DNA from: Castellaniella defragrans
Lineage (GTDB): Bacteria; Pseudomonadota; Gammaproteobacteria; Burkholderiales; Burkholderiaceae_B
Length of the DNA stretch: 64,000 nt
Direction of reading: 5' to 3'
NCBI RefSeq assembly: GCF_014203015.1
Contig: NZ_JACHIB010000001.1
Span: forward strand, 186,001-250,000
The position numbers and the translations under genes are program-made. Under the pieces are notes generated by a model. The model was not told the origin of the DNA. It saw only the letters and a program-made list of their open reading frames with translations, and searched no databases. Shown here piece after piece: positions 1 through 64,000 of this stretch. Numbering within the stretch: position 1 is the stretch's first letter; each line of letters starts with the position of its first letter.

Positions 1-60
1 CGAATCCGCCCGAATCCGCCCGCCGCGGCCCGAATCCGTCCTGCCCAGCCCTCATCCGCC
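1..60. repeat. Short imperfect tandem repeat, 10-bp unit
   Basis: The window opens with imperfect copies of the 10-mer CGAATCCGCC: two adjacent copies, a diverged unit and a third copy. It lies upstream of the cobalamin adenosyltransferase gene. No promoter is evident in it, and the repeat may continue beyond the left edge. Confidence 0.5.
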
Positions 61-116
61 CGAACCCGGTCTCTCATCCCGGCCGGAACCCATACCCGAA
101 CCCACAGGAGCCTGCC

Positions 117-668
117 ATGTCGATCCGCGTCTCCATCGTATCCACCCGCACCGGCGATGACGGCACCACCGGGCTGGGCGACAAGACCCGCGTGCCCAAG
201 GACGCCCCGCGCATCGCCGCGCTGGGCGACGTGGACGAGCTGAACAGCGCCATCGGCCTGTGGCGCGCCGCCGCCCTGCCCGCCGACGTCGACGCCCTGC
301 TGGACCGCATCCAGCACGACCTGTTCGACCTGGGCGGCGAGCTCTGCATCCCGGGCTGGACGGCGCTGCGGGACGAACACGTGCTGCGCCTGGACGAGGC
401 CCTGAAACGCTACAACGCCGAACTGGGTCCCTTGCAGGAATTCATCCTGCCCGGCGGCTGCCCGGCCGCCGCGCATGCGCACATGGCGCGCACCATCGCC
501 CGCCGGGCGGAACGGTCCGTGGTGGCGCTGTCGCGCCAGGAAGCGGTGAACCCGCCCGTGCTGCACTACCTGAACCGCCTGTCGGACCTGTGCTTCGTGC
601 TGGCGCGCCGCCTGAACCGTGCGGCGGGAGTGCCGGACATCCTATGGGAGCGCGACGATCAGCGCTGA
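117..668 (+). CDS. Cob(I)alamin adenosyltransferase, PduO/MMAB type
   Basis: This 183-residue protein transfers the 5'-deoxyadenosyl group of ATP to cob(I)alamin, making adenosylcobalamin in the cytoplasm. The glycine-rich N-terminal ATP motif TRTGDDGTTGLGD (residues about 10-22) and the C-terminal LNRLSDLCFVLARRLN helix are hallmarks of PduO-type ATR, and the length is normal for the family. An AGGAG lies just before the ATG. The last codons and stop lie inside a perfect palindrome shared with the convergent downstream gene, which it overlaps by 10 bp. No other cobalamin gene is nearby, so a salvage role is inferred. Confidence 0.93.
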   Translation: MSIRVSIVSTRTGDDGTTGLGDKTRVPKDAPRIAALGDVDELNSAIGLWRAAALPADVDALLDRIQHDLFDLGGELCIPGWTALRDEHVLRLDEALKRYNAELGPLQEFILPGGCPAAAHAHMARTIARRAERSVVALSRQEAVNPPVLHYLNRLSDLCFVLARRLNRAAGVPDILWERDDQR

Positions 669-674
669 TCGTCG
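653..674. terminator. 22-bp perfect palindrome holding both convergent stop codons
   Basis: The arms CGACGATCAGC and GCTGATCGTCG are directly adjacent and perfectly complementary. The stop codon of the upstream + gene (666-668) and that of the - gene (659-661) both lie inside. Both proteins therefore end in the same residues, DDQR. A transcript from either side would form the same hairpin, so a bidirectional terminator or RNA-stabilising role is likely. There is no T tract, so Rho-independent termination is not assured. Confidence 0.6.
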
Positions 675-1186
675 GAATGCACCTGCAGCGCTTCCAGGAA
701 GCGCGACACCATGTTGTAGGCCGCGACGGTGGCCGTCAGCTCGACCAGCTCCCGGTCCGGGAAATGCCCGCGTATGGCCTGGAACACGGCGTCGGGCACC
801 TGCACGGCGCGCGTCATCGCGTCCGCATAGGCCAGCACGGCCCGTTCGCGCGCATCGAACCGGTCCGCCGGGATCTCGTCCAGCGCCAGGGCGTCGAGCT
901 GGTCCTGGCGCAGCCCCTCGCGCAGGGCGATGGGCGCATGCTGGTCGGCCTCGTAGGGCGCGCGGTTCAGGTGCGCGATGCGCATGATGACCAGTTCGCG
1001 GATGGCGCCGTCCAGGGCGCAGCGGTGGCGGATGGCGGTCAGGTAGTTCAGCCAGCCTTCGGCCGCGGGGGGGCTGTGCAGCAGCATCTGGTACAGGTGC
1101 AGCACGCTGCCGCGCTCGGCGACGATGCGGTCCGCAAGCGCGGCCGCCTCGCCGCGGCTCAGGTCGGCGTAGTCGATTCGGGCCAT
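659..1186 (-). CDS. Carboxymuconolactone decarboxylase (CMD) family protein
   Basis: This 175-residue, all-helical AhpD/CMD-like protein carries the typical core ELVIMRIAHLNRAPYEADQH at about residues 65-84. The CxxC pair of true AhpD alkylhydroperoxidases is absent at the expected place, so peroxidase activity is unlikely. Members lacking the cysteines are mostly uncharacterised or act as decarboxylase-like enzymes. It is monocistronic and converges on the adenosyltransferase gene with overlapping 3' ends. The substrate cannot be told from the sequence. Confidence 0.85.
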   Translation of the reverse strand: MARIDYADLSRGEAAALADRIVAERGSVLHLYQMLLHSPPAAEGWLNYLTAIRHRCALDGAIRELVIMRIAHLNRAPYEADQHAPIALREGLRQDQLDALALDEIPADRFDARERAVLAYADAMTRAVQVPDAVFQAIRGHFPDRELVELTATVAAYNMVSRFLEALQVHSDDQR

Positions 1187-1283
1187 GAAGATCTCCGTGG
1201 GGTCTGCGTGGGGTTTCCGTGGCGCCCCCCGGCCGGCGGGCCGCGGGGCGGGGAAGAAGGACAGCCGGGCATGCGCGCCGGGC

Positions 1284-2609
1284 TCAGGCGGGCAGGACCT
1301 GGCGCACCGTGCGGTCCAGCCGCGCGACGATCTCGTCGATGTCGGCCGCCGTGCAGATGAAGGGCGGCGCCAGCAGCACGTGGTCGCCGTGGACGCCGTC
1401 GACGGTGCCGCCCATGGGATACACCATCAGGCCGTTTTCCATGGCCTGGCGCTTCAGGCGCGCATGCGTCTTCAGGGCCGGATCCAGCACGGACTTGTCG
1501 GCCCGGTCGCGCACGAATTCCACCCCCACGAACAGGCCCCGGCCGCGCACGTCGCCGACGTTGGGATGGTCGGCGAAGACTGCGCGCAGCCGCGCCCGCA
1601 GTTGCTCGCCGCGCGCCAGGACGTTGTCCAGCAGGGCGTCGCGCCGGATCACGCGCTGCACCGCCAGGGCGGCGGCGCAGGCCGTGGCGTGGCCCATGTA
1701 GGTGTGGCCGTGCTGGAAGAATCCGCTGCCGTTCACGATGGTGTCGTAGACGCGGCGGCTGGCCAGCATGGCGCCGATGGGCTGGTAGCCCGCCCCCAGG
1801 CCCTTGGCGATGGCCAGGATGTCCGGGGCGACGCCGTCCTCGGCGCAGGCGTACAGGTGGCCGGTGCGCCCCATGCCGGACATGACCTCGTCCAGGATCA
1901 GCAGCACGCCGTGCCGGTCGCAGACCTCGCGGATGCGGCGCAGGTAGGTGCGCACCGGCGGCAGCGCGCCCGCGGTGGCGCCGACCACGGTTTCCGCCAC
2001 GAAGGCGGCCACGCGTTCCGCGCCGATCTCCAGGATCTTCCGCTCCAGCTCGTCGGCCAGGCGGGCGGCGTACTGCTCCTCGGTCTCGCCGGGCAACTGG
2101 TCGCGGTAGGCGTAGCAGGGCGACACATGATGCGCCGGCGCCAGCAGCGGCAGGAAGGGCTGGCGCCGCCAGGCGTTGCCGCCGATGGCCAGCGCGCCCA
2201 GCGTGTTGCCGTGATAGCTCTGGCGGCGGGCGATGAACTGGCTGCGTTCCGTCTCACCGCGCTCGACGAAATACTGGCGGGCGAGCTTCAGCGCCGCCTC
2301 GACCGCCTCGGACCCGCCGGAGACGAAATACACGTGGTCCAGGTCGCCCGGCGCCTCGCCGGCCAGGAAGTCCGCCAGGTCCTCGCAGGCCTCGGTGGTG
2401 AAGAAGGACGAATGGGCGTAGGCCACCTCGTCCAGTTGCGCCTTGATGGCGGCGATCACGTCGGGATGCCCGTGGCCCAGGCAGGACACGGCCGCCCCGC
2501 CCGAGGCGTCCAGGTACGCGCGGCCGTCCTGGTCGAACAGGGAAATTCCCTGGCCGCGCACGGCGCGCTTGAGCGTATGCTGGGGATTGCGATGGAATAC
2601 GTGGGTCAT
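1284..2609 (-). CDS. Class III PLP-dependent aminotransferase
   Basis: This 441-residue protein is a fold-type I omega-aminotransferase of the class often labelled aspartate aminotransferase family. The PLP-binding Asp240 lies in LILDEVMSGMGRTG and the Schiff-base Lys269 in AIAKGLGAGYQPIGA. The ATG at 2609 is preferred to an in-frame TTG at 2621. It is divergent from an RpiR-type regulator, which is followed by a C45 acyltransferase-like gene. That grouping suggests catabolism of an amino or acylamino compound under control of the regulator. The amine donor and keto-acid acceptor are unknown. Confidence 0.88.
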   Translation of the reverse strand: MTHVFHRNPQHTLKRAVRGQGISLFDQDGRAYLDASGGAAVSCLGHGHPDVIAAIKAQLDEVAYAHSSFFTTEACEDLADFLAGEAPGDLDHVYFVSGGSEAVEAALKLARQYFVERGETERSQFIARRQSYHGNTLGALAIGGNAWRRQPFLPLLAPAHHVSPCYAYRDQLPGETEEQYAARLADELERKILEIGAERVAAFVAETVVGATAGALPPVRTYLRRIREVCDRHGVLLILDEVMSGMGRTGHLYACAEDGVAPDILAIAKGLGAGYQPIGAMLASRRVYDTIVNGSGFFQHGHTYMGHATACAAALAVQRVIRRDALLDNVLARGEQLRARLRAVFADHPNVGDVRGRGLFVGVEFVRDRADKSVLDPALKTHARLKRQAMENGLMVYPMGGTVDGVHGDHVLLAPPFICTAADIDEIVARLDRTVRQVLPA

Positions 2610-2653
2610 GGTGTGGCTCAACAGATGTTTCGTGTATCATAGATCAAGCAACG

Positions 2654-2659
2654 TATAAT
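2654..2659 (+). promoter_or_regulatory. Candidate -10 element (TATAAT) in divergent promoter region
   Basis: A consensus TATAAT stands in a short AT-rich patch (about 2625-2665) between the aminotransferase and rpiR-like genes. No convincing -35 is present at 17 bp, so activator dependence is possible. The distance to the regulator ATG at 2793 is filled by an intergenic repeat. Confidence 0.4.
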
Positions 2660-2689
2660 TCATACCCCGGCCCGCTTTCTACAACCCTC

Positions 2690-2789
2690 TTTTTGCCGCC
2701 GGGCCGTCCCAAGGCGAAACGCGTCCCTTCGCGCGGCATGCAGGCCGCGAGGCGGACGCGAGCCGAAGGCGCGGCGTGGCGGGCTTTCA
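2690..2789 (+). repeat. Dispersed intergenic repeat, family 2, copy 1
   Basis: It shares the head TTTTTGCCGCCGGGCCG, a CCAAGGC core and the tail AGCCGAAGGCGC with the copy at 50046-50130. A diverged inverted copy lies at 38682-38750. The centre here also carries a GCGGCATGCAGGCCGCGAGG hairpin like the second hairpin of the family 1 elements. It occupies the leader of the RpiR-type gene. Confidence 0.7.
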
Positions 2790-2792
2790 ACT

Positions 2793-3692
2793 ATGTCGGC
2801 ACCCCACTCGCTGGATGAACTCACCCGCCTCATCCAATCCCGCTATCCGGGCCTCAGCCCGCAGTTCCAGGCGGGCGCGCGCTACCTGATCGATCACCCC
2901 ACGCAGGTCTCGACCCTGTCGGCGCGCAAGCTGGCCGCCCTGGCCGGCGTGCAGCCGGCCACGCTGGTGCGGCTGGCCCAGCACCTGGGCTACGCGGGCT
3001 GGGACGCCCTGAAGGCCGTCTTCACCCAGGAACTCCACCCGCCCGGCGCCTACGCCGCGCGCGCGCTGTCCCTGGTCCACCGCCCGGAATCCGAGCAGGC
3101 GTCCTGGCAGGCCGCCATCCACCGGCAGGTGCTCAACCTGCAGGCGCTGGAGCCCGTCAACCAGGCCGTCATGGCCCAGGCGGTGGCGCTGCTGGCCGAT
3201 GCCGGGCGCATCGTGGTCGCCGGATTCCGCTCCTGCTATCCGGCGGCCTTCAGCCTGCGCTACCTGTGCAGCCTGTTCCGTCCGGACGTGCACCTGCTGC
3301 ACAACACCGGCGGCACCCTGAGCCTGGACACGCACCGCCTGCGGCCCGAGGACACCGTGGTGCTGATCGGCTATGCGCCCTACTCCCGCGAAATCATCGA
3401 GCTGGCCGAGGCGCTGCGCCGCGGCGATCCCACGGATCCCGCGGGGCCGGAGGCCTCGCGGGGCTGCCGGATGCTGGCCCTGTGCGACAGCCAGCTCGCC
3501 CCGATGGCGCTGCATGCCGACTGCGTGCTGACCTTCTCCACCCAGGGACATTCCTTTTTCCCGACCACCGTGGCGATCCAGGCGCTGGTGGAGATGCTGG
3601 CCCAGCAGCTGCTGGTCCGCCAGGGCGAGCCCGCCCTGGCCGAACTGGGCCGCACGGAAGCCCTGCTGCACGCCACCGGCGCCTATCGATGA
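2793..3692 (+). CDS. MurR/RpiR family transcriptional regulator (HTH plus SIS domain)
   Basis: The 299-residue protein has an N-terminal RpiR-type winged helix, with the recognition region around LSARKLAALAGVQPATLVRL (residues about 43-62). A sugar-isomerase-like SIS domain follows from about residue 110 to 260 (core IVVAGFRSCYPAAFSLRY). SIS domains of this family bind phosphosugars or other small effectors, and some members regulate amino-acid or acylamine catabolism. It is divergent from the aminotransferase and upstream of the C45 gene, which are its likely targets. The last ~28 bp are imperfectly duplicated just before the next gene. Confidence 0.9.
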   Translation: MSAPHSLDELTRLIQSRYPGLSPQFQAGARYLIDHPTQVSTLSARKLAALAGVQPATLVRLAQHLGYAGWDALKAVFTQELHPPGAYAARALSLVHRPESEQASWQAAIHRQVLNLQALEPVNQAVMAQAVALLADAGRIVVAGFRSCYPAAFSLRYLCSLFRPDVHLLHNTGGTLSLDTHRLRPEDTVVLIGYAPYSREIIELAEALRRGDPTDPAGPEASRGCRMLALCDSQLAPMALHADCVLTFSTQGHSFFPTTVAIQALVEMLAQQLLVRQGEPALAELGRTEALLHATGAYR

Positions 3693-3787
3693 GCGACCGA
3701 TGCCCGGCCACGAGACGCTGTTGCGCCATCACCGCACCGCTGAGCCACCACTGCGCGCCGCCGGCGCTTACCGATGAACGATAAAAA

Positions 3788-4822
3788 ATGAACGACACGA
3801 CCGATTCCCGCCCGCTCGAACTGCTGCCGGTCGAGGCCCGCAGCGCCCACCGCGACGTCGGCCGCGCCCTGGGGCGCTGGGGGGCCGAAGCCTGTCACCG
3901 CCACCTGGTCCGCTCGGACGCCTGGGCGCAGGTCATGGCCTGCCGCGACCGGCCGGAAGTCCCGGCCATGCGCGCGCTGCTGCGCCAGGCCTTTCCCTGG
4001 ATCGAGGACGAACTGGCGGGCCTGGCCGAGGGCCTGGACCTGCCGCCCGACGAGGTCTTCCTGTGGAACTGCCGCGGCGACCTCTGGGCGCTGGCGCCCG
4101 ACGGCTGCACCACGGTGCTGGCGCCGCGGCGCCTGAGCCACAACGAGGACGGCGACCCGGGCTTCGCCGGCGCCTGCGGCCTGGCCGAAGTGCGGCCGGC
4201 CGGCGCCCCCGCCTTCGCGTCCTTCGTCTATCCGGGCTCGCTGCCCGGCCATACCTTCGCCGTCAACGAAGCCGGCCTGGCGATGACGGTCAACAACATC
4301 CGCGCCCGCCGGGCCGCGGCGGGCATGCCGCGCATGGTCCTGACCCGCGCCCTGCTGGCCGCCGGCTCGGTGGGGGAAGCGGTGTCGATCCTGCAGGCGC
4401 ATGGCCGCATGGGGGCGTTCCACCTGGGCCTGGGACAGGCCGGCGAATCACAGACCTGGAGCGTGGAATTCAGCCAGGCGGCCGTGTCCGTCCGCCCCGT
4501 GGCCCGCGCGCCGCTGCTGCACGCCAACCATGCCGTGCACCAGGCGCAGGAAGACCTGCCGCAGGTGATCACCGCCTCGTCGGCGCGCCGCCAGGCGCGC
4601 GGCGAAGCCCTGCTGGCGCAGGGCGCGGACGCGCTGGCGATCCTGGCCGACACGGGCGACGCCGCCGAGCCCATCCTGCGGCGGTCGCCCGACGACACCG
4701 ACCAGGAAAACACCCTGGCCACCGCCGACATCGACCTGAACGGAAACACGGCCCGCTGGGCCGTGTATGCCCCCGGCGCGGCCGAACCGCATCACCGCTT
4801 CGAGGGATTGGACAGGACATAG
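3788..4822 (+). CDS. Peptidase C45 / acyl-CoA:6-aminopenicillanic acid acyltransferase-like protein
   Basis: This 344-residue Ntn-hydrolase resembles the C45 family, which is made as a precursor and cleaves itself before a nucleophilic cysteine. The expected Gly106-Cys107 junction is present in DGCTTV, followed by the FAVNEAGLAMTVNNI stretch typical of the fold. Family members hydrolyse or form amide bonds of acylated amines and small peptides. No signal peptide is seen, so action is cytoplasmic. It follows the RpiR-like gene with a 95-bp gap. The last codons and the stop coincide with the left part of a hairpin repeat, so its C-terminus is partly specified by that element. Confidence 0.82.
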   Translation: MNDTTDSRPLELLPVEARSAHRDVGRALGRWGAEACHRHLVRSDAWAQVMACRDRPEVPAMRALLRQAFPWIEDELAGLAEGLDLPPDEVFLWNCRGDLWALAPDGCTTVLAPRRLSHNEDGDPGFAGACGLAEVRPAGAPAFASFVYPGSLPGHTFAVNEAGLAMTVNNIRARRAAAGMPRMVLTRALLAAGSVGEAVSILQAHGRMGAFHLGLGQAGESQTWSVEFSQAAVSVRPVARAPLLHANHAVHQAQEDLPQVITASSARRQARGEALLAQGADALAILADTGDAAEPILRRSPDDTDQENTLATADIDLNGNTARWAVYAPGAAEPHHRFEGLDRT

Positions 4823-4890
4823 GTCAGTCCCTGCGGACTGACCTATGCCTGGAAAATCCGGGCCGCTTGCAAGCGGCGAGGCGGGGGGAT
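4805..4890 (+). repeat. Bipartite hairpin element, family 1, copy A
   Basis: Lower stem 4813-4816 pairs with 4848-4851. A4817 is bulged. The 13-bp upper stem 4818-4830/4835-4847 is perfect, with tetraloop CTGC. A second hairpin is the perfect palindrome GCCGCTTGCAAGCGGC at 4862-4877. The element begins inside the last codons of the C45 gene and encloses its stop codon. It is the most diverged copy in sequence but has the same structure. A termination or 3'-end protection role is possible. Confidence 0.8.
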
Positions 4891-4923
4891 GCCGCAATCC
4901 GAAGCGGGCGCCTCGTGGGGGGC

Positions 4924-5241
4924 TTACTGCGCGCGGCTGACCATGTATTCCACGGCGGCGCGCAGAGTGGCGTCGTCGGCCTTGGTGCCGCCGCGCGCGG
5001 GCATGGCACCCTTGCCGTGCAGCGCCACGTTCATCATTTCGTCCATGCCCTTGGCGATCAGCGGTGCCCAGGCCTGCTTGTTGCCCAGCTTGGGCGCATT
5101 GGCCGCGCCGGTGCTGTGGCAGGCCACACACGCGCTCTTGTAGAGCTTCTCGCCGGTCTTCAGCGTTCCGGCGTCGGACGCCATCGACAGGGCCGGCAGC
5201 AGGGCCAGGGACAGGGCGGTGAGGCTCACGATCTTCAGCAT
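4924..5241 (-). CDS. Small periplasmic c-type cytochrome (class I, c5-like)
   Basis: This 105-residue protein has a signal peptide of about 21 residues (cleavage near SMA-SDA). It has a single heme site with C38, C41 and H42 (CVACH) and a probable axial Met80 in GKGAMPARGG. The size and the ALHGKGAMPARGG motif match cytochrome c5/c555-type carriers. It lies 54 bp downstream of nirK on the same strand and is probably co-transcribed, so it is the likely electron donor to nitrite reductase. GGAG lies before the ATG. Confidence 0.9.
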   Translation of the reverse strand: MLKIVSLTALSLALLPALSMASDAGTLKTGEKLYKSACVACHSTGAANAPKLGNKQAWAPLIAKGMDEMMNVALHGKGAMPARGGTKADDATLRAAVEYMVSRAQ

Positions 5242-5260
5242 TTTGTCTATCTCCGGAGTC

Positions 5261-5283
5261 GGGACGGCCGTCGGGGCCGTCCC
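5261..5283. other. Hairpin between nirK and the cytochrome gene
   Basis: GGGACGGCC and GGCCGTCCC form a perfect 9-bp stem with a 5-nt loop in the nirK-cytochrome c intergenic region. There is no T tract. It could stabilise the nirK message or set unequal expression of the two genes. Confidence 0.5.
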
Positions 5284-5295
5284 GGGTACTGTGGT

Positions 5296-6381
5296 TTAGT
5301 TCTTGATGGCGCTGGGAGCCACGACCTGCTTCATCAGGTCGTCGTTCCACTTGCCTTCGACCTTGACGTGGCCGGCGGCGCCGAGCTCGAAGGCTTCGAT
5401 CAGGTTGTGGTTGACGTAGGCGTAGATGCCGGGCTGCTTGAAGGTGTACATCATCACGCCGGCCGTGCCGCCCGGGATGAACCAGGTTTCCAGATTGCGT
5501 TCGGGCTTGTTGATGAACTTGCCCGTGGCCCAGACGTAGTCGCCGTGACCACCGATCAGGTGGGGACGGGTGTCGCGGTTGGCCGAGGAGTGGATGAACA
5601 GCACGGTCTCGCCGACCTTGGCCGTCAGGGCACCCGCGCCGGTCAGCGCGCCCTTCTTGCCGTTGAACACGATGTGCGACGGGATCAGGCCGCGCATCAC
5701 CTCGGTGGTGTCGCCGTAGCTTTCCAGGGCGGTGTCGTATTCCTTGTAATTGCCGTTCTCGTCCTTCGGGATGTACAGGTCGAATTCGCCGATGGTGTAG
5801 ACCTTGTCGTAGTGCAGCGGCTTGCCGTCCTGGTCCTTCAGGCCGTCGCGCGGCAGCACCATCAGGGTGCCGCTCATGCCGGACACCACGTGCCAGGGCA
5901 CCATGCCTTCGGGGGCGCAGTGGTAGATGAAGGTGCCGGTGCGGTCCGCCTTGAAGCGCAGCACGGTCTGCTCGCCCGGCTTGATCTTGGTCAGCGCGCC
6001 GCCGCCCAGGGCGCCGGTGGACGCGTGGAAGTCGATGTTGTGCTCCAGCGCGTTGGTGGCCGGGTTGATCAGGGTGAGCTGGACGTAGTCGCCCTCGTGC
6101 ACCACCATGGTCGGACCGGGCATGGAGCCGTTGAAGGTCATGGCCTGCATCGTCGTGCCGTTCTCTTCGTCGATGACGATCTTCTTTTCCTCGATGGTCA
6201 TCGTGAACTCGACCACGCGCGGCTTGGCCTTGGTCGCCTGTTCATGTTCCATCACATGGGGCGGCGCAACGAGCACGGGCTTGATGTGCTCCAGCTTGTC
6301 GGCGGGATCCGCCAGAGCGACGCCCCCGGCCAGCAAGGACGCCAGAGCGGTGGCGGCCATACACAGACGAAAAACCTTCAT
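5296..6381 (-). CDS. nirK: Copper-containing nitrite reductase, NO-forming
   Basis: NirK reduces nitrite to nitric oxide in the periplasm. The 361-residue precursor has a signal peptide (about residues 1-24) and two cupredoxin domains. The type 1 copper ligands are H114, C155, H164 and M169. The type 2 ligands are H119, H154 and H325, with catalytic D117 and H274. The offset from the Achromobacter/Alcaligenes enzyme numbering is constant, so the enzyme looks fully functional. The ATG at 6381 is chosen over an upstream in-frame ATG because GGGAG precedes it and the signal peptide starts there. An FNR/NnrR-type box lies 73 bp upstream. Confidence 0.97.
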
Positions 6382-6453
6382 GTTCAACTCCCTGATTTGA
6401 TGTGTCGTCTTGTTTCGACGTTGCCATCTTGTCATGGCCTGGGTTTACCCTCA

Positions 6454-6467
6454 TTGCGCTGGATCAA
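6454..6467 (-). promoter_or_regulatory. FNR/NnrR-type box upstream of nirK
   Basis: On the minus strand the site reads TTGATCCAGCGCAA, fitting TTG-N8-CAA with one perfect TTGAT half-site. Its centre is about 80 bp upstream of the nirK ATG. A class II promoter (centre at -41.5) would start transcription near 6419. It suggests anaerobic or nitric-oxide-dependent activation by an FNR, Anr, Dnr or NnrR protein, none of which is encoded in the window. Confidence 0.65.
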
Positions 6468-6578
6468 GCCGGTTCAGGCGTCGTTCAGGTTTCGTGGAAA
6501 GTATTGACATGTCGCAAACATTTCCGGCGGCCAGGGGGGCGCCCCCGCTCCCGCGGGCCGCCGCGCCGGATGGCGCGC

Positions 6579-7499
6579 TCAGTCTTCCCGCACCAGGCGG
6601 AAGCCCAGGTTGGCCGGCGGCAGGCCGATGGAACAGGCGCCGTTGCGCGGATCGCGGATGAAGTCGGCCATGGCGGCGATGTGGGCGCCCGCCAGGATGC
6701 GCACGCCGCAGTTCTCGCGCGGCGCCAGGGGCAGCGCGCCCACGCTGTGGCTGGCGAAACAGGTGTCGGTCCATTCCCAGACGTTGCCGCCCATGTCGCT
6801 CAGGCCCAGGGCGTTGACGCCGAAGTGGCCGAAGGGCTGGGTGGCCTTGATGCGGCCCCGGCTGCGGGCGATCTCGCGCTCGTACTCGGCCAGCCAGCGC
6901 ACGGCGGGATCGGCGGGATCCGAAGGCAGGGCGCCTTCCTCGCGGTAGCGGTCGGCGGCGGCGCGTACCCACTCGGCGTAGACCGGCAGCCGCCAGCGCT
7001 GGCCGGTCTCGCGCGACAGCCAGGCCGCGTAGGCGGTGGCGTCGGCCCAGCTCACGCCCACGGCCGGCAGGTCGGGCGAATTCAGGTCCCGGAAGCCCTT
7101 GTCCAGGCGCTTGCAGGCGCCCGCCTGCACGCAGCGGGCGTATTCCGCCTGGCTGACCTGGCGGCGCATGATGGCCCGGCCCGGCTCGACCCGGCCCTGG
7201 ACGCGCGGGGCGTCCACGGGCCGGCCCCGGTCGAGGAACTCGCCGGCCGCCTGGTAGGTGAACTCGCCGCTCGGAATGGCAACGACCTCGATGCCGGCGG
7301 AGGCGGCGGAGGCGGAGGCGGAGGCGGAGGCGGAAGCGGCGGAAGCGGAAGCGGCGGAGGAAGCGGCCGCGGCGCCGGCCGCCGGCGCCATCCCCGCCGC
7401 GCAGGCCATCCCCGCCGCGCAGGCCAGCATCGCGGCCAGCAGGCCGGCGCGCGCGGCGCGGCCCGGACGAGGATCGGGGGAAGATCGGGACTGCGGCAT
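6579..7499 (-). CDS. nirV: NirV-like formylglycine-generating enzyme (SUMF1) family protein
   Basis: The 306-residue protein has an N-terminal secretion signal, a low-complexity Ala/Ser stretch (about residues 42-68) and a SUMF1/FGE-type domain ending in NLGFRLVRED. Proteins of this type are encoded beside nirK in many denitrifiers and called NirV. Their exact role is unproven. A proposed function is maturation or support of nitrite reductase. The ATG at 7499 is chosen for the GGAG seven bases upstream. The Ala/Ser stretch comes from a GCGGAG hexamer repeat and an 18-bp tandem duplication and may vary in length. The gene lies upstream of nirK on the same strand with its own FNR-type box. Confidence 0.78.
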   Translation of the reverse strand: MPQSRSSPDPRPGRAARAGLLAAMLACAAGMACAAGMAPAAGAAAASSAASASAASASASASASAASAGIEVVAIPSGEFTYQAAGEFLDRGRPVDAPRVQGRVEPGRAIMRRQVSQAEYARCVQAGACKRLDKGFRDLNSPDLPAVGVSWADATAYAAWLSRETGQRWRLPVYAEWVRAAADRYREEGALPSDPADPAVRWLAEYEREIARSRGRIKATQPFGHFGVNALGLSDMGGNVWEWTDTCFASHSVGALPLAPRENCGVRILAGAHIAAMADFIRDPRNGACSIGLPPANLGFRLVRED

Positions 7500-7556
7500 G
7501 AGGGGCTCCGTTTCGGACGACCCCTTCATTGGAACGCAGGAGCGGGCTCCCGCGCC

Positions 7557-7570
7557 TTGTGGTGCATCAA
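7557..7570 (-). promoter_or_regulatory. FNR/NnrR-type box upstream of nirV
   Basis: On the minus strand it reads TTGATGCACCACAA (TTG-N8-CAA, one perfect half-site). It is centred about 64 bp before the nirV ATG, as expected for an activated promoter. It parallels the nirK site and supports a common denitrification regulon. Confidence 0.5.
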
Positions 7571-7583
7571 TGAGAGGCCGACA

Positions 7584-8384
7584 TCAGCGCCCGCGCCACT
7601 GCGGCGGGCGCTTCTGCATGAAGGCGTCGATGCCCTCGCCCACGTCCTCGGCCAGCATGTTCTCCGCCATGACGCCGGCGGCGTAGTCGTAGGCCTGGTC
7701 CAGCGGCAGGCCCAGCTGCCGGTAGACCATGGCCTTGCCGATGCGCACCGCCACCGGGCTTTTCGCCAGGATGGCGTCGACCAGCCCCTGCACGGCGCGG
7801 TCCAGCTCGGCATCGGGCACGGCGTGATTGACCAGGCCGCGCTCGGCGGCCTGACGGGCGCTGATGAACTGGCCCGTCACCAGCATCTCGAAGGCGTTCT
7901 TCAGGGGCACGTTGCGCGTCAGCGCCACGGCCGGCGTGGCGCAGAACAGGCCGACGTTGATGCCGGAGACGGCCAGGCGCGCGCTCTCGGCGGCCACCGC
8001 CAGGTCGCAGCTGGCCACCAGCTGGCAGCCGGCGGCGGTCGCCGTGCCGTGGACCCGCGCGATGACCGGCACCGGGCAGCGCGCGATGGACTGCATCAGC
8101 CGGCCGCAGCGGCCGAACAGGTCGTTGTAGTAGTCCCGGTCGCCGGCATGGCCGCGCATCTGCTTCAGGTCGTGCCCCGCGCAGAAGGCACGGCCGTTGG
8201 CGGCCAGCACCACCACGCGCAGGCCGGTGTCGTCCCGGCAGGCGTCGAAGCGCGCCTGCAGCGCCGTCAGCATGTCCTCGGACAGCGCGTTGAACTGGTC
8301 GGGCCGGTTCAGCGTCAGCGTGAGCACGCCGTCGCGGCGTTCATCCAGCACCGGATCGTTCGAGGCGTTCGAGGCTTGCGTCAT
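7584..8384 (-). CDS. Enoyl-CoA hydratase/isomerase family protein, ECHDC3-like
   Basis: This 266-residue crotonase-fold protein carries [13 protein letters not shown] for the CoA/oxyanion-hole region and [13 protein letters not shown] in place of the usual catalytic glutamate segment. The latter is characteristic of the ECHDC3-like branch, which lacks canonical hydratase residues. Classical beta-oxidation activity is therefore doubtful. Its start overlaps the end of lipB by 44 bp, so it is probably co-expressed with the dacC-ybeD-lipB cluster. Confidence 0.85.
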
Positions 8385-9126
8385 GTGCGTCTCCTTGGTG
8401 GCCGGCGGCCGTCCAGGCCGCCGAAAAGATCTCCGCCAGCCGGTTCCCGGCCGCGATCAGGCCGGCCTCGATGCCGCAGGCCCGCAGATCGACCGTCTGC
8501 AGGCCCTCGTAGCCGCAGGGATTGATGCCCAGGAAGGGATCGAGGTCCATGGCCACGTTCAGGGCCACGCCATGATAGGCGCGGCCGTTGCGGATCTTGA
8601 CCCCCAGCGCGGCGATCTTGGCCAGGGCCTCGCCCCGGGGCCGCGCCAGCGCCGACTGGGGCACGTAGATGCCGGGGGCGCCGGGCTTGCGGCAAGCGCC
8701 CGCCACGCCCAGCTCGGCCAGCAGGTCGAGCACGGCCTGTTCGAGCAGGGAGACGAATTCCCGCACGAAGACTCCCTGGCGGCGCAGGTCCACCAGGGTG
8801 TAGAGCACGACCTGGCCCGGCCCGTGGTAGGTGACCTGCCCGCCCCGGTTGCAATGCACCACCGGAATGCCGTGGGGATTGAGGATGTGCTCCGGCTTGC
8901 CGGCCTGGCCCAGGGTGTAGACCGGCGCATGCTCGACCAGCCAGAGTTCGTCGGGCGTGCCGTCATCGCGGGATTCGGTGAAGTCCTGCATGGCCTGCCA
9001 GACCGGCAGGTAGGGGGCGGGACGGTCCAGCCAGCGCGTCCGCAGGGGCGTCTGCATGGACGCTGGCACGGGCGCCGGCGAGAAGGGCTCCGGCACGCGC
9101 GTCCGCCCGGGTGCCTGCATGACCAT
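8341..9126 (-). CDS. lipB: Octanoyl-[acyl-carrier-protein]:protein N-octanoyltransferase
   Basis: LipB moves octanoate from ACP to lipoyl domains, the first step of protein lipoylation. The 261-residue protein has [16 protein letters not shown] and the paired [12 protein letters not shown] and NPCGYEGL segments that carry the catalytic lysine and cysteine. It sits in the conserved order dacC-ybeD-lipB, but lipA, the usual next gene, is replaced here by an ECHDC3-like gene. An in-frame ATG at 9120 is an alternative start. Confidence 0.95.
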
Positions 9127-9138
9127 GGCCGGCCCCGC

Positions 9139-9414
9139 CTAGAGCACCACGGACACCATCTCGTGCCCGTGCAGGGCGCGGTACAGGTCGTCCAGCTGCT
9201 CGCGCGAGGTGACGCGCACCGTCAGGGTCAGGCCCAGGTAGTTGCCACTGGAACTGGGGCGGATCTCGATGGTGGCCGGGTCGAAGGCCGGATCGAAGCC
9301 CAGCACCACCTCGGTCATGGCGCGCGCGAAATCCTCATGCGCGCGCCCCATGACCTTGATCGGGAAATCGCAGGGATAGTCGATCAGGGAGTCTTCGGGA
9401 CGGATCGGTTTCAT
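9139..9414 (-). CDS. ybeD: YbeD/DUF493 family protein
   Basis: This small ferredoxin-like-fold protein of 91 residues contains the family signature DYPCDFPIKVMGR and a C-terminal SREQLDDLYRALHGHEMVSVVL-type segment. YbeD proteins are encoded between dacC/dacA and lipB across proteobacteria. Their function is not established, though an ACT-like regulatory role has been proposed. The ATG at 9414 is used, since the longer frame would start at a TTG and overlap dacC. Confidence 0.88.
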   Translation of the reverse strand: MKPIRPEDSLIDYPCDFPIKVMGRAHEDFARAMTEVVLGFDPAFDPATIEIRPSSSGNYLGLTLTVRVTSREQLDDLYRALHGHEMVSVVL

Positions 9415-9421
9415 GACGCCA

Positions 9422-10678
9422 TTATTCAAACATCAGGCGGATCTTGTCCAGCAGCCGGCCGAAGAACCCGGCCTCTTCCACCGAATGCAGCACCAGCAGC
9501 GGCCGCCGGTCCAGTTCCTTGCCGTCCAGGGTGATCACCAGCGTGCCGGCCTGCGCGCCCTCGGTCAGGGGCGCCATCAGCGGCTGGGTGTAGCGCGCCT
9601 CGGTCTTGATGTCGTCGGCGCGGCCACGCGGCACCGTCACCCACAGCGCGTCGGACAGGCCCAGCTCGGCGGTTTCGGTGGCGCCTTCCCAGACCCGCGC
9701 GGACACGGCCGGCTTGCCCTTGTCCAGCAGCTTGACCGTGTCGAAGTTCTTGAAGCTCCAGTTCAGCAGCTTCAGGCTGCTTTCGGTGCGGGCGGCGTCG
9801 CTGGCCGCGCCCACCAGCACCGACACGACGCGCCGGCCGTCGCGCAGCGCCGTGGCCACCAGGCAGTAGCCCGCGGACTGGGTATGGCCGGTCTTCAGGC
9901 CATCGACGGTGGAGTCGGCCCACAGCAGGCGGTTGCGGTTGCTCTGCTTGATGTTGTTGTAGGTGAATTCCTTCTGGCTGTCGTAGTGCCGGTATTGCGG
10001 GAAGCGCTGGACCAGCGCCCGCGCCAGGATCGCCAGGTCCTCGACCGTGGTCATGTGGTCGGGATCGGGCAGGCCGGGGGCGTTGGTGAAGTGGGTGTGC
10101 TTCATGCCCAGGGCCTTGGCCTGCTGGTTCATGAGCGCGGCGAAGGCGGATTCGCTGCCGGCGACGGCCTCGGCCAGCGCCACGGTGGCGTCGTTGCCCG
10201 ATTGCACCAGCATGCCCTGCAGCAGGTCGTCCACCGACACGTCCGTGTTCGGATTGATGAACATGCGCGAGCCTTCGGTCTTCCAGGCCTTTTCGGAGAT
10301 GTGGACCTTCTGGTCGAGCTTCAGCCGGCCGTCTTCCAGGGCCTCGAAGATGACGTAGGCGGACATCAGCTTGGTCAGGGACGCGGGCTCGACGGCTTCC
10401 TGGGGATTCTGCGCGGCGATGACCTGGCCGCTGGTGGCGTCCAGGGTCAGCCAGGCCTTGGCGTTCAGGGACGGGGCGGGAATGTTGGACAGGCTGCTGA
10501 CCATGTCGATGCCGGCCGGGGCCGCGGCCGAGGCCGGAGCCTGGGCGGATGCGGCCGCGGCGGCGGGCCCGGGCGCCGCCTGCGACCAGGCCGCGCCGGA
10601 CACCAGCAGCGAGCAGGCCAGCGCCAGGGGCGCCAGGCGGGAACGACGGAGGAGCGGCGGGAAGGCATTCATGGGCAT
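9422..10678 (-). CDS. dacC: D-alanyl-D-alanine carboxypeptidase (PBP5/6 family, peptidase S11)
   Basis: A low-molecular-weight penicillin-binding protein that trims the terminal D-Ala of peptidoglycan stem peptides. From the ATG at 10678 it has 418 residues: a signal peptide of about 33, an Ala-rich spacer, then the S11 domain with S100-L-T-K103, S160-G-N162 and K262-T-G. A PBP5-type C-terminal beta domain and amphipathic tail (LLDKIRLMF) follow for membrane anchoring. It heads dacC-ybeD-lipB. Whether it is dacA or dacC in name cannot be decided. Confidence 0.93.
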   Translation of the reverse strand: MPMNAFPPLLRRSRLAPLALACSLLVSGAAWSQAAPGPAAAAASAQAPASAAAPAGIDMVSSLSNIPAPSLNAKAWLTLDATSGQVIAAQNPQEAVEPASLTKLMSAYVIFEALEDGRLKLDQKVHISEKAWKTEGSRMFINPNTDVSVDDLLQGMLVQSGNDATVALAEAVAGSESAFAALMNQQAKALGMKHTHFTNAPGLPDPDHMTTVEDLAILARALVQRFPQYRHYDSQKEFTYNNIKQSNRNRLLWADSTVDGLKTGHTQSAGYCLVATALRDGRRVVSVLVGAASDAARTESSLKLLNWSFKNFDTVKLLDKGKPAVSARVWEGATETAELGLSDALWVTVPRGRADDIKTEARYTQPLMAPLTEGAQAGTLVITLDGKELDRRPLLVLHSVEEAGFFGRLLDKIRLMFE

Positions 10679-10948
10679 GACGGCGGCAGGATGGGGAAGA
10701 AACGACAAGCGCCCATTATAGGCAGGGCGAAAATCCGCCACGGCCGCGCGGCTCGGCCAATTCGAGACAAAACGCAAGCAACTGAAACGACATGCCCCGG
10801 AGCGCGGCGGACGAGGGGCGCGGCCGCCCGGGCGGCGCCGGACGATGCAGGCGCCCGCCGGACGAAACCGGGCGGCTGGCGGATGCGGCCGGACGGCTGG
10901 CGGATGCGGCGGCCCGGGACCGGGGAAGCGGGGATCGGGAAACCAGGC
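10679..10948. other. Intergenic region with short GC tandem repeat
   Basis: These 270 bp separate dacC from the hydrolase gene. Around 10868-10915 the motif CGGCTGGCGGATGCGG occurs twice in tandem. No gene or clear terminator is seen. The dacC promoter must lie in the right-hand two thirds. Confidence 0.4.
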
Positions 10949-11593
10949 TCAGAGGCCGCGCAGCCCCGCCTGGACGATCTGGCGCAGGATCAGCAGCTTG
11001 CCGTGGAAGAAGTGGCCGGCATCCGGCACGACCGTCATGGGCAGCTGGTGCGCCCGGGCGAAGTCCATGCCTTCGGACAGGGGCACGACCTCGTCGTGCT
11101 CGCCGTGGATCATGAGCGTATCGGGCGGCATCGTCAGGGGGCGATGGCGGAAGCGCTCGACCGCGCAGCCGATCAGCATCAGGCGGGCCGGCAGCGGCAG
11201 CCCGCGGTCGGCCAGCTCGGCGTACAGCTGGGCGGCCACCGCCGAGCCGAAGGAAAAGCCCGCCAGCACCCAGGGCCCGGCGGCCGCCTCGGGCCAGGCC
11301 TGGAAGACATGCTCGACGACGGCCGCCATGTCGGCCGTCTCGCCGATCGCGCGGTCGAACGCGCCCGCCGATGCGCCCACCCCGCGGAAGTTGGGGCGGA
11401 TGGCGAGCAGCCCGTGCTGCACGCAGGCGCGCGACACCGTGGTGACGATCTTGTTGTCGCGGGTGCCGCCGTGCAGCGGGTGCGGATGCAGCACCAGCGC
11501 CCAGCCCGAGGGCGCGTCCTCCGGATGATCCACGGTGTACTCGATCAGGCCGGCCAGACCCTGGCATGTGGCTTGTTCTGTGCGTAAACTCAT
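10949..11593 (-). CDS. Alpha/beta hydrolase (YsxA/dienelactone-hydrolase-like)
   Basis: This 214-residue serine hydrolase has the oxyanion motif HPHPLHGGT, the nucleophile elbow AGFSFGSA (G-x-S-x-G), an acid in MIHGEHDEVVP and a catalytic histidine in PDAGHFFHGK. This is the compact CC4-type alpha/beta hydrolase common in proteobacteria, with no known substrate. The ATG at 11593 is used. The frame extends upstream but would run antisense through birA. It is divergent from birA with only 45 bp between. Confidence 0.85.
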   Translation of the reverse strand: MSLRTEQATCQGLAGLIEYTVDHPEDAPSGWALVLHPHPLHGGTRDNKIVTTVSRACVQHGLLAIRPNFRGVGASAGAFDRAIGETADMAAVVEHVFQAWPEAAAGPWVLAGFSFGSAVAAQLYAELADRGLPLPARLMLIGCAVERFRHRPLTMPPDTLMIHGEHDEVVPLSEGMDFARAHQLPMTVVPDAGHFFHGKLLILRQIVQAGLRGL

Positions 11594-11638
11594 GGCTGCG
11601 CGGATTCTCCTGTCTGCTCCAGACCCCATTCTACCCAT

Positions 11639-12511
11639 ATGACCGGCCCCTCCCCCGATCCCGCCCGCGTCCTGCCGCCCCCCGGGGTCATGGCCGCGAC
11701 CCTGCGCGAGATCCTGCCACAGTTCCGTCAGGTGGACTGGCTGGAACAGACCGGCTCGACCAACGCCGACCTGCTGGCGCTCGCGCGCCGCGACGGCGGG
11801 CCGCCGGACCGCCCCTGGCTGCTGGGCACGCACCTGCAATCCCAGGGGCGCGGGCGCGCCGGCCGCACCTGGCAGAACCGCATCGGCGCCAACCTGATGT
11901 TTTCCTGCGCCTTCGACGTCTTCCTGCCGGCGCGCCAGCTGCCGACGCTGGCCCCCCTGATCGGCATGGCCACCTGTCAGGCCCTGCGCACGCGCCTCGA
12001 CGCCCGCCACCGCACGCGCCTGACCATGAAGTGGCCCAACGACCTGCTCTGGGACCAGGCCAAGCTGGCCGGCATCCTGATCGAGTCCACCCGCTCGGGC
12101 ACCGCCCAGGCCGCCGACCACCACCTCATCATCATCGGCATGGGCCTGAACCTGGAGGACGCGCGCGCCCTCTCGCAATCGCTGGACCGGCGCATCGCGG
12201 ACTGGGCCGAAATCGCGGCCGAGGACTCCGCCGCCGCGCACGCCACGGCCGCGGACCTGGCCGCCTGCGCCGCCCGCGCCTGGTACGACGCGCTGAACCA
12301 CGCCACCGCGCGGGGCTTCGCCGACCTGCCCGCCCGCTACGCGGAAGTGGACGGCCTGGCGGGACGCATGCTGGACGTGCTCGACGACGGCCGCCTGCGC
12401 CACACGGGCGCGGCCTGCGGCATCGACGGCGACGGCCGCCTGCTGCTGCGCAACGCCGACGGCGTGCAGGCCATCTCGGTGGGCGAGATCTCCGTGCGGC
12501 TGCAGCGATGA
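11639..12511 (+). CDS. birA: Biotin--[acetyl-CoA-carboxylase] ligase
   Basis: The 290-residue enzyme activates biotin with ATP and attaches it to the biotin carboxyl carrier protein. The ligase signature SQGRGRAGRTWQN (about residues 79-91), GSTNADLLALARR and KWPNDLLW are all present. It has no N-terminal DNA-binding helix-turn-helix, so it is the monofunctional type and not the bio repressor. Its TGA overlaps the coaX start (ATGA), indicating translational coupling in the common birA-coaX arrangement of Burkholderiales. Confidence 0.95.
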   Translation: MTGPSPDPARVLPPPGVMAATLREILPQFRQVDWLEQTGSTNADLLALARRDGGPPDRPWLLGTHLQSQGRGRAGRTWQNRIGANLMFSCAFDVFLPARQLPTLAPLIGMATCQALRTRLDARHRTRLTMKWPNDLLWDQAKLAGILIESTRSGTAQAADHHLIIIGMGLNLEDARALSQSLDRRIADWAEIAAEDSAAAHATAADLAACAARAWYDALNHATARGFADLPARYAEVDGLAGRMLDVLDDGRLRHTGAACGIDGDGRLLLRNADGVQAISVGEISVRLQR

Positions 12512-13359
12512 TCCTGCTGATCGACGCCGGCAACAGCCGGGTCAAGATCGCCTGGCTGGCGCCCGGCGAGTCCCGCCGCAGCGCCCCGCCCCTGGTCCTG
12601 GAACACGCGGAGCTGCCCGGCCTGGCCGCGCGCCTGGACTTCACGCCGCGGCGCATCCTGGGGTCCAACGTCGCCGGCGGCGCGGTGCGCGACGCCCTGG
12701 AACGGGCCTGCCGCGCCGCCTGGGACCTGCCCGTGCGCTGGCACGACACCCGCGACGGGCACGACCGGCTGCTGAACGGCTACCGCCAGCCGGCGCGGCT
12801 GGGGGCCGACCGCTGGCTGGGCCTCTTGGGCCTGCTGCAACACGTCGAGGACGAGCCGGCCTGGCGGGCGGGCGCCCCCTGCATCCTGGCCAGCTTCGGC
12901 ACCGCCACCACGATCGACACTCTGGCCTGGCGGACGCAGGCCGGCGGCGGGCGGCGACCCGCCTTCATCGGCGGGCTGATCCTGCCGGGCGCCGCCCTGA
13001 TGGCCCGCAGCCTGTCCCAGGGGACCGCCGACCTGCCCCTGGCGCGGGGCGGGCCCGTCGATTTCCCGACCGACACCGACGCCGCCATCGCCAGCGGCAT
13101 CGCGGCCGCCCAGGCCGGCGCACTGCTGCGCCAGCGGCGCCTGGCCGCCGAGGCCTGTTCCGGCGCGCGGCCGCTGCTATTCGTGAGCGGCGGCGACTGG
13201 CCGCGCGTGCAGGCGGAACTGCGGGCGGCGCTGACGCGCACGGACCCGGACGCCGCGCCGCCGCGCCGGCTGGACAGCCCCGTCCTGGACGGCCTGGCCA
13301 GCCTGGCCCGCCCGCCGGCAGGGGCCGGCCCGGCCGCTGAACCTGCGGAGGACCGCTGA
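12508..13359 (+). CDS. coaX: Type III pantothenate kinase
   Basis: CoaX phosphorylates pantothenate in the first step of coenzyme A synthesis. It is insensitive to CoA feedback and needs a monovalent cation. The 283-residue protein starts with the ASKHA phosphate-binding motif LLIDAGNSRVKIAW. It also has GADRWLGLLG, the phosphate-2 motif SFGTATTID and FIGGLILPG. Start and birA stop overlap as ATGA. A small ORF and galU follow on the same strand. Confidence 0.96.
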   Translation: MILLIDAGNSRVKIAWLAPGESRRSAPPLVLEHAELPGLAARLDFTPRRILGSNVAGGAVRDALERACRAAWDLPVRWHDTRDGHDRLLNGYRQPARLGADRWLGLLGLLQHVEDEPAWRAGAPCILASFGTATTIDTLAWRTQAGGGRRPAFIGGLILPGAALMARSLSQGTADLPLARGGPVDFPTDTDAAIASGIAAAQAGALLRQRRLAAEACSGARPLLFVSGGDWPRVQAELRAALTRTDPDAAPPRRLDSPVLDGLASLARPPAGAGPAAEPAEDR

Positions 13360-13399
13360 TATACTGACCAGCGTTTCCGCATCTCATTTCCATCCACGC

Positions 13400-13573
13400 A
13401 TGCGTTTCCTGCTGACACTCGCCGTCGTCGCCAACCTGGCGCTGCTGGCCTACGGACAGGGCTTCTTCGGTCCACCGCCGGCCGAGCAGGGGCGCACGCC
13501 CCGGCCGCTGTCGCAACGCAACCAGCAGGCCCTGATCCTGGGCGCACCCATCCCTCCCACCGCCACCCCCTGA
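13400..13573 (+). CDS. Small membrane-anchored hypothetical protein, 57 residues
   Basis: An ATG at 13400 opens a 57-codon frame: a single N-terminal hydrophobic helix ([18 protein letters not shown]) followed by a Pro/Gln-rich tail ending in PPTATP. It lies between coaX and galU and shares TGATG with galU, so it is translationally coupled to it. Longer proteins with a similar N-terminus, some with a SPOR domain, occur at this place in related genera as far as I recall. If so this is a shortened version. No function can be assigned. Confidence 0.65.
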
Positions 13574-14433
13574 TGAAACCCATCCGCAAAGCCGTCTTTC
13601 CCGTCGCGGGCCTGGGCACCCGTTTTCTGCCGGCCACCAAGGCCATGCCCAAGGAAATGCTCCCCGTCATCGACAAGCCGCTGATCCAGTACGCCGTCGA
13701 GGAAGCCCTGGCCGCGGGCATCACGGAACTGATCTTTGTCACGGGCCGCCACAAGCGGGCCATCGAGGACCACTTCGACCGCATGCCCGAACTGGAGGCC
13801 GAGCTGGAAGCCAAGGGCAAGCAGGCCCTGCTGGAGACGATCAGCACGATCCTGCCGCCGCACGTCCACTGCATCTACACCCGCCAGGCCCAGCCGCTGG
13901 GCCTGGGCCACGCGGTCCTGTGCGCCGAGCCCATCGTCGGCAACGAGCCCTTCGCCGTGCTGCTGGCCGACGACCTGCTGGACGCCGACACCTCCGTCAC
14001 GCGCCAGCTGGTGGACGCCGCCCACCAGCACGACGGCAGCGTGCTCGCCATCCAGACCATCGACCCGGCCGACAGCCGCAAGTACGGCATGATCGCCGGC
14101 ACGGCCATCGACGCGCGCAACACGCGGGTGGAACGCATCGTGGAAAAGCCCGCCCCGCAGGACGCGCCCTCGAACCAGGCCGTCGTCGGCCGGTACGTCC
14201 TGGAACCGGAAATCTTCGATCACCTGCGCCACACCCAGGCCGGCGTGGGCCGCGAGATCCAGCTCACGGACGCGATCGCCGAGCTGCTGAAGCAGCGCCG
14301 CGTGCTGGCCCACCGCTACGAAGGGGTCCGCTACGACTGCGGCTGCAAGGAAGGCTTCTTCCAGGCGACGCTGGCGCTGGGCCGGAAATACCACGGCCTG
14401 ATACCGGCCCGTCTGCCCGACGCGGATTCCTGA
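13573..14433 (+). CDS. galU: UTP--glucose-1-phosphate uridylyltransferase
   Basis: GalU makes UDP-glucose from UTP and glucose-1-phosphate for LPS core, capsule and trehalose pathways. The 286-residue protein has the nucleotidyltransferase motif [20 protein letters not shown] near the N-terminus, VDKP-type [22 protein letters not shown] and the family segment VERIVEKP. Length and motifs are standard. It precedes two convergent LPS genes, waaA and waaC, with only 8 bp to the waaA stop. Confidence 0.97.
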
Positions 14434-14441
14434 TCCGGGCC

Positions 14442-15788
14442 TCAGGCGCCGGGCGGGCGCCGCGGCGGGCGCGCCAGCAGGTCCTCGATGCCGTCCACCA
14501 CGCGCGTCACCGCGCCGGCATGCTGCCGGACCCAGTCGCGCGCGGCCTCGCCCACGCGGTGCAGGGCGGCCGGATCGTCCAGCCACCGCAGGGCCTGGCG
14601 CACGGCCTGGGCCGGATCGGCCGCCCGGGCGATGGCGCCGGCGGCCAGCGCGTCGGCCACCGCCTGCTCGAAATGGGCCGTGTGCGGCCCCACCAGGACC
14701 GGCCGGCCCTGGGCGCTGGCCTCGATGAAGTTCTGCCCCCCCAGCGGCGCGAAACTGCCGCCCACGATCGCCACCTGGGCGCAGGCGTAGTACCAGGCCA
14801 TCTCGCCCAGCGTATCGCCCAGGATCACGGCGGCGTCCCGGCAGGCCTCGACGGCCGTGCTGCCGCCGTCGCCGAGTTCCAGCAGGCGGCTGCGCCGCAC
14901 ATGGGGCAGGCCCGCGGCCCGCAGCAGCCCGGCGGCGGCCTCGAAGCGCTCCGGATGGCGCGGCACCAGGATGAACAGCAGCGGCCGGCCACAGTCTTCG
15001 CCGCGGACGCGCCGCTGCTCGATCTCGCGCCGGATGGCCTCGACGAAGGGCGCGTCCTCGCCCTCGCGCGTGCTGGCGATGACCACGATGCGCCGGCCCA
15101 GCCGGGCGGCGAAGTCCGCGCCCCGGTCCATGCGCTCGCGGTCGAGCCGCAGGTCGAACTTGAAATTGCCCGACACGGCGACCTGCCGCGCGCCGGCGCG
15201 CTCCAGCCGCCGGGCGTCGGCCAGCGACTGGGCGTAGGTGCGCGTCAGCGCGCCGTAGGCGGGCCGCAGCAGCGCGCCCAGCCGCAGCGTGACGCGCAGC
15301 GAGGCCGCCGACATGCGGGCGCTGGCCAGCACCAGCGGCACCTCGGCGCGCGCGGCGGCATGCACCAGATTGGGCCAGACCTCGCGCTCGATCAGCACGC
15401 CGACCGCCGGGCGGTAATGGCGCAGGAAGCGGCGCGCCGCCCCGGGAAAATCGTAGGGCAGCCAGGCCTGGCGCAGCCGGCCGTCGGCCAGCTCCGCCGC
15501 GTAGACGCGACCGCCCTCGGCCCAGCCGGTGGCCGTCAGGTGCGTCAGCAGCACCCGGTGGCCGCGATCCAGCAGCGCCCGGATCAGCGGGTGGGCGGCC
15601 CGGGTCTCGCCCAGGCTGACCGCATGGACCCAGACGGCGCCGGGATCGCGCGCGGCGCCCGGGTAGCAGCCGAAGCGCGCCGCGCCCAGCACCGACCAGC
15701 GGCCGCCGGCGCGGCGGGCGCGCAGGGCCATCCAGGCCAGCAGCAGGGGCGACAGGATGCGCAGCAGCAGGGAATAGAGCGCGCGCAT
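14442..15788 (-). CDS. waaA: 3-deoxy-D-manno-octulosonic acid (Kdo) transferase
   Basis: WaaA adds Kdo to lipid IVA at the inner face of the cytoplasmic membrane. The 448-residue GT-B protein has an N-terminal membrane anchor (RALYSLLLRILSPLLL), the acceptor-domain motifs WVHAVSLGE and GVLIEREVWPNL, and the C-terminal donor-site GGSFAPLGGQNFIEASA. An alternative GTG start lies one codon upstream. It is 40 bp downstream of waaC on the same strand and convergent with galU. Confidence 0.95.
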   Translation of the reverse strand: MRALYSLLLRILSPLLLAWMALRARRAGGRWSVLGAARFGCYPGAARDPGAVWVHAVSLGETRAAHPLIRALLDRGHRVLLTHLTATGWAEGGRVYAAELADGRLRQAWLPYDFPGAARRFLRHYRPAVGVLIEREVWPNLVHAAARAEVPLVLASARMSAASLRVTLRLGALLRPAYGALTRTYAQSLADARRLERAGARQVAVSGNFKFDLRLDRERMDRGADFAARLGRRIVVIASTREGEDAPFVEAIRREIEQRRVRGEDCGRPLLFILVPRHPERFEAAAGLLRAAGLPHVRRSRLLELGDGGSTAVEACRDAAVILGDTLGEMAWYYACAQVAIVGGSFAPLGGQNFIEASAQGRPVLVGPHTAHFEQAVADALAAGAIARAADPAQAVRQALRWLDDPAALHRVGEAARDWVRQHAGAVTRVVDGIEDLLARPPRRPPGA

Positions 15789-15828
15789 CACGCGCTCCCG
15801 CGCGGCCGGGCCGCGGCCGGCACGCCGC

Positions 15829-16836
15829 TCACCCGGCCCCGCCCATCGGGGCGGGGGAATCCGCGCGGGGCGCCTCGGCCCGGGCCTCGTCCAGGGCCTC
15901 GGCGATGGCGGCCCGCACGCGGCCGGCGTCGGGCGCCTGGCCGCGTTCGCCCAGGCTGGCGGTATAGGCCGGCCCCTGCAGCGGCGTGCGCACCGGAGTC
16001 GAGGCCTTGTAGATGCCGATGGTCGGGCGGCCCAGGCCGGCGCTCAGATGCGTCAGGCCGCTGTCCAGGCCCACCATGATCCGCGCCCGGGCGAGCTGGT
16101 CCGCCACCTGGCGCAGGCCCATGCGCGGCAGGACGGCCGCGTCCGCCCGTCCGCAGATCAGCGCCTGCGCGCGCGCCTGCTCGGCCTCGTTGCCGGCCAG
16201 CAGCCGCAGCGCCAGGCCGCGCCCCTGCAGGTCGTCGAAGACCTGCCGCCAGTCGGCGTCGGGCCAGAGCTTGTCGTCGCGGCTGGCCGACGGCATGATG
16301 AGGGCGGCCGGCTCGATCGCCACGCCGTCGGTCAGGGCGTGCAGGCCGAAATCCGGCGGCCCTTCGACCGCGTAGCCGAACGCGGCCGCCGCCAGCGCCC
16401 GCTGGCGGACGATGGCCGGCTGCCAGAATTCCACCCGGTGGCGCACGTCGTAGAACAGCGAGGCCAGCGGCTCGCGCGCGGACTTCCAGTCCAGGCCGTG
16501 GCGCACGCCGCGCGTCTGGCGGACCAGCCAGATGGATTTCATCAGGGCCTGCATGTCCAGCACGACGTCGTAGCGGCGCGCGCCCAGGGTGGCGCGCAGG
16601 GCCGCGCGCTCGCGCCGGGTGTCGGCCGCCCACCAGTGCCTGCGCCAGCGCCGGTGCGCCACCGGGATGACCTCGTGCACGGCCGGGTGCCAGGACGGGA
16701 TTTCGGCGAAGGCTTCCTCGGCCAGCCAGTCGATCGACGCATCCGGCACGTGCCGGGCGATGTCGCTGATGGCGGGCAGCATGTGCACCAGGTCCCCGAG
16801 CGAGGACGTGCGTACGATGAGGATGCGGGTCGTCAT
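15829..16836 (-). CDS. waaC: Lipopolysaccharide heptosyltransferase I
   Basis: WaaC attaches the first L-glycero-D-manno-heptose to Kdo2-lipid A. The 335-residue GT9 protein begins with ILIVRTSSLGDLVHMLPA and has DLLQPLMKS-like MQALMKSIWLVR and the donor-site GLDSGLTHLSAGLGRPTIGIYKAS. The ATG at 16836 is used. The longer frame is only GC-rich leader containing tandem repeats. It pairs with waaA as an inner-core operon. Confidence 0.94.
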   Translation of the reverse strand: MTTRILIVRTSSLGDLVHMLPAISDIARHVPDASIDWLAEEAFAEIPSWHPAVHEVIPVAHRRWRRHWWAADTRRERAALRATLGARRYDVVLDMQALMKSIWLVRQTRGVRHGLDWKSAREPLASLFYDVRHRVEFWQPAIVRQRALAAAAFGYAVEGPPDFGLHALTDGVAIEPAALIMPSASRDDKLWPDADWRQVFDDLQGRGLALRLLAGNEAEQARAQALICGRADAAVLPRMGLRQVADQLARARIMVGLDSGLTHLSAGLGRPTIGIYKASTPVRTPLQGPAYTASLGERGQAPDAGRVRAAIAEALDEARAEAPRADSPAPMGGAG

Positions 16837-16864
16837 GGCGCGATTATAGGGCCGCCCGGGGTTC

Positions 16865-16970
16865 CCGCCCGGGTCGTCCACGGCCGTCCCGCGGTCATCC
16901 CACGGCTGTCCCAAAGCCGCCCCACGGCCATCCCGCGGCTGTCCCGCGACTGTTCCACGGCGCCGGACGG
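16865..16970. repeat. Tandem array of ~11-bp CGCGGCTGTCC-like units
   Basis: About nine imperfect copies of an 11-bp unit (CACGGCTGTCC, CGCGGCTGTCC and variants) run between waaC and the gamma carbonic anhydrase gene. The array sits in the presumed waaC leader/promoter area. Copy number may differ between strains. Confidence 0.6.
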
Positions 16971-17078
16971 GCGCGCCGCGCGGGCGTGCTACGATCGGCA
17001 CACACCCCGCCGCCCGCGCCGGCCCGGCCCCTCGACGGCCGGGCGCGCGCGCCGCGCGGCCCGCCCGGAGACCACCCG

Positions 17079-17600
17079 ATGACCTGTTACGCCCTGGGGG
17101 ACCTGACCCCGCACATCGACCCGTCCGCCTTCGTGGCGGCCGAAGCCACCCTGATCGGCGCCGTCACGCTGGGGGCCGGCGCCAGCGTCTGGCCCGGCGC
17201 CGCGATCCGCGCCGACAACGAGCCCATCGCCATCGGCGAGAACAGCAACGTCCAGGAGGGCGCCGTGCTGCACGTGGACGCCGGCAGGCCGCTGCGCATC
17301 GGCCGCAACGTCACCGTGGGCCACCAGGCCATGCTGCACGGCTGCACGGTGGAGGACGGCGCGCTGATCGGCATCCAGGCCGTGGTCCTGAACGGCGCCG
17401 TGATCGGCCGCCACAGCCTGGTCGGCGCCGGCGCCCTGGTCACCGAAGGCAAGACCTTCCCGGAACGGTCGCTGATCCTGGGGGCGCCGGCCAAGGCGGT
17501 GCGCACCCTCAGCGACGAGGAAGTCGCCAATCTGGCGGAAAGCGCGCGCAGCTACGCCGAGCGCGCGCAGCAGTACCGCGAGACGCTGCGGCCGCTGTAG
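17079..17600 (+). CDS. Gamma-class carbonic anhydrase family protein
   Basis: This 173-residue left-handed beta-helix protein of the YrdA/PaaY/CaiE group has hexapeptide repeats. The three metal-binding histidines are H65 (AVLHVDAG), H82 (VGHQ) and H87 (MLHGC). Family members bind zinc or iron; many are weak or inactive as carbonic anhydrases. The ATG at 17079 has GGAG eight bases upstream, so the longer frame is not used. It stands alone between waaC and a convergent glycosyltransferase gene. Confidence 0.92.
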   Translation: MTCYALGDLTPHIDPSAFVAAEATLIGAVTLGAGASVWPGAAIRADNEPIAIGENSNVQEGAVLHVDAGRPLRIGRNVTVGHQAMLHGCTVEDGALIGIQAVVLNGAVIGRHSLVGAGALVTEGKTFPERSLILGAPAKAVRTLSDEEVANLAESARSYAERAQQYRETLRPL

Positions 17601-17693
17601 CGGCCGGTGCGGGCAGGCGCAGCCGGCCCGGCCCGACGGTCCTGCGGGGCCATCCCCCTCCGGAGGCGAAGGACGCCACGGTGGCGCAGGGCG

Positions 17694-18749
17694 CTACGCC
17701 CGCTGCAGCGCGCGATACAGGCTTTCGTAGCGCGCCACCATGGCGGGCACGGCGTATTCCCGCGCCGCCCTCTCCCGCGCCCGCCCGCCCATGGCCCGGG
17801 CGGCCTGGGGATGGTCCAGCACCCAGGCGATGCGGCGCGCCAGGGCCGCGGCGTCGCCCGCCGGGACCAGCAGCCCGCAGTCGGGCGCCAGGATCTCGCG
17901 GTGCCCGCCGACGTCCGTGGCCACCACCGGCAGGCCGGCCAGGCAGGCGTCCAGCACGCTGGTGCCCAGCGCCTCGAAGCGCGAACTGCTGACGTAGGCC
18001 TCGGCCAGCGCCAGCGCATCGGCCACCTGCGGCAGAAAGCCCGCGAACCGGTAGTGATCCTCCAGGCCCAGTTCCGCCACGCGCGCGCGCGCCGCGTCGG
18101 CGGCCGCGCCGTCGGCGCCGCAGTGCAGGCACAGCACGTCCGGATGATCGCGGCGCAGCAGGGCGACCGCCTCGATCAGGGTGAGCGGATCCTTTTCCGG
18201 GCTGAGCGCCGCCGCCGTGGCCAGCACGCGGCGGCCCTCCAGGCCGAAGCGCGTCCGCAGCGCGCGCATCCCGCCGGGGTCGGCCGGCGCGGCCTCGACC
18301 GCGCTGGGGATGACGGTCACGGCCAGGCCCAGCGCCCGGGGCGCCGCCGCCGCGGCCTCGCTGATCGCCACCAGCGCGTCGGCGCGCGCCCATTTCCAGC
18401 GGTGGCGGCCCGCCGCTCCCGGATCGTCGAACGCCGTGCGGCGCGTGAACACCAGGGCGGCGCGCAGCACCGGCCGCAGCGCCGCCAGCAGGCTCATGGC
18501 CTGGGCCGTCTGCGCGTGCAGCACGTCGTAGCGCCAGCCTGCCGTCAGCAGCACGCGCGCCAGGCCCAGGGCACCGCGGCAGGCGTGCACCGGAATGCCC
18601 TCGGCGGCGGCGCGCTCGGCCAGCGGGCCGCCCGCGCGCGCCGCCAGCGCGGCCTCGTGGCCGCCCGCGCGCAGCCCGCGCAGGGTCAGCAGGGTCTGGC
18701 GTTCGCCGCCCCGCCAGCCCTTTTCCATGTTCAGATGCAGAATGCGCAT
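17694..18749 (-). CDS. Glycosyltransferase family 4 protein (GT-B fold)
   Basis: The 351-residue protein has the N-terminal acceptor domain motif MRILHLNMEKGWRGGERQTL and a C-terminal donor domain with SPEKDPLTLIEA, GFLPQVADAL and SSSRFEALGTSVLDACLAG (the E-x7-E-type region of GT4 enzymes). It is probably a cytoplasmic LPS-core or related sugar transferase, given waaA, waaC and galU nearby. The sugar and acceptor are not determinable. A family 1 hairpin element lies just upstream of its start. Confidence 0.85.
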   Translation of the reverse strand: MRILHLNMEKGWRGGERQTLLTLRGLRAGGHEAALAARAGGPLAERAAAEGIPVHACRGALGLARVLLTAGWRYDVLHAQTAQAMSLLAALRPVLRAALVFTRRTAFDDPGAAGRHRWKWARADALVAISEAAAAAPRALGLAVTVIPSAVEAAPADPGGMRALRTRFGLEGRRVLATAAALSPEKDPLTLIEAVALLRRDHPDVLCLHCGADGAAADAARARVAELGLEDHYRFAGFLPQVADALALAEAYVSSSRFEALGTSVLDACLAGLPVVATDVGGHREILAPDCGLLVPAGDAAALARRIAWVLDHPQAARAMGGRARERAAREYAVPAMVARYESLYRALQRA

Positions 18750-18789
18750 GACGGTCCCCGTCTAGTGTCCCGTTCGATTCGGATGCCCG

Positions 18790-18890
18790 GGATGAGTCTG
18801 GACGCCGCGCAGTCCCTGCGGACTGCCCGGCGCCTGACGAATCGGAGCGGCATGCAGGCCGCGACGTGGAGAGATGCCACGCTTTGAACA
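18790..18890 (+). repeat. Bipartite hairpin element, family 1, copy B
   Basis: Upper stem 18803-18815/18820-18832 (13 bp, one mismatch), loop CTGC at 18816-18819, bulged A at 18802. The second hairpin is GCGGC-ATGCAG-GCCGC near 18847-18862, then GACGTGGAGAGATGCCACG. The sequence between arms changes together with its partner relative to the other copies. It lies between glmU and the glycosyltransferase, antisense to both. The frame used by copy E is open throughout. Confidence 0.85.
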
Positions 18891-18928
18891 TGGCACCGGC
18901 ATGGCGGGCCCAGGCGCCGAATCCAGGC

Positions 18929-20296
18929 TCAAGACTTCCGCGTCGGCCGCTTCCAGCCCGGCACGGACTGCTGCCGCGCCCGCGACAGGGTGAGCTCGCC
19001 CGCGGGCGCATCGCGCGTCAGCGTCGTGCCCGCGCCCAACGTGGCGCCCTTGCCCACCCGCACCGGCGCGATCAGCTGGGTGTCCGAACCGATGAAGGCG
19101 TCGTCCTCGATCACGGTCTGGAACTTGTTGACGCCGTCGTAGTTGCAGGTGATCGTGCCCGCGCCGACGTTGACGCGCTCGCCGATCTCGGCATCGCCCA
19201 GGTAGGCCAGGTGGTTGGCCTTCGATCCCCGGCCCAGGCGGGTCTTCTTCAGTTCGACGAAATTGCCCACGTGGGCGTCCGGGCCGATGTCGGCCCCCGG
19301 CCGCAGGCGGGCGTAGGGTCCGATGCGGGCCGCCTCGGCCACCCGCGCGCCCTCGACGTGGGTGTAGGCGTCCAGCGTGGTGCCCGCGCCGATGCGCGCG
19401 TCGCGGATCACGCAATGCGGCCCGATGCGCACGCCGTCGGCCAGGTGCACCTCGCCCTCGAAGACGCAGCCCACGTCGATGAAGACGTCGCGTCCGCACG
19501 CCAGCGAGCCGCGCAGGTCGAAGCGGGCCGGATCCGCCAGGGTGACGCCCTGCTCCAGCAGCACGCGCGCCTGCTCGCCCTGCCAGATGCGTTCGAGCTG
19601 GGCCTGCTGGACGCGGCTGTTGACCCCCAGGGTCTCCCAGCCCGCCGAGGGCTGGGCGTGCGACACGGGCACGCCGTCGGCGACGGCCAGGCCGACGACG
19701 TCGGTCAGATAGTATTCGCCCTGGGCGTTGCGGTTGTCGATCCGCCCCAGCCAGTCGCGCAGCGCCGCCGTGGGCGCGGCCAGGATGCCGGTGTTGACCT
19801 CGCGGATGGCGAGTTCGTCGGGGCGGGCGTCCTTGTGCTCGACGATGCGGCGGATGCGGCCCTCGCCGTCGCGCACGATGCGCCCGTAGCCGGCGGGATC
19901 GGCCAGAGTCTCGGTCAGCAGCGCCAGGCCTTCGCCGCGCGCCTGAAGCAGCGCGCGCAGGGTGTCCGCGCGCACCAGCGGCACGTCGCCGTAGAGCACC
20001 AGGCTGACGTCGTCCGCGCCGCCTTCCAGCAGCTGCGGCAGGGCCTGCATCACGGCGTGGCCGGTGCCCAGCTGGGGCTGCTGCAGGGCGAAGCACAGGT
20101 CCTGCCCCGCGAAGGCCGCCTGGACCCGCTCGGCGCCGTGGCCGGTGACGACCACGATCCGGTCGGGCGAGAGGGCGCGCGCCGAATCCAGGACGTGGGC
20201 CAGCATGGGCCGGCCGGCGATCGGATGCAGGACCTTGGGCAGGTCGGACTGCATGCGCTTGCCCAGGCCGGCGGCCAGAATGATGATGTTCAGCAT
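18929..20296 (-). CDS. glmU: Bifunctional GlcNAc-1-phosphate uridyltransferase / glucosamine-1-phosphate acetyltransferase
   Basis: GlmU carries out the last two steps to UDP-GlcNAc for peptidoglycan and LPS. The 455-residue protein has the N-terminal pyrophosphorylase motif [18 protein letters not shown] and a C-terminal left-handed beta helix with [27 protein letters not shown] and [15 protein letters not shown]. The ATG at 20296 is the canonical start. The upstream continuation of the frame is a simple-sequence leader. Confidence 0.97.
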
Positions 20297-20421
20297 GAAA
20301 GGACGCGTGGGTGTGGAGACAGGGATGGAAACGGGGATGAAAACGGAGCCGGAATCGGACGGGGAGCCGGCGGGCCGGCCGCGCGGGCCGGGCGGGTCCG
20401 GGGGATGAAGCGGGCCGGGTC

Positions 20422-21027
20422 CTAGGCGCGCGTCCGCCGGGCGGTCTTCTTGGCCGCGGATTTCCCGGCCGGCGCCTTGCGCGCCGCGGCGGCCGGCTTC
20501 TTGCGGGCCGGGGCGCGCTTGGCGGCGGGGGCGGCCGCCTGCTCGGCGGATTCGGCCATGCCCTGCAGGCCGGCGGCGGTCGCGCTCGCCAGATGCTCGA
20601 ACTGCTGCTGGACCATGTTCCACCAGTCGCCCGCCGCGCGGGCGTATTCCGCCCCGGCCGCGCCGGCCGCGTCCGCCGCATCGGCGGAGCCGGCGGACGC
20701 CGCCTCCGCGCCCGCGAAGGCGCCGCCGGCGAAGGATTTCAGGGTCTTCAGGGTGCTGCGCTGGATTTCCAGGCCCTGGATGGTGTTGGCCAGCATCGTG
20801 GCGTTCAGTTGCAGCCAGTTCTGCACCGTCTGCAGCTCGCGGATGCGCCGTTCGAGGTCTTCCAGCGACATCGGCGTCAGCTGAGCGGCGTCCAGGCCGC
20901 CGGCGCCCGCCATGTTCTGCCAGGCCTGGCGCATCATGTCCAGGCCGGCGAACAGCGGATTGCGGGCGGCCTCGCCCTGCTGGCCGAAACCGGGCAGCAC
21001 GAAGGGATTGGTGGATTCTTGCGCCAT
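20422..21027 (-). CDS. phaM: PhaM-type polyhydroxyalkanoate granule protein
   Basis: This 201-residue protein has the PhaM N-terminus ([18 protein letters not shown]), a helical phasin-like centre ([20 protein letters not shown]) and a Lys/Ala/Pro-rich tail ([19 protein letters not shown]). In Ralstonia-type bacteria PhaM activates PHB synthase and tethers granules to DNA through its basic tail. The architecture here supports the same role. No pha synthase gene is in the window. The start at 21027 is set by the family N-terminus. Confidence 0.85.
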
Positions 21028-21065
21028 GATGGATTGCCTCCGCCGGCACCATGCCGGAATTGATA

Positions 21066-21908
21066 TTAGGGGGTCGCCCCGCCGGACGCGGCCCGCAGGC
21101 GGTGCCGCAGCGAATCCAGGATGGCCAGTTCGGCTTCCAGCGTGAAGGCGCCATGGGTGATCATATCCCACAGCTCCGGCATCGCCAGGCAGCGGAATTC
21201 CAGGACCTCGCCGTCCAGGTTCCGGGGCGCGGCGCCCGCCTCCAGCACGCAATCGCTGAGCAGCACGTTTTCGACCTGGTAGCCGTCGTCCAGGCGGCGG
21301 TGCATGCGCAGCACCATGCGCAGCGGCCCGTGCGCCGCCACGGCCACGGCCGGCAGGCCGGCTTCTTCGAGGGTTTCGCGCAGCAGCGCGGATTCGGGGT
21401 CCTCGCCGGCGGCGACCAGGCCGCCCGCCAGGGTGTCCCACAGGCCGGGATCGGTGGATTTGTCGAGGGCGCGGCGCGCCACCCAGAGGCATCCGTCGGG
21501 CGACCAGCCGTTCAGGTGGACGGCCTGGGTCAGCAGGCCCAGGGGCCGCACGGCGCCACGCTCGATGCGCCCCAGCGGGCGGCCTTCGGCCATGACGTCC
21601 AGCAGTTCGTCGCGCCAGGCGCGAATGCAGCCCGCGTCCCGCAGGGCGAGCGCCACGCCGCGCAGCACGGCGTCCAGGCCCAGCCGCGCGGCGGGCGCGG
21701 CGGTGAAATGCACGGCTTCGGGCTCGACCCGCACGCCGGGCAGGCCCGCGACGGCCGCCAGCGCGGCCGGACCGATCCAGCCGCCGACCCGCCCCGCGAT
21801 GGTGGCCGGCCGGGCGCCCGCGGGCGGGAGCTGCTGGGCGCGGCGGACCAGGCGCGCATTGCGCGCCTGGAGGTCGTTCAAGGCGAAGACCGCTGCAGTG
21901 GAATCCAT
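21066..21908 (-). CDS. NUDIX hydrolase with N-terminal DUF4743 domain
   Basis: The 280-residue protein has an N-terminal domain of about 120 residues (DUF4743-like) and a NUDIX domain with [20 protein letters not shown] followed by [10 protein letters not shown], giving the G-x5-E-x7-REUxEE box. Related plant and yeast proteins (Tnr3-type) hydrolyse oxidised thiamine diphosphate, but specificity here is unproven. A family 1 element begins 15 bp upstream of the ATG, and a TACAAT six bases before the ATG could allow a leaderless message. Confidence 0.85.
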
Positions 21909-21922
21909 CCGCGCATTGTAGT

Positions 21923-22024
21923 GGATGAGTCCGGACACGGGGCAGTCCCTGCGGACTGCCTCGTGCCGGACGAATCGGAGCGGCATGCAAGCCGCGAGGT
22001 GGATAGATGCCACGGCTGGAGATG
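21923..22024 (+). repeat. Bipartite hairpin element, family 1, copy C
   Basis: This is the best-formed copy. Lower stem 21931-21934 pairs with 21966-21969. A21935 is bulged. The upper stem 21936-21948/21953-21965 is 13 bp with one G-T pair, loop CTGC. The second hairpin GCGGC-ATGCAA-GCCGC is at about 21980-21995, followed by GAGGTGGATAGATGCCACGG. It is located between the NUDIX gene and the cox promoter. Confidence 0.9.
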
Positions 22025-22110
22025 CCTCCAAGCCTGACGAATCTGCGAATCCTCGCACGGCGGAGATTGGTGGAAACCCGGAAAAGCCGGCGGGCGGAGC
22101 ACGGCCCAGC

Positions 22111-22139
22111 CTGTACAAGCCCCGGCCAGTGGCTATAAT
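22111..22139 (+). promoter_or_regulatory. Candidate sigma-70 promoter of the cox operon
   Basis: A perfect TATAAT at 22134-22139 has a weak -35 CTGTAC at 22111-22116 with 17-bp spacing. It would start transcription near 22146 and give a leader of about 140 nt to coxB. Confidence 0.5.
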
Positions 22140-22237
22140 CCCTTCAGGCTTATAAGGATACCCAGTTTGCCGCGGTGCATTGTACGGCTTGGCGATCCAG
22201 CCATGTGTGCGGGATCGGCTCGTTCTCTCGCCTTTCT

Positions 22238-22251
22238 TTGACGAAGATCAA
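22238..22251 (+). promoter_or_regulatory. FNR-type box in the coxB leader
   Basis: TTGACGAAGATCAA matches TTGAT-N4-ATCAA at nine of ten positions. It lies 37 bp before the coxB ATG and downstream of the candidate promoter, the position expected of a repressor site. It would shut off the low-affinity aa3 oxidase when oxygen is scarce. Confidence 0.6.
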
Positions 22252-22288
22252 CCGACCCTGAAAAATACACGCCAACCAAAGGGACAAC

Positions 22289-23449
22289 ATGAAGATGGTC
22301 AGAGGGTCGTTGGGCATGGTCGCGCTGTCGTGGGCGACAGTCGCCGGGGCACAGGTTCAGGACATGCCGGGAGGTCCGGCGGTCAACCAGCTGAACCTCC
22401 ACACCGGGGTCACGCCCATCGCGCGGGAAATCTATTCCCTGCACTGGATGATGCTGGTCATCTGTACGCTGATCTTCATCGGCGTGTTCGGCGTGATGCT
22501 GTATTCCATCATCCGCCACCGCAAGGACAAGGGCCACAAGGCCGCCAAGTTCGAGGAGCACCTCGGGCTGGAACTCACCTGGACGGTGATCCCCTTCATG
22601 ATCATCGTCGGCATGGCCATCCCGGCCACCCGCACCGTGGTCGCCATGAAGGACACCACCAGCGCCGACCTCACCGTCAAGGCCACCGGCTACCAGTGGA
22701 AGTGGGGGTATGAATACCTCGACGGCCCGGCGACGGGGGTGCGCTTCCTGTCGAACCTGTCCACGCCGCAGGACCAGATCGACGGCAAGGCGCCCATCGG
22801 CAACACCTACCTGATGGAAGTCGATCATCCCCTGGTGGTGCCGGTCAACCAGAAGGTCCGCGTCGTGCTGACGGCCGCCGACGTCATCCACGCCTGGATG
22901 GTGCCCGAACTGGGCGTCAAGCAGGACGCCATCCCCGGCTTCCTGCGCGACACCTGGTTCCGCGCCGAGAAGCCCGGCATCTACCGCGGCCAGTGCGCCG
23001 AACTCTGCGGCAAGAACCACGCCTACATGCCCATCGTGGTCGAGGTGAAGTCCCAGGAAGACTACGCCCAGTGGGCCGCCCAGCAGAAAACCGCCATGGC
23101 GGCCGCCGCCGAGGACCCGAACAAGACCTGGTCCAAGGACGAGCTGATCGCCAAGGGCAAGGAAGTCTTCTCCACCACCTGCGTAGCCTGCCACCAGGCC
23201 AACGGCCAGGGCATCCCGGGCACCTTCCCGGCCCTGAACGGAGACGTCAAATTCGTGCTGGCGCCGATGAAAGGCCAGATCGAGACGGTGCTGAACGGGC
23301 ATCCGGGCACGGCGATGGCCGCCTTCCGCGACCAGCTCAGCGACACCCAGATCGCCGCGGTCATCACCTACACGCGCAACGCCTGGGACAACGCCGGCAA
23401 GGGCCCCGACCCCGTCGTGCAGCCCTCCGACGTCAAGGCGCTGCGCTGA
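22289..23449 (+). CDS. coxB: Cytochrome c oxidase subunit II with fused cytochrome c domain
   Basis: This 386-residue subunit of an aa3-type (caa3-like) oxidase takes electrons from cytochrome c. It has a signal peptide, two membrane helices (about residues 50-70 and 93-113) and the CuA site [12 protein letters not shown] with its upstream His in [10 protein letters not shown]-terminal class I heme domain has CVACH. Fusion of a cytochrome c domain is common in Burkholderiales. AAGGGA precedes the ATG. It opens coxB-coxA-coxC. Confidence 0.97.
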
Positions 23450-23528
23450 TCCGGACAACCCAACGGCGAATTCACAGAGTTTTCCTCGCGCCGCCCGGAA
23501 GGCGGCGCGCCCCAGGAAGGAGGCATTC

Positions 23529-25139
23529 ATGAGCAGCGTCACGGTCGATCACATCCCGCCCCATACCGGGCATGACGAACACGCCCACCACGTCCCGCAG
23601 GGCTGGCGGCGCTGGGTGTTCGCAACGAATCACAAGGACATCGGCACGATGTACCTGATCTTCTCGTTCTGCATGCTGCTGGAGGGCGGCACGCTGGCCC
23701 TGCTGCTGCGCACGGAACTGTTCGAGCCCGGCATCCAGTTCTTCCAGCCCGAGCTGTTCAACCAGTTCACCACCATGCACGGGCTGATCATGATCTTCGG
23801 CGCGATCATGCCCGCCTTCGTGGGCTTCGCCAACTGGATGATCCCGCTGCAGATCGGCGCCTCGGACATGGCGTTCGCGCGCATGAACAACTTCAGCTTC
23901 TGGCTGCTGCCGGTGGGCGCGATCCTGCTGACGACGTCGTTCTTCGTGCCGGGCGGGGCCAACGCCTCGGGCTGGACCATGTACGCGCCGCTGTCGCTGC
24001 AGATGGGCCCGGGCATGGACTTCGCCATCTTCGCCGTGCACATCCTGGGCGCGTCGTCCATCATGGGCGCGATCAACATCATCGTCACCATCCTGAACAT
24101 GCGCGCGCCGGGCATGAGCCTGATGAAGATGCCGCTGTTCTGCTGGTCCTGGCTGGTCACCGCCTACCTGCTGCTGGCCGTGATGCCGGTGCTGGCCGCC
24201 GCCGTCACCATGCTGCTCACCGACCGCCACTTCGGCACGCACTTCTTCAACGCCGCCGGCGGCGGCGACCCGGTGCTGTACCAGCACGTGTTCTGGTTCT
24301 TCGGCCACCCCGAGGTCTACATCATGATCCTGCCGGCCTTCGGGATGGTGTCGCAGATCGTGCCGACCTTCGCGCGCAAGCGGCTGTTCGGCTACGCGTC
24401 GATGGTGTACGCCATCTGCGCCATCGCCATCCTGTCGTTCCTGGTGTGGGCGCACCACATGTTCACCACCGGCATGCCGGTCACCGCCCAGTTGTTCTTC
24501 ATGTACGGCACGATGCTGATTTCCATTCCCACCGGAGTCAAGGTCTTCAACTGGACGGCCACCATGTGGCGCGGTTCCATGACCTTCGAGACCCCGATGC
24601 TGTTCGCCATCGGCTTCATCTTCGTGTTCACCATCGGCGGCTTCACCGGCCTGGTGGTGGCGGTCGCGCCGATCGACATCCAGGTCCAGGACACCTACTA
24701 CGTGGTGGCGCACTTCCACTACGTGCTGGTGGCCGGCTCGCTGTTCGCCCTGTTCGGCGCCACCTACTACTGGCTGCCGAAATGGTGCGGCCACATGTAC
24801 GACGAGCGCCTGGGCAAGTGGCACTTCTGGATGACGATGATCTCGTTCAACGTCACCTTCTTCCCGATGCACTTCCTCGGCCTGGCCGGCATGCCGCGCC
24901 GCTACGCGGACTACGCCGCCCAGTTCACCGATTTCCACCAGATCGCCACGATCGGCGCCTACTGGTTCGGCCTGTCGCAGCTGCTGTTCGCCTACATCGT
25001 GATCAAGGCGGTGCGCGGCCACGGCGCCCGGGTGGCGGCCAACCCCTGGGAAGGCGCCGAAGGCCTGGAATGGACGGTGCCCTCGCCCGCGCCCCACCAT
25101 ACCTTCGTCACGCCGCCGGTATTCGAGGCCGGCCGCTGA
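23529..25139 (+). CDS. coxA: Cytochrome c oxidase subunit I
   Basis: The 536-residue heme-copper oxidase subunit has about 12 membrane helices. It contains the low-spin heme ligand region [12 protein letters not shown], the CuB-His-Tyr segment [14 protein letters not shown], the HH pair in [10 protein letters not shown] and the heme a/a3 ligands in [11 protein letters not shown]. It reduces oxygen to water and pumps protons. GGAAGGAGG precedes the start. It is 79 bp downstream of coxB. Confidence 0.98.
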
Positions 25140-25150
25140 GAGACCCCGAC

Positions 25151-25267
25151 ATGACGCCCGAGCAACGCCGCCGCAACCGCCGCACCGGATGGATCCTGGC
25201 CCTGTTCGCCGTGGCCATCCTGGTCTGGACCTTCGTGCGCGCGAACCTGTACGGGATCGTGTCATGA
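25151..25267 (+). CDS. Cytochrome oxidase small assembly protein
   Basis: This 38-residue single-span protein (MTPEQRRRNRRTGWILAL...) is found directly after coxA in Burkholderiales. It has a basic N-terminus and one hydrophobic helix. It overlaps the next gene by ATGA. Its function in oxidase assembly is inferred from position. Confidence 0.8.
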   Translation: MTPEQRRRNRRTGWILALFAVAILVWTFVRANLYGIVS

Positions 25268-25458
25268 CGCAACCGCGCAACACCTTCCTGCGTTCGATGC
25301 GCACAGTCGCCTGGGCGTTCCTGGGACTGCGCAAGCGCTCCGGCCACGACGAGGACCTGTCGCACATCCGCCCCTCGCACCTGATCGCGGCGGGCCTGAT
25401 CGGCGGGGCGGTGTTCGTATTGCTGCTGATAGGGGCCGTGCGCCTGGCGACGGCCTGA
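25264..25458 (+). CDS. DUF2970 family small membrane protein
   Basis: This 64-residue protein has the DUF2970 pattern (RTVAWAFLGLRKRSGHDEDLSHIRP) and one C-terminal membrane helix. In related genomes it lies beside ctaG (cox11) in the cox operon. Here ctaG is absent and this gene overlaps the small assembly protein directly. The function is unknown. Confidence 0.85.
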   Translation: MTQPRNTFLRSMRTVAWAFLGLRKRSGHDEDLSHIRPSHLIAAGLIGGAVFVLLLIGAVRLATA

Positions 25459-25486
25459 AGACGGAAGACCCAGAGGAGAGACAACG

Positions 25487-26362
25487 ATGACCACCGCCCA
25501 CACGGCCCACGCCGGCGAGGCCCCCTACTATTACGTCCCGCCGGATTCGGTCCACCCGATCCGGGCCAGCCTGTGCATGCTGGCCACCCTGGTCGGCGCG
25601 GCCCTGTGGGTCAACAGCTACGCGATCGGCCCCTGGCTCTGCCTGATCGGCATCCTGAGCCTGTTCGTGGTGCTCTACGGCTGGTTCGGCGACGCCATCC
25701 GCGAATCCGAAGGCGGCCTGAACAGCCAGCGCATCGACCACTCCTACCGCTGGAGCATGACCTGGTTCATCTTTTCCGAGGTCATGTTCTTTTCGGCCTT
25801 CTTCGGCTCGCTGTGGTACACCCGCGAGGTCACCACGCCGTGGCTGAGCACGCTGGACACCCAGACCCTGCTGTGGCCGGGCTTCAGCGGCGCCTGGCCG
25901 AACCAGGGGCCGGCCGGCACCATCGCGCCCTTCCAGACCGTGGGACCGTTCTGGCTGCCCACCATCAACACCGCGCTGCTGCTGTCCTCCGGCGTCACCC
26001 TGACCATCGCCCACCACGCCCTGCGCGCGGCGCACCGCTCCAAGGCGATCTTCTGGCTGGCCCTGACGGTGATCCTGGGCTTCGCCTTCGTCGCCTGCCA
26101 GGCCTACGAATACCACCACGCCTACACCGAACTGAACCTGCGCTTCACCTCGGGCGCCTACGGCGCGCTGTTCTACATGCTGACCGGCTTCCACGGCTTC
26201 CACGTGATCCTGGGCGCCACCATGCTGACCGTGATCTGGCTGCGGCTGGTGCGCGGGCACTTCACCGCCGAGCACCATTTCGGCTTCGAGGGCGCCGCCT
26301 GGTACTGGCACTTCGTGGACGTGGTCTGGCTGGGCCTGTACATCTTCGTGTACTGGCTGTAG
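25487..26362 (+). CDS. coxC: Cytochrome c oxidase subunit III
   Basis: The 291-residue, seven-helix subunit III contains WSMTWFIFSEVMFFSAFFGS, FHGFHVILGA and EGAAWYWHFVDVVWL, all characteristic. It stabilises subunit I and supports proton uptake. AGGAGAG precedes the ATG. It closes the structural part of the operon. A convergent family 1 hairpin element follows within about 30 bp. Confidence 0.97.
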   Translation: MTTAHTAHAGEAPYYYVPPDSVHPIRASLCMLATLVGAALWVNSYAIGPWLCLIGILSLFVVLYGWFGDAIRESEGGLNSQRIDHSYRWSMTWFIFSEVMFFSAFFGSLWYTREVTTPWLSTLDTQTLLWPGFSGAWPNQGPAGTIAPFQTVGPFWLPTINTALLLSSGVTLTIAHHALRAAHRSKAIFWLALTVILGFAFVACQAYEYHHAYTELNLRFTSGAYGALFYMLTGFHGFHVILGATMLTVIWLRLVRGHFTAEHHFGFEGAAWYWHFVDVVWLGLYIFVYWL

Positions 26363-26393
26363 CCGATCCGCGGGGAAGCAAGCAGGGTCCGGC

Positions 26394-26491
26394 GTCAGCC
26401 GAAGCCGCTCTTCACCTCGCGGCTCGCAAGCCGCTCGGAGTCACCCGGCGCGGGGCGGTCCGCAGGGACTGCCCCGCGTCCGGGTTCATCC
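26394..26491 (-). repeat. Bipartite hairpin element, family 1, copy D
   Basis: Read on the minus strand: lower stem CCGG/CCGG, bulged A, 13-bp upper stem CGCGGGGCAGTCC with one A-C mismatch, loop CTGC, then GCGGC-TTGCGA-GCCGC and GAGGTGAAGAG. Its first six bases, GGATGA, supply the stop codon of the DUF2909 gene. It sits between convergent coxC and DUF2909 genes, so it may act as a shared terminator. Confidence 0.85.
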
Positions 26492-26692
26492 CACCCGCAG
26501 CCCCGTCGCATTGATCCAGCCCAGGGCATGCGCCAGCAGCAGAAAGAGAAACAGCAGGATCGACAATCCCACCCGCCACGTCAGGGCCCAGGCCATCCGG
26601 TCCGTGCGCCCCCGGTCCTGCATGAGATACTTCAGGGCCGACCCCAGGCTGACCAGCACTCCCAGGAACAGCACGACGATCACGATTTTCAT
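26486..26692 (-). CDS. DUF2909 family twin-transmembrane protein
   Basis: This 68-residue protein has two membrane helices (MKIVIVVLFLGVLVSLGSAL and WRVGLSILLFLFLLLAHAL) joined by a charged loop (QDRGRTDRM). It is a widespread betaproteobacterial gene found between coxC and surf1 on the opposite strand. The function is unknown, but its position suggests a link to oxidase biogenesis. Its stop lies at the edge of hairpin element D. Confidence 0.85.
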   Translation of the reverse strand: MKIVIVVLFLGVLVSLGSALKYLMQDRGRTDRMAWALTWRVGLSILLFLFLLLAHALGWINATGLRVG

Positions 26693-26727
26693 GGGTATTC
26701 CCCGCAACACCAGGATGTAAGCACCGT

Positions 26728-27507
26728 ATGACCCCGCCGCGACCCGCACCCCGCACGAAGGCCGTCCTGGCCCTGGTCCTGCTGGCGCTGCTGGGCGCGG
26801 CCTGCATCGGAGCCGGCCAGTGGCAGCTGCGCCGCGCCCATGAACGCGAAGCGCTGCTGGCCGCCATCGAGGCGGGCCGCCGGGCGCCGGCCCGGGTGCT
26901 GGATGCGCAGCACCGCGACGGCCCCGACTGGCATCCGGCCAGCGCCCGCGGCCGCTGGCTGAACCCATTTACTGTACTCCTTGATAATCGCAACCTCAAA
27001 GGATTGCCCGGCCTGTGGGTGGCGACCCCGCTGGAACTGCAGGGCAGCCCCGGCACCGCCGTGCTGGTGCTGCGCGGCTGGGTCGCCCGCCCGCTGCCGC
27101 CCGCCGCGCTGCCCGACCTGAGCGCGGCCGCCGGCCCCGTCGAGGTCCACGGCACGCTGCTGCACCGGGTGCCCCGCCTGTTCGACCTGGGCAGCCTGAC
27201 CGGCCGGCCCGACGCGGCCCTGCCCGCGCCCTTCCCTCCGGCCGACGGGCAGCCGCCACGCCTGCAGAACCTGCCGCTGGACACGCTGGCGGCGGCCACC
27301 GGCCTGGACCTGCTGCCGGTCGTGCTGCAGCAGGCGCCCACGCGGGACGCGGGCCTGGTCCAGGACTGGCCCGGCCCCTCGACGCAGGCCGGCCAGAACT
27401 ACAACTACGCCCTACAATGGTTCAGCTTCGCCGCGATCGCGCTGGTCGCGGCCGGCATCACGGCCTGGCGCATCCTGCGCCGCCGCCCACTTCCTCCGCA
27501 CGCATGA
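26728..27507 (+). CDS. SURF1 family cytochrome oxidase assembly protein
   Basis: This 259-residue protein has N- and C-terminal membrane helices around a periplasmic domain, with the SURF1 motifs GQWQLRRAHEREALL, NPFTVLLDNRNLKG and YNYALQWFSFAAIAL. SURF1 helps deliver heme A to CoxA. Its TGA overlaps the next ATG (ATGA). Confidence 0.93.
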   Translation: MTPPRPAPRTKAVLALVLLALLGAACIGAGQWQLRRAHEREALLAAIEAGRRAPARVLDAQHRDGPDWHPASARGRWLNPFTVLLDNRNLKGLPGLWVATPLELQGSPGTAVLVLRGWVARPLPPAALPDLSAAAGPVEVHGTLLHRVPRLFDLGSLTGRPDAALPAPFPPADGQPPRLQNLPLDTLAAATGLDLLPVVLQQAPTRDAGLVQDWPGPSTQAGQNYNYALQWFSFAAIALVAAGITAWRILRRRPLPPHA

Positions 27508-28115
27508 CGACCGCCACCGCACGCCGCCGCTCCATCCGTCCGCTCATCGCCATCCTGCTGGTCAGCCTGGCACCGCTGGTGTTCGCGCTGCTGGCCTACT
27601 ACGTGCCGTCCCTGGGCCTGCGCCCCGGAACGCGCACGCACTACGGCCAGCTGATCGAGCCGCAGCGCCCCATCCCCGGCGACCTGGACCTGCGGGACGC
27701 GCAGGGCCGGCCCTACGACCTGAACCGGCTCAAGGGCCAGTGGCTGCTGATCAGCACGGGCCCCGGCGCCTGCCCGGAATCCTGCGTGCGCGGCCTGTTC
27801 GTGCTGCGCAATTCCCACGCCAGCCAGGGCAAGGAAGTCGACCGGCTGGAACGCGTCTGGTTCATCACCGACGACGCGCCCCCCGCCGCCGTGGTCGGCG
27901 AAGCCTACGCCGGCACGCACGTCCTGCGCGCCGACCCGGCCCGGCTGGCGGCCTGGCTGGCGCCCGAGGCGGCGGACCCCGCCGCCGCCCTGGCGCAGGG
28001 GCTGTGGATCGTCGATCCCCTGGGCCACCTGATGATGCGCTTCCCCGACGCGCAGCAGCCCGAGGCCGTGCGCGACGACATCCGCACGCTGCTGAGGAAC
28101 TCCCGGATCGGCTGA
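27504..28115 (+). CDS. Membrane-anchored thioredoxin-fold (Sco-like) protein of the cox cluster
   Basis: The 203-residue protein has one N-terminal membrane helix (residues about 12-33) and a periplasmic thioredoxin-like domain with CPESC, resembling the CPxxC copper motif of Sco. The strictly needed downstream histidine is not obvious. It is conserved in this operon position in Burkholderiales and is probably a thiol or copper assembly factor for CoxA/CoxB. It overlaps both neighbours by a few bases, showing tight coupling. Confidence 0.78.
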   Translation: MTTATARRRSIRPLIAILLVSLAPLVFALLAYYVPSLGLRPGTRTHYGQLIEPQRPIPGDLDLRDAQGRPYDLNRLKGQWLLISTGPGACPESCVRGLFVLRNSHASQGKEVDRLERVWFITDDAPPAAVVGEAYAGTHVLRADPARLAAWLAPEAADPAAALAQGLWIVDPLGHLMMRFPDAQQPEAVRDDIRTLLRNSRIG

Positions 28116-29227
28116 TGGACCCCACGACCTCCCCCCTCTCCCCCGCTTCCCCGGCGCCCGCCGCGCCGCGGCGCACGGCCGACGGCCCGGGGCGCCCGCG
28201 CCTGCTTGCGCGCTACCGCAGGCTGGTGTTCCTGACCTGGTTCCTGACGCTGGACCTGATCATGTTCGGCGCCTTCGTGCGCCTGACCGATTCCGGCCTG
28301 GGCTGTCCCGACTGGCCGGGCTGCTACGGCCATCTCAGCCCCCTGGGCGCCGGCGACCACATCCGCGCCGCCCTGGAGGCCATGCCCTACGGCCCGGTCA
28401 GCGCCTTCAAGGCCTGGATCGAGATGATCCACCGCTACGCAGGCGCCCTCCTGGGCCTGCTCATCATCGCCATCGCCGTGTGCGCCTGGCGCCTGCGCGG
28501 CCTGCCCGGCCGCAGCCCGGCGCTGGCCGGCTGGACGCTGGTCATGGTGTGCGTCCAGGGCGCCTTCGGCGCCTGGACCGTCACCCACCGGCTGATGCCG
28601 CTGGTGGTGACCACGCACCTGGTGCTGGGCATGAGCCTGCTGGCCCTGATGACCTGGCTGGCCGCCCGGGAAAAGGCCCACGCGCCCGTTCCCGCGGGCC
28701 CGGGCGCGGGACGCGCCTGGATGGTCCTGGGGCTGGCCGTGCTGTTCCTGCAGGTGGCGCTGGGCGGCTGGGTCAGCACCAACTACGCGGCGCTGGCCTG
28801 CATGGACTTCCCCACCTGCCACGGCGCCTGGCTGCCGCCCATGGACTTCGGCGAGGGCTACGCCCTGCTGCGCGGGCTGGGACAGCTCTCGTCCGGCGAA
28901 CTCATCTCCCAGGACGCGCTCACCGCCATCCACTGGACGCACCGCAACTTCGCCTTCCTGGTCATGGCCCTGCTGGGCGTGCTGGCGTGGCGCTGGCGCC
29001 GCACGCCCGGCCTGGCGGGCCCTGCGCGCCTGCTGCTGGCCCTGCTGGCCCTGCAGATGCTGACGGGCCTGACCACGATCTTCTTCCAATGGCCGCTGCT
29101 GATCGCCGTGATGCACAACGGCGGCGCCGCCGGCCTGGTCCTGGTGGGCGTCACGCTGCTGTGGCGCCTGTCGCGCGCGGGCGCCCGCAGCCGCGCAGAA
29201 GCGCCGGAAGGCAGGGAAACCCATTAG
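28115..29227 (+). CDS. ctaA: Heme A synthase (COX15/CtaA)
   Basis: This 370-residue enzyme has eight membrane helices and oxidises the C8 methyl of heme O to the formyl of heme A. Characteristic segments are FGAFVRLTDSGLGCPDWPGCYG, split over helix 1 and loop 1, EMIHRYAGALLGL, and the second-half HWTHRNFAFLVM with its heme histidines. The CPDWPGC loop holds a cysteine pair as in other family members. It overlaps the preceding gene by 1 bp and precedes ctaB. Confidence 0.95.
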   Translation: MDPTTSPLSPASPAPAAPRRTADGPGRPRLLARYRRLVFLTWFLTLDLIMFGAFVRLTDSGLGCPDWPGCYGHLSPLGAGDHIRAALEAMPYGPVSAFKAWIEMIHRYAGALLGLLIIAIAVCAWRLRGLPGRSPALAGWTLVMVCVQGAFGAWTVTHRLMPLVVTTHLVLGMSLLALMTWLAAREKAHAPVPAGPGAGRAWMVLGLAVLFLQVALGGWVSTNYAALACMDFPTCHGAWLPPMDFGEGYALLRGLGQLSSGELISQDALTAIHWTHRNFAFLVMALLGVLAWRWRRTPGLAGPARLLLALLALQMLTGLTTIFFQWPLLIAVMHNGGAAGLVLVGVTLLWRLSRAGARSRAEAPEGRETH

Positions 29228-29263
29228 GCGCCGGGCGCCCCGAAGCCGCCGGAAGCGCCTAGA

Positions 29264-30178
29264 ATGCCTAGCATGACCACAGCCGCCGCCCGCCGCCCCC
29301 CTTCCCTGCTGCGCCAGTACCTGGCGCTGACCAAGCCGCGCGTCACGCAGCTGGCCGTGTTCTGCGCCGTGATCGGCATGTTCGTGGCCACGCCAGGCCT
29401 GCCCGATCCCTGGCTGGCGCTGAATGCCACGGTGGGCATCTGGCTGCTGTCGGCGGCCGCCTTCTCCATCAACTGCCTGGTCGAGCGCGAGACCGACGCG
29501 CGCATGCTGCGCACGGCATGGCGCGGCACGGCCTCCGGCCAGATCGGCAGCCACCAGGTCCTGCTGATGGCCGGGATCCTGGGCGGCGCCGGCATGTGGA
29601 TCCTGTACACCCAGGTCAATGCGCTGACCATGTGGCTGACCTTCGCCAGCTTCGTCGGCTACGCCCTGATCTACACCGCCATCCTCAAGCCCCTCACGCC
29701 GCAGAACATCGTCATCGGCGGCCTCTCGGGCGCGATGCCGCCGGCCCTGGGCTGGGCCGCCATGGCCGACGCCGTGCCGGCCGAGGCCTGGCTGCTGGTG
29801 CTGATCATCTTCATCTGGACGCCGCCCCACTTCTGGGCGCTGGCCCTGTACCGCCACCACGACTACGAAAAATCCGGCCTGCCCATGCTGCCGGTCACGC
29901 ACGGGCAGAACTTCACCCAGCTGCACATCCTGCTCTACAGCATCGCGCTGTTCGCGGCATCCGTGATGCCCTACGTCGTGCGCATGAGCGGTCCGGCCTA
30001 CCTCGCCGCCGCCTGCCTGCTCAGCGGCCGCTTCGTGTGGCAATCCCTTGCGCTATATCGAAACTACTCCGACGCCAGGGCGCGTAAACTGTTCCATTAT
30101 TCGATCCTGTATCTGGCGCTGCTGTTCGCCGCGCTGCTGCTGGATCACTGGGTCGGCCTGGTTCTGGAAAGCCTCTGA
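29264..30178 (+). CDS. ctaB: Protoheme IX farnesyltransferase (heme O synthase)
   Basis: CtaB/CyoE attaches a farnesyl group to heme B, giving heme O for CtaA. The 304-residue UbiA-superfamily protein has about nine helices, [43 protein letters not shown] and [19 protein letters not shown] lies nine bases upstream of the ATG; an internal ATG at 29273 is an alternative start. Confidence 0.96.
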
Positions 30179-30258
30179 ACGAGTCCTCCCGGCCGACCCG
30201 GCGGAACCCCGACCCGGGCGCGCGCCGCGGCGCCGCCCCGGCCGATTCACCGACCTGG

Positions 30259-30876
30259 ATGATGGACATGCCGTTCTCGCTTCCGCGCCGCAGGCTGCTG
30301 GCCGCCGCGCTCTCCTCCCTGCCCCTCGCCCTGGCCCTGCCCGGCTGCTCCTCCAAGGCCGAGCCGCTGCCCTTCGAGGGCAACGACATCACCGGCTCCC
30401 AGCTGGGGCGCGACCTGGACATGATCGACACCACCGGCCAGCGGCGCACGCTGGCCGACTTCCGGGGCAAGGTCCTGCTGGTGTTCTTCGGCTACACGCA
30501 ATGCCCCGACGTCTGCCCCACCGCCATGGCGCAGGCCGCCCAGGCCCTGCAGCTGCTGGGCGACAAGGCCGGCGAGGTACGCGTCATCATGGTCTCGGTG
30601 GATCCGGCGCGCGACACGCCTGAAATCCTGGGCGCCTACGTGCAGGCCTTCGATCCGTCCTTCGTCGGCCTGACCGGCACCCCGGAACAGCTGGACAAGA
30701 CCGCGCGCTCCTTCAAGGCCTTCTACGCCAAGGAGCCCGGGCCGACGCCCGAGCACTACGCCATGAACCACTCGTCGGCCTTCTACCTGATGGACCGCGA
30801 GGGCGAGGCCCGCGCCCTGCTCGGGCCGTCCCTGACGCCCGAGGACATGGCCCACGACATCAAGCTGCTGCTGTAG
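30259..30876 (+). CDS. SCO1/SenC family copper chaperone
   Basis: The 205-residue protein has a lipobox-like LPGC with C30, so it is probably a lipoprotein. Its thioredoxin-fold copper domain has C82 and C86 (CPDVCP) and H171 (NHSSAFYL). Sco loads copper into the CuA centre of CoxB, consistent with its place at the end of the oxidase cluster. It converges on the antiporter gene with 2 bp between stops. Confidence 0.95.
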   Translation: MMDMPFSLPRRRLLAAALSSLPLALALPGCSSKAEPLPFEGNDITGSQLGRDLDMIDTTGQRRTLADFRGKVLLVFFGYTQCPDVCPTAMAQAAQALQLLGDKAGEVRVIMVSVDPARDTPEILGAYVQAFDPSFVGLTGTPEQLDKTARSFKAFYAKEPGPTPEHYAMNHSSAFYLMDREGEARALLGPSLTPEDMAHDIKLLL

Positions 30877-30878
30877 GC

Positions 30879-33479
30879 TCAGGCCGCCGTGGGCGGCGCG
30901 TCGGCCGGCGCCTGCGCCGCGCCAGCCAGCGCCGCATCGGCCGCCGCGATCCGGGCAAGATCGGGCAGGGGCTCGTGCTGGCGCTCGCCGGACTCGAACT
31001 GCTGCCAGACCTCCACCGCCCGCAGGCGCTGGCGCACGATCTGCTCGATCTTCTCGCGCAGCATCGGATACTGCTGCTGCAGGCGCTTGAAGTCGCGTTC
31101 CTGGAGCATCAGCAGGCGGCTGTAGCCCAGCGACCGCGCCCGCGCCTGGAAGTCCTGGTCCATGACCAGCGCCATTTCCCCGAAGATCTGGCCGCTGCCC
31201 AGTTCGGCCGTGGTGCCGTCCGGCAGGTCCAGCACCACCGCCCCCGAGGCGACGAAATACATGGCGCGGCTGCGCCCGAAGCGGGTGGGGATTTCCTGGC
31301 CCGGCACGACCAGGCGGGGCTTGAGCACGCGACGGATGGCCGCCATGGTGCGCTCGTCCATGCCCTCGAACAGCGACACCCGCTGCACCAGCGCCGCCGC
31401 GCTCATGGTGATGTCCAGCACGCCGCTCTTTTCCAGCTTCCCCCAGCGCGCATCCGCCTGCTGGATCAGGTCGGAATAGGTTTCCCCGCTGATGAGGTTG
31501 TGCGCCAGCATGTCGCGGTAGCGGATGCGCTCCATGGCGCGCGCCATGCGCGCGAGATAGGCTTCCTGGAGATACTGGGCGTAGTTGGGGTACTGCAGCG
31601 CCAGGGCCTGCAGCGCGCCTTCCAGCAGCGTCAGGCGGCGCTGGTGGGCGGCCACGATGATTTCCGTGACCTCCGCCCCCAGCAGCGGCTGCACGTCGGT
31701 GCGGGCGAACTGGATCAGGCGCCGTGCCACGGACCACTTGCACATCAGGTTGGTGAACCGCTGGGCCAGCTCGCGCACCAGCCAGCCCTGCCAGCCGGTC
31801 AGGTGGTGCAGGCGCAGCGCCAGCCGCAGCCCATGCGAATAGCGCAGGTCGCCGTCGATCGCCGCCTCGAAGCCGCGCAGGCCGCCCGAGCGCACCGCGT
31901 CCCCCAGCCGCTCGGCGCGCGCCAGCAGCGATTCGGCCGTGCGCCAGTCCACCACCTGGGCCTTGAGGGTCTCGAAGAACATCTCTTCCTCGCGGCCCGC
32001 CAGCATGCCCATGCCGACGGCGACCTTCTGGTCGCGCGACAGCTGATGCACCTGCGTGGCGTCCATGCTGGCCTGGCTGGCGTCGAACACCGCGTGCAGG
32101 CGCTCCAGCACCTCGCTGCCGATGTGCTCGTTGTGGGCGATGTCGTCGATCTTCAGGCGCAGGGCTTCGAGTTCCACCACCTGGGCCTGGTCGCGCAGGG
32201 TCCGGTCCACGGGCGAGAGCTGGTTCAGCCCCAGCCGGTGGATCAGCGGCCGCAGCGTCAGGCCGTTGATGAACAGGGTCATGAGCACGAAGCCGGTCGT
32301 GGCCACGGCGATGAACTGCCGCGCCTCGTGGGGCACGGCCGGCTGCTCGGTGACGGCCAGCGCCAGCGCCAGGGACACGGCCCCGCGCAGGCCGCCCAGC
32401 AGCATCACGGCCCGGTAGGACGGGCTCACCTCGGTGCTGAGCCGCAGCCGCCCCAGCAGGGGCAGCAGGCCGTAGATGATCACCGCGCGCGCGCACAGCG
32501 TGACGATGAACACGACCAGGATCAGCAGGACTTCCATCCAGGTGATTTCCGCCATCATGCGCGGGATCAGCATGGCGGCGAAGAGGAAGATCAGGGAATT
32601 GGCCCAGAAGCCGAACTGCGCCCAGGCGCCTTCGAGCTGCTCGAAGGTGGTGGGCGACATGCGCGTGCGGCCGCCGGAGCCCACCACCAGGCCGGCGATC
32701 ACGGTGGCCACCACCCCCGACACCCCCAGGTAGTGCTCCGCGATGAAGAAGGTCAGGTAGGCCAGCGCCACGGTCAGGGTGACTTCGGCCGCGGGCCAGC
32801 CGCGCAGCCAGCGGAACAGCTCGATGGCCGCCCGCCCCATGACCAGGCCGGCCAGGCCGCCGCCCAGGAAGCTGACCATGAAGCCGCGGAAGATCTCCGT
32901 CACGGCGGGCGCGGTGCCGCCGAACAGCACGCTGAGCAGCACCGAGTACAGGGCGATGGAGGCCGCGTCGTTGAACAGCGCCTCGCCCTCGACCAGGTTG
33001 GTGAGGCGGCGCGGCGCGCCGACCTCGCGGAAGATGCCCACGACCGCCACCGGATCGGTGGTGGCGACGATGGCGCCCAGCATCAGGCAGACCACCAGCC
33101 CGTAGGTGGAAATCGCCGCCAGCGAGAAGCCGACCGCCACGGTGCAGACCACGACGGCCACGATGGCCATCACCAGGATGGGGCTGATGTCGTCCAGCAG
33201 CCGCCGCAGGTTCGTCGCCAGCGCCGTCTCGAACAGCAGCACGGGCAGGAAGACGAACAGGAAGGTCTCGGAGGAAATCTCGAAGTGCTGCAGCGTATCC
33301 AGGAAGTCGGCCACGACGCCCGGCGCCCAGCCGTGCACGTGGATGACGACGCCCAGGATGAAGCCGACGATGGCCAGCAGCACGGAATAAGGCAGGCGCA
33401 GGCGGCCCGCCAGGGGGGGCATGAAGGACACCAGGGCCAGCAGCCCCGCCAGGCCGAATACCAGCAGGCCGATTTTCAT
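30879..33479 (-). CDS. CPA1 Na+/H+ antiporter with C-terminal cyclic-nucleotide-binding-like domain
   Basis: The 866-residue protein has an N-terminal NhaP-type transporter (about residues 1-400) with the ND-like core GEALFNDAASIALY and GGLRGAVSLALAL. A long helical cytosolic stretch follows, then a cNMP-binding-like domain near residues 690-810 (LFEGMDERTMAAIRRVLKP, GSGQIFGEMALVMD). This matches the bacterial antiporters related to plant SOS1. Expected role: sodium/proton exchange controlled by an internal ligand. The PRRxA-type phosphate cassette is not seen, so nucleotide binding is uncertain. Confidence 0.9.
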   Translation of the reverse strand: MKIGLLVFGLAGLLALVSFMPPLAGRLRLPYSVLLAIVGFILGVVIHVHGWAPGVVADFLDTLQHFEISSETFLFVFLPVLLFETALATNLRRLLDDISPILVMAIVAVVVCTVAVGFSLAAISTYGLVVCLMLGAIVATTDPVAVVGIFREVGAPRRLTNLVEGEALFNDAASIALYSVLLSVLFGGTAPAVTEIFRGFMVSFLGGGLAGLVMGRAAIELFRWLRGWPAAEVTLTVALAYLTFFIAEHYLGVSGVVATVIAGLVVGSGGRTRMSPTTFEQLEGAWAQFGFWANSLIFLFAAMLIPRMMAEITWMEVLLILVVFIVTLCARAVIIYGLLPLLGRLRLSTEVSPSYRAVMLLGGLRGAVSLALALAVTEQPAVPHEARQFIAVATTGFVLMTLFINGLTLRPLIHRLGLNQLSPVDRTLRDQAQVVELEALRLKIDDIAHNEHIGSEVLERLHAVFDASQASMDATQVHQLSRDQKVAVGMGMLAGREEEMFFETLKAQVVDWRTAESLLARAERLGDAVRSGGLRGFEAAIDGDLRYSHGLRLALRLHHLTGWQGWLVRELAQRFTNLMCKWSVARRLIQFARTDVQPLLGAEVTEIIVAAHQRRLTLLEGALQALALQYPNYAQYLQEAYLARMARAMERIRYRDMLAHNLISGETYSDLIQQADARWGKLEKSGVLDITMSAAALVQRVSLFEGMDERTMAAIRRVLKPRLVVPGQEIPTRFGRSRAMYFVASGAVVLDLPDGTTAELGSGQIFGEMALVMDQDFQARARSLGYSRLLMLQERDFKRLQQQYPMLREKIEQIVRQRLRAVEVWQQFESGERQHEPLPDLARIAAADAALAGAAQAPADAPPTAA

Positions 33480-33900
33480 GATGAGGGAACGCGTTCAAAC
33501 CATCCGGGTGATATGTTACAGGCCCGGAGAGCCAGTTCCCTAGAAAAATGATGTGTCCGACCGTGCGGCCCCTGGCGAAACGGCGGCCCGGACGGCAAAC
33601 GGCGGCAAAAAAAAGGGATGCCTGGCGGCATCCCGGGAACATCCGCTTCGATAGGGAGGGGAAGAGGAGAAGCAGAAGCGGACGACAGAACGGTGGGGCC
33701 GGCGTGGCCGGCGCGCGTTCATGGAGGATTGGTCCGTCCGCGGCGCGGAAAGTTCACGGCGGGGGCGGGGAAGATGCAAAAGAGTGTTTCGGACCCGGGT
33801 GGGGAAAGCGCGCCGGATGGCGCCCGGCGGACGGCCGATTCCGCGCGCCGGGCGAAAACGGATGTCCGCCCGGAAGGACGGCCCGGACGGAGGAAAAGGC
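33480..33900. other. 421-bp intergenic region between rpoH and the antiporter gene
   Basis: Purine-rich, no convincing ORF. It holds a strong minus-strand terminator at 33607-33634, which makes the rpoH 3' UTR about 270 nt long. The antiporter promoter must lie left of 33607. A small RNA inside the long 3' UTR cannot be excluded. Confidence 0.6.
33607..33634 (-). terminator. Rho-independent terminator, minus strand
   Basis: On the minus strand GGGATGCC-GCCA-GGCATCCC forms an 8-bp perfect stem followed at once by eight T. It is the clearest intrinsic terminator in the window and ends the rpoH transcript or an RNA made within its 3' region. Confidence 0.88.
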
Positions 33901-34806
<906 letters not shown>

Positions 34807-34839
34807 GGTGACAAGGTCCTCGTGCTGGAGGAATTCATG

Positions 34840-34866
34840 TTAGCACTCTCCAGAGAAGAGTGCTAA
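34840..34866. promoter_or_regulatory. CIRCE operator (HrcA site) upstream of rpoH
   Basis: TTAGCACTC-N9-GAGTGCTAA is a perfect match to the CIRCE consensus. It lies in the rpoH leader. HrcA binds it at normal temperature and is released on heat shock. hrcA and groESL are not in the window. Confidence 0.95.
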
Positions 34867-34894
34867 TTTCAAGGTAACGAATTTCAAGGTCAGG
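34865..34894 (-). promoter_or_regulatory. Two 15-bp direct repeats next to CIRCE, possible -35 region
   Basis: AATTTCAAGGTAACG and AATTTCAAGGTCAGG are adjacent. On the minus strand each gives CTTGAAA, which equals the sigma-32 -35 consensus. No CCCCAT-type -10 is present at the expected spacing, so the promoter class is unclear. Confidence 0.4.
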
Positions 34895-34992
34895 AATCTT
34901 TGGCCGTCCCCCGGCGGGAAAGTTCCCCGTTTCCGGTCCGCCGGATCCGGGCCGGATCCCGCTTTCCCGCCGATCGCAGCCCGCCAACCCCC

Positions 34993-35844
34993 TCAGGGCA
35001 GTTCCAGGTCCGCCACCAGCGGCGCGTGGTCCGATAATTTCTTCCAGGGCGAGCCGTGCAGCACCCGCGCACGGCGCACGGCGAAGCCGCGCTGATAGAT
35101 GCGGTCCAGCCGCAGCCAGGGGAACACGGACGGGAAGGTCCGCGGCGGCGGGGTCAGGCGCGCATTGCCGTTCATGGACAGCTCCGGCACCTGGCGCAGT
35201 CCCTGGCCCGGCAGCCAGGCCAGGCGCTCGCGCAGGCGCGAGACGGTGCGGCGCAGGCGGTAGATCTCGTCCGTTCCCTGCGGCGCGGCGGCGAAGACCT
35301 CGACCAGGCCGAGCTGCTCGACGAACAGCGGCGCCAGGCGGTTGGTCCAGTCGTTGAAGTCGCCGGCGATCAGCAGCGGCTCGTGCGCGGGCACCAGGCG
35401 CTGGATGCGGTCGGCCAGCGCCTGAATCTGGCGCGAGCGCCCGCCCGCCAGCAGCCCGAGGTGCACCACCAGGCAATGCACCGGCACGTCGCCGACCCGC
35501 ACCACGCCGTGCAGCAGGCCGCGCTGCTCCAGGCGGTGATCGGAGACGTCCTGGTTCTCGTAGTACAGGATGGGATAGCGCGACAGCAGCGCGTTGCCGT
35601 GGTCGGTGGCCTGGCGCACGGCGTTGCAGCCGTAGGCGGCCTGCATGTGCAGGGCCGCCGCCAGGGATTCGTGCTGCGCGTCCAGGCTGCCGCGCACCTG
35701 GTTGCGGCCCTGCACTTCCTGCAGGAACAGCAGGTCGGGCCGCAGGCCGTACAGGCCCAGCCGCAGATCGGCCAGCGATTCCCGCCCACCCGTGGCCGAG
35801 CGGCCCTTGTGGATGTTGTAGCTGACGACCCGCAGCACGGGCAT
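34993..35844 (-). CDS. Endonuclease/exonuclease/phosphatase (EEP) family protein
   Basis: This 283-residue metal-dependent phosphodiesterase-fold protein begins with VVSYNIHKGR and has LLFLQEVQGRNQ, HLVVHLGLL-type VHLGLLAGGR, AGDFNDW and a C-terminal SDHAPLVADL. These are the EEP metal and catalytic residues. Targets may be nucleic acid, phospholipid or inositol phosphates. It is 16 bp from aspS and reads the same way, so the pair is likely co-transcribed. Confidence 0.88.
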   Translation of the reverse strand: MPVLRVVSYNIHKGRSATGGRESLADLRLGLYGLRPDLLFLQEVQGRNQVRGSLDAQHESLAAALHMQAAYGCNAVRQATDHGNALLSRYPILYYENQDVSDHRLEQRGLLHGVVRVGDVPVHCLVVHLGLLAGGRSRQIQALADRIQRLVPAHEPLLIAGDFNDWTNRLAPLFVEQLGLVEVFAAAPQGTDEIYRLRRTVSRLRERLAWLPGQGLRQVPELSMNGNARLTPPPRTFPSVFPWLRLDRIYQRGFAVRRARVLHGSPWKKLSDHAPLVADLELP

Positions 35845-35860
35845 GGCCGGTCTCCCCGCC

Positions 35861-37654
35861 CTACTTGGCTTCCGTCTGGCGCAGGCGGATGTGCAGCTCG
35901 CGCAGCTGCTTTTCGTCCACGGCCGACGGCGCCTGCGTCAGCAGGCACTGGGCGCGCTGCGTCTTGGGGAAGGCGATCACGTCGCGGATGGATTCCGCGC
36001 CCGCCATCAGCGTCACCAGACGGTCCAGGCCGAAGGCCAGGCCGCCGTGCGGCGGCGCGCCATATTGCAGGGCGTCGAGCAGGAAGCCGAACTTCAGGCG
36101 GGCTTCTTCCTCGTCGATCTTCAGGGCCTTGAAGACTTTGCGCTGGACGTCGGCGCGGTGGATGCGCTCGGAGCCGCCGCCGACTTCCCAGCCGTTCATG
36201 ACCATGTCGTAGGCGCGCGCCAGGGCCTTGCCCGGATCGGTCTCCAGCAGGTCCTCGTGGCCCGGCTTGGGGCAGGTGAAGGGGTGGTGCGCGGCGGTGT
36301 AGCGGCCTTCGCCCTCGTCGTACTCGAACATGGGGAAGTCCACCACCCACAGCGGCTTCCAGCCCGGCTCGAACAGCCCGTTGGCGCGGCCGAACTCGCT
36401 CTGTCCGATCTTCACGCGCAGGGCGCCGATGGCGTCGGCGACGACCTTGGCGCGGTCGGCGCCGAAGAAGATCAGGTCGCCGCTCTGCGCGCCGGTGCGT
36501 TCAATCAGGGCGCGCAGGGCGTCCGCATGGATGTTCTTGACGATGGGCGACTGCAGGCCGTCGGGAATCGAGGCGGCGTCGTTGACCTTGATGTAGGCCA
36601 GGCCGCGCGCGCCGTAGATGCCGACGAACTGGGTGTAGGCGTCGATCTCGCTGCGCGGCATGCTGGCGCCGCCGGGCACGCGCAGGGCCACCACGCGGCA
36701 GGCCGGGTCGTTGGCCGGGCCGGCGAAGACCTTGAAGCCCACGTCGCGCATCAGGTCGGCCACGTCGGTGAATTCCAGCTTCACGCGCAGGTCGGGCTTG
36801 TCCGAGCCGAAGCGGCGCATGGCTTCTTCCCAGCTCATGACGGGGAAGGGATCGGGCAGGGCCACGCCGAGCACCTGGCGGTAGATCTCGCGCACCATGC
36901 CCTCGAAGATCTCGCGGATCTGGACTTCGTCGAGGAAGGAGGTCTCGCAATCGATCTGGGTGAATTCCGGCTGGCGGTCGGCGCGCAGGTCCTCGTCGCG
37001 GAAGCACTTGGTGATCTGGTAGTAGCGGTCGAAGCCGGACACCATCAGCATCTGCTTGAACAGTTGCGGCGACTGGGGCAGTGCGAAGAATTCGCCCGGA
37101 TTCACGCGCGAGGGCACCAGGTAGTCGCGCGCGCCTTCCGGCGTGCTGCGCGTGAGCATCGGGGTCTCGATGTCGATGAAGCCCAGCGCGTCGAGGTAGT
37201 TGCGCGCCACCATGGACACGCGGTAGCGCAGCATCAGGTTGCGCTGCATCTGCGGGCGGCGCAGGTCCAGCACCCGGTGCGTCAGGCGCGTGGTCTCGGA
37301 CAGGTTGTCGTCGTCGAGCTGGAACGGCGGCGTGACGGAGGCGTTGAGGATCTCGATCTCGCGGCAGAGGATCTCGACTTCGCCCGAGAGCAGGTCGGGA
37401 TTGGTGGTGCCGGCGGGGCGCAGGCGCACCAGGCCGGTGATCCGCAGGCAGTATTCGTTGCGGATCCGTTCGGCGGTCTCGAACGCGGCCTCGTTGTCCG
37501 GGTCCACCACCACCTGGGCCAGGCCCGCGCGGTCGCGCAGGTCGATGAAGATCACGCCGCCATGGTCGCGGCGGCGATGCACCCAGCCGAACAGGGTCAC
37601 GGTCTGGTCGAGGTGGGCTTTGGACACCTCGCCGGTGTAGCAAGTGCGGTTCAA
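35861..37654 (-). CDS. aspS: Aspartyl-tRNA synthetase (bacterial type)
   Basis: The 597-residue class II synthetase has the N-terminal OB fold ([20 protein letters not shown]), motif 2 [14 protein letters not shown], the bacterial GAD insertion and motif 3 [15 protein letters not shown]. The start is a TTG at 37654, supported by a CGGAG seven bases upstream and by the family N-terminus RTCYTGEV. Whether it also charges tRNA-Asn depends on gatCAB, which is not in view. Confidence 0.97.
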
Positions 37655-37685
37655 GAATGGCTCCGTCAGAGGAATTGTTCGAGTT

Positions 37686-38336
37686 TCAATGGGCCTGTCC
37701 GTCGGGGGATTCCACGGCCGGCAGGTCCATCTGCGTCTGGGGCGGCAGGCCGGGCGGCGCCACCACCCCCATGGACACGATGTATTTCAGTGCCGTTTCC
37801 ACCGACATGTCGAGCACCTGGACATCGGCGCGCGGCATCATCAGGAAGAAGCCCGACGTCGGATTGGGCGTCGTGGGCACGTAGACGCTGACGAAATCGC
37901 CGTCCAGCAGCGCGGCGATCTCGGTGCAGGGGGTGCCGGTCAGGAAGCCGATGGTCCAGGCGCCCTGGCGCGGATACTGCACCAGCACGGCCTCGCGGAA
38001 GGCCTGGCCGTTGGGCGCGAACACGGTGTCGCTGACCTGCTTGACCGAATTATAAATGGAGCGCACCAGGGGGATGCGCCCCAGCAGGGATTCCCAGCGC
38101 GACAGGATGGCACGGCCGATGAAATTGGCGCAGAACAGCCCCGTGAGCAGGATCACGGCCAGGACCAGGACCAGCTCGAACCCCGGGATCGCCACCCCGA
38201 ACAGGGCCTCGGGCGAGAGGAACGAAGGCACCAGGGACATGAGGGTGCCGATCAGGATGGTCAGCACCCAGACCGTGGCCACCAGCGGCAGCCAGATCAG
38301 CAGGCCGGTGATGAAGTAGCGTTTGAGAAAGCGCAT
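37686..38336 (-). CDS. DUF502 family membrane protein
   Basis: This 216-residue protein has two membrane helices ([20 protein letters not shown] and [20 protein letters not shown]) and the DUF502 segment [24 protein letters not shown] and [14 protein letters not shown]-like [15 protein letters not shown]. It is always found next to aspS and fmdB in betaproteobacteria. The function is unknown. Confidence 0.9.
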
Positions 38337-38348
38337 GGATTCCCGGAA

Positions 38349-38636
38349 TCAGCCCGACGTCGAGGCGGGCGGGGTGCCGCCGGAGGCGGGGGCCGCGGCC
38401 GCTGCCGGCGCGGCGCCGCCCGCCGCATCGGCGGATTTGGGCGCGGGTTTGCCGCCGCCGCGGAAATCGGTGGCGTACCAGCCGGTGCCCTTGAGGCGGA
38501 AGCCGGCCGCGGTCACCTGTTTTTCGTAGGCGTCCTCGCCGCAGGCCGGACAGGTCTTCAGCGGGGGATCGGAGATTTTCCGCAGCACGTCCTGCTCATG
38601 GCCGCAGCGGCTGCAACGATAGGCGTAGATAGGCAC
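38349..38636 (-). CDS. FmdB family zinc-ribbon protein
   Basis: The 95-residue protein has an N-terminal zinc ribbon with C8, C11, C29 and C32 (YAYRCSRCGHEQD and KTCPACG) and a disordered Ala/Gly/Pro tail. It starts with GTG. FmdB-type ribbons are thought to be regulatory. It lies 12 bp upstream of the DUF502 gene and forms an operon with it and aspS. Confidence 0.9.
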   Translation of the reverse strand: MPIYAYRCSRCGHEQDVLRKISDPPLKTCPACGEDAYEKQVTAAGFRLKGTGWYATDFRGGGKPAPKSADAAGGAAPAAAAAPASGGTPPASTSG

Positions 38637-38681
38637 AGCGATGATTCCGAAATGATCGACGGCCTGGATTTTAATCCTTTT

Positions 38682-38750
38682 GGCGCAAGGCCCCCCGCGG
38701 GGGGCGCGTTTCGCCCCGGGGCGGCTCGGCGGCGGAACGGGCCTTGCGCC
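38682..38750 (-). repeat. Dispersed intergenic repeat, family 2, copy 3 (inverted, with 11-bp terminal repeats)
   Basis: GGCGCAAGGCC (38682-38692) and GGCCTTGCGCC (38740-38750) are perfect inverted ends. Between them is a GCGAAACGCGCCCCCCGCGG-type core (minus strand), shared with copies at 2690 and 50046. It lies between fmdB and the antiporter gene. Confidence 0.6.
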
Positions 38751-38766
38751 GCCGTGTCCGCACGCG

Positions 38767-40044
38767 TCAGCCGAACGAATTGGGCAGCATGAACATCGCG
38801 GCCGCGACCAGCGTGGGCACGGCGGCGGCGGCGAGCAGGCGCAGGGGCGAGATGGTGCCGTCGCCGAAGCAGCCTTTCAGGATGGAAAAGCCGGCCGGGT
38901 TGGGCGCGTTGGCGATCACGGTCAGGCCGCCGCCCGTGACCGAGCCGGCCACCAGCATGTAGCGCCAGAGGTCGCCGGTGCCTTCGACCAGCGAGCCCAG
39001 GTAGGTCAGGGCCGCGTTGTCGGTGATCGCCGTCAGGGCCGTGGCGCCCAGGTACAGGACGTAGGGCGACAGGCCGCCCAGCAGGTCCTGCAGCCACCAC
39101 TGCTGCAGGCCGCCCAGCACCACCAGGCCGGCGAGGAAGAAGCCGACCATCAGGCCCTCGCGCAGCAGCAGCGGCGACTGGTGCCGCTTGTAGGCGTGGG
39201 CGTAGCCGATGAACAGCACCAGCAGGGCCATGAAGATCTGCATGTGGTGCGAGGCCAGCACGACGCACACCAGGAACAGCACGTGCACGGCCATGACCAC
39301 CGGGGACACCGGCGGGCGGCGCTCGCCCTCGTCCTCCCGGACGCCGATGCTGCCGTTGAGCAGGAAGGGCCGGCAGATCAGCGTCAGGACGAACCCGTTG
39401 AACAGCACGGCGATCGCCGCGCGCCAGCCGAAATGGGTGGCCATGAAGGCCGTGTCCCAGCCGAAGGTATGGGCCACCATCAGCACCGGCGGCGCGGCGT
39501 AGGCGGTCAGCACCCCGCCGATGGACACGTTGACGAACAGCACGCCGACGGTCAGGTACTTGAAGCCGTCCTGGCCGGGCCGGCGGAAATAGGCCTGGCG
39601 CAGCAGCAGGGCGGCCAGGGTCATGGCGGCCGGCTCGGTGATCAGCGAACCCGACAGCGGCACCAGGGTCATGATGACGAAGAAGCGCGACAGCTCGCCG
39701 GCCACGGGCAGCAGGCGCGACACCAGATCGACCATCAGGCGGACCAGCTCGATGATGGGCCGGCTGGCCGCCACCACCATGATCACGAAGACGAAGGCCG
39801 GCTCGGTGAAGTTGCGCGTGTCGAGGTATTCGACCGCGCCGTGCACCCCCAGGGTCAGCGCCATCCACACGAACAGCGCACAGGCCCAGACGCCGAACAC
39901 GGCCTCGACCTCGGACAGCAGGTGCCACAGTCCGGCGTGCGGTCCGCCCCGGTTGGCCAGCCGGGCGAAGACGGGTACGGAGAACGTGTGGATGATGGCG
40001 ATGGCAAACAGAATGCTTGCCACGACCTCGGTGTGACTGACCAT
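38767..40044 (-). CDS. Putative Na+/H+ antiporter (Na_H_antiport_3-like)
   Basis: This 425-residue membrane protein has about eleven helices, with EPAAMTLAALLLRQAYF, NVSIGGVLTAYAAPPVLMVA and TAITDNAALTYLGSLV as conserved in the putative antiporter family related to the NhaD/ArsB ion transporter group. It is monocistronic. Cation specificity is inferred only. Confidence 0.8.
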   Translation of the reverse strand: MVSHTEVVASILFAIAIIHTFSVPVFARLANRGGPHAGLWHLLSEVEAVFGVWACALFVWMALTLGVHGAVEYLDTRNFTEPAFVFVIMVVAASRPIIELVRLMVDLVSRLLPVAGELSRFFVIMTLVPLSGSLITEPAAMTLAALLLRQAYFRRPGQDGFKYLTVGVLFVNVSIGGVLTAYAAPPVLMVAHTFGWDTAFMATHFGWRAAIAVLFNGFVLTLICRPFLLNGSIGVREDEGERRPPVSPVVMAVHVLFLVCVVLASHHMQIFMALLVLFIGYAHAYKRHQSPLLLREGLMVGFFLAGLVVLGGLQQWWLQDLLGGLSPYVLYLGATALTAITDNAALTYLGSLVEGTGDLWRYMLVAGSVTGGGLTVIANAPNPAGFSILKGCFGDGTISPLRLLAAAAVPTLVAAAMFMLPNSFG

Positions 40045-40077
40045 GTCCGGGTCCTGTGTGAGAGGCTGAAGAGGGAT

Positions 40078-41691
40078 TCAGGCGTTGCCCAGGATCAGGC
40101 GCGCGCCCTTTTCGGCAATCATGATCGTCGGCGAGTTGGTGTTGCCCGAGGTGATGACCGGCATGATGGACGCGTCGATCACCCGCAGGCTTTCCAGCCC
40201 CCGGACACGCAGCTCCGGATCCACCACGGCCAACGGATCGACGCCCATTTTACATGTGCCCACCGGATGGAAGATGGTGGTGCCGATGTCGCCCGCGGCG
40301 GCCTCCAGCGCTTCCTGGCTCTGGACGGCGTCGCCCGGCAGGTATTCGCGGGGCTGGTAGCGCGCCATCGCCGGCTGGGCCATGATGCGCCGCGTCAGGC
40401 GCAGGGCGTCGGCCGCCACGGCGCGGTCCTCCGGGGTCTGCAGGTAGTTGCAGAGGATGTCCGGCGCGTCGGCGGCATTGGGCGAGACGATGCGCACGTA
40501 GCCCCGGCTGCCGGGCTGCAGGTTGCAGACCGAGGCCGTCAGGGCCGGGAAGTCGTGCAGCGGATCGCCGAACTTGTCCAGCGACAGGGGCTGGACGTGG
40601 TATTCCAGATTGGGGCGCGGGCGCGACGGATCCGAGCGCGCGAAGGCCCCCAGCTGCGAGGGCGCCATGGACAGCGGCCCGCTGCGGAACAGGCCGTACT
40701 GCAGGCCCATCCAGGCCTTGCCGTGCCAGGAATTCACCAGGGTGTTGAGGGTGCGGGCGCCCCGCAGACGGTAGATCATGCGCAGCTGGAGATGGTCCTG
40801 GAGGTTTTCCCCCACGCCGGGCAGGTCCAGCACCACCGGCACGCCCAGCTTGCGCAGGCGTTCGGCCGAGCCGACGCCGGAGACCTGGAGCAGCTGGGGC
40901 GAGCCGATCGCCCCGGCCGCCAGGATGAGCTCCCGCCGCGCCACGGCCCGCAGCCGGCCGCCCTCGCCCACGCAATCGACCCCGGTGGCGCGGCGCCCGG
41001 AGAAGCGGATGCGCTCCACCCGCACGCCGGTCATCACGCGCAGCGTGTTGCGGTGCATGACGGGGCGCAGGAAGGCCTTGGCCGCGTTCCAGCGCACGCC
41101 GCGGCGCTGGTTGACCTCGAAGTAGTTGCAGCCGGCGTTGTCGCCGCGGTTGAAGTCGTCGGTGCGCTCGATGCCCGCCTGGGCCGCCGCCTCGCGGAAG
41201 GCGTCGAGCACGTCCCAGCGCAGGCGCTGCGGCTCGACCCGCCAGGTGCCCGAGGCGCCGTGGAATTCGCTGGCCCCGGCGTGATGGTCCTCGACGTCCT
41301 TGAACAGCGGCAGCACGTCGGCCCAGGACCAGCCCGGATTGCCCAGCGCCGCCCAGCCGTCGTAGTCGGCGGCCTGACCGCGCACGTAGAGCATGCCGTT
41401 GATGGAGGACGAGCCGCCCAGCACCCGGCCGCGCGGATAGCCCAGCGAGCGGTAGTTCAGGCCCGGATCCGGCAGGGTGTGGTAGCACCAGTCGGTGCGC
41501 GGATTGCCGATGCAGTACAGGTAGCCGACCGGGATGTGGATCCAGCGCCAGTCGTCGGCGCCGCCCGCTTCGAGCAGCAGGACGCGGTGCTCGCGCGACA
41601 GGCGGTTGGCCAGCAGGCAGCCGGCCGAGCCGGCCCCCACGATGACGTAATCGAATTCCAGCGCGGCGGCGTCCGTCGTTCCTGCGGTCAT
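40078..41691 (-). CDS. GMC family FAD-dependent oxidoreductase (choline/alcohol dehydrogenase-like)
   Basis: The 537-residue flavoprotein has the N-terminal FAD motif [17 protein letters not shown], the GMC signature [18 protein letters not shown], catalytic His in [13 protein letters not shown] and Asn in [17 protein letters not shown]. It oxidises an alcohol; the substrate is unknown and a betA role is not supported by neighbours. The ATG at 41691 has GGAGGAG upstream and excludes a 23-residue basic extension. Confidence 0.9.
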
Positions 41692-41782
41692 GGCGTGCGG
41701 TCTCCTCCGGCGCCTGGAAGCGGCTCCGTTGTTTACTAATGGAAACCAGTCTAGCCGCAACGCCGCTGCGGCGCCAGACGGC

Positions 41783-42736
41783 CTACAGCCAGGGACGCAG
41801 GACCGTGCCGGCCAGGGCGGCGGCGATCAGCAGCACGCCGACCTGCATGTTGGAGCGGAACAGGCGCAGGCCGCGTTCCGGGTGGCGCACGTCGAAGACG
41901 CGCACCTGCCAGGCGAAGTGGCCGGCGATGACGGCCATGCCCAGGTAGTAGGGCCAGTCCATGCCCATGCCCCAGCCCGACGCGGTCCACAAGGCCGCCG
42001 TGGCGGCGTACATGCCGCCGATCCAGGCCCGGCCCTGGTCGCCGAAGCGCATGGCGACCGACTTCAGGCCCAGCATGCGGTCGTCGCGCAGGTCGATGTA
42101 GGCATAGATGGCGTCGTAGCCGATCTGCCACAGCACCGCCCCCAGCCACATGGCCACGGCGTACCAGGGCACCGCGTCGCGCGTGTCGGACCAGGCCATC
42201 AGCATGCCCCAGTTGAAGGCCGCCCCCAGCACAGCCTGCGGCCAGTAGGTGTAGCGCTTGCACAGGGGATAGATCACCACCAGCGGCAGCAGCGCCAGCG
42301 CCAGCCAGCGGCTGGTGGCGTTGATGGCCAGCAGCAGCGTGGCGCTGACCAGCAGCTGCGCCACGGCGAACCACAGCGCCGCCCGCAGCGTGAGCTGGCC
42401 GCTGGTCAGGGGGCGGAAGCGCGTGCGTTCGACGCGGTGGTCGAAATCCCGGTCGAAGATGTCGTTGAAGGTGCAGCCCACGCCGCGCATCAGCAGCGCC
42501 CCCACGGAGAACACCGCGATGCGCCACAGGGTGGGCATGCCGTCGGCCGCCTGGACCAGCGCGGCCAGCGCCGGCAGCAGGGTCAGCCAGGTGCCGACGG
42601 GCCGGTCCAGCCGGCACAGGCGCGCGTAGGGTCCCCAGGACGCGGGCAGCCAGCGGGCCACCCAGTCGTCGAAGCGCATGTCCGACAGATCGGGGGCGGC
42701 CCGCTCCGGGCGCGAGGAGGAGCCGTCCGCCGTCAT
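41783..42736 (-). CDS. ubiA: 4-hydroxybenzoate octaprenyltransferase
   Basis: UbiA prenylates 4-hydroxybenzoate in ubiquinone synthesis. The 317-residue membrane protein has the two Asp-rich motifs, NDIFDRDFD (first) and YDAIYAYIDLRDD (second), and about eight helices. The ATG at 42736 overlaps the aminotransferase stop (ATGA), so translation is coupled. Confidence 0.95.
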   Translation of the reverse strand: MTADGSSSRPERAAPDLSDMRFDDWVARWLPASWGPYARLCRLDRPVGTWLTLLPALAALVQAADGMPTLWRIAVFSVGALLMRGVGCTFNDIFDRDFDHRVERTRFRPLTSGQLTLRAALWFAVAQLLVSATLLLAINATSRWLALALLPLVVIYPLCKRYTYWPQAVLGAAFNWGMLMAWSDTRDAVPWYAVAMWLGAVLWQIGYDAIYAYIDLRDDRMLGLKSVAMRFGDQGRAWIGGMYAATAALWTASGWGMGMDWPYYLGMAVIAGHFAWQVRVFDVRHPERGLRLFRSNMQVGVLLIAAALAGTVLRPWL

Positions 42737-43941
42737 GCGTGCTCGGGCGCCGGACCGATGAGCTCGCCCAGCGTGCGCACGCCGGCGCGGATGCGGTCCT
42801 CGGGCACGGTGACGAAGCTCAGGCGCAGGGTGTTCGCCGGCGCGCCGGCCCCGGCGTAGAACGGCGCGCCCGGCACGAAGGCGACGTTGCGCTGGATCGC
42901 CGCCTGCAGCAGCTGCGCGGTGTCGATGGACGGGCGCAGCGTGACCCAGATGAACATGCCGCCTTCCGGGCGCGTCCAGCGCGCGTCGGACGGGAAATGG
43001 GCCTGCAGGGCGTCGAGCATGTAGCCGCACTGGCGGCGGTAGAGCTCGCGCACTTTGGGCAGGTGTTCGCGCAGGAAGCCGCCGCGCACGGCCTCGTGCA
43101 CCGCCATCTGGGTGACCGTCGCGGTGTGCAGGTCGGTGGCCTGCTTGATCTGCACGAGCTTGGAGATGATGGGGCGCGGCGCCACGACGTAGCCCAGGCG
43201 CATGCCGGGCGCCAGGACCTTGGAGAAGGTGCCCAGGCGGATCACGGTGGCGCCCGCCGGACGGCCCAGTTCGAGCAGGCCGGGCTGGGGGTCGCCGGCG
43301 TAGCGCAGTTCGCCGTAGGGATCGTCCTCGATGATGGGCAGGTCCAGGCGGGCGCAGCGCTCGACCAGGGCCTGGCGGCGCGCGCGGTCCAGCGTCAGGC
43401 CGGTGGGATTCTGGAAATTGGGCAGCACGTAGATGAAGCGCGCATCGCGGACGAGATCGTCGTCGAGGGCTTCGGGCACCAGGCCGCGCTCGTCGGTGGG
43501 CACGGCCCGGTATTCCGGCTGGAACTGGGAGAACGACTGCAGGGCGCCGAGATAGCTGGGGGCCTCGACCAGCACGGGCGAGCCCTGGTCGATGAACAGC
43601 TTGCCGAGCATGTCCAGCGCCTGCTGCGAGCCCGACACGATCAGGACTTCCTCGGGATCGATGTCCAGCCCCGGGCGGGACAGGTCCTGGGCCACCCACT
43701 CGCGCAGCGGCGTGTAGCCCTCGGTGCGGCCGTACTGCAGCGCCGTGGCGCCCTGCGTGGCCAGCACCTTGTCGAAGGCCGCGCGCAGTTCGGCGATGGG
43801 GAACCCCTCGGGCGAAGGCAGGCCGCCGGCGAACGAGATGACCTCGGGCCGTTCGGTGATCTTGAGGATTTCGCGGATGGCCGAACTGGTGAGCCGGTTG
43901 GCGCGTTGGGAGAAAAGCGTGCGGGAAACGGACGTGTCCAT
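42733..43941 (-). CDS. PLP-dependent aminotransferase, class I/II (2-aminoadipate transaminase-like)
   Basis: The 402-residue fold-type I enzyme begins with ISFAGGLPSPEGFP and has DDPYGELRYAG and the Schiff-base lysine in GTFSKVLAPGMRLGY. It resembles the catalytic half of MocR proteins and LysN-like 2-aminoadipate or kynurenine transaminases, but has no GntR DNA-binding part. Substrate unknown. It is coupled by overlap to ubiA, which is not functionally obvious. Confidence 0.88.
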   Translation of the reverse strand: MDTSVSRTLFSQRANRLTSSAIREILKITERPEVISFAGGLPSPEGFPIAELRAAFDKVLATQGATALQYGRTEGYTPLREWVAQDLSRPGLDIDPEEVLIVSGSQQALDMLGKLFIDQGSPVLVEAPSYLGALQSFSQFQPEYRAVPTDERGLVPEALDDDLVRDARFIYVLPNFQNPTGLTLDRARRQALVERCARLDLPIIEDDPYGELRYAGDPQPGLLELGRPAGATVIRLGTFSKVLAPGMRLGYVVAPRPIISKLVQIKQATDLHTATVTQMAVHEAVRGGFLREHLPKVRELYRRQCGYMLDALQAHFPSDARWTRPEGGMFIWVTLRPSIDTAQLLQAAIQRNVAFVPGAPFYAGAGAPANTLRLSFVTVPEDRIRAGVRTLGELIGPAPEHA

Positions 43942-44117
43942 GATTGATTCCGAATGGGGGCCTGCCTTGTGGGCCGGTCGATTGGAAATCGCCGGCCGGC
44001 CCGGATCTTCGGGCGGTCGGCGCGGGTGAAGCCGTCTATATTAAAGCAAGCGCGCGCCGGCGGCCATGGGCCGCGGTGCCAGAGGTCCGCCCAGGGGTCC
44101 GCCCGGTGGCGCGCCGC

Positions 44118-45044
44118 CTACGGCCGCCGCGCCGCCCCGATGAAAATGGCGGGGTCCACCCGCGCGTCGTTCAGGCTGACGTTCCAGTGCAGGTGCGGCC
44201 CGGTGGCGCGGCCGGTCGCGCCCACCTTGCCCACCACGGCGCCGCGCGCGACTTCGTCGCCCACCTTCACGCCGATGGCCGACAGGTGGCAGAACATGCT
44301 GATGAAGCCCTGCCCGTGGTCGATGAACACGGTCTTGCCGTTGAAGAAATAATCCCCCACCAGCGTCACCCGCCCGGCGGCCGGCGCCTTGACGGGCGTG
44401 CCCGCCGGCACGGCGAAATCCAGGCCCGAGTGCGGGTTGCGCTCCTCGCCGTTGAAGAAGCGCCGCAGGCCGAACGGGCTGGACAGGCGCCCGCCGACGG
44501 GACGGTCCAGCATGACGTTGCTCGGCACGACGCCGTCCCGGTACGTGCGATAGGCGGCCATCTGCAGGTCGAGCTCGCGCTCGATCCGCTTGACGTCGTC
44601 GGGATCGGGCGTGACCTGCCGGCGGTTCTTCAGCGTGATGTGCTGGGCCGCGTATTGCTTGGCGCGGACCTCGAACGCGGCCGCCGGGCCGCCCTGCACC
44701 TGCAGGGACTGGCGCCCCGGCCGGGTACCCAGGGGGATGCCCACCAGGGCGATCCAGGCGCCGTCGCTGTCGCGCACCACCAGGACGCGCCGGCCCTCGT
44801 AGCTGGCCCGCGGCGCCTGGCCGCCGGTGCCCAGGGGCACCACCGCCACGCCGCCCGGCACGGGCGCGTCGAGCGTGCGGCCGATATAGCCCCGCGCGCC
44901 GGCGGGCGCGGCCGCCAGGGCCGCGCCCAGCAGCACCAGGCCGCCGGCCAGGCGGCGCAGGCCCGGACGGGCGACATGCCCGAGGCGCCTGAAATTCCCG
45001 AGGCTTCCGAAATTCCCGAGGCTCCCGAAACTACTGATACGCAT
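44118..45044 (-). CDS. M23 family metallopeptidase (LytM-type, exported)
   Basis: The 308-residue protein has a signal peptide, a beta-rich N-terminal region and a C-terminal M23 domain with zinc ligands in NPHSGLDFAVPAGTPV (H and D) and TGPHLHWNV (HxH). It probably cuts peptidoglycan peptides or regulates a lytic enzyme in the periplasm. The start overlaps the end of cphA by 14 bp. The first 20 residues contain a FGSLGN direct repeat and precede the hydrophobic core, so the true start may lie downstream. Confidence 0.87.
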   Translation of the reverse strand: MRISSFGSLGNFGSLGNFRRLGHVARPGLRRLAGGLVLLGAALAAAPAGARGYIGRTLDAPVPGGVAVVPLGTGGQAPRASYEGRRVLVVRDSDGAWIALVGIPLGTRPGRQSLQVQGGPAAAFEVRAKQYAAQHITLKNRRQVTPDPDDVKRIERELDLQMAAYRTYRDGVVPSNVMLDRPVGGRLSSPFGLRRFFNGEERNPHSGLDFAVPAGTPVKAPAAGRVTLVGDYFFNGKTVFIDHGQGFISMFCHLSAIGVKVGDEVARGAVVGKVGATGRATGPHLHWNVSLNDARVDPAIFIGAARRP

Positions 45045-47664
45045 GCGCTCGCAACACCCCTTCCTTGACGGGGATGATTGTAGCCATCTCCTCGTCCGGC
45101 GGGCCGATGCGCCGGGCGATGTGGGCCAGCGCCTCCTCGACCTGGTCGATCAGGATCAGGCACAGGTCGCCGGGCTCCAGGCTCTCCAGCGCGGCGTCGA
45201 TGGCCAGGAATTCGCCGTGAACCTCCTCCAGGCGGCTCATGCGCCGGGCCGCGCCCAGGCCCTCGCGCAGCAGGGCCAGGACCTCGCCGTCGCCGCGGCC
45301 GCGCTGGCACTGGTCCTGGTACAGGACGATCGTGTCGAACACGTCGCCCAGGATCTCCGTCTGGCGGCGGATATCCTGGTCGCGCCGGTCCCCCGCCCCG
45401 CTGATGACCACGGTGCGGCGCCGCGCGGGCAGGGTCTCGACGGCCTCGGCCAGCGCCAGGATCGCGTCCGGGTTGTGGCCGTAGTCGGCGATCAGCGTGG
45501 CGCCCCGATGGTCGAACACGTTGAAGCGGCCGGGCACCGTGCCGGCGTCGTTGACGAAGGAGGCCAGCCCCGCCTGGATGCGCACCCAGTCCACCCCCAG
45601 CGCCCAGGCCGCGGCGGCGGCCGCCAGGGCGTTCTCGACCTGGAAGCCGATGCGCCCGCCATGGGTCAGGGGCACGGCGGCCAGCTCGATGCGCGTCTCG
45701 GCGCAGGCTTCCGCGAACACCAGGTCGCCCTGGTCCACGAACGCCACCCGGCCGCCCTGCGCCCGGTGGGTCTCGATCACCGGGTGGCGGCCGTCGCGGG
45801 CGAAGAAGGTGACCGCGCCCGGGCAGCCGGCGGCCATGCGGGCGACGATGGGGTCCTGGGCATTGAGGACGGCCATGCCGGCCGGCGCCACGTTCTCGAC
45901 GATGACGCGCTTGACGGTGGCCAGCTCCTCGACGGTGCTGATGTAGTTCAGCCCCAGGTGGTCGCCGATCCCGATGTTGGTCACCACGGCCACGTCGCAG
46001 CGGTCGAAGCCCAGGCCCTCGCGCAGGATGCCGCCGCGCGCGGTCTCGAAGACCGCCATGTCCACGTCCGGATGCAGCAGCACGTTGCGCGCGCTGCGCG
46101 GTCCGCTGCAGTCGCCCGTGTCGATGCGCCGGCTGCCGACGTAGACGCCGTCGGAGTTGGTCATGCCCACGCAGGCGCCGGACTGGGCGCACAGGTGCGC
46201 GAGCAGGCGCACGGTGGTGGTCTTGCCGTTGGTGCCGGTCACCGCCGCCACCGGCACCCGGCCGTTCTCGCCGGCGGGGAACAGCATGTCGATGATGGCG
46301 CTGCCCACGTCGCGCCCCGCGCCGAAGGACGGGCTCAGGTGCATGCGCAGGCCGGGCGCCGCGTTGACCTCGACGACGCAGCCGGTCTCCGGCGCCAGCG
46401 GCTGGTAGACGTCCCGGCTCACCAGATCGATGCCGCAGACGTCCAGGCCCACCATGCGCGCCGCCATCACGGCGCTGGCGGCCAGGTCGGGGTGCACGTG
46501 GTCGGTCACGTCCGTGGCGGTCCCGCCCGTGCTCAGGTTGGCGTTGTTGCGCAGCACCACGCAGACGCCGGGCGCCGGCACCGAGCCGGGGTCGAAGCCC
46601 TGCGAGGCCAGGGTGTTCAGGGCGATCTCGTCGAGCCGGATGCGCGTGAGCGAGGTGCCGTGGCCCTCGCCGCGCAGCGGGTCCTGGTTGACCTGCTCGA
46701 CCAGTTCGGCGATGGTGCGGCGGCCGTCGCCCACCACCTGGGGCGGATCGCGCCGCGCCGCCGCGACCAGGCGGTCGCCCACCACCAGCAGGCGGAAGTC
46801 GTGGCCGGGGAAATAGCGCTCCACCAGCACGCCCGAGCCATGCGCGCGGGCCACGGCATAGGCGGCCATCACCGGCTCGCGCCCCTGCACGTTCACCGCC
46901 ACGCCCTTGCCCTGGTTGCCGTCCAGCGGCTTGACCACGACCGGGCCGCCGATCTCGCAGGCGGCGGCCCAGGCATCCTCGGCGTCCTCCACGCAGCGGC
47001 CCTGCGGCACGCACACGCCGGCCGAGGCGAGCAGCGCCTTGGTCAGGGCCTTGTCCTGGGCGATGGCCTCGGCGATGGCGCCGCTGGCGTCGGTCTCGGC
47101 CGCCTGGATGCGGCGCTGGCGGCGCCCCCAGCCGAACTGCACCAGGCTGCCCTCGGTCAGCCGGCGGTACGGGATGCCCCGGCGCACGGCCGCCTGCACG
47201 ATGGCGCCGGTGCTGGGGCCCAGCCGCAGGTCCTCGTACAGGGCCTTCAGCCCGGCGATCGCCGGCGCGAGGTCGAAGGGCTCGTCGCGCAGCGTGGCCA
47301 TGCACAGCGCCAGCGCCTGGTCGAACGCCAGGCGGCCGACGGCTTCCTCGACGTACTCGATCACCACCTGGTAGACGCCCGTCTCCGGGGTCGGAGCGGT
47401 GCGGCAGAAGGCCACCGGGCAGCCCGCCTGGGCCTGCAGCCGCAAGGCGGCGACCGCCAGGAGGTGGGCCAGCGAATGGGTGCCCTCCAGGCTCGGAGGC
47501 CCCGGCAGGTCGATGTCCGGAAAGCGCGCGCGCAGGCGTGTCTCGAACGCCTCCATGTCGCCGATCGCGCACTCGCTTTCGGAGCAGGCGACGACGGCTT
47601 CGATCGCGGTCTGGCGCGACCACAGGTTGGGCCCGCGCAGGGCCCGGACTCGGGAGACTTCCAT
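45031..47664 (-). CDS. cphA: Cyanophycin synthetase
   Basis: CphA polymerises aspartate and arginine into multi-L-arginyl-poly-L-aspartate, a nitrogen store. From the ATG at 47664 it has 877 residues: an N-terminal domain, an ATP-grasp domain (VVVKPLDGNQGKGV, VEVNAAPGLRMHL), then a Mur-ligase-like domain with an intact P-loop TGTNGKTTT (residues about 476-484) and a complete C-terminal part. Both catalytic modules look functional. It lies 65 bp downstream of a second synthetase on the same strand and overlaps an M23 peptidase gene. Confidence 0.96.
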   Translation of the reverse strand: MEVSRVRALRGPNLWSRQTAIEAVVACSESECAIGDMEAFETRLRARFPDIDLPGPPSLEGTHSLAHLLAVAALRLQAQAGCPVAFCRTAPTPETGVYQVVIEYVEEAVGRLAFDQALALCMATLRDEPFDLAPAIAGLKALYEDLRLGPSTGAIVQAAVRRGIPYRRLTEGSLVQFGWGRRQRRIQAAETDASGAIAEAIAQDKALTKALLASAGVCVPQGRCVEDAEDAWAAACEIGGPVVVKPLDGNQGKGVAVNVQGREPVMAAYAVARAHGSGVLVERYFPGHDFRLLVVGDRLVAAARRDPPQVVGDGRRTIAELVEQVNQDPLRGEGHGTSLTRIRLDEIALNTLASQGFDPGSVPAPGVCVVLRNNANLSTGGTATDVTDHVHPDLAASAVMAARMVGLDVCGIDLVSRDVYQPLAPETGCVVEVNAAPGLRMHLSPSFGAGRDVGSAIIDMLFPAGENGRVPVAAVTGTNGKTTTVRLLAHLCAQSGACVGMTNSDGVYVGSRRIDTGDCSGPRSARNVLLHPDVDMAVFETARGGILREGLGFDRCDVAVVTNIGIGDHLGLNYISTVEELATVKRVIVENVAPAGMAVLNAQDPIVARMAAGCPGAVTFFARDGRHPVIETHRAQGGRVAFVDQGDLVFAEACAETRIELAAVPLTHGGRIGFQVENALAAAAAAWALGVDWVRIQAGLASFVNDAGTVPGRFNVFDHRGATLIADYGHNPDAILALAEAVETLPARRRTVVISGAGDRRDQDIRRQTEILGDVFDTIVLYQDQCQRGRGDGEVLALLREGLGAARRMSRLEEVHGEFLAIDAALESLEPGDLCLILIDQVEEALAHIARRIGPPDEEMATIIPVKEGVLRAHAYQ

Positions 47665-47729
47665 GATGACCAATGTCCTTGGAGGAGTGGGGGCGGGCCC
47701 GGCGGCCAACCCGCCGGACCTGACAGGAA

Positions 47730-50000
47730 TCAGGCGGCGAGCGGGGGTTCGTCCGGCATGCGGCGGGCGTTCCAGGTGCGCAGGCCGATGCGCATGCGCT
47801 CGACGGCCAGCCCCAGCGCCCAGGCCACGGCCACGGCCGCGAGCATGGCGGAAAGATCCCCGGCTTCGGCAGGCACGGCATATCTCCAGCGATCGCAGCT
47901 CTCCACCTCGCGGCCGGCATGCCGCTCCGATTCGATAGGCATGCCATGGCCCGCGGGGACCATGGCATGTCCGATCTCATCCAGGCTGATCACCGGGATC
48001 TGGACGCCGCCTTCGGACAGCACCGCCATGCCCCCGTACACGGACACGGCGCGGCCGCCGCGCTCCACGTGGGCGCGCAGGGCCTCCCCGTCGGGGTCCA
48101 GCCCGTAGAACAGCACGGCGCCGTCGCACAGCGGCGCCAGTTCCGCCGCGAGGGGGTCGTCCGCGTTCAGGACGGCCGCGCCGGCCGGCAGGACGACGTC
48201 CACCTGGGTGCGGAAGATCCGCGCGAGCTGATCCGGCGTCTCCATGTAGAACTCGGGCCAGGTCGCGGCCGGATCGATGCCGGTGACCACGCCGACCTGG
48301 CAGCGGTCGTAGGCCAGGCCCTCGCCCAGGATGGCGCGGCCGCCGTTCTCGATCACGGCGTATTCGACCGCGCGGTTCAGCAGGACGCGGCGCGCGGCCT
48401 CCCAGTGGGCGGAATCCTGCGCCGTCACCCGGGTCGCGCCCATGAACAGCCCCTCGGACGAGGCCAGGCCGACCACCCGGCCGGTCAGGCGCAGCAGGTG
48501 CGCGACCAGGTGCGCGACCGGCGCGGTGGGCCGGCTGCCGCTGATCCCGATCACCGGGATGCGCCCGTCCTCGGACGCGGGAAACAGATCGTCGATGATG
48601 GCGCGGCCCACCGGCCGGGGCGTGCCCACGGCCGGCTTCAGGTGCATCAGCAGGCCGGGGCCGGCGTTGACCTCGACGATGGCCGCCTGCTGCCCGGCCA
48701 GGGGCCGGGAAATGTCGCGCGCCACCAGGTCCACCCCGGCGATGTCCAGCCCGACCACGCGGGCGGCCAGCGCCACCTGCTCGGCCACGTCGGGATGCAC
48801 CTCGTCGGTGACGTCGATGGAGACGTTGCCGCTGCGCTGCACGAGCACCGCGCGGCCGCGCTCGGGCACGGCGTCGCCGTGCAGGCCCTGGCGCTCCAGC
48901 TCCAGGCGGGCCGCCGAGTCCAGGCGGATGAAGTTCAGGGGATGGTCCTCGTCGCGGCCGCGGCGCGGGTCGGAATTGAGCTGGCTCTCGATCAGCTGCA
49001 GCACGGTGGACGTGCCGTCGCCCACCACCATCGCGGCCTCGCCGCGCGCGGCGGCCACCACGCGGCCGCCCACCACCAGCAGGCGGTGCTCGTCGCCGTG
49101 GATGAAGCGCTCGACCATGACGCCGCTGCCCTCGTCCACCGCCACGGCATAGGCGGCCTCGATCTGCTCGCGCGTGTTCAGGCAGGTGAAGACGCCGCGC
49201 CCGTGGTTGCCGTCCGAGGGCTTGACCACCACCGGCAGGCTCAGCTCCTGCGCCACCGTCCAGGCGTCGGCGGCGCTGTCCACCAGGCGGCCCTCGGGCA
49301 CCGGCACGCCGCAGGCCTGCAGCAGCCGGCGGGTCAGGTCCTTGTCGCGCGAGATGCCTTCGGCGATGGCGCTGGTGCGGCTGGTCTCCGCCGTCCAGAT
49401 GCGCCGCTGGCGGGCGCCGTAGCCCAGCTGCAGCAGATTGGCGTCGCTCAGGCGGATCGCCGGGATGTCGCGGTCGTCGGCCGCGTCCACGATGCACGCC
49501 GTGCTGGGTCCCAGGCTCAGGGATTCGGCCAGGTCCTTCAGCCGCTCGACCGCCCCGGCCACATCGAAGGGCCGGTCCTCGATGGCGGCCATCACCAGGT
49601 CGCGCGCCGCGTGCAGCGCCTCGCGCGTCAGCGGCTCGTGCCAGGCGCGCACGATCACCTTGTAGACGCCGCGCAGCGGCGTTTCCCGCGCGCGCCCCAG
49701 CCCGCCCGGCATGCCGGCCAGGCTCTGCAGTTCCAGCGTGACGTGCTCCAGGATGTGGGCCGGCCAGGTGCCCTCGCGCACCCGCTTGAGGAAGCCGCCG
49801 CGCTCGCCCACGCTGCAGCGGTGCTCGACCAGGGTCGGCAGCCAGGCGCTCAGGCGTTCGTAGAAACCGGGGATGAGATTGGACGGGCAGTCCTCGAGAT
49901 CGTGGATGTCCACCAGCGCCTCGATGACGGGCCGGTAGGCCCAGATGTTCGGCCCCCGCAAATGCACCATATTGAGAAACTCAATATTTCTACCGTTCAT
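47730..50000 (-). CDS. Second cyanophycin synthetase-like protein (CphA2/CphA' type), with an in-frame repeat insertion
   Basis: The 756-residue paralogue shares the N-terminal and ATP-grasp domains of CphA (VVVKPSDGNHGRGV, VEVNAGPGLLMHL). Its Mur-ligase P-loop is degenerate: GISGSRPTA near residues 485-493 replaces GTNGKTTT. The protein stops about 120 residues early, without the Mur C-terminal domain. CphA2 proteins of this shape are known to polymerise beta-Asp-Arg dipeptides, or to assist CphA; either is possible. Residues about 674-707 are encoded by a family 1 hairpin element in frame, at the place where homologues have a short loop. A small hairpin lies just after the start codon. Confidence 0.9.
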   Translation of the reverse strand: MNGRNIEFLNMVHLRGPNIWAYRPVIEALVDIHDLEDCPSNLIPGFYERLSAWLPTLVEHRCSVGERGGFLKRVREGTWPAHILEHVTLELQSLAGMPGGLGRARETPLRGVYKVIVRAWHEPLTREALHAARDLVMAAIEDRPFDVAGAVERLKDLAESLSLGPSTACIVDAADDRDIPAIRLSDANLLQLGYGARQRRIWTAETSRTSAIAEGISRDKDLTRRLLQACGVPVPEGRLVDSAADAWTVAQELSLPVVVKPSDGNHGRGVFTCLNTREQIEAAYAVAVDEGSGVMVERFIHGDEHRLLVVGGRVVAAARGEAAMVVGDGTSTVLQLIESQLNSDPRRGRDEDHPLNFIRLDSAARLELERQGLHGDAVPERGRAVLVQRSGNVSIDVTDEVHPDVAEQVALAARVVGLDIAGVDLVARDISRPLAGQQAAIVEVNAGPGLLMHLKPAVGTPRPVGRAIIDDLFPASEDGRIPVIGISGSRPTAPVAHLVAHLLRLTGRVVGLASSEGLFMGATRVTAQDSAHWEAARRVLLNRAVEYAVIENGGRAILGEGLAYDRCQVGVVTGIDPAATWPEFYMETPDQLARIFRTQVDVVLPAGAAVLNADDPLAAELAPLCDGAVLFYGLDPDGEALRAHVERGGRAVSVYGGMAVLSEGGVQIPVISLDEIGHAMVPAGHGMPIESERHAGREVESCDRWRYAVPAEAGDLSAMLAAVAVAWALGLAVERMRIGLRTWNARRMPDEPPLAA
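47881..47982 (-). repeat. Bipartite hairpin element, family 1, copy E, inside a coding sequence
   Basis: Minus-strand structure: bulged A, 13-bp upper stem CATGCCATGGTCC with one wobble pair, loop CCGC, then GCGGC-ATGCCG-GCCGC and GAGGTGGAGAGCTGCGATCGCTGGAGAT-like tail, split here only for description. The 102 bp are 34 codons with no stop, inserted into the second cyanophycin synthetase gene. Confidence 0.88.
49969..49987. other. Perfect inverted repeat at the start of the second synthetase gene
   Basis: ATATTGAG-AAA-CTCAATAT forms an 8-bp, AT-rich hairpin beginning 13 nt after the start codon, in a genome of very high GC. It could affect translation initiation or bind a protein. Confidence 0.45.
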
Positions 50001-50345
50001 GATCGAACCATGCGTCAGGTGCCGGGACCGGCGAAAACGGCCGCATTTTTTGCCGCCGGGCCGCTCCAAGGCAAACAGCGCCCCCCGTGGGGAGGCAGCA
50101 AGCCGAAGGCGCAGCGCAGGGGCATTTTTCGGGGGCCGCTGAAAAACATCGGCACACATATTAATCGCGCCGTTATTGCGCGGCACGAAAAAAACGTTGA
50201 AAATTGTGACGCGATTTCCCGCGCTGACAACCCCCTGAAATCGCGCTTACAGGCCCCTGAATACGGCCCTGACAGGACCCTGAACACCGCCCCGATCCCG
50301 CCCCCCCGATCCGCACTTTTTCCCCCTTCCCGACCATCCTCGTCC
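50001..50345. other. 345-bp divergent intergenic region of the cyanophycin locus
   Basis: The left part holds family 2 repeat copy 2 (50046-50130). The segment 50140-50225 is unusually AT-rich, with runs of A and TTAATA, and is the likely place of the two divergent promoters. No consensus pair can be assigned with confidence and no ORF is seen. Confidence 0.55.
50046..50130 (+). repeat. Dispersed intergenic repeat, family 2, copy 2
   Basis: Shares TTTTTTGCCGCCGGGCCG, CCAAGGC and AGCCGAAGGCGC with copy 1. The centre can pair as GCCCCCC/GGGGAGGC. It is positioned just upstream of the second cyanophycin synthetase gene. Confidence 0.7.
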
Positions 50346-52595
50346 ATGCAGGGCCTTGCCTCCGATTCCACGCCGGCCGATCCGTGCCCGCCGGGCCTGC
50401 CCGAGCCGTGGCGCGCCGCCCTGGCCGCCCAGCTCGCCGCCGGCGAGCGCGTCCTGGGCTGGCTGCGCACCGACCTGGACGCCCAGCTGCGCTACGGCGA
50501 CGGGCTGGTCGTCCTCACCGACCGCCGCTGGCTCGGCTGCGGGACGGACGCCCAGGACAGCCGGTCCTGGCCGCTGCGCCCCGACCTGGAGGCGCGGCTG
50601 CAGGACCACGCCGGGGTGGGCACCCTGGAACTGGTGGACGCCCATGCCCGGCTGTCGCGCTGGCGCTACACGCTGGCGCGCCAACCCGAAGCCCAGCGCC
50701 TGGCGGCCGCCTGGCAGGCCCTGCGCGAGCCGGCGCGCTCGGGCGCGCCCGCCGACGCGCCCGCCGCCGAACCGGCGCCGGCCGCCCCGCGCGCCAGTTC
50801 CCTGTTCCGCCTGTGGCGCTTCGCCCGCCCCTACGGCCGGCAGCTCGCCGCCGGCCTGGCCCTCACCCTGGCGGCCACGGCGGCCTCGCTGGTCCCGCCC
50901 TACCTCACCATGCCGCTGATGGACGACGTGCTGATCCCGTTCCAGAACGGCGTGCCGATCGACTATCCCCTGGTGGCGCTCTACCTGGGCGGCCTGCTGG
51001 CGTCCTCGATCCTCGCCTGGGGGCTGGGCTGGGCGCGCAGCGCCATCCTCGCCTGGGTCAGCGAGCGCATCGGCGCCGACCTGCGCACCGCCACCTACCA
51101 GCACCTGCAGCAGCTGTCGCTGCAGTACTTCGGCGGCAAGCGCACCGGCGACCTGATCGCGCGCATCGGCTCGGAATCCGACCGCATCTGCCTGTTCCTG
51201 TCGCTGCACCTGCTGGACTTCGTCACCGACGTGCTGATGATCGTGATGACGGCGGCCGTGCTGCTGACGATCGACCCGCTGCTGGCGCTGGCGACCCTGG
51301 CGCCGCTGCCGCTGATCCTCTGGATGATCCACTGGGTGCGCGACCGCCTGCGCCACGGCTTCGAGAAGGCCGACCGCGTCTGGTCGGACATCACCAACGT
51401 GCTGGCCGACACCATCCCCGGCATCCGCGTGGTCAAGGCCTTCGCCCAGGAACGCCGGGAAGTCGCGCGCTTCCGCGAGGCCAACGACCGCAACCTGGCG
51501 ATCAACGACCGCGTCAACGCCCTCTGGTCGCTGTTCACGCCCACCATCACGCTGCTGACCGAACTGGGCCTGCTGGTGGTGTGGGTCTTCGGCATCTGGC
51601 TGGTGTCGCGCGGCTCGATCACCGTCGGCGTGCTGACCGCGTTCCTGGCCTACATCAGCCGCTTCTACGTGCGCCTGGACTCCATGAGCCGCATCGTCTC
51701 GACCACCCAGCGGGCCGCGGCGGGCGCCAAGCGCATCTTCGACATCCTCGACCACGTCTCCAGCGTGCCGGAGCCCGCCGTGCCCCACCGCGCCGAGCAC
51801 GTCGCCGGCCGCATCGAGCTCAGCCACGTCAGCTTCCGCTACGGCAGCCGCACGGTGATCCACGACCTGAGCCTGGACATCGCCCCGGGCGAGATGGTCG
51901 GCCTGGTGGGCCACAGCGGCTCGGGCAAGAGCACCCTGGTCAACCTGATCTGCCGCTTCTACGACGTGTCCGGCGGGGCGATCCGCCTGGACGGCACGGA
52001 CATCCGCCGCTACGCCATCGCCGACTACCGCCGCCGCATCGGCCTGGTGCTGCAGGAGCCCTTCCTGTTCTACGGCACGGTGGCGGAAAACATCGCCTAC
52101 GGGCGCCCGGACGCCAGCCGCGCGGAGATCGTCGCCGCCGCCCGCGCCGCCCACGCCCACGAATTCATCCTGCGCCTGCCGCACGGCTACGACGCCCTGG
52201 TCGGCGAACGCGGCCAGGCCCTGTCCGGCGGGGAACGCCAGCGCATCTCCATCGCCCGCGCGCTGCTGATCGACCCGCCCATCCTGATCCTGGACGAGGC
52301 CACCTCGTCGGTGGACACCACCACGGAAAACGAGATCCAGAAGGCGCTGGACAACCTGGTGCGGGGCCGCACGACGATCTCCATCGCCCACCGCCTGAGC
52401 ACGCTGCGCGAGGCCGACCGCCTGGTGGTCATGGACCGCGGACGGATCGTGGAGATCGGCCGCCACGAGGAACTGCTGGCGCGCAACGGCGCCTACGCCC
52501 GCCTCCACCGGGCCCAGTTGCAGGGCCAGTCGCCCGCCGAGCCCGGCTGGGAAGAAGCCGACGACACCGCCGAGGAGGCCCTGGATGCGTCCTGA
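50346..52595 (+). CDS. Cyanophycin-associated ABC transporter, fused permease and ATPase
   Basis: The 749-residue half-transporter of the exporter type has an unusual N-terminal cytosolic domain (residues about 20-125; GERVLGWLRTDLDAQLRY, VVLTDRRWLG) that looks like a bacterial PH-like domain. About six membrane helices (160-430) and an ATPase follow with Walker A GHSGSGKST (522-530), signature LSGGE (626-630) and Walker B ILILDE (646-651). It is divergent from the two cyanophycin synthetase genes and overlaps a DUF1854 gene, a pairing seen next to cphA in other Burkholderiales. The transported substrate is unknown. Confidence 0.9.
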   Translation: MQGLASDSTPADPCPPGLPEPWRAALAAQLAAGERVLGWLRTDLDAQLRYGDGLVVLTDRRWLGCGTDAQDSRSWPLRPDLEARLQDHAGVGTLELVDAHARLSRWRYTLARQPEAQRLAAAWQALREPARSGAPADAPAAEPAPAAPRASSLFRLWRFARPYGRQLAAGLALTLAATAASLVPPYLTMPLMDDVLIPFQNGVPIDYPLVALYLGGLLASSILAWGLGWARSAILAWVSERIGADLRTATYQHLQQLSLQYFGGKRTGDLIARIGSESDRICLFLSLHLLDFVTDVLMIVMTAAVLLTIDPLLALATLAPLPLILWMIHWVRDRLRHGFEKADRVWSDITNVLADTIPGIRVVKAFAQERREVARFREANDRNLAINDRVNALWSLFTPTITLLTELGLLVVWVFGIWLVSRGSITVGVLTAFLAYISRFYVRLDSMSRIVSTTQRAAAGAKRIFDILDHVSSVPEPAVPHRAEHVAGRIELSHVSFRYGSRTVIHDLSLDIAPGEMVGLVGHSGSGKSTLVNLICRFYDVSGGAIRLDGTDIRRYAIADYRRRIGLVLQEPFLFYGTVAENIAYGRPDASRAEIVAAARAAHAHEFILRLPHGYDALVGERGQALSGGERQRISIARALLIDPPILILDEATSSVDTTTENEIQKALDNLVRGRTTISIAHRLSTLREADRLVVMDRGRIVEIGRHEELLARNGAYARLHRAQLQGQSPAEPGWEEADDTAEEALDAS

Positions 52596-53172
52596 TCACG
52601 CACCGGATCACGCACCGGCGCATGCCGGCGCCGGCTCCGCGCCCTCCCTGCGGGCGGACGGCCGGACGGCCGATCGGACGGCCGAGCACGCCGGCGGCCG
52701 GGTGCCCGGCCGGCCGGACTGGTCGCTGGCGCGCGACGCCTTCGGCCGGCTGATGTTGTCGCGCCCCGGCCAGCCCGACGCGCCGGTGACGCCGGTCCGC
52801 GGCTTTCCCATCACCGCGCCCGACGAGGACATCGCCCTGATCGGCGCCCAGGGCCTGGAGCTGGCCTGGATCGAGCGCCTGGACGCACTGCCCATCGAGA
52901 CGCGCCGCCTGCTGGACGAGGAACTGTCCCAGCGCGAATTCAGGCCGGAGATCCTGCGCATCCGCCACGCCTCGACCTGGGCCACGCCCAGCCACTGGGA
53001 GGTGGACACGGACCGGGGACCGGCCCGCCTGACCCTGAAGGCCGAGGAGGACATCCGCCGCCTGCCGGCCTCGTCGCTGCTGATCACCGACGCCCATGGC
53101 GTGCAGTTCCTGGTGCGCGACACGGCGGCGCTGGACAAGGCCAGCCGCCGCATCCTGGATCACTTCCTGTAG
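52585..53172 (+). CDS. Cyanophycin-associated DUF1854 family protein
   Basis: The 195-residue soluble protein has a short repeated N-terminus (DHAPDHAPAHA) and a DUF1854 core (RGFPITAPDEDIALIG, ELSQREFRPEILRI, SLLITDAHGVQFLVRD). Its ATG lies inside the end of the ABC gene, with GAGGAGG upstream, so the two are translated together. A partner or regulator of the transporter is the simplest idea. No enzyme motif is visible. Confidence 0.88.
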   Translation: MRPDHAPDHAPAHAGAGSAPSLRADGRTADRTAEHAGGRVPGRPDWSLARDAFGRLMLSRPGQPDAPVTPVRGFPITAPDEDIALIGAQGLELAWIERLDALPIETRRLLDEELSQREFRPEILRIRHASTWATPSHWEVDTDRGPARLTLKAEEDIRRLPASSLLITDAHGVQFLVRDTAALDKASRRILDHFL

Positions 53173-53206
53173 TTCCGGTAGTTCCGGCAGTTCCGGCAGT
53201 TCCGCG
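53169..53206. repeat. Tandem 9-bp repeat after the DUF1854 gene
   Basis: Four units of AGTTCCGGT/AGTTCCGGC follow directly on the stop codon. Further CCGGGGTTTCC-like units continue to about 53260. They look like slippage-prone filler; no hairpin terminator is evident. Confidence 0.6.
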
Positions 53207-53309
53207 GCCGGGGTTCCGCGGCCTGGTTTTCCAGCCGGGGTTTCCGGCCGGGGTTTTCAGCCGGAGCGGCCGGCCGGCCGGCCGGGCGCGGGCCGGCGCG
53301 GGCCGCCCC

Positions 53310-54431
53310 TCAGGCCGTGGCCGCCAGGCTCGGCAGGCCCAGGTCCCAGGTGCCGGGCAGCAGGCTGCGCAGCGCCTCGCGTGAGGCGTCGATGCAGCCG
53401 CCCTCGGCATACACGCCGCCCGGATCGCGCAGGCGCATCATGCGCGCCAGGATGCGGGACGTCGCCGCCGGGTCGGCCAGGGACTCGGCCACGCGGGCCT
53501 CGACCACGGACTCGTCCATCCATGCGCGGCCGCCGTCCCGCCGCAGGCCGTCGCGCCAGTGGTAGAGCTCCACGCATTTCGACACCAGCGTATAGGGCTG
53601 GCCGGGCTTCCAGAAATTCGTGAAGCGCCCCGATCCCAGGTAGAACACCCAGGAGCCTTCGTAGCCTTCGACCTCGGCCGAGGCGGCGTCCGGATTGCGG
53701 AACCACAGCCGGTCGCCCGGGACGTAGTAGCGGGGCGGCAGCGGGGCCCGCAGCGACCCGTATTCCCGCAGGAACACGTCGTGGAAGGCGCCCGACTGGA
53801 TCGCGCGCGTGCGCCACTGGCGCTGCAGCGCGGCCAGGGCGGCCGGGTGGCTCTCGGCCAGTTCCTGGGCCAGCGCCAGCAGCAGCACGTATTCCGTCGC
53901 CCGGTAGCACGAAAAGGAAAAGAGCCGGCCCGACAGGTCCGGCCAGAGCGTGCGTTCAAGCGAGGGGATCAGCTCGTGGCCCGGCCTCAGGATGAAGCCG
54001 GTCTCCTCGGTCCAGGACCAGCACTCGGGGCGCTCGGCCTGCTCGGTGTCGAAGGCCAGCACCGTGCGCCGGGCGGCCTGCACGATGCGGCGGCGCACGC
54101 GCACGGCCGCGGCCAGTTCGCCCGCGCTGGGAAAGTCGAAGCGCACCGGCGACAGCAGCAGGGCGACGAAGATCTCCTTTTCCAGGTCCGCCGTGTGTGC
54201 GTCCGGCTGCAGCGCCAGGGTCCGCGCGAGGTCCGCCGTGTCGCCGTCCGGCGCCCAGCGGGCGGCCGCATCCCGCGCCAGGCGCAGATCCCGGTAGGCG
54301 CCCAGGGCGTCGATCCCGCGCCTTTCCTCGACGGCGGCGGCCCAGCGCCCGTCGGACAGCCAGGCCGGCAGGCCCTCGGTACCGGCGCCCGCCAGGGGCC
54401 CGCGGACACGCACACCAGCAATCGCATTCAC
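53310..54431 (-). CDS. Hypothetical protein with possible Tgl-type transglutaminase similarity
   Basis: A 373-residue protein with a GTG start and no signal peptide or membrane helix. I do not recognise it as a standard annotation. By eye, residues about 93-280 resemble the protein-glutamine gamma-glutamyltransferase Tgl of Bacillus: SPVRFDFPSAGELAAAV, a cysteine C175 in LFSFSCYRATEY, and GDRLWFRNPD followed by GYEGSWVFYLG. The Glu and His that assist the cysteine in Tgl are not clearly conserved. It is convergent with the DUF1854 gene. Tandem repeats separate them. Confidence 0.55.
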   Translation of the reverse strand: MNAIAGVRVRGPLAGAGTEGLPAWLSDGRWAAAVEERRGIDALGAYRDLRLARDAAARWAPDGDTADLARTLALQPDAHTADLEKEIFVALLLSPVRFDFPSAGELAAAVRVRRRIVQAARRTVLAFDTEQAERPECWSWTEETGFILRPGHELIPSLERTLWPDLSGRLFSFSCYRATEYVLLLALAQELAESHPAALAALQRQWRTRAIQSGAFHDVFLREYGSLRAPLPPRYYVPGDRLWFRNPDAASAEVEGYEGSWVFYLGSGRFTNFWKPGQPYTLVSKCVELYHWRDGLRRDGGRAWMDESVVEARVAESLADPAATSRILARMMRLRDPGGVYAEGGCIDASREALRSLLPGTWDLGLPSLAATA

Positions 54432-54617
54432 GGCGGACGCCTTCGCTCGAAAAAGAAAACCATCATGCTAAAGAGAAGCGGCCGGCGCGGCTGTAACCTA
54501 TGGATACCGCCGTGCCGGGGCGGGGCGGCCGTGGCGCAGGCGCTGCAGCGCGGCGAAACGGCCGACGCGGCACGGCGCGCCTTGCTCGACCTGGCCGCGA
54601 TCCACCGGGCCTGAGCG

Positions 54618-55529
54618 CTAGGGCCGGCCGATCGCCTCCCGCAGTTCCGGCAGCGCCCGCCGCGCCGCCCGCTCGCCCTCGTCGATCGCGATCGACGCGC
54701 GGTGATAGTCCATCAGGGCGAAATCCGCCAGCCGGGGCCGGATCATCACGTCCGCGGGCTCCCCCGCGAGGCGGCTGCGCGTGATGCGCACCTGCATGAT
54801 GTTCAGGCTCATGCTCAGCACGTCGAAGATCGACGGCATGCCCGCCGCCTCCGGCGCCCCGCCCCGGGCCGCCCCGAACCCCAGCGGCAGCCGGCTCAGC
54901 ACCGAGGCGAGCGCGCCGGGCGCCGCCGCCCCGGAGGGCTCGGGCGCGTCGTCCGGCTTGAGGTGCCGGCCGATCAGATCCGAATTCAGGTCCACCGCGA
55001 TGACGATGTCGGCCCCCATCGCGCGGCACAGGGACACGGGCACCGGATTCACCAGCGCGCCGTCCACCAGCAGGCGGCCCTCGCGCCGTGCGGGCGTGAA
55101 CAGGCCCGGCAAGGCAGCGGAGGCGCGCACGGCGTCGATGACGGAGCCCTCGCGCAGCCAGATTTCCCGCCCCGAGGCCAGCTCGGTGGCGACCGCCCCG
55201 TAGGCCTTGGGCAGGCTGGCTATCGTCTTGTCGTCCAGGTGCGAGCGAAGAAAGGAAAACAGCTTCTCGCCATGGATCAGCCCGCCGTTGATGGTGAAAT
55301 CCAGCAGGCCCACCACGGCCTGCCAGGTCAGGCTGCGCACCCAGGTCTCGAATTTTTCCAGCTGCCCGTCGGCGTAGGCCGCGCCGACCAGCGCGCCGAT
55401 CGAGGTCCCGCACACGATGTCCGGCGCGATGCCGGCGGCTTCCAGGCTGCGGATGACACCGATGTGCGACCAGCCGCGCGCCGAGCCGCTGCCCAGGGCC
55501 AGTCCGATCCTCGGCTGGGATGCGCGCAT
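54618..55529 (-). CDS. Patatin-like phospholipase, RssA type
   Basis: The 303-residue protein has the oxyanion motif GSGSARGWSHIGV, the nucleophile Ser43 in GTSIG and the catalytic aspartate in VDGALVNPVPV, giving a Ser-Asp dyad. The bacterial RssA group is cytosolic and its lipid substrate is unknown. The stop of this gene and a doubtful 50-codon frame at 54464-54614 face each other. Confidence 0.9.
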   Translation of the reverse strand: MRASQPRIGLALGSGSARGWSHIGVIRSLEAAGIAPDIVCGTSIGALVGAAYADGQLEKFETWVRSLTWQAVVGLLDFTINGGLIHGEKLFSFLRSHLDDKTIASLPKAYGAVATELASGREIWLREGSVIDAVRASAALPGLFTPARREGRLLVDGALVNPVPVSLCRAMGADIVIAVDLNSDLIGRHLKPDDAPEPSGAAAPGALASVLSRLPLGFGAARGGAPEAAGMPSIFDVLSMSLNIMQVRITRSRLAGEPADVMIRPRLADFALMDYHRASIAIDEGERAARRALPELREAIGRP

Positions 55530-55568
55530 GGCTGGTCCTCGTCGTCGCCGCGCGGGAACGATCCGCGT

Positions 55569-56054
55569 CTAGAACGGAATGTCGTCGTCCATGTCCGCCA
55601 GGTTGCCGGCCGGGGACGCCGCCGGGGCGGCGGGCCGGGGCTGCTGCTGGGGCGCGCGCCGGGCCGGCGGCTGGGAGAAGCCGCCCGCGTCGCCGCCGCC
55701 CATTTCGCCGCCGCTGTCGCGCCCGCCCAGCATCTGCATCTGGTCGGCGACGATCTCGGTGCTGTAGCGGTCGGCGCCGGTTTCCTTGTCCTGCCACTTG
55801 CGGGTCTTCAGGCGGCCCTCGACGTAGACCGAGCGGCCCTTCTTCAGGTATTCGCCGGCGATCTCGGCCAGGCGGTTGTAGAACACCACGCGGTGCCATT
55901 CGGTTTCTTCCCGGCGCTCGCCGGAGGCCTTGTCCTTCCACTGGGAGGTGGTGGCGATGGACACGTTGCAGATGGCGGCGCCGTCCGGGCTGTAGCGCAC
56001 TTCGGGGTCGCGCCCCAGATTGCCGACGAGAATGACTTTGTTGACGGAGGCCAT
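55569..56054 (-). CDS. ssb: Single-stranded DNA-binding protein
   Basis: The 161-residue protein has the OB fold ([38 protein letters not shown]), a Gly/Pro/Gln-rich linker and the acidic C-terminal tail MDDDIPF that recruits partner proteins. It lies downstream of an MFS gene, in the ssb-MFS-uvrA neighbourhood typical of the family. AGGATTTTCC before the ATG gives an AGGA ribosome site. Confidence 0.97.
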
Positions 56055-56281
56055 GGCGGAAAATCCTGTAGTTGAACGATGTGGCTGCCATTATCGGGGA
56101 CGCGGATCGCCCCGGGCGCATCGAAATGCATCAAATGATCATTATCGCCCACGCGGGATTACCCCAACAAGCCATCCCTGTCCCGGCATCCCGGATCGGA
56201 CGCATGCGCCAGCCGGAGCGCAATCCGACGCGATGGCGCGCCTGCCGCAAGGCGGGCGACGCGACGGGCCCCGCCGCCGGA

Positions 56282-57478
56282 TCAGCGCGCGTCCTTGAAC
56301 CCCCGCGCCGTGTACAGCCAGACGGCCGCCAGCATGGCGCCGGCCCAGAACACCATGGACGCGCCGCCGCTGCGCGCCAGGATGCCGCCCAGCACGCCGC
56401 CGGCGAACACCCCCAGGGACTGGGCGGTGTTGTAGAACCCCAGCGCCAGGCCCTTGTAGGCGGGCGGCGCCACGCGCGACACCAGCGAGGGCTGCAGGGC
56501 CTCGAGGATGTTGAAGGCCACGAAGAAGGCGACGAAGGCCAACACCACCAGCCAGAAGGAATCGGTCAGCCAGGGCAGCGCGCCCAGCACCACGGCCAGG
56601 CCCAGCACCGCCCATTCGAGCGCGGGCTTGTGGGCCTTGCGCGTCTCGGTGTAGAAGACGGCCGGCACCATCAGGACGAAGGACGCCAGGATGACCGGCA
56701 GGTAGACCTGCCACAGGGTGGCGGAATCGTAGCCCCCCAGGCGGCCCAGCAGGCCGGGCGCCACCATGAACAGGGACATCAGGATGAAGTGCAGGCAGAA
56801 CACGCCGAAATTCAGCCGCAGCAGGTCGCGGTGGCCCAGCACGTCGTGCGCCGTGGCCTGGACGATGTCGGCTTCGGAGCGCGGCACGTCGGGCACGAAG
56901 AACATGGCGATCAGCAGGCAGACGAAGCCCAGCAGGCTGATGGCCCAGAACAGCCCCGACAGGCCGAAGGCGCCCACCAGCATGGGCGAGAGCACCAGCG
57001 ACAGGGCGAAGGACACCCCGATGGAGCCGCCCACCATGGCCATGGCGCGCGTGCGGACCTCGGGGCGGGTGGCATCCGCGATCCAGGCCGTGATGGCGGC
57101 CGACACCGCCCCGATCCCCTGGATCACGCGCCCGACCGTCACCCAGTCCACGTCGTTGGTCAGGGCGCAGATCACCCCGCCCGCCACGAACAGCAGCATG
57201 CCGAACACGATCACGGGGCGGCGTCCGTAGCGGTCGGACGCCATGCCCAGCGGAATCTGCATGACCGCCTGGGTCAGGCCGTACGCGCCCAGGGCCAGCC
57301 CCACCCGCACCGGGTCGTCGCCCCCGGCCAGGGTGCGCGCCGCCACGGCGAAGATCGGCGTCAGCAGGAACAGGCCCAGCATCCGGGCGGCGAACAGCGT
57401 GGCCAGGGCGATGCTGCTGCGCCGTTCCAGAGGGGTCAGCCGGAGCATGGGCGAGCGCGAACGAGGGGATGCGGACAT
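56282..57478 (-). CDS. MFS transporter (YajR-like DHA family)
   Basis: This protein of about 398 residues has 12 membrane helices with the major facilitator motif [12 protein letters not shown] in loop 2-3 and motif C-like [18 protein letters not shown] in helix 5. The position between ssb and uvrA is conserved in Burkholderiales. Drug or metabolite efflux is likely; substrate unknown. The start at 57478 is chosen over a TTG four codons upstream; an ATG at 57448 is also possible. Confidence 0.9.
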
Positions 57479-57555
57479 GGGGCGGGCCAAAAGAATGGAA
57501 GCTGCGCGTTATAGTATCAAGTTGGCCTTTGAAAAACCTGAACCCCCCCACCGGC

Positions 57556-60576
<3,021 letters not shown>

Positions 60577-60636
60577 GCCCGGCCTGGACTCTGCCGAGCC
60601 TGGCTCGATCCGGGACGCGGCCGGCTTCAGCCTGAT

Positions 60637-61224
<588 letters not shown>

Positions 61225-63354
61225 CTAGCGCTCGAGTTCCCGGGCATGGCTGCGCTGCCGTTCGGCCATGCGATCCAGCGCATGGGCCAGGACGACGATC
61301 TCGCGCACCGGGCTGCGGACCGAAGGGCTGGACTGCCCGCCGCCCCCGGCAAGCTCTTCCGCCCAGCGGCTCAGCGACAGCAGGGGGCGCGACAGCCACC
61401 AGGCCACCAGCAGCGCGGCCGCCACACCGAACACCCAGAAGCCCAGGATCAGCAGGCCGATGCGGTTCAAGGCCCGTTCGGCCGGCTCGGCGTAGCGGCT
61501 TTCCGGCAGCGCCAGGGCGATGGTCAGCATGGGGCCGTCGGGCAGCTGGATCGCCTGCCAGCGGGCCAGGTACCGGCGGCCTTCGACTTCCAGGGACTGC
61601 CGGCCCATGACCCGCTCCGAATGCAGGATGCGTGCGCCCAGCAGGCGGATTTCGGGCGACTCGCTCTGATCCGCCAGCACCCGGCGGACCTGCCCGTCCT
61701 CCAGGTGGTAGATCGGTTCGCCGCCGGAGCTGGCGAGCAGCGCCCCGCCGGATTCGGCCAGGAAGGCGATGCCGCCGATGCGGACCATTTCCGCGCGCAG
61801 GAAGCGGCTGATCTGCGACAGCGCCACATCGGCCGTCAGGACGCCGACGAGGCGGCCGGCCTCGTCGCGCAGGGCGACCGACATGCCCATGCCCATGTCC
61901 TCGAACAGGCCGCCCGGGTCGTGGATGGCATAGCGGTAGGCCGGATACCAGCGCAGGCTGCGGGCCTGCAAGGCGGTCTCGAACCAGGGGCGGGTCCGGG
62001 CGTCGTAGCGCGGATTGCCGGTGCCCGCCGACGTGCTGGGCCGATTGTCGTCGTCGACCCGGTCGATGCGCAGCACGCCGCCGTCGCTCCGGTCGGCCCG
62101 CAGGATGCGCAGGCCCCGCTCGTCGCCCACCGGCGGGCGGCCCGCCGCCAGGTAGCCGCCATCGGCCATGCCGACGGACAGCAGCGTCAACAGGGGCTGC
62201 TGGCGCAATTGCAGCAGGAAGCCGCGCAGCAGTTCGTCCCGCCGGTCCAGGCCGACCAGCCCGCTCTTGAACTGGCCGGCGTTGAAGGTCGCGGCCGCGC
62301 GCGGCACCTCGAAGAAATCGACGACCTTGTCCCTGAGCTGGTCGGCCAGTTCATCGACCTGCTGCCGTTCGAGGTCCTCGACCGCCTGGATCGAGGCCGT
62401 GAACACCAGCCAGCCCGCCAGGCCGACCATCAGCGGCATGGGCGCCAGCGTGGCGATCAGCAGCAGCGTGCGCAGGGACGCCAGCCCGTCGCGCGAAGCG
62501 ATCCCGCCGGAGCGGGACCACCACACGCCGCGGCGATACAGCACCGCCAGCAGCAGGGCCAGCGTGACGCTGGCCCCCATCCCCCGGATCAGCCAGGCGC
62601 GCGCGGGGTCGTAGGCCAGCCCGTCCTTGGGGACGGCGGCCAATTCCCAGGTGGCGTCGGGCAAGACGATCGAAACCTGGACGTGCGGCCGGTCGAACAG
62701 CCCGGGCTCGCCGAACAGGCCGTAGGCGGGCCGGTCCTCCTCGCGGCTGCGGATCGCCACGTCGAAGACGGCGTCCGGGCCGATCAGCCCGGCGCGCCGC
62801 AGGGTGTTTTCCAGATCGACCGTCAGGGCCGTCATGCCCCGGTAGCCGCCGACGCCCTCGGGCGCGTCGAAGATCGGCATGCGGAAGATCAGGCCGGTGC
62901 GCCCCGTCTGCACCAGGCGGGTGGAGCCGTCGATCACCGCCACGCGGTGCTGGATCATGTAGCTGATCTTGGCCATGAACTCGGGCCGCAGGCCGTAGTC
63001 CAGGCCGATGACGGGCTCGTTGCCGGCGATCGGGTAGACCTGCTCGATCCGCAGCTTGTGGACGAAGACGATGCTGCGGATGTCGGGCCGGGCCCGCGCC
63101 ATGCCGGGCGCGATCGAACCGAACGGCCCCGCTTCGCCGCCGGGCGCGGCCGCGAGCGCGGCGGCCAGGCGGCCGTTCAGGTCCTGCAGGGCGCGCAGGT
63201 CGTCCCGCAGGCGCGCGGCGCGTTCATCGAACTGCTGGCGGACGCTGGCCATGATGCGCGCCTCGCTGCGGGAACGGTCATAGAACTCCGTGCCCAGCGC
63301 GGCCGCGACGCCCAGAAGCAACAGCAGGATCACGACGGACAGCGTGCGCTTCAC
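61225..63354 (-). CDS. Membrane sensor part of a diguanylate cyclase, ending at an in-frame amber codon
   Basis: 709 residues from a GTG at 63354, which has GGAGG seven bases upstream. Order: membrane helix (about 4-22), periplasmic domain to about residue 240 (CHASE-like), a helix pair, a Cache-like domain (FFEVPRAAATFNAGQF to about 590), a membrane helix, and a HAMP linker with coiled coil (RMAERQRSHARELER). The TAG at 61225-61227 falls exactly in the coiled coil, and VAERTQALVEAN continues in frame beyond it. The intact protein would be a single sensor cyclase; as read here it is probably inactive. Confidence 0.85.
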   Translation of the reverse strand: MKRTLSVVILLLLLGVAAALGTEFYDRSRSEARIMASVRQQFDERAARLRDDLRALQDLNGRLAAALAAAPGGEAGPFGSIAPGMARARPDIRSIVFVHKLRIEQVYPIAGNEPVIGLDYGLRPEFMAKISYMIQHRVAVIDGSTRLVQTGRTGLIFRMPIFDAPEGVGGYRGMTALTVDLENTLRRAGLIGPDAVFDVAIRSREEDRPAYGLFGEPGLFDRPHVQVSIVLPDATWELAAVPKDGLAYDPARAWLIRGMGASVTLALLLAVLYRRGVWWSRSGGIASRDGLASLRTLLLIATLAPMPLMVGLAGWLVFTASIQAVEDLERQQVDELADQLRDKVVDFFEVPRAAATFNAGQFKSGLVGLDRRDELLRGFLLQLRQQPLLTLLSVGMADGGYLAAGRPPVGDERGLRILRADRSDGGVLRIDRVDDDNRPSTSAGTGNPRYDARTRPWFETALQARSLRWYPAYRYAIHDPGGLFEDMGMGMSVALRDEAGRLVGVLTADVALSQISRFLRAEMVRIGGIAFLAESGGALLASSGGEPIYHLEDGQVRRVLADQSESPEIRLLGARILHSERVMGRQSLEVEGRRYLARWQAIQLPDGPMLTIALALPESRYAEPAERALNRIGLLILGFWVFGVAAALLVAWWLSRPLLSLSRWAEELAGGGGQSSPSVRSPVREIVVLAHALDRMAERQRSHARELER

Positions 63355-63530
63355 CCTCGAACCTCCGGTGCCCAAGCCCTGTTTCCGGCAGTTTCTCATC
63401 TGCATACATTTCGCGCCACCAGGAAACAGGAAATCCGGCCGGGTGTGGCCGCCACGCCGCGCGGGCCGCGCCGCCCGCGTCCCGTTGCGCGGACTGGGCA
63501 ACCCGCGCGTCCGACTCTATGATGGACGGC

Positions 63531-64000
63531 ATGCGCATCCTGCTGATCGAAGACGAATCCGAACTGGCCGCGTGGCTGGCCCGCGGCCTGGCCCGCCACG
63601 GCGGGTTCATGGTCGACTGGGCCGACGACGCGGAACTGGCCGAACGCCGCCTGGCGGTCGAGGAGTTCGACGCCATCATCCTCGACCTGGGGCTGCCCGG
63701 CATGGACGGCCACGCCTTCCTGCGCCGCCTGCGCGGGCGCGACGACCGCTGCCCGGTGCTGGTGCTGACCGCGCGCGATTCGCTGTCCGAGCGCATCGGC
63801 ACGCTGCACGAAGGTGCCGACGACTTCATGCACAAGCCCTTCGCCATCGAAGAGCTCGAAGCCCGGCTCAACGCCCTGATCCGGCGCAGCCGCGGCCGCG
63901 AGCACCCCCGCTGGGTGCTGGGCGACCTGGTGCTGGACATCGGCAGCCAGCGCTTCCTGCACCGCGACGAGCCGCTGAACCTGTCGCCGCGGGAATACGC
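63531..64000 (+). CDS. OmpR/PhoB-type response regulator, partial at window end
   Basis: The frame is open to the window edge. It encodes a receiver domain with the acidic pair in LLIEDESE, phosphoacceptor Asp52 in ILDLGLPGMDG, the Thr in LVLTARD and Lys in HKPF, followed by the beginning of a winged-helix output domain (LSPREY). An ATG four codons earlier (63519) is also possible. It is divergent from the split diguanylate cyclase. The cognate kinase probably follows beyond the edge. Confidence 0.9.
   Translation, partial: MRILLIEDESELAAWLARGLARHGGFMVDWADDAELAERRLAVEEFDAIILDLGLPGMDGHAFLRRLRGRDDRCPVLVLTARDSLSERIGTLHEGADDFMHKPFAIEELEARLNALIRRSRGREHPRWVLGDLVLDIGSQRFLHRDEPLNLSPREY

Follow-up and report, generated by a model that had tools for sequence, protein, structure and literature searches.

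A dispersed repeat of two unlike hairpins in Castellaniella and other genera of its family, probably a non-autonomous mobile element of the REP/MITE kind

Our analysis of a 64,000-nucleotide stretch of a Castellaniella genome (the window) and of related genomes describes a repeat of about 80 bases, or about 105 including a right extension seen in copies of the genus, which we read, with a probability of roughly two in three, as a non-autonomous mobile element akin to REPs and MITEs and so far without a name, whose two hairpins differ from each other and keep a fixed order. Its behaviour resembles that of REPs and MITEs, yet it fails defining features of both where these were tested. This reading draws upon the conservation of the fold, the dispersal of the repeat and its presence or absence at orthologous sites.

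An earlier note on the window had claimed five copies with a common architecture, which was borne out, as all five were located by R1, a covariance model built from 27 copies of the repeat:

4805-4886, + strand: copy A, 87.5 bits
18790-18871, + strand: copy B, intergenic, 98 bits
21923-22004, + strand: copy C, intergenic, 105 bits
26410-26491, - strand: copy D, 95.3 bits
47901-47982, - strand: copy E, 90.6 bits

The positions first given for the plus-strand copies stand, and those for the minus-strand copies (26394 and 47881) lie 16 and 20 bases below the low ends placed by R1. Copy A overlaps the 3' end of a gene of the acyl-CoA:6-APA acyltransferase family (3788-4822, +; PF03417), the last codons and stop codon of which (TAG, 4820-4822) were seen by eye to come from the copy. 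Copy C is in a divergent gap and is flanked by a NUDIX gene (-) and a cox2 gene (+), both assigned by Pfam. The TGA of copy D (26486-26488) is the stop codon of a small gene (26486-26692, -) predicted by a home-made gene finder and convergent with cox3 (25487-26362, +), and copy E forms an in-frame part of a predicted gene (47730-49970, -) with a cyanophycin-synthetase-like product (PF18921). Four distant relatives of cox3 were separately observed within 24 kb of one contig (G000:C22:9580-33540).

The columns of a gap-free alignment of 28 copies (A2), which was made by MAFFT and not fitted to the fold, run in the order GGAT; GA; six stem positions; an unpaired A; 13 stem positions; a four-base loop; the return strands; GA; ATC(C/G); GA; hairpin 2, with five pairs and a loop that is mostly NTGCAN; GA; and (G/C)GTGGA. 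In copy C the parts lie as follows:

21929-21971, + strand: hairpin 1, with 6 + 13 positions, a bulged A at 21935 and the loop CTGC at 21949-21952
21927-21973, + strand: GA/GA under hairpin 1, 21927-21928 opposite 21972-21973, in near-invariant columns
21976-21999, + strand: hairpin 2, with its stem at 21980-21984/21991-21995
21978-21979/21996-21997, + strand: GA/GA closure of hairpin 2, as under hairpin 1
21976-21977/21998-21999, + strand: lower stem of hairpin 2, the inner pair here being G facing G
22005-22030, + strand: right extension of many copies of the genus, an AGATGCC-rich box seen by eye, its right end not fixed

The bulged A, the 13-position upper stem, the CTGC loop (CCGC in copy E) and the strand swap in the second hairpin of copy A are all as originally described; the lower stem below the bulged A also exists, although it has six positions rather than the four claimed, some of them unpaired in some copies. 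Beneath these six positions follow a GA/GA mismatch pair and then GGAT/ATCC, and the opposed GA steps are near-invariant below both hairpins. GGAT/ATCC shows little variation and 11 of the 28 copies lack its outermost pair, so that it is without covariation support. Two further alignments were used, one of 60 distinct matches from the own genome (A5) and one of 62 distinct copies from other genera, outside the training set of R1 (A6), and the bulged A is an A in 62/62 rows of A6 and 52/60 rows of A5. Columns 10/47 of hairpin 1, mostly C facing T, were seen to be unpaired in 55 of the 62 copies in A6. The loop of hairpin 1 differs by lineage, being CTGC in most copies here, mostly ATTGC in genus g2 (L182-L185, L187-L194) and CTTGA in four copies of genus g16 (L171, L172, L175, L176). 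The AGATGCC-rich box that follows many copies in the genus measures some 17-26 bases by eye and also occurs as spacers in arrays. No terminal inverted repeats were seen by eye, the left end (TGAGNCYGG) and the right end (GCGAGGT(GGA)) not being inverted repeats of each other.

Folding of copies A to D was stronger than that of shuffled sequences both as RNA (z -4.2 to -7.1) and as DNA (z -4.3 to -7.0), and the fold of copy E was weak (z -2.8 as RNA, -1.2 as DNA). In A2, 93.4 % of cells were paired, changes on both sides were found in 15 of 28 pairs, and the covariation score was 0.297 compared to 0.108 when shuffled, with 0 of 500 shuffles as high and a score of at most 0.062 for slid versions of the fold; the number of further pair types showed no excess over shuffles (241/500). 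Covariation persisted among the other-genera copies of A6, which had not been used for the model (94.7 % paired, double changes in 16/28 pairs, score 0.278 against 0.101 shuffled), and in A5 (94.2 %, 18/26 pairs, 0.417 against 0.140), although the model guided the alignment of A5 and A6, which biases them towards the fold, and the shuffle controls do not remove phylogeny. The inner pair of the lower stem of hairpin 2 (columns 54-55 with 76-77) covaries in the own-genome copies, being C-G in 42, G-C in 14 and otherwise in 4, and G-U pairs are present in the A5 and A6 alignments. The earlier note had argued that the fold, not the sequence, is kept. Compensatory changes in three alignments, one of them from other genera, support a fold conserved through compensatory change, be it as DNA or as RNA, in comparisons with shuffles that leave the effect of phylogeny in place.

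The repeat is not a product of chance, since its 16-base core has 43 genome-wide matches at no more than one mismatch in the 3.94-Mb genome and the reversed pattern has 0. The claim had been staked on the existence of further copies, and R1 finds at least 120 matches in the genome at E<=0.001, tandem units included, which is a lower bound as 150 of 7638 candidates were scored. Nine of the ten genomes of the genus, our own included, have R1 matches at the same threshold. Across the family the repeat was found in 43 of 268 genomes and 15 of 43 genera (R1, E<=1e-8), in a survey with stricter filters that lose weak matches. A further 25 titled genomes gave no R1 match at E<=1e-4 in 24 cases, including Achromobacter kerstersii, Allopusillimonas ginsengisoli and Alcaligenes pakistanensis, and one weak match of 41 bits in Roseateles cellulosilyticus. 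Copy C had no match in phage and plasmid collections (distant mode, E<=0.01), and one exact pattern of the repeat had none among viral contigs. A covariance model now exists for an unannotated repeat that is seen in 15 of the family's 43 genera.

Mobility was examined at orthologous sites, which were counted only in relatives of the genus with both flanks found; 'empty' is as judged by R1 (E<=0.01) or by a pattern search, so that decayed copies may be missed. The site of copy A was filled in 0 of 3 relatives (in G002 a different 2-kb stretch without an R1 match lies there), that of copy B in 0 of 7 and that of copy C in 1 of 8 (G002, with one full and two partial units; seven empty), and the site of copy D held a lower-scoring copy in 2 of 9 (60.7 and 52.5 bits; seven empty). 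The regions compared included no orthologue of the site of copy E. With sites A to D mostly empty in relatives, the repeat is, or was, mobile. At site C the empty sequence reads TTGTAGTGGA directly followed by AGCC in G001 and G006 (TAGA in G005), compared to TTGTAGTGGA followed by TGAG and the rest of the element as far as GAGGTGGA when filled. GGA stands on both sides of the element at site C and in an outer repeat of G001 (of the kind described below), the right end of the element not being fixed, a pattern that would suit target duplication as well as HUH-type insertion. The syntenic region of G002 contains an extra copy (L263:9237-9318, +, 101.4 bits) that is not among the five of the window.

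The setting of the repeat was determined for 55 copies in the own genome (61 matches less 6 further array units), a well-scoring rather than random sample of the at least 120, with genes called by a home-made codon-usage gene finder. Between tandem genes there were 28 copies, between convergent genes 17 and between divergent genes 4, with 5 inside predicted genes and 1 uncalled. The upstream gene ends exactly on the TGA of the element in 22 of the 55 by the gene-finder criterion, and by a second criterion the element gives the upstream stop as GGA-TGA in 23. In other genomes of the genus this stop-codon class takes in 14 of the 28 copies examined, some being orthologues of each other, and in other genera only 3 of 52. 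The genes concerned include those for ThiS, a RelA/SpoT-like protein, ornithine carbamoyltransferase, phosphoglucose isomerase and polyphosphate kinase.

Orthologous gene ends for 21 stop-codon sites were taken from G001, G002, G006 and G008, and yielded 68 site-genome pairs at 20 sites, of which 19 were filled by pattern, 4 had remnants (2 by R1, 2 by eye) and 45 were empty. By hand count the empty relatives end in a Gly codon plus stop in 28 of the 45 pairs and at 15 of 19 sites; insertion after the GG of a terminal Gly codon therefore re-creates Gly-stop. Among the home-made gene calls in the window, 4 of 49 genes have a Gly codon directly before the stop, and the binomial value for the Gly-stop excess is 9e-20 by pairs and 9e-6 by sites, in a test that ignores the shared ancestry of the relatives. 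The end of the RelA/SpoT-like gene, for example, reads AAG GGA TGA G here, AAG GGT TGA in G006 and AAG GGC TGA in G008. None of the empty relatives ends in Gly at L018, L024, L026 and L285, and lost copies could have left some of the Gly-stop ends behind as scars. Random entry at GG followed by selection would hardly yield 23 of 55 copies at stops, because intergenic GG steps outnumber terminal Gly codons in the window by about 400 to 1 (1572 versus 4). A longer target such as GGNTGA, with 18 intergenic occurrences in the window, would narrow the gap, although the sequence at site C departs from it.

Many copies outside the genus are flanked by GCCCCCTTGG, and the element is there followed by CAGCAAGC or similar and then by GCGTGGGGGC and a T-run. 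This outer sequence is itself a repeat of about 75-85 bases that is also found empty, in tandem beside filled units. At L229, an empty unit with CTTGGGGGGA joined directly to AGCAAGCC lies beside a filled one in which the element, from TGAG to GAGGTGGA, stands between CTTGGGGGGA and AGCAAGCC, and at L244 tandem outer repeats are filled, filled and empty. By a strict pattern, outer-repeat flanks surround 22 of the 52 copies taken from other genera, compared with 5 of the 55 in the own genome and 2 of the 28 in other genomes of the genus. The filled outer repeat at L183 folds with an outer stem and a U-run (z -5.9), and is the single locus behind an intact terminator fold; a stretch with the empty outer repeat folds no better than shuffles (z +1.1). 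The inner hairpin of the outer repeat is variable (GCCCGCATAGCGGGC, GCGCGCAAAGCGCGC, GCCGAAGGC) and seems, by eye, to covary (L227:1487-1666 in G098; L247). The Achromobacter kerstersii genome has 14 strict matches to the outer-repeat pattern and no R1 match.

One genome, G098, which we take to be B. pertussis, partly for its IS481 gene, has two outer-repeat units 83 bases apart beside its lexA gene, without the two hairpins, and an IS481-type transposase gene at a greater distance on the opposite side. The strict pattern finds 5 outer repeats in G098, whereas R1 gave 0 matches at E<=0.01 among the 150 of 6342 candidates scored, and a scan of three G098 loci, which include three of those five repeats, and of two stretches gave a best R1 match of 13 bits (E 0.17). 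Hot et al. (2011; PMC3110155) describe 8 BREs in B. pertussis Tohama I, two of them between BP1793 and lexA, and an 80-nt transcript from a BRE of this organism. The outer repeat is very probably this BRE, since the tandem pair beside lexA in G098 has the layout published for locus 3.

A mobile repeat could account for these settings in the following way. The element would enter at GG or GGA and, as it itself ends in GG(A), would come to have GGA on both sides. A trans-acting enzyme, either lost from this genome or unrecognised in it, would recognise the element in folded, single-stranded form, in the manner of HUH/Y1 transposases, and would insert it 3' of GG(A). Purifying selection, probably in combination with a target preference, would leave copies at terminal Gly codons, within terminator-like loops and at other intergenic positions. 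A copy at a gene end would form the first part of the 3' UTR of the transcript, and any protection that its hairpins may give to the mRNA would be a by-product. Taken together, this suggests that the element settles where little harm is done. How small palindromic repeats reach harmless sites is poorly understood, and because filled and empty sites can be compared gene by gene, both at stops and inside a second repeat, target choice becomes directly testable. Against the mobile reading stand the Y1 enzyme not found in the genome, a stop-codon niche nearly absent in other genera (3/52), and the location of 5 of the 55 own copies within predicted genes and of 4, including copy C, in divergent gaps.

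It is possible, and we propose it tentatively, that the repeat is a tiny mobile element of a new class with insertion tuned to gene ends, entering after the GG of a terminal Gly codon so that GG plus ATGA restores Gly-stop, and using the loop of a terminator-like repeat as a harbour in other genera. If so, tens of housekeeping genes in one genome could bear the element with their proteins almost unchanged.

We consider it unlikely that the repeat is instead a functional RNA module of mRNA 3' ends, such as a stabiliser or a signal for processing or termination, that spread because it was useful and had its fold kept as RNA. Such a module would agree with the 23 of 55 own copies that start at a stop codon on the coding strand, with the occurrence of G-U pairs and with the folding of the filled outer repeat at L183 described above. 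However, the element is patchily present among relatives, predicted genes contain five of the own copies, and the remaining intergenic copies with a neighbouring gene 3' end, outside the 22, show no preference for either strand (10 same, 13 opposite). As for the 80-nt RNA of Hot et al., it belongs to a BRE of B. pertussis, and the element was not found in G098.

The earlier note did not recognise the repeat as a member of a named family, and this judgement holds, as it has no Rfam match at threshold and is separate from the outer repeat that we take for BRE; searches of an open-access library turned up no earlier description. Rfam release 15 gave 0 matches at gathering score in the window, and the surroundings of copy C yielded 12 up to E 10, all below thresholds (best 19.2 bits, E 0.12). 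A hammerhead ribozyme, whose core GGATGA..GAA of the element resembles, was rejected: the element lacks the CU that should precede GA, and the 12 sub-threshold matches include no hammerhead. A SECIS element (UGA then a hairpin) was likewise discarded, with none among the 12 and the genes ordinary.

A place within the REP/REPIN elements of the RAYT system, hairpins with a GTAG-type tag that a Y1 tyrosine transposase mobilises in single-stranded form, is quite improbable. The repeat has the REP-like trait of many dispersed copies with compensatory stem changes, it forms hairpins and occurs in clusters, and the GTAG-1 and GTAG-2 REPs are described as carrying a 3-bp tail and, next to the stem, a GW dinucleotide (PMC3733652). 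Nevertheless, the GTAG/CGTC tetranucleotide is absent beside both hairpins, where the columns read GGATGA, GAATC(C/G)GA and GA(G/C)GTGGA in most copies, a profile search for the Y1 transposase (PF01797) returned 0 matches in the own genome, and the two hairpins are unlike and in direct order. A described REP/BIME family had been named as the finding that would overturn the earlier note, and neither of the two REP tests run, for the tag and for PF01797, pointed to one. PF01797 has matches in 2 of the 10 genomes of the genus, and a RAYT gene may have been lost from this genome. G007, the one of the ten genomes of the genus without an R1 match at E<=0.001, was observed to carry a Y1 transposase gene (L131, G007:C40; PF01797, E 1.4e-43), which by eye adjoins an apparent tnpB gene.

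A passive repeat, in which palindromes amplified by slippage owe their symmetry to hairpin-templated correction, with no selection for the fold, is very unlikely. Hairpin-templated correction could generate compensatory changes, and in 15 of the 21 arrays examined the second unit repeats the 3' part of the first exactly, with varying join points. Even so, three features stay unpaired in most copies from other genera, namely the A bulge, the GA/GA steps and the mismatch of columns 10/47, and copies lie at unlinked orthologous sites. Extra units occur downstream in 13 of 55 loci, and upstream in 1, which is the same array viewed from its second copy. Growth of arrays by 5'-truncated copies was also contemplated and rejected: second units keep the 3' end, but tandem duplication explains that. 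Identity of the element with the BRE of Hot et al. (2011), first suspected from the similar size, bacterial family and tandem habit, is hardly credible, as the lexA pair of 83-bp units in G098 is the outer repeat without the two hairpins and G098 has 0 R1 matches (150 of 6342 scored).

In comparison with known systems, the mobile repeat proposed here has several partial likenesses. The BRE is likewise described as short (75-91 bp), present in Bordetella and other Betaproteobacteria, usually intergenic and in tandem arrays of variable number (PMC3110155), but the repeat that we take for it has another sequence and a C5/G5 outer stem, and the element sits inside some of its copies. The Bor repeats, including Bor-1 of Bordetella (PMC1590033, PMC2267715), are also intergenic stem-loop repeats of the same bacterial family, a comparison made by description only. 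Rickettsia palindromic elements are reported to be read in frame inside genes, as is copy E, although those described are of about 150 bp and form families of their own (PMC10969869), whereas 5 of 55 copies of our element lie inside predicted genes and its main niche is the gene end. The REP super-families with GTAG/CGTC tags are likewise described as dispersed hairpins with complementary stem changes and clusters, and as here, some families occur inside other palindromes and some units inside genes (PMC3733652). The present element lacks the GTAG/CGTC tag and a Y1 transposase, and is set apart from them by its two unlike hairpins with a bulged A and by its niche at the stop codon.
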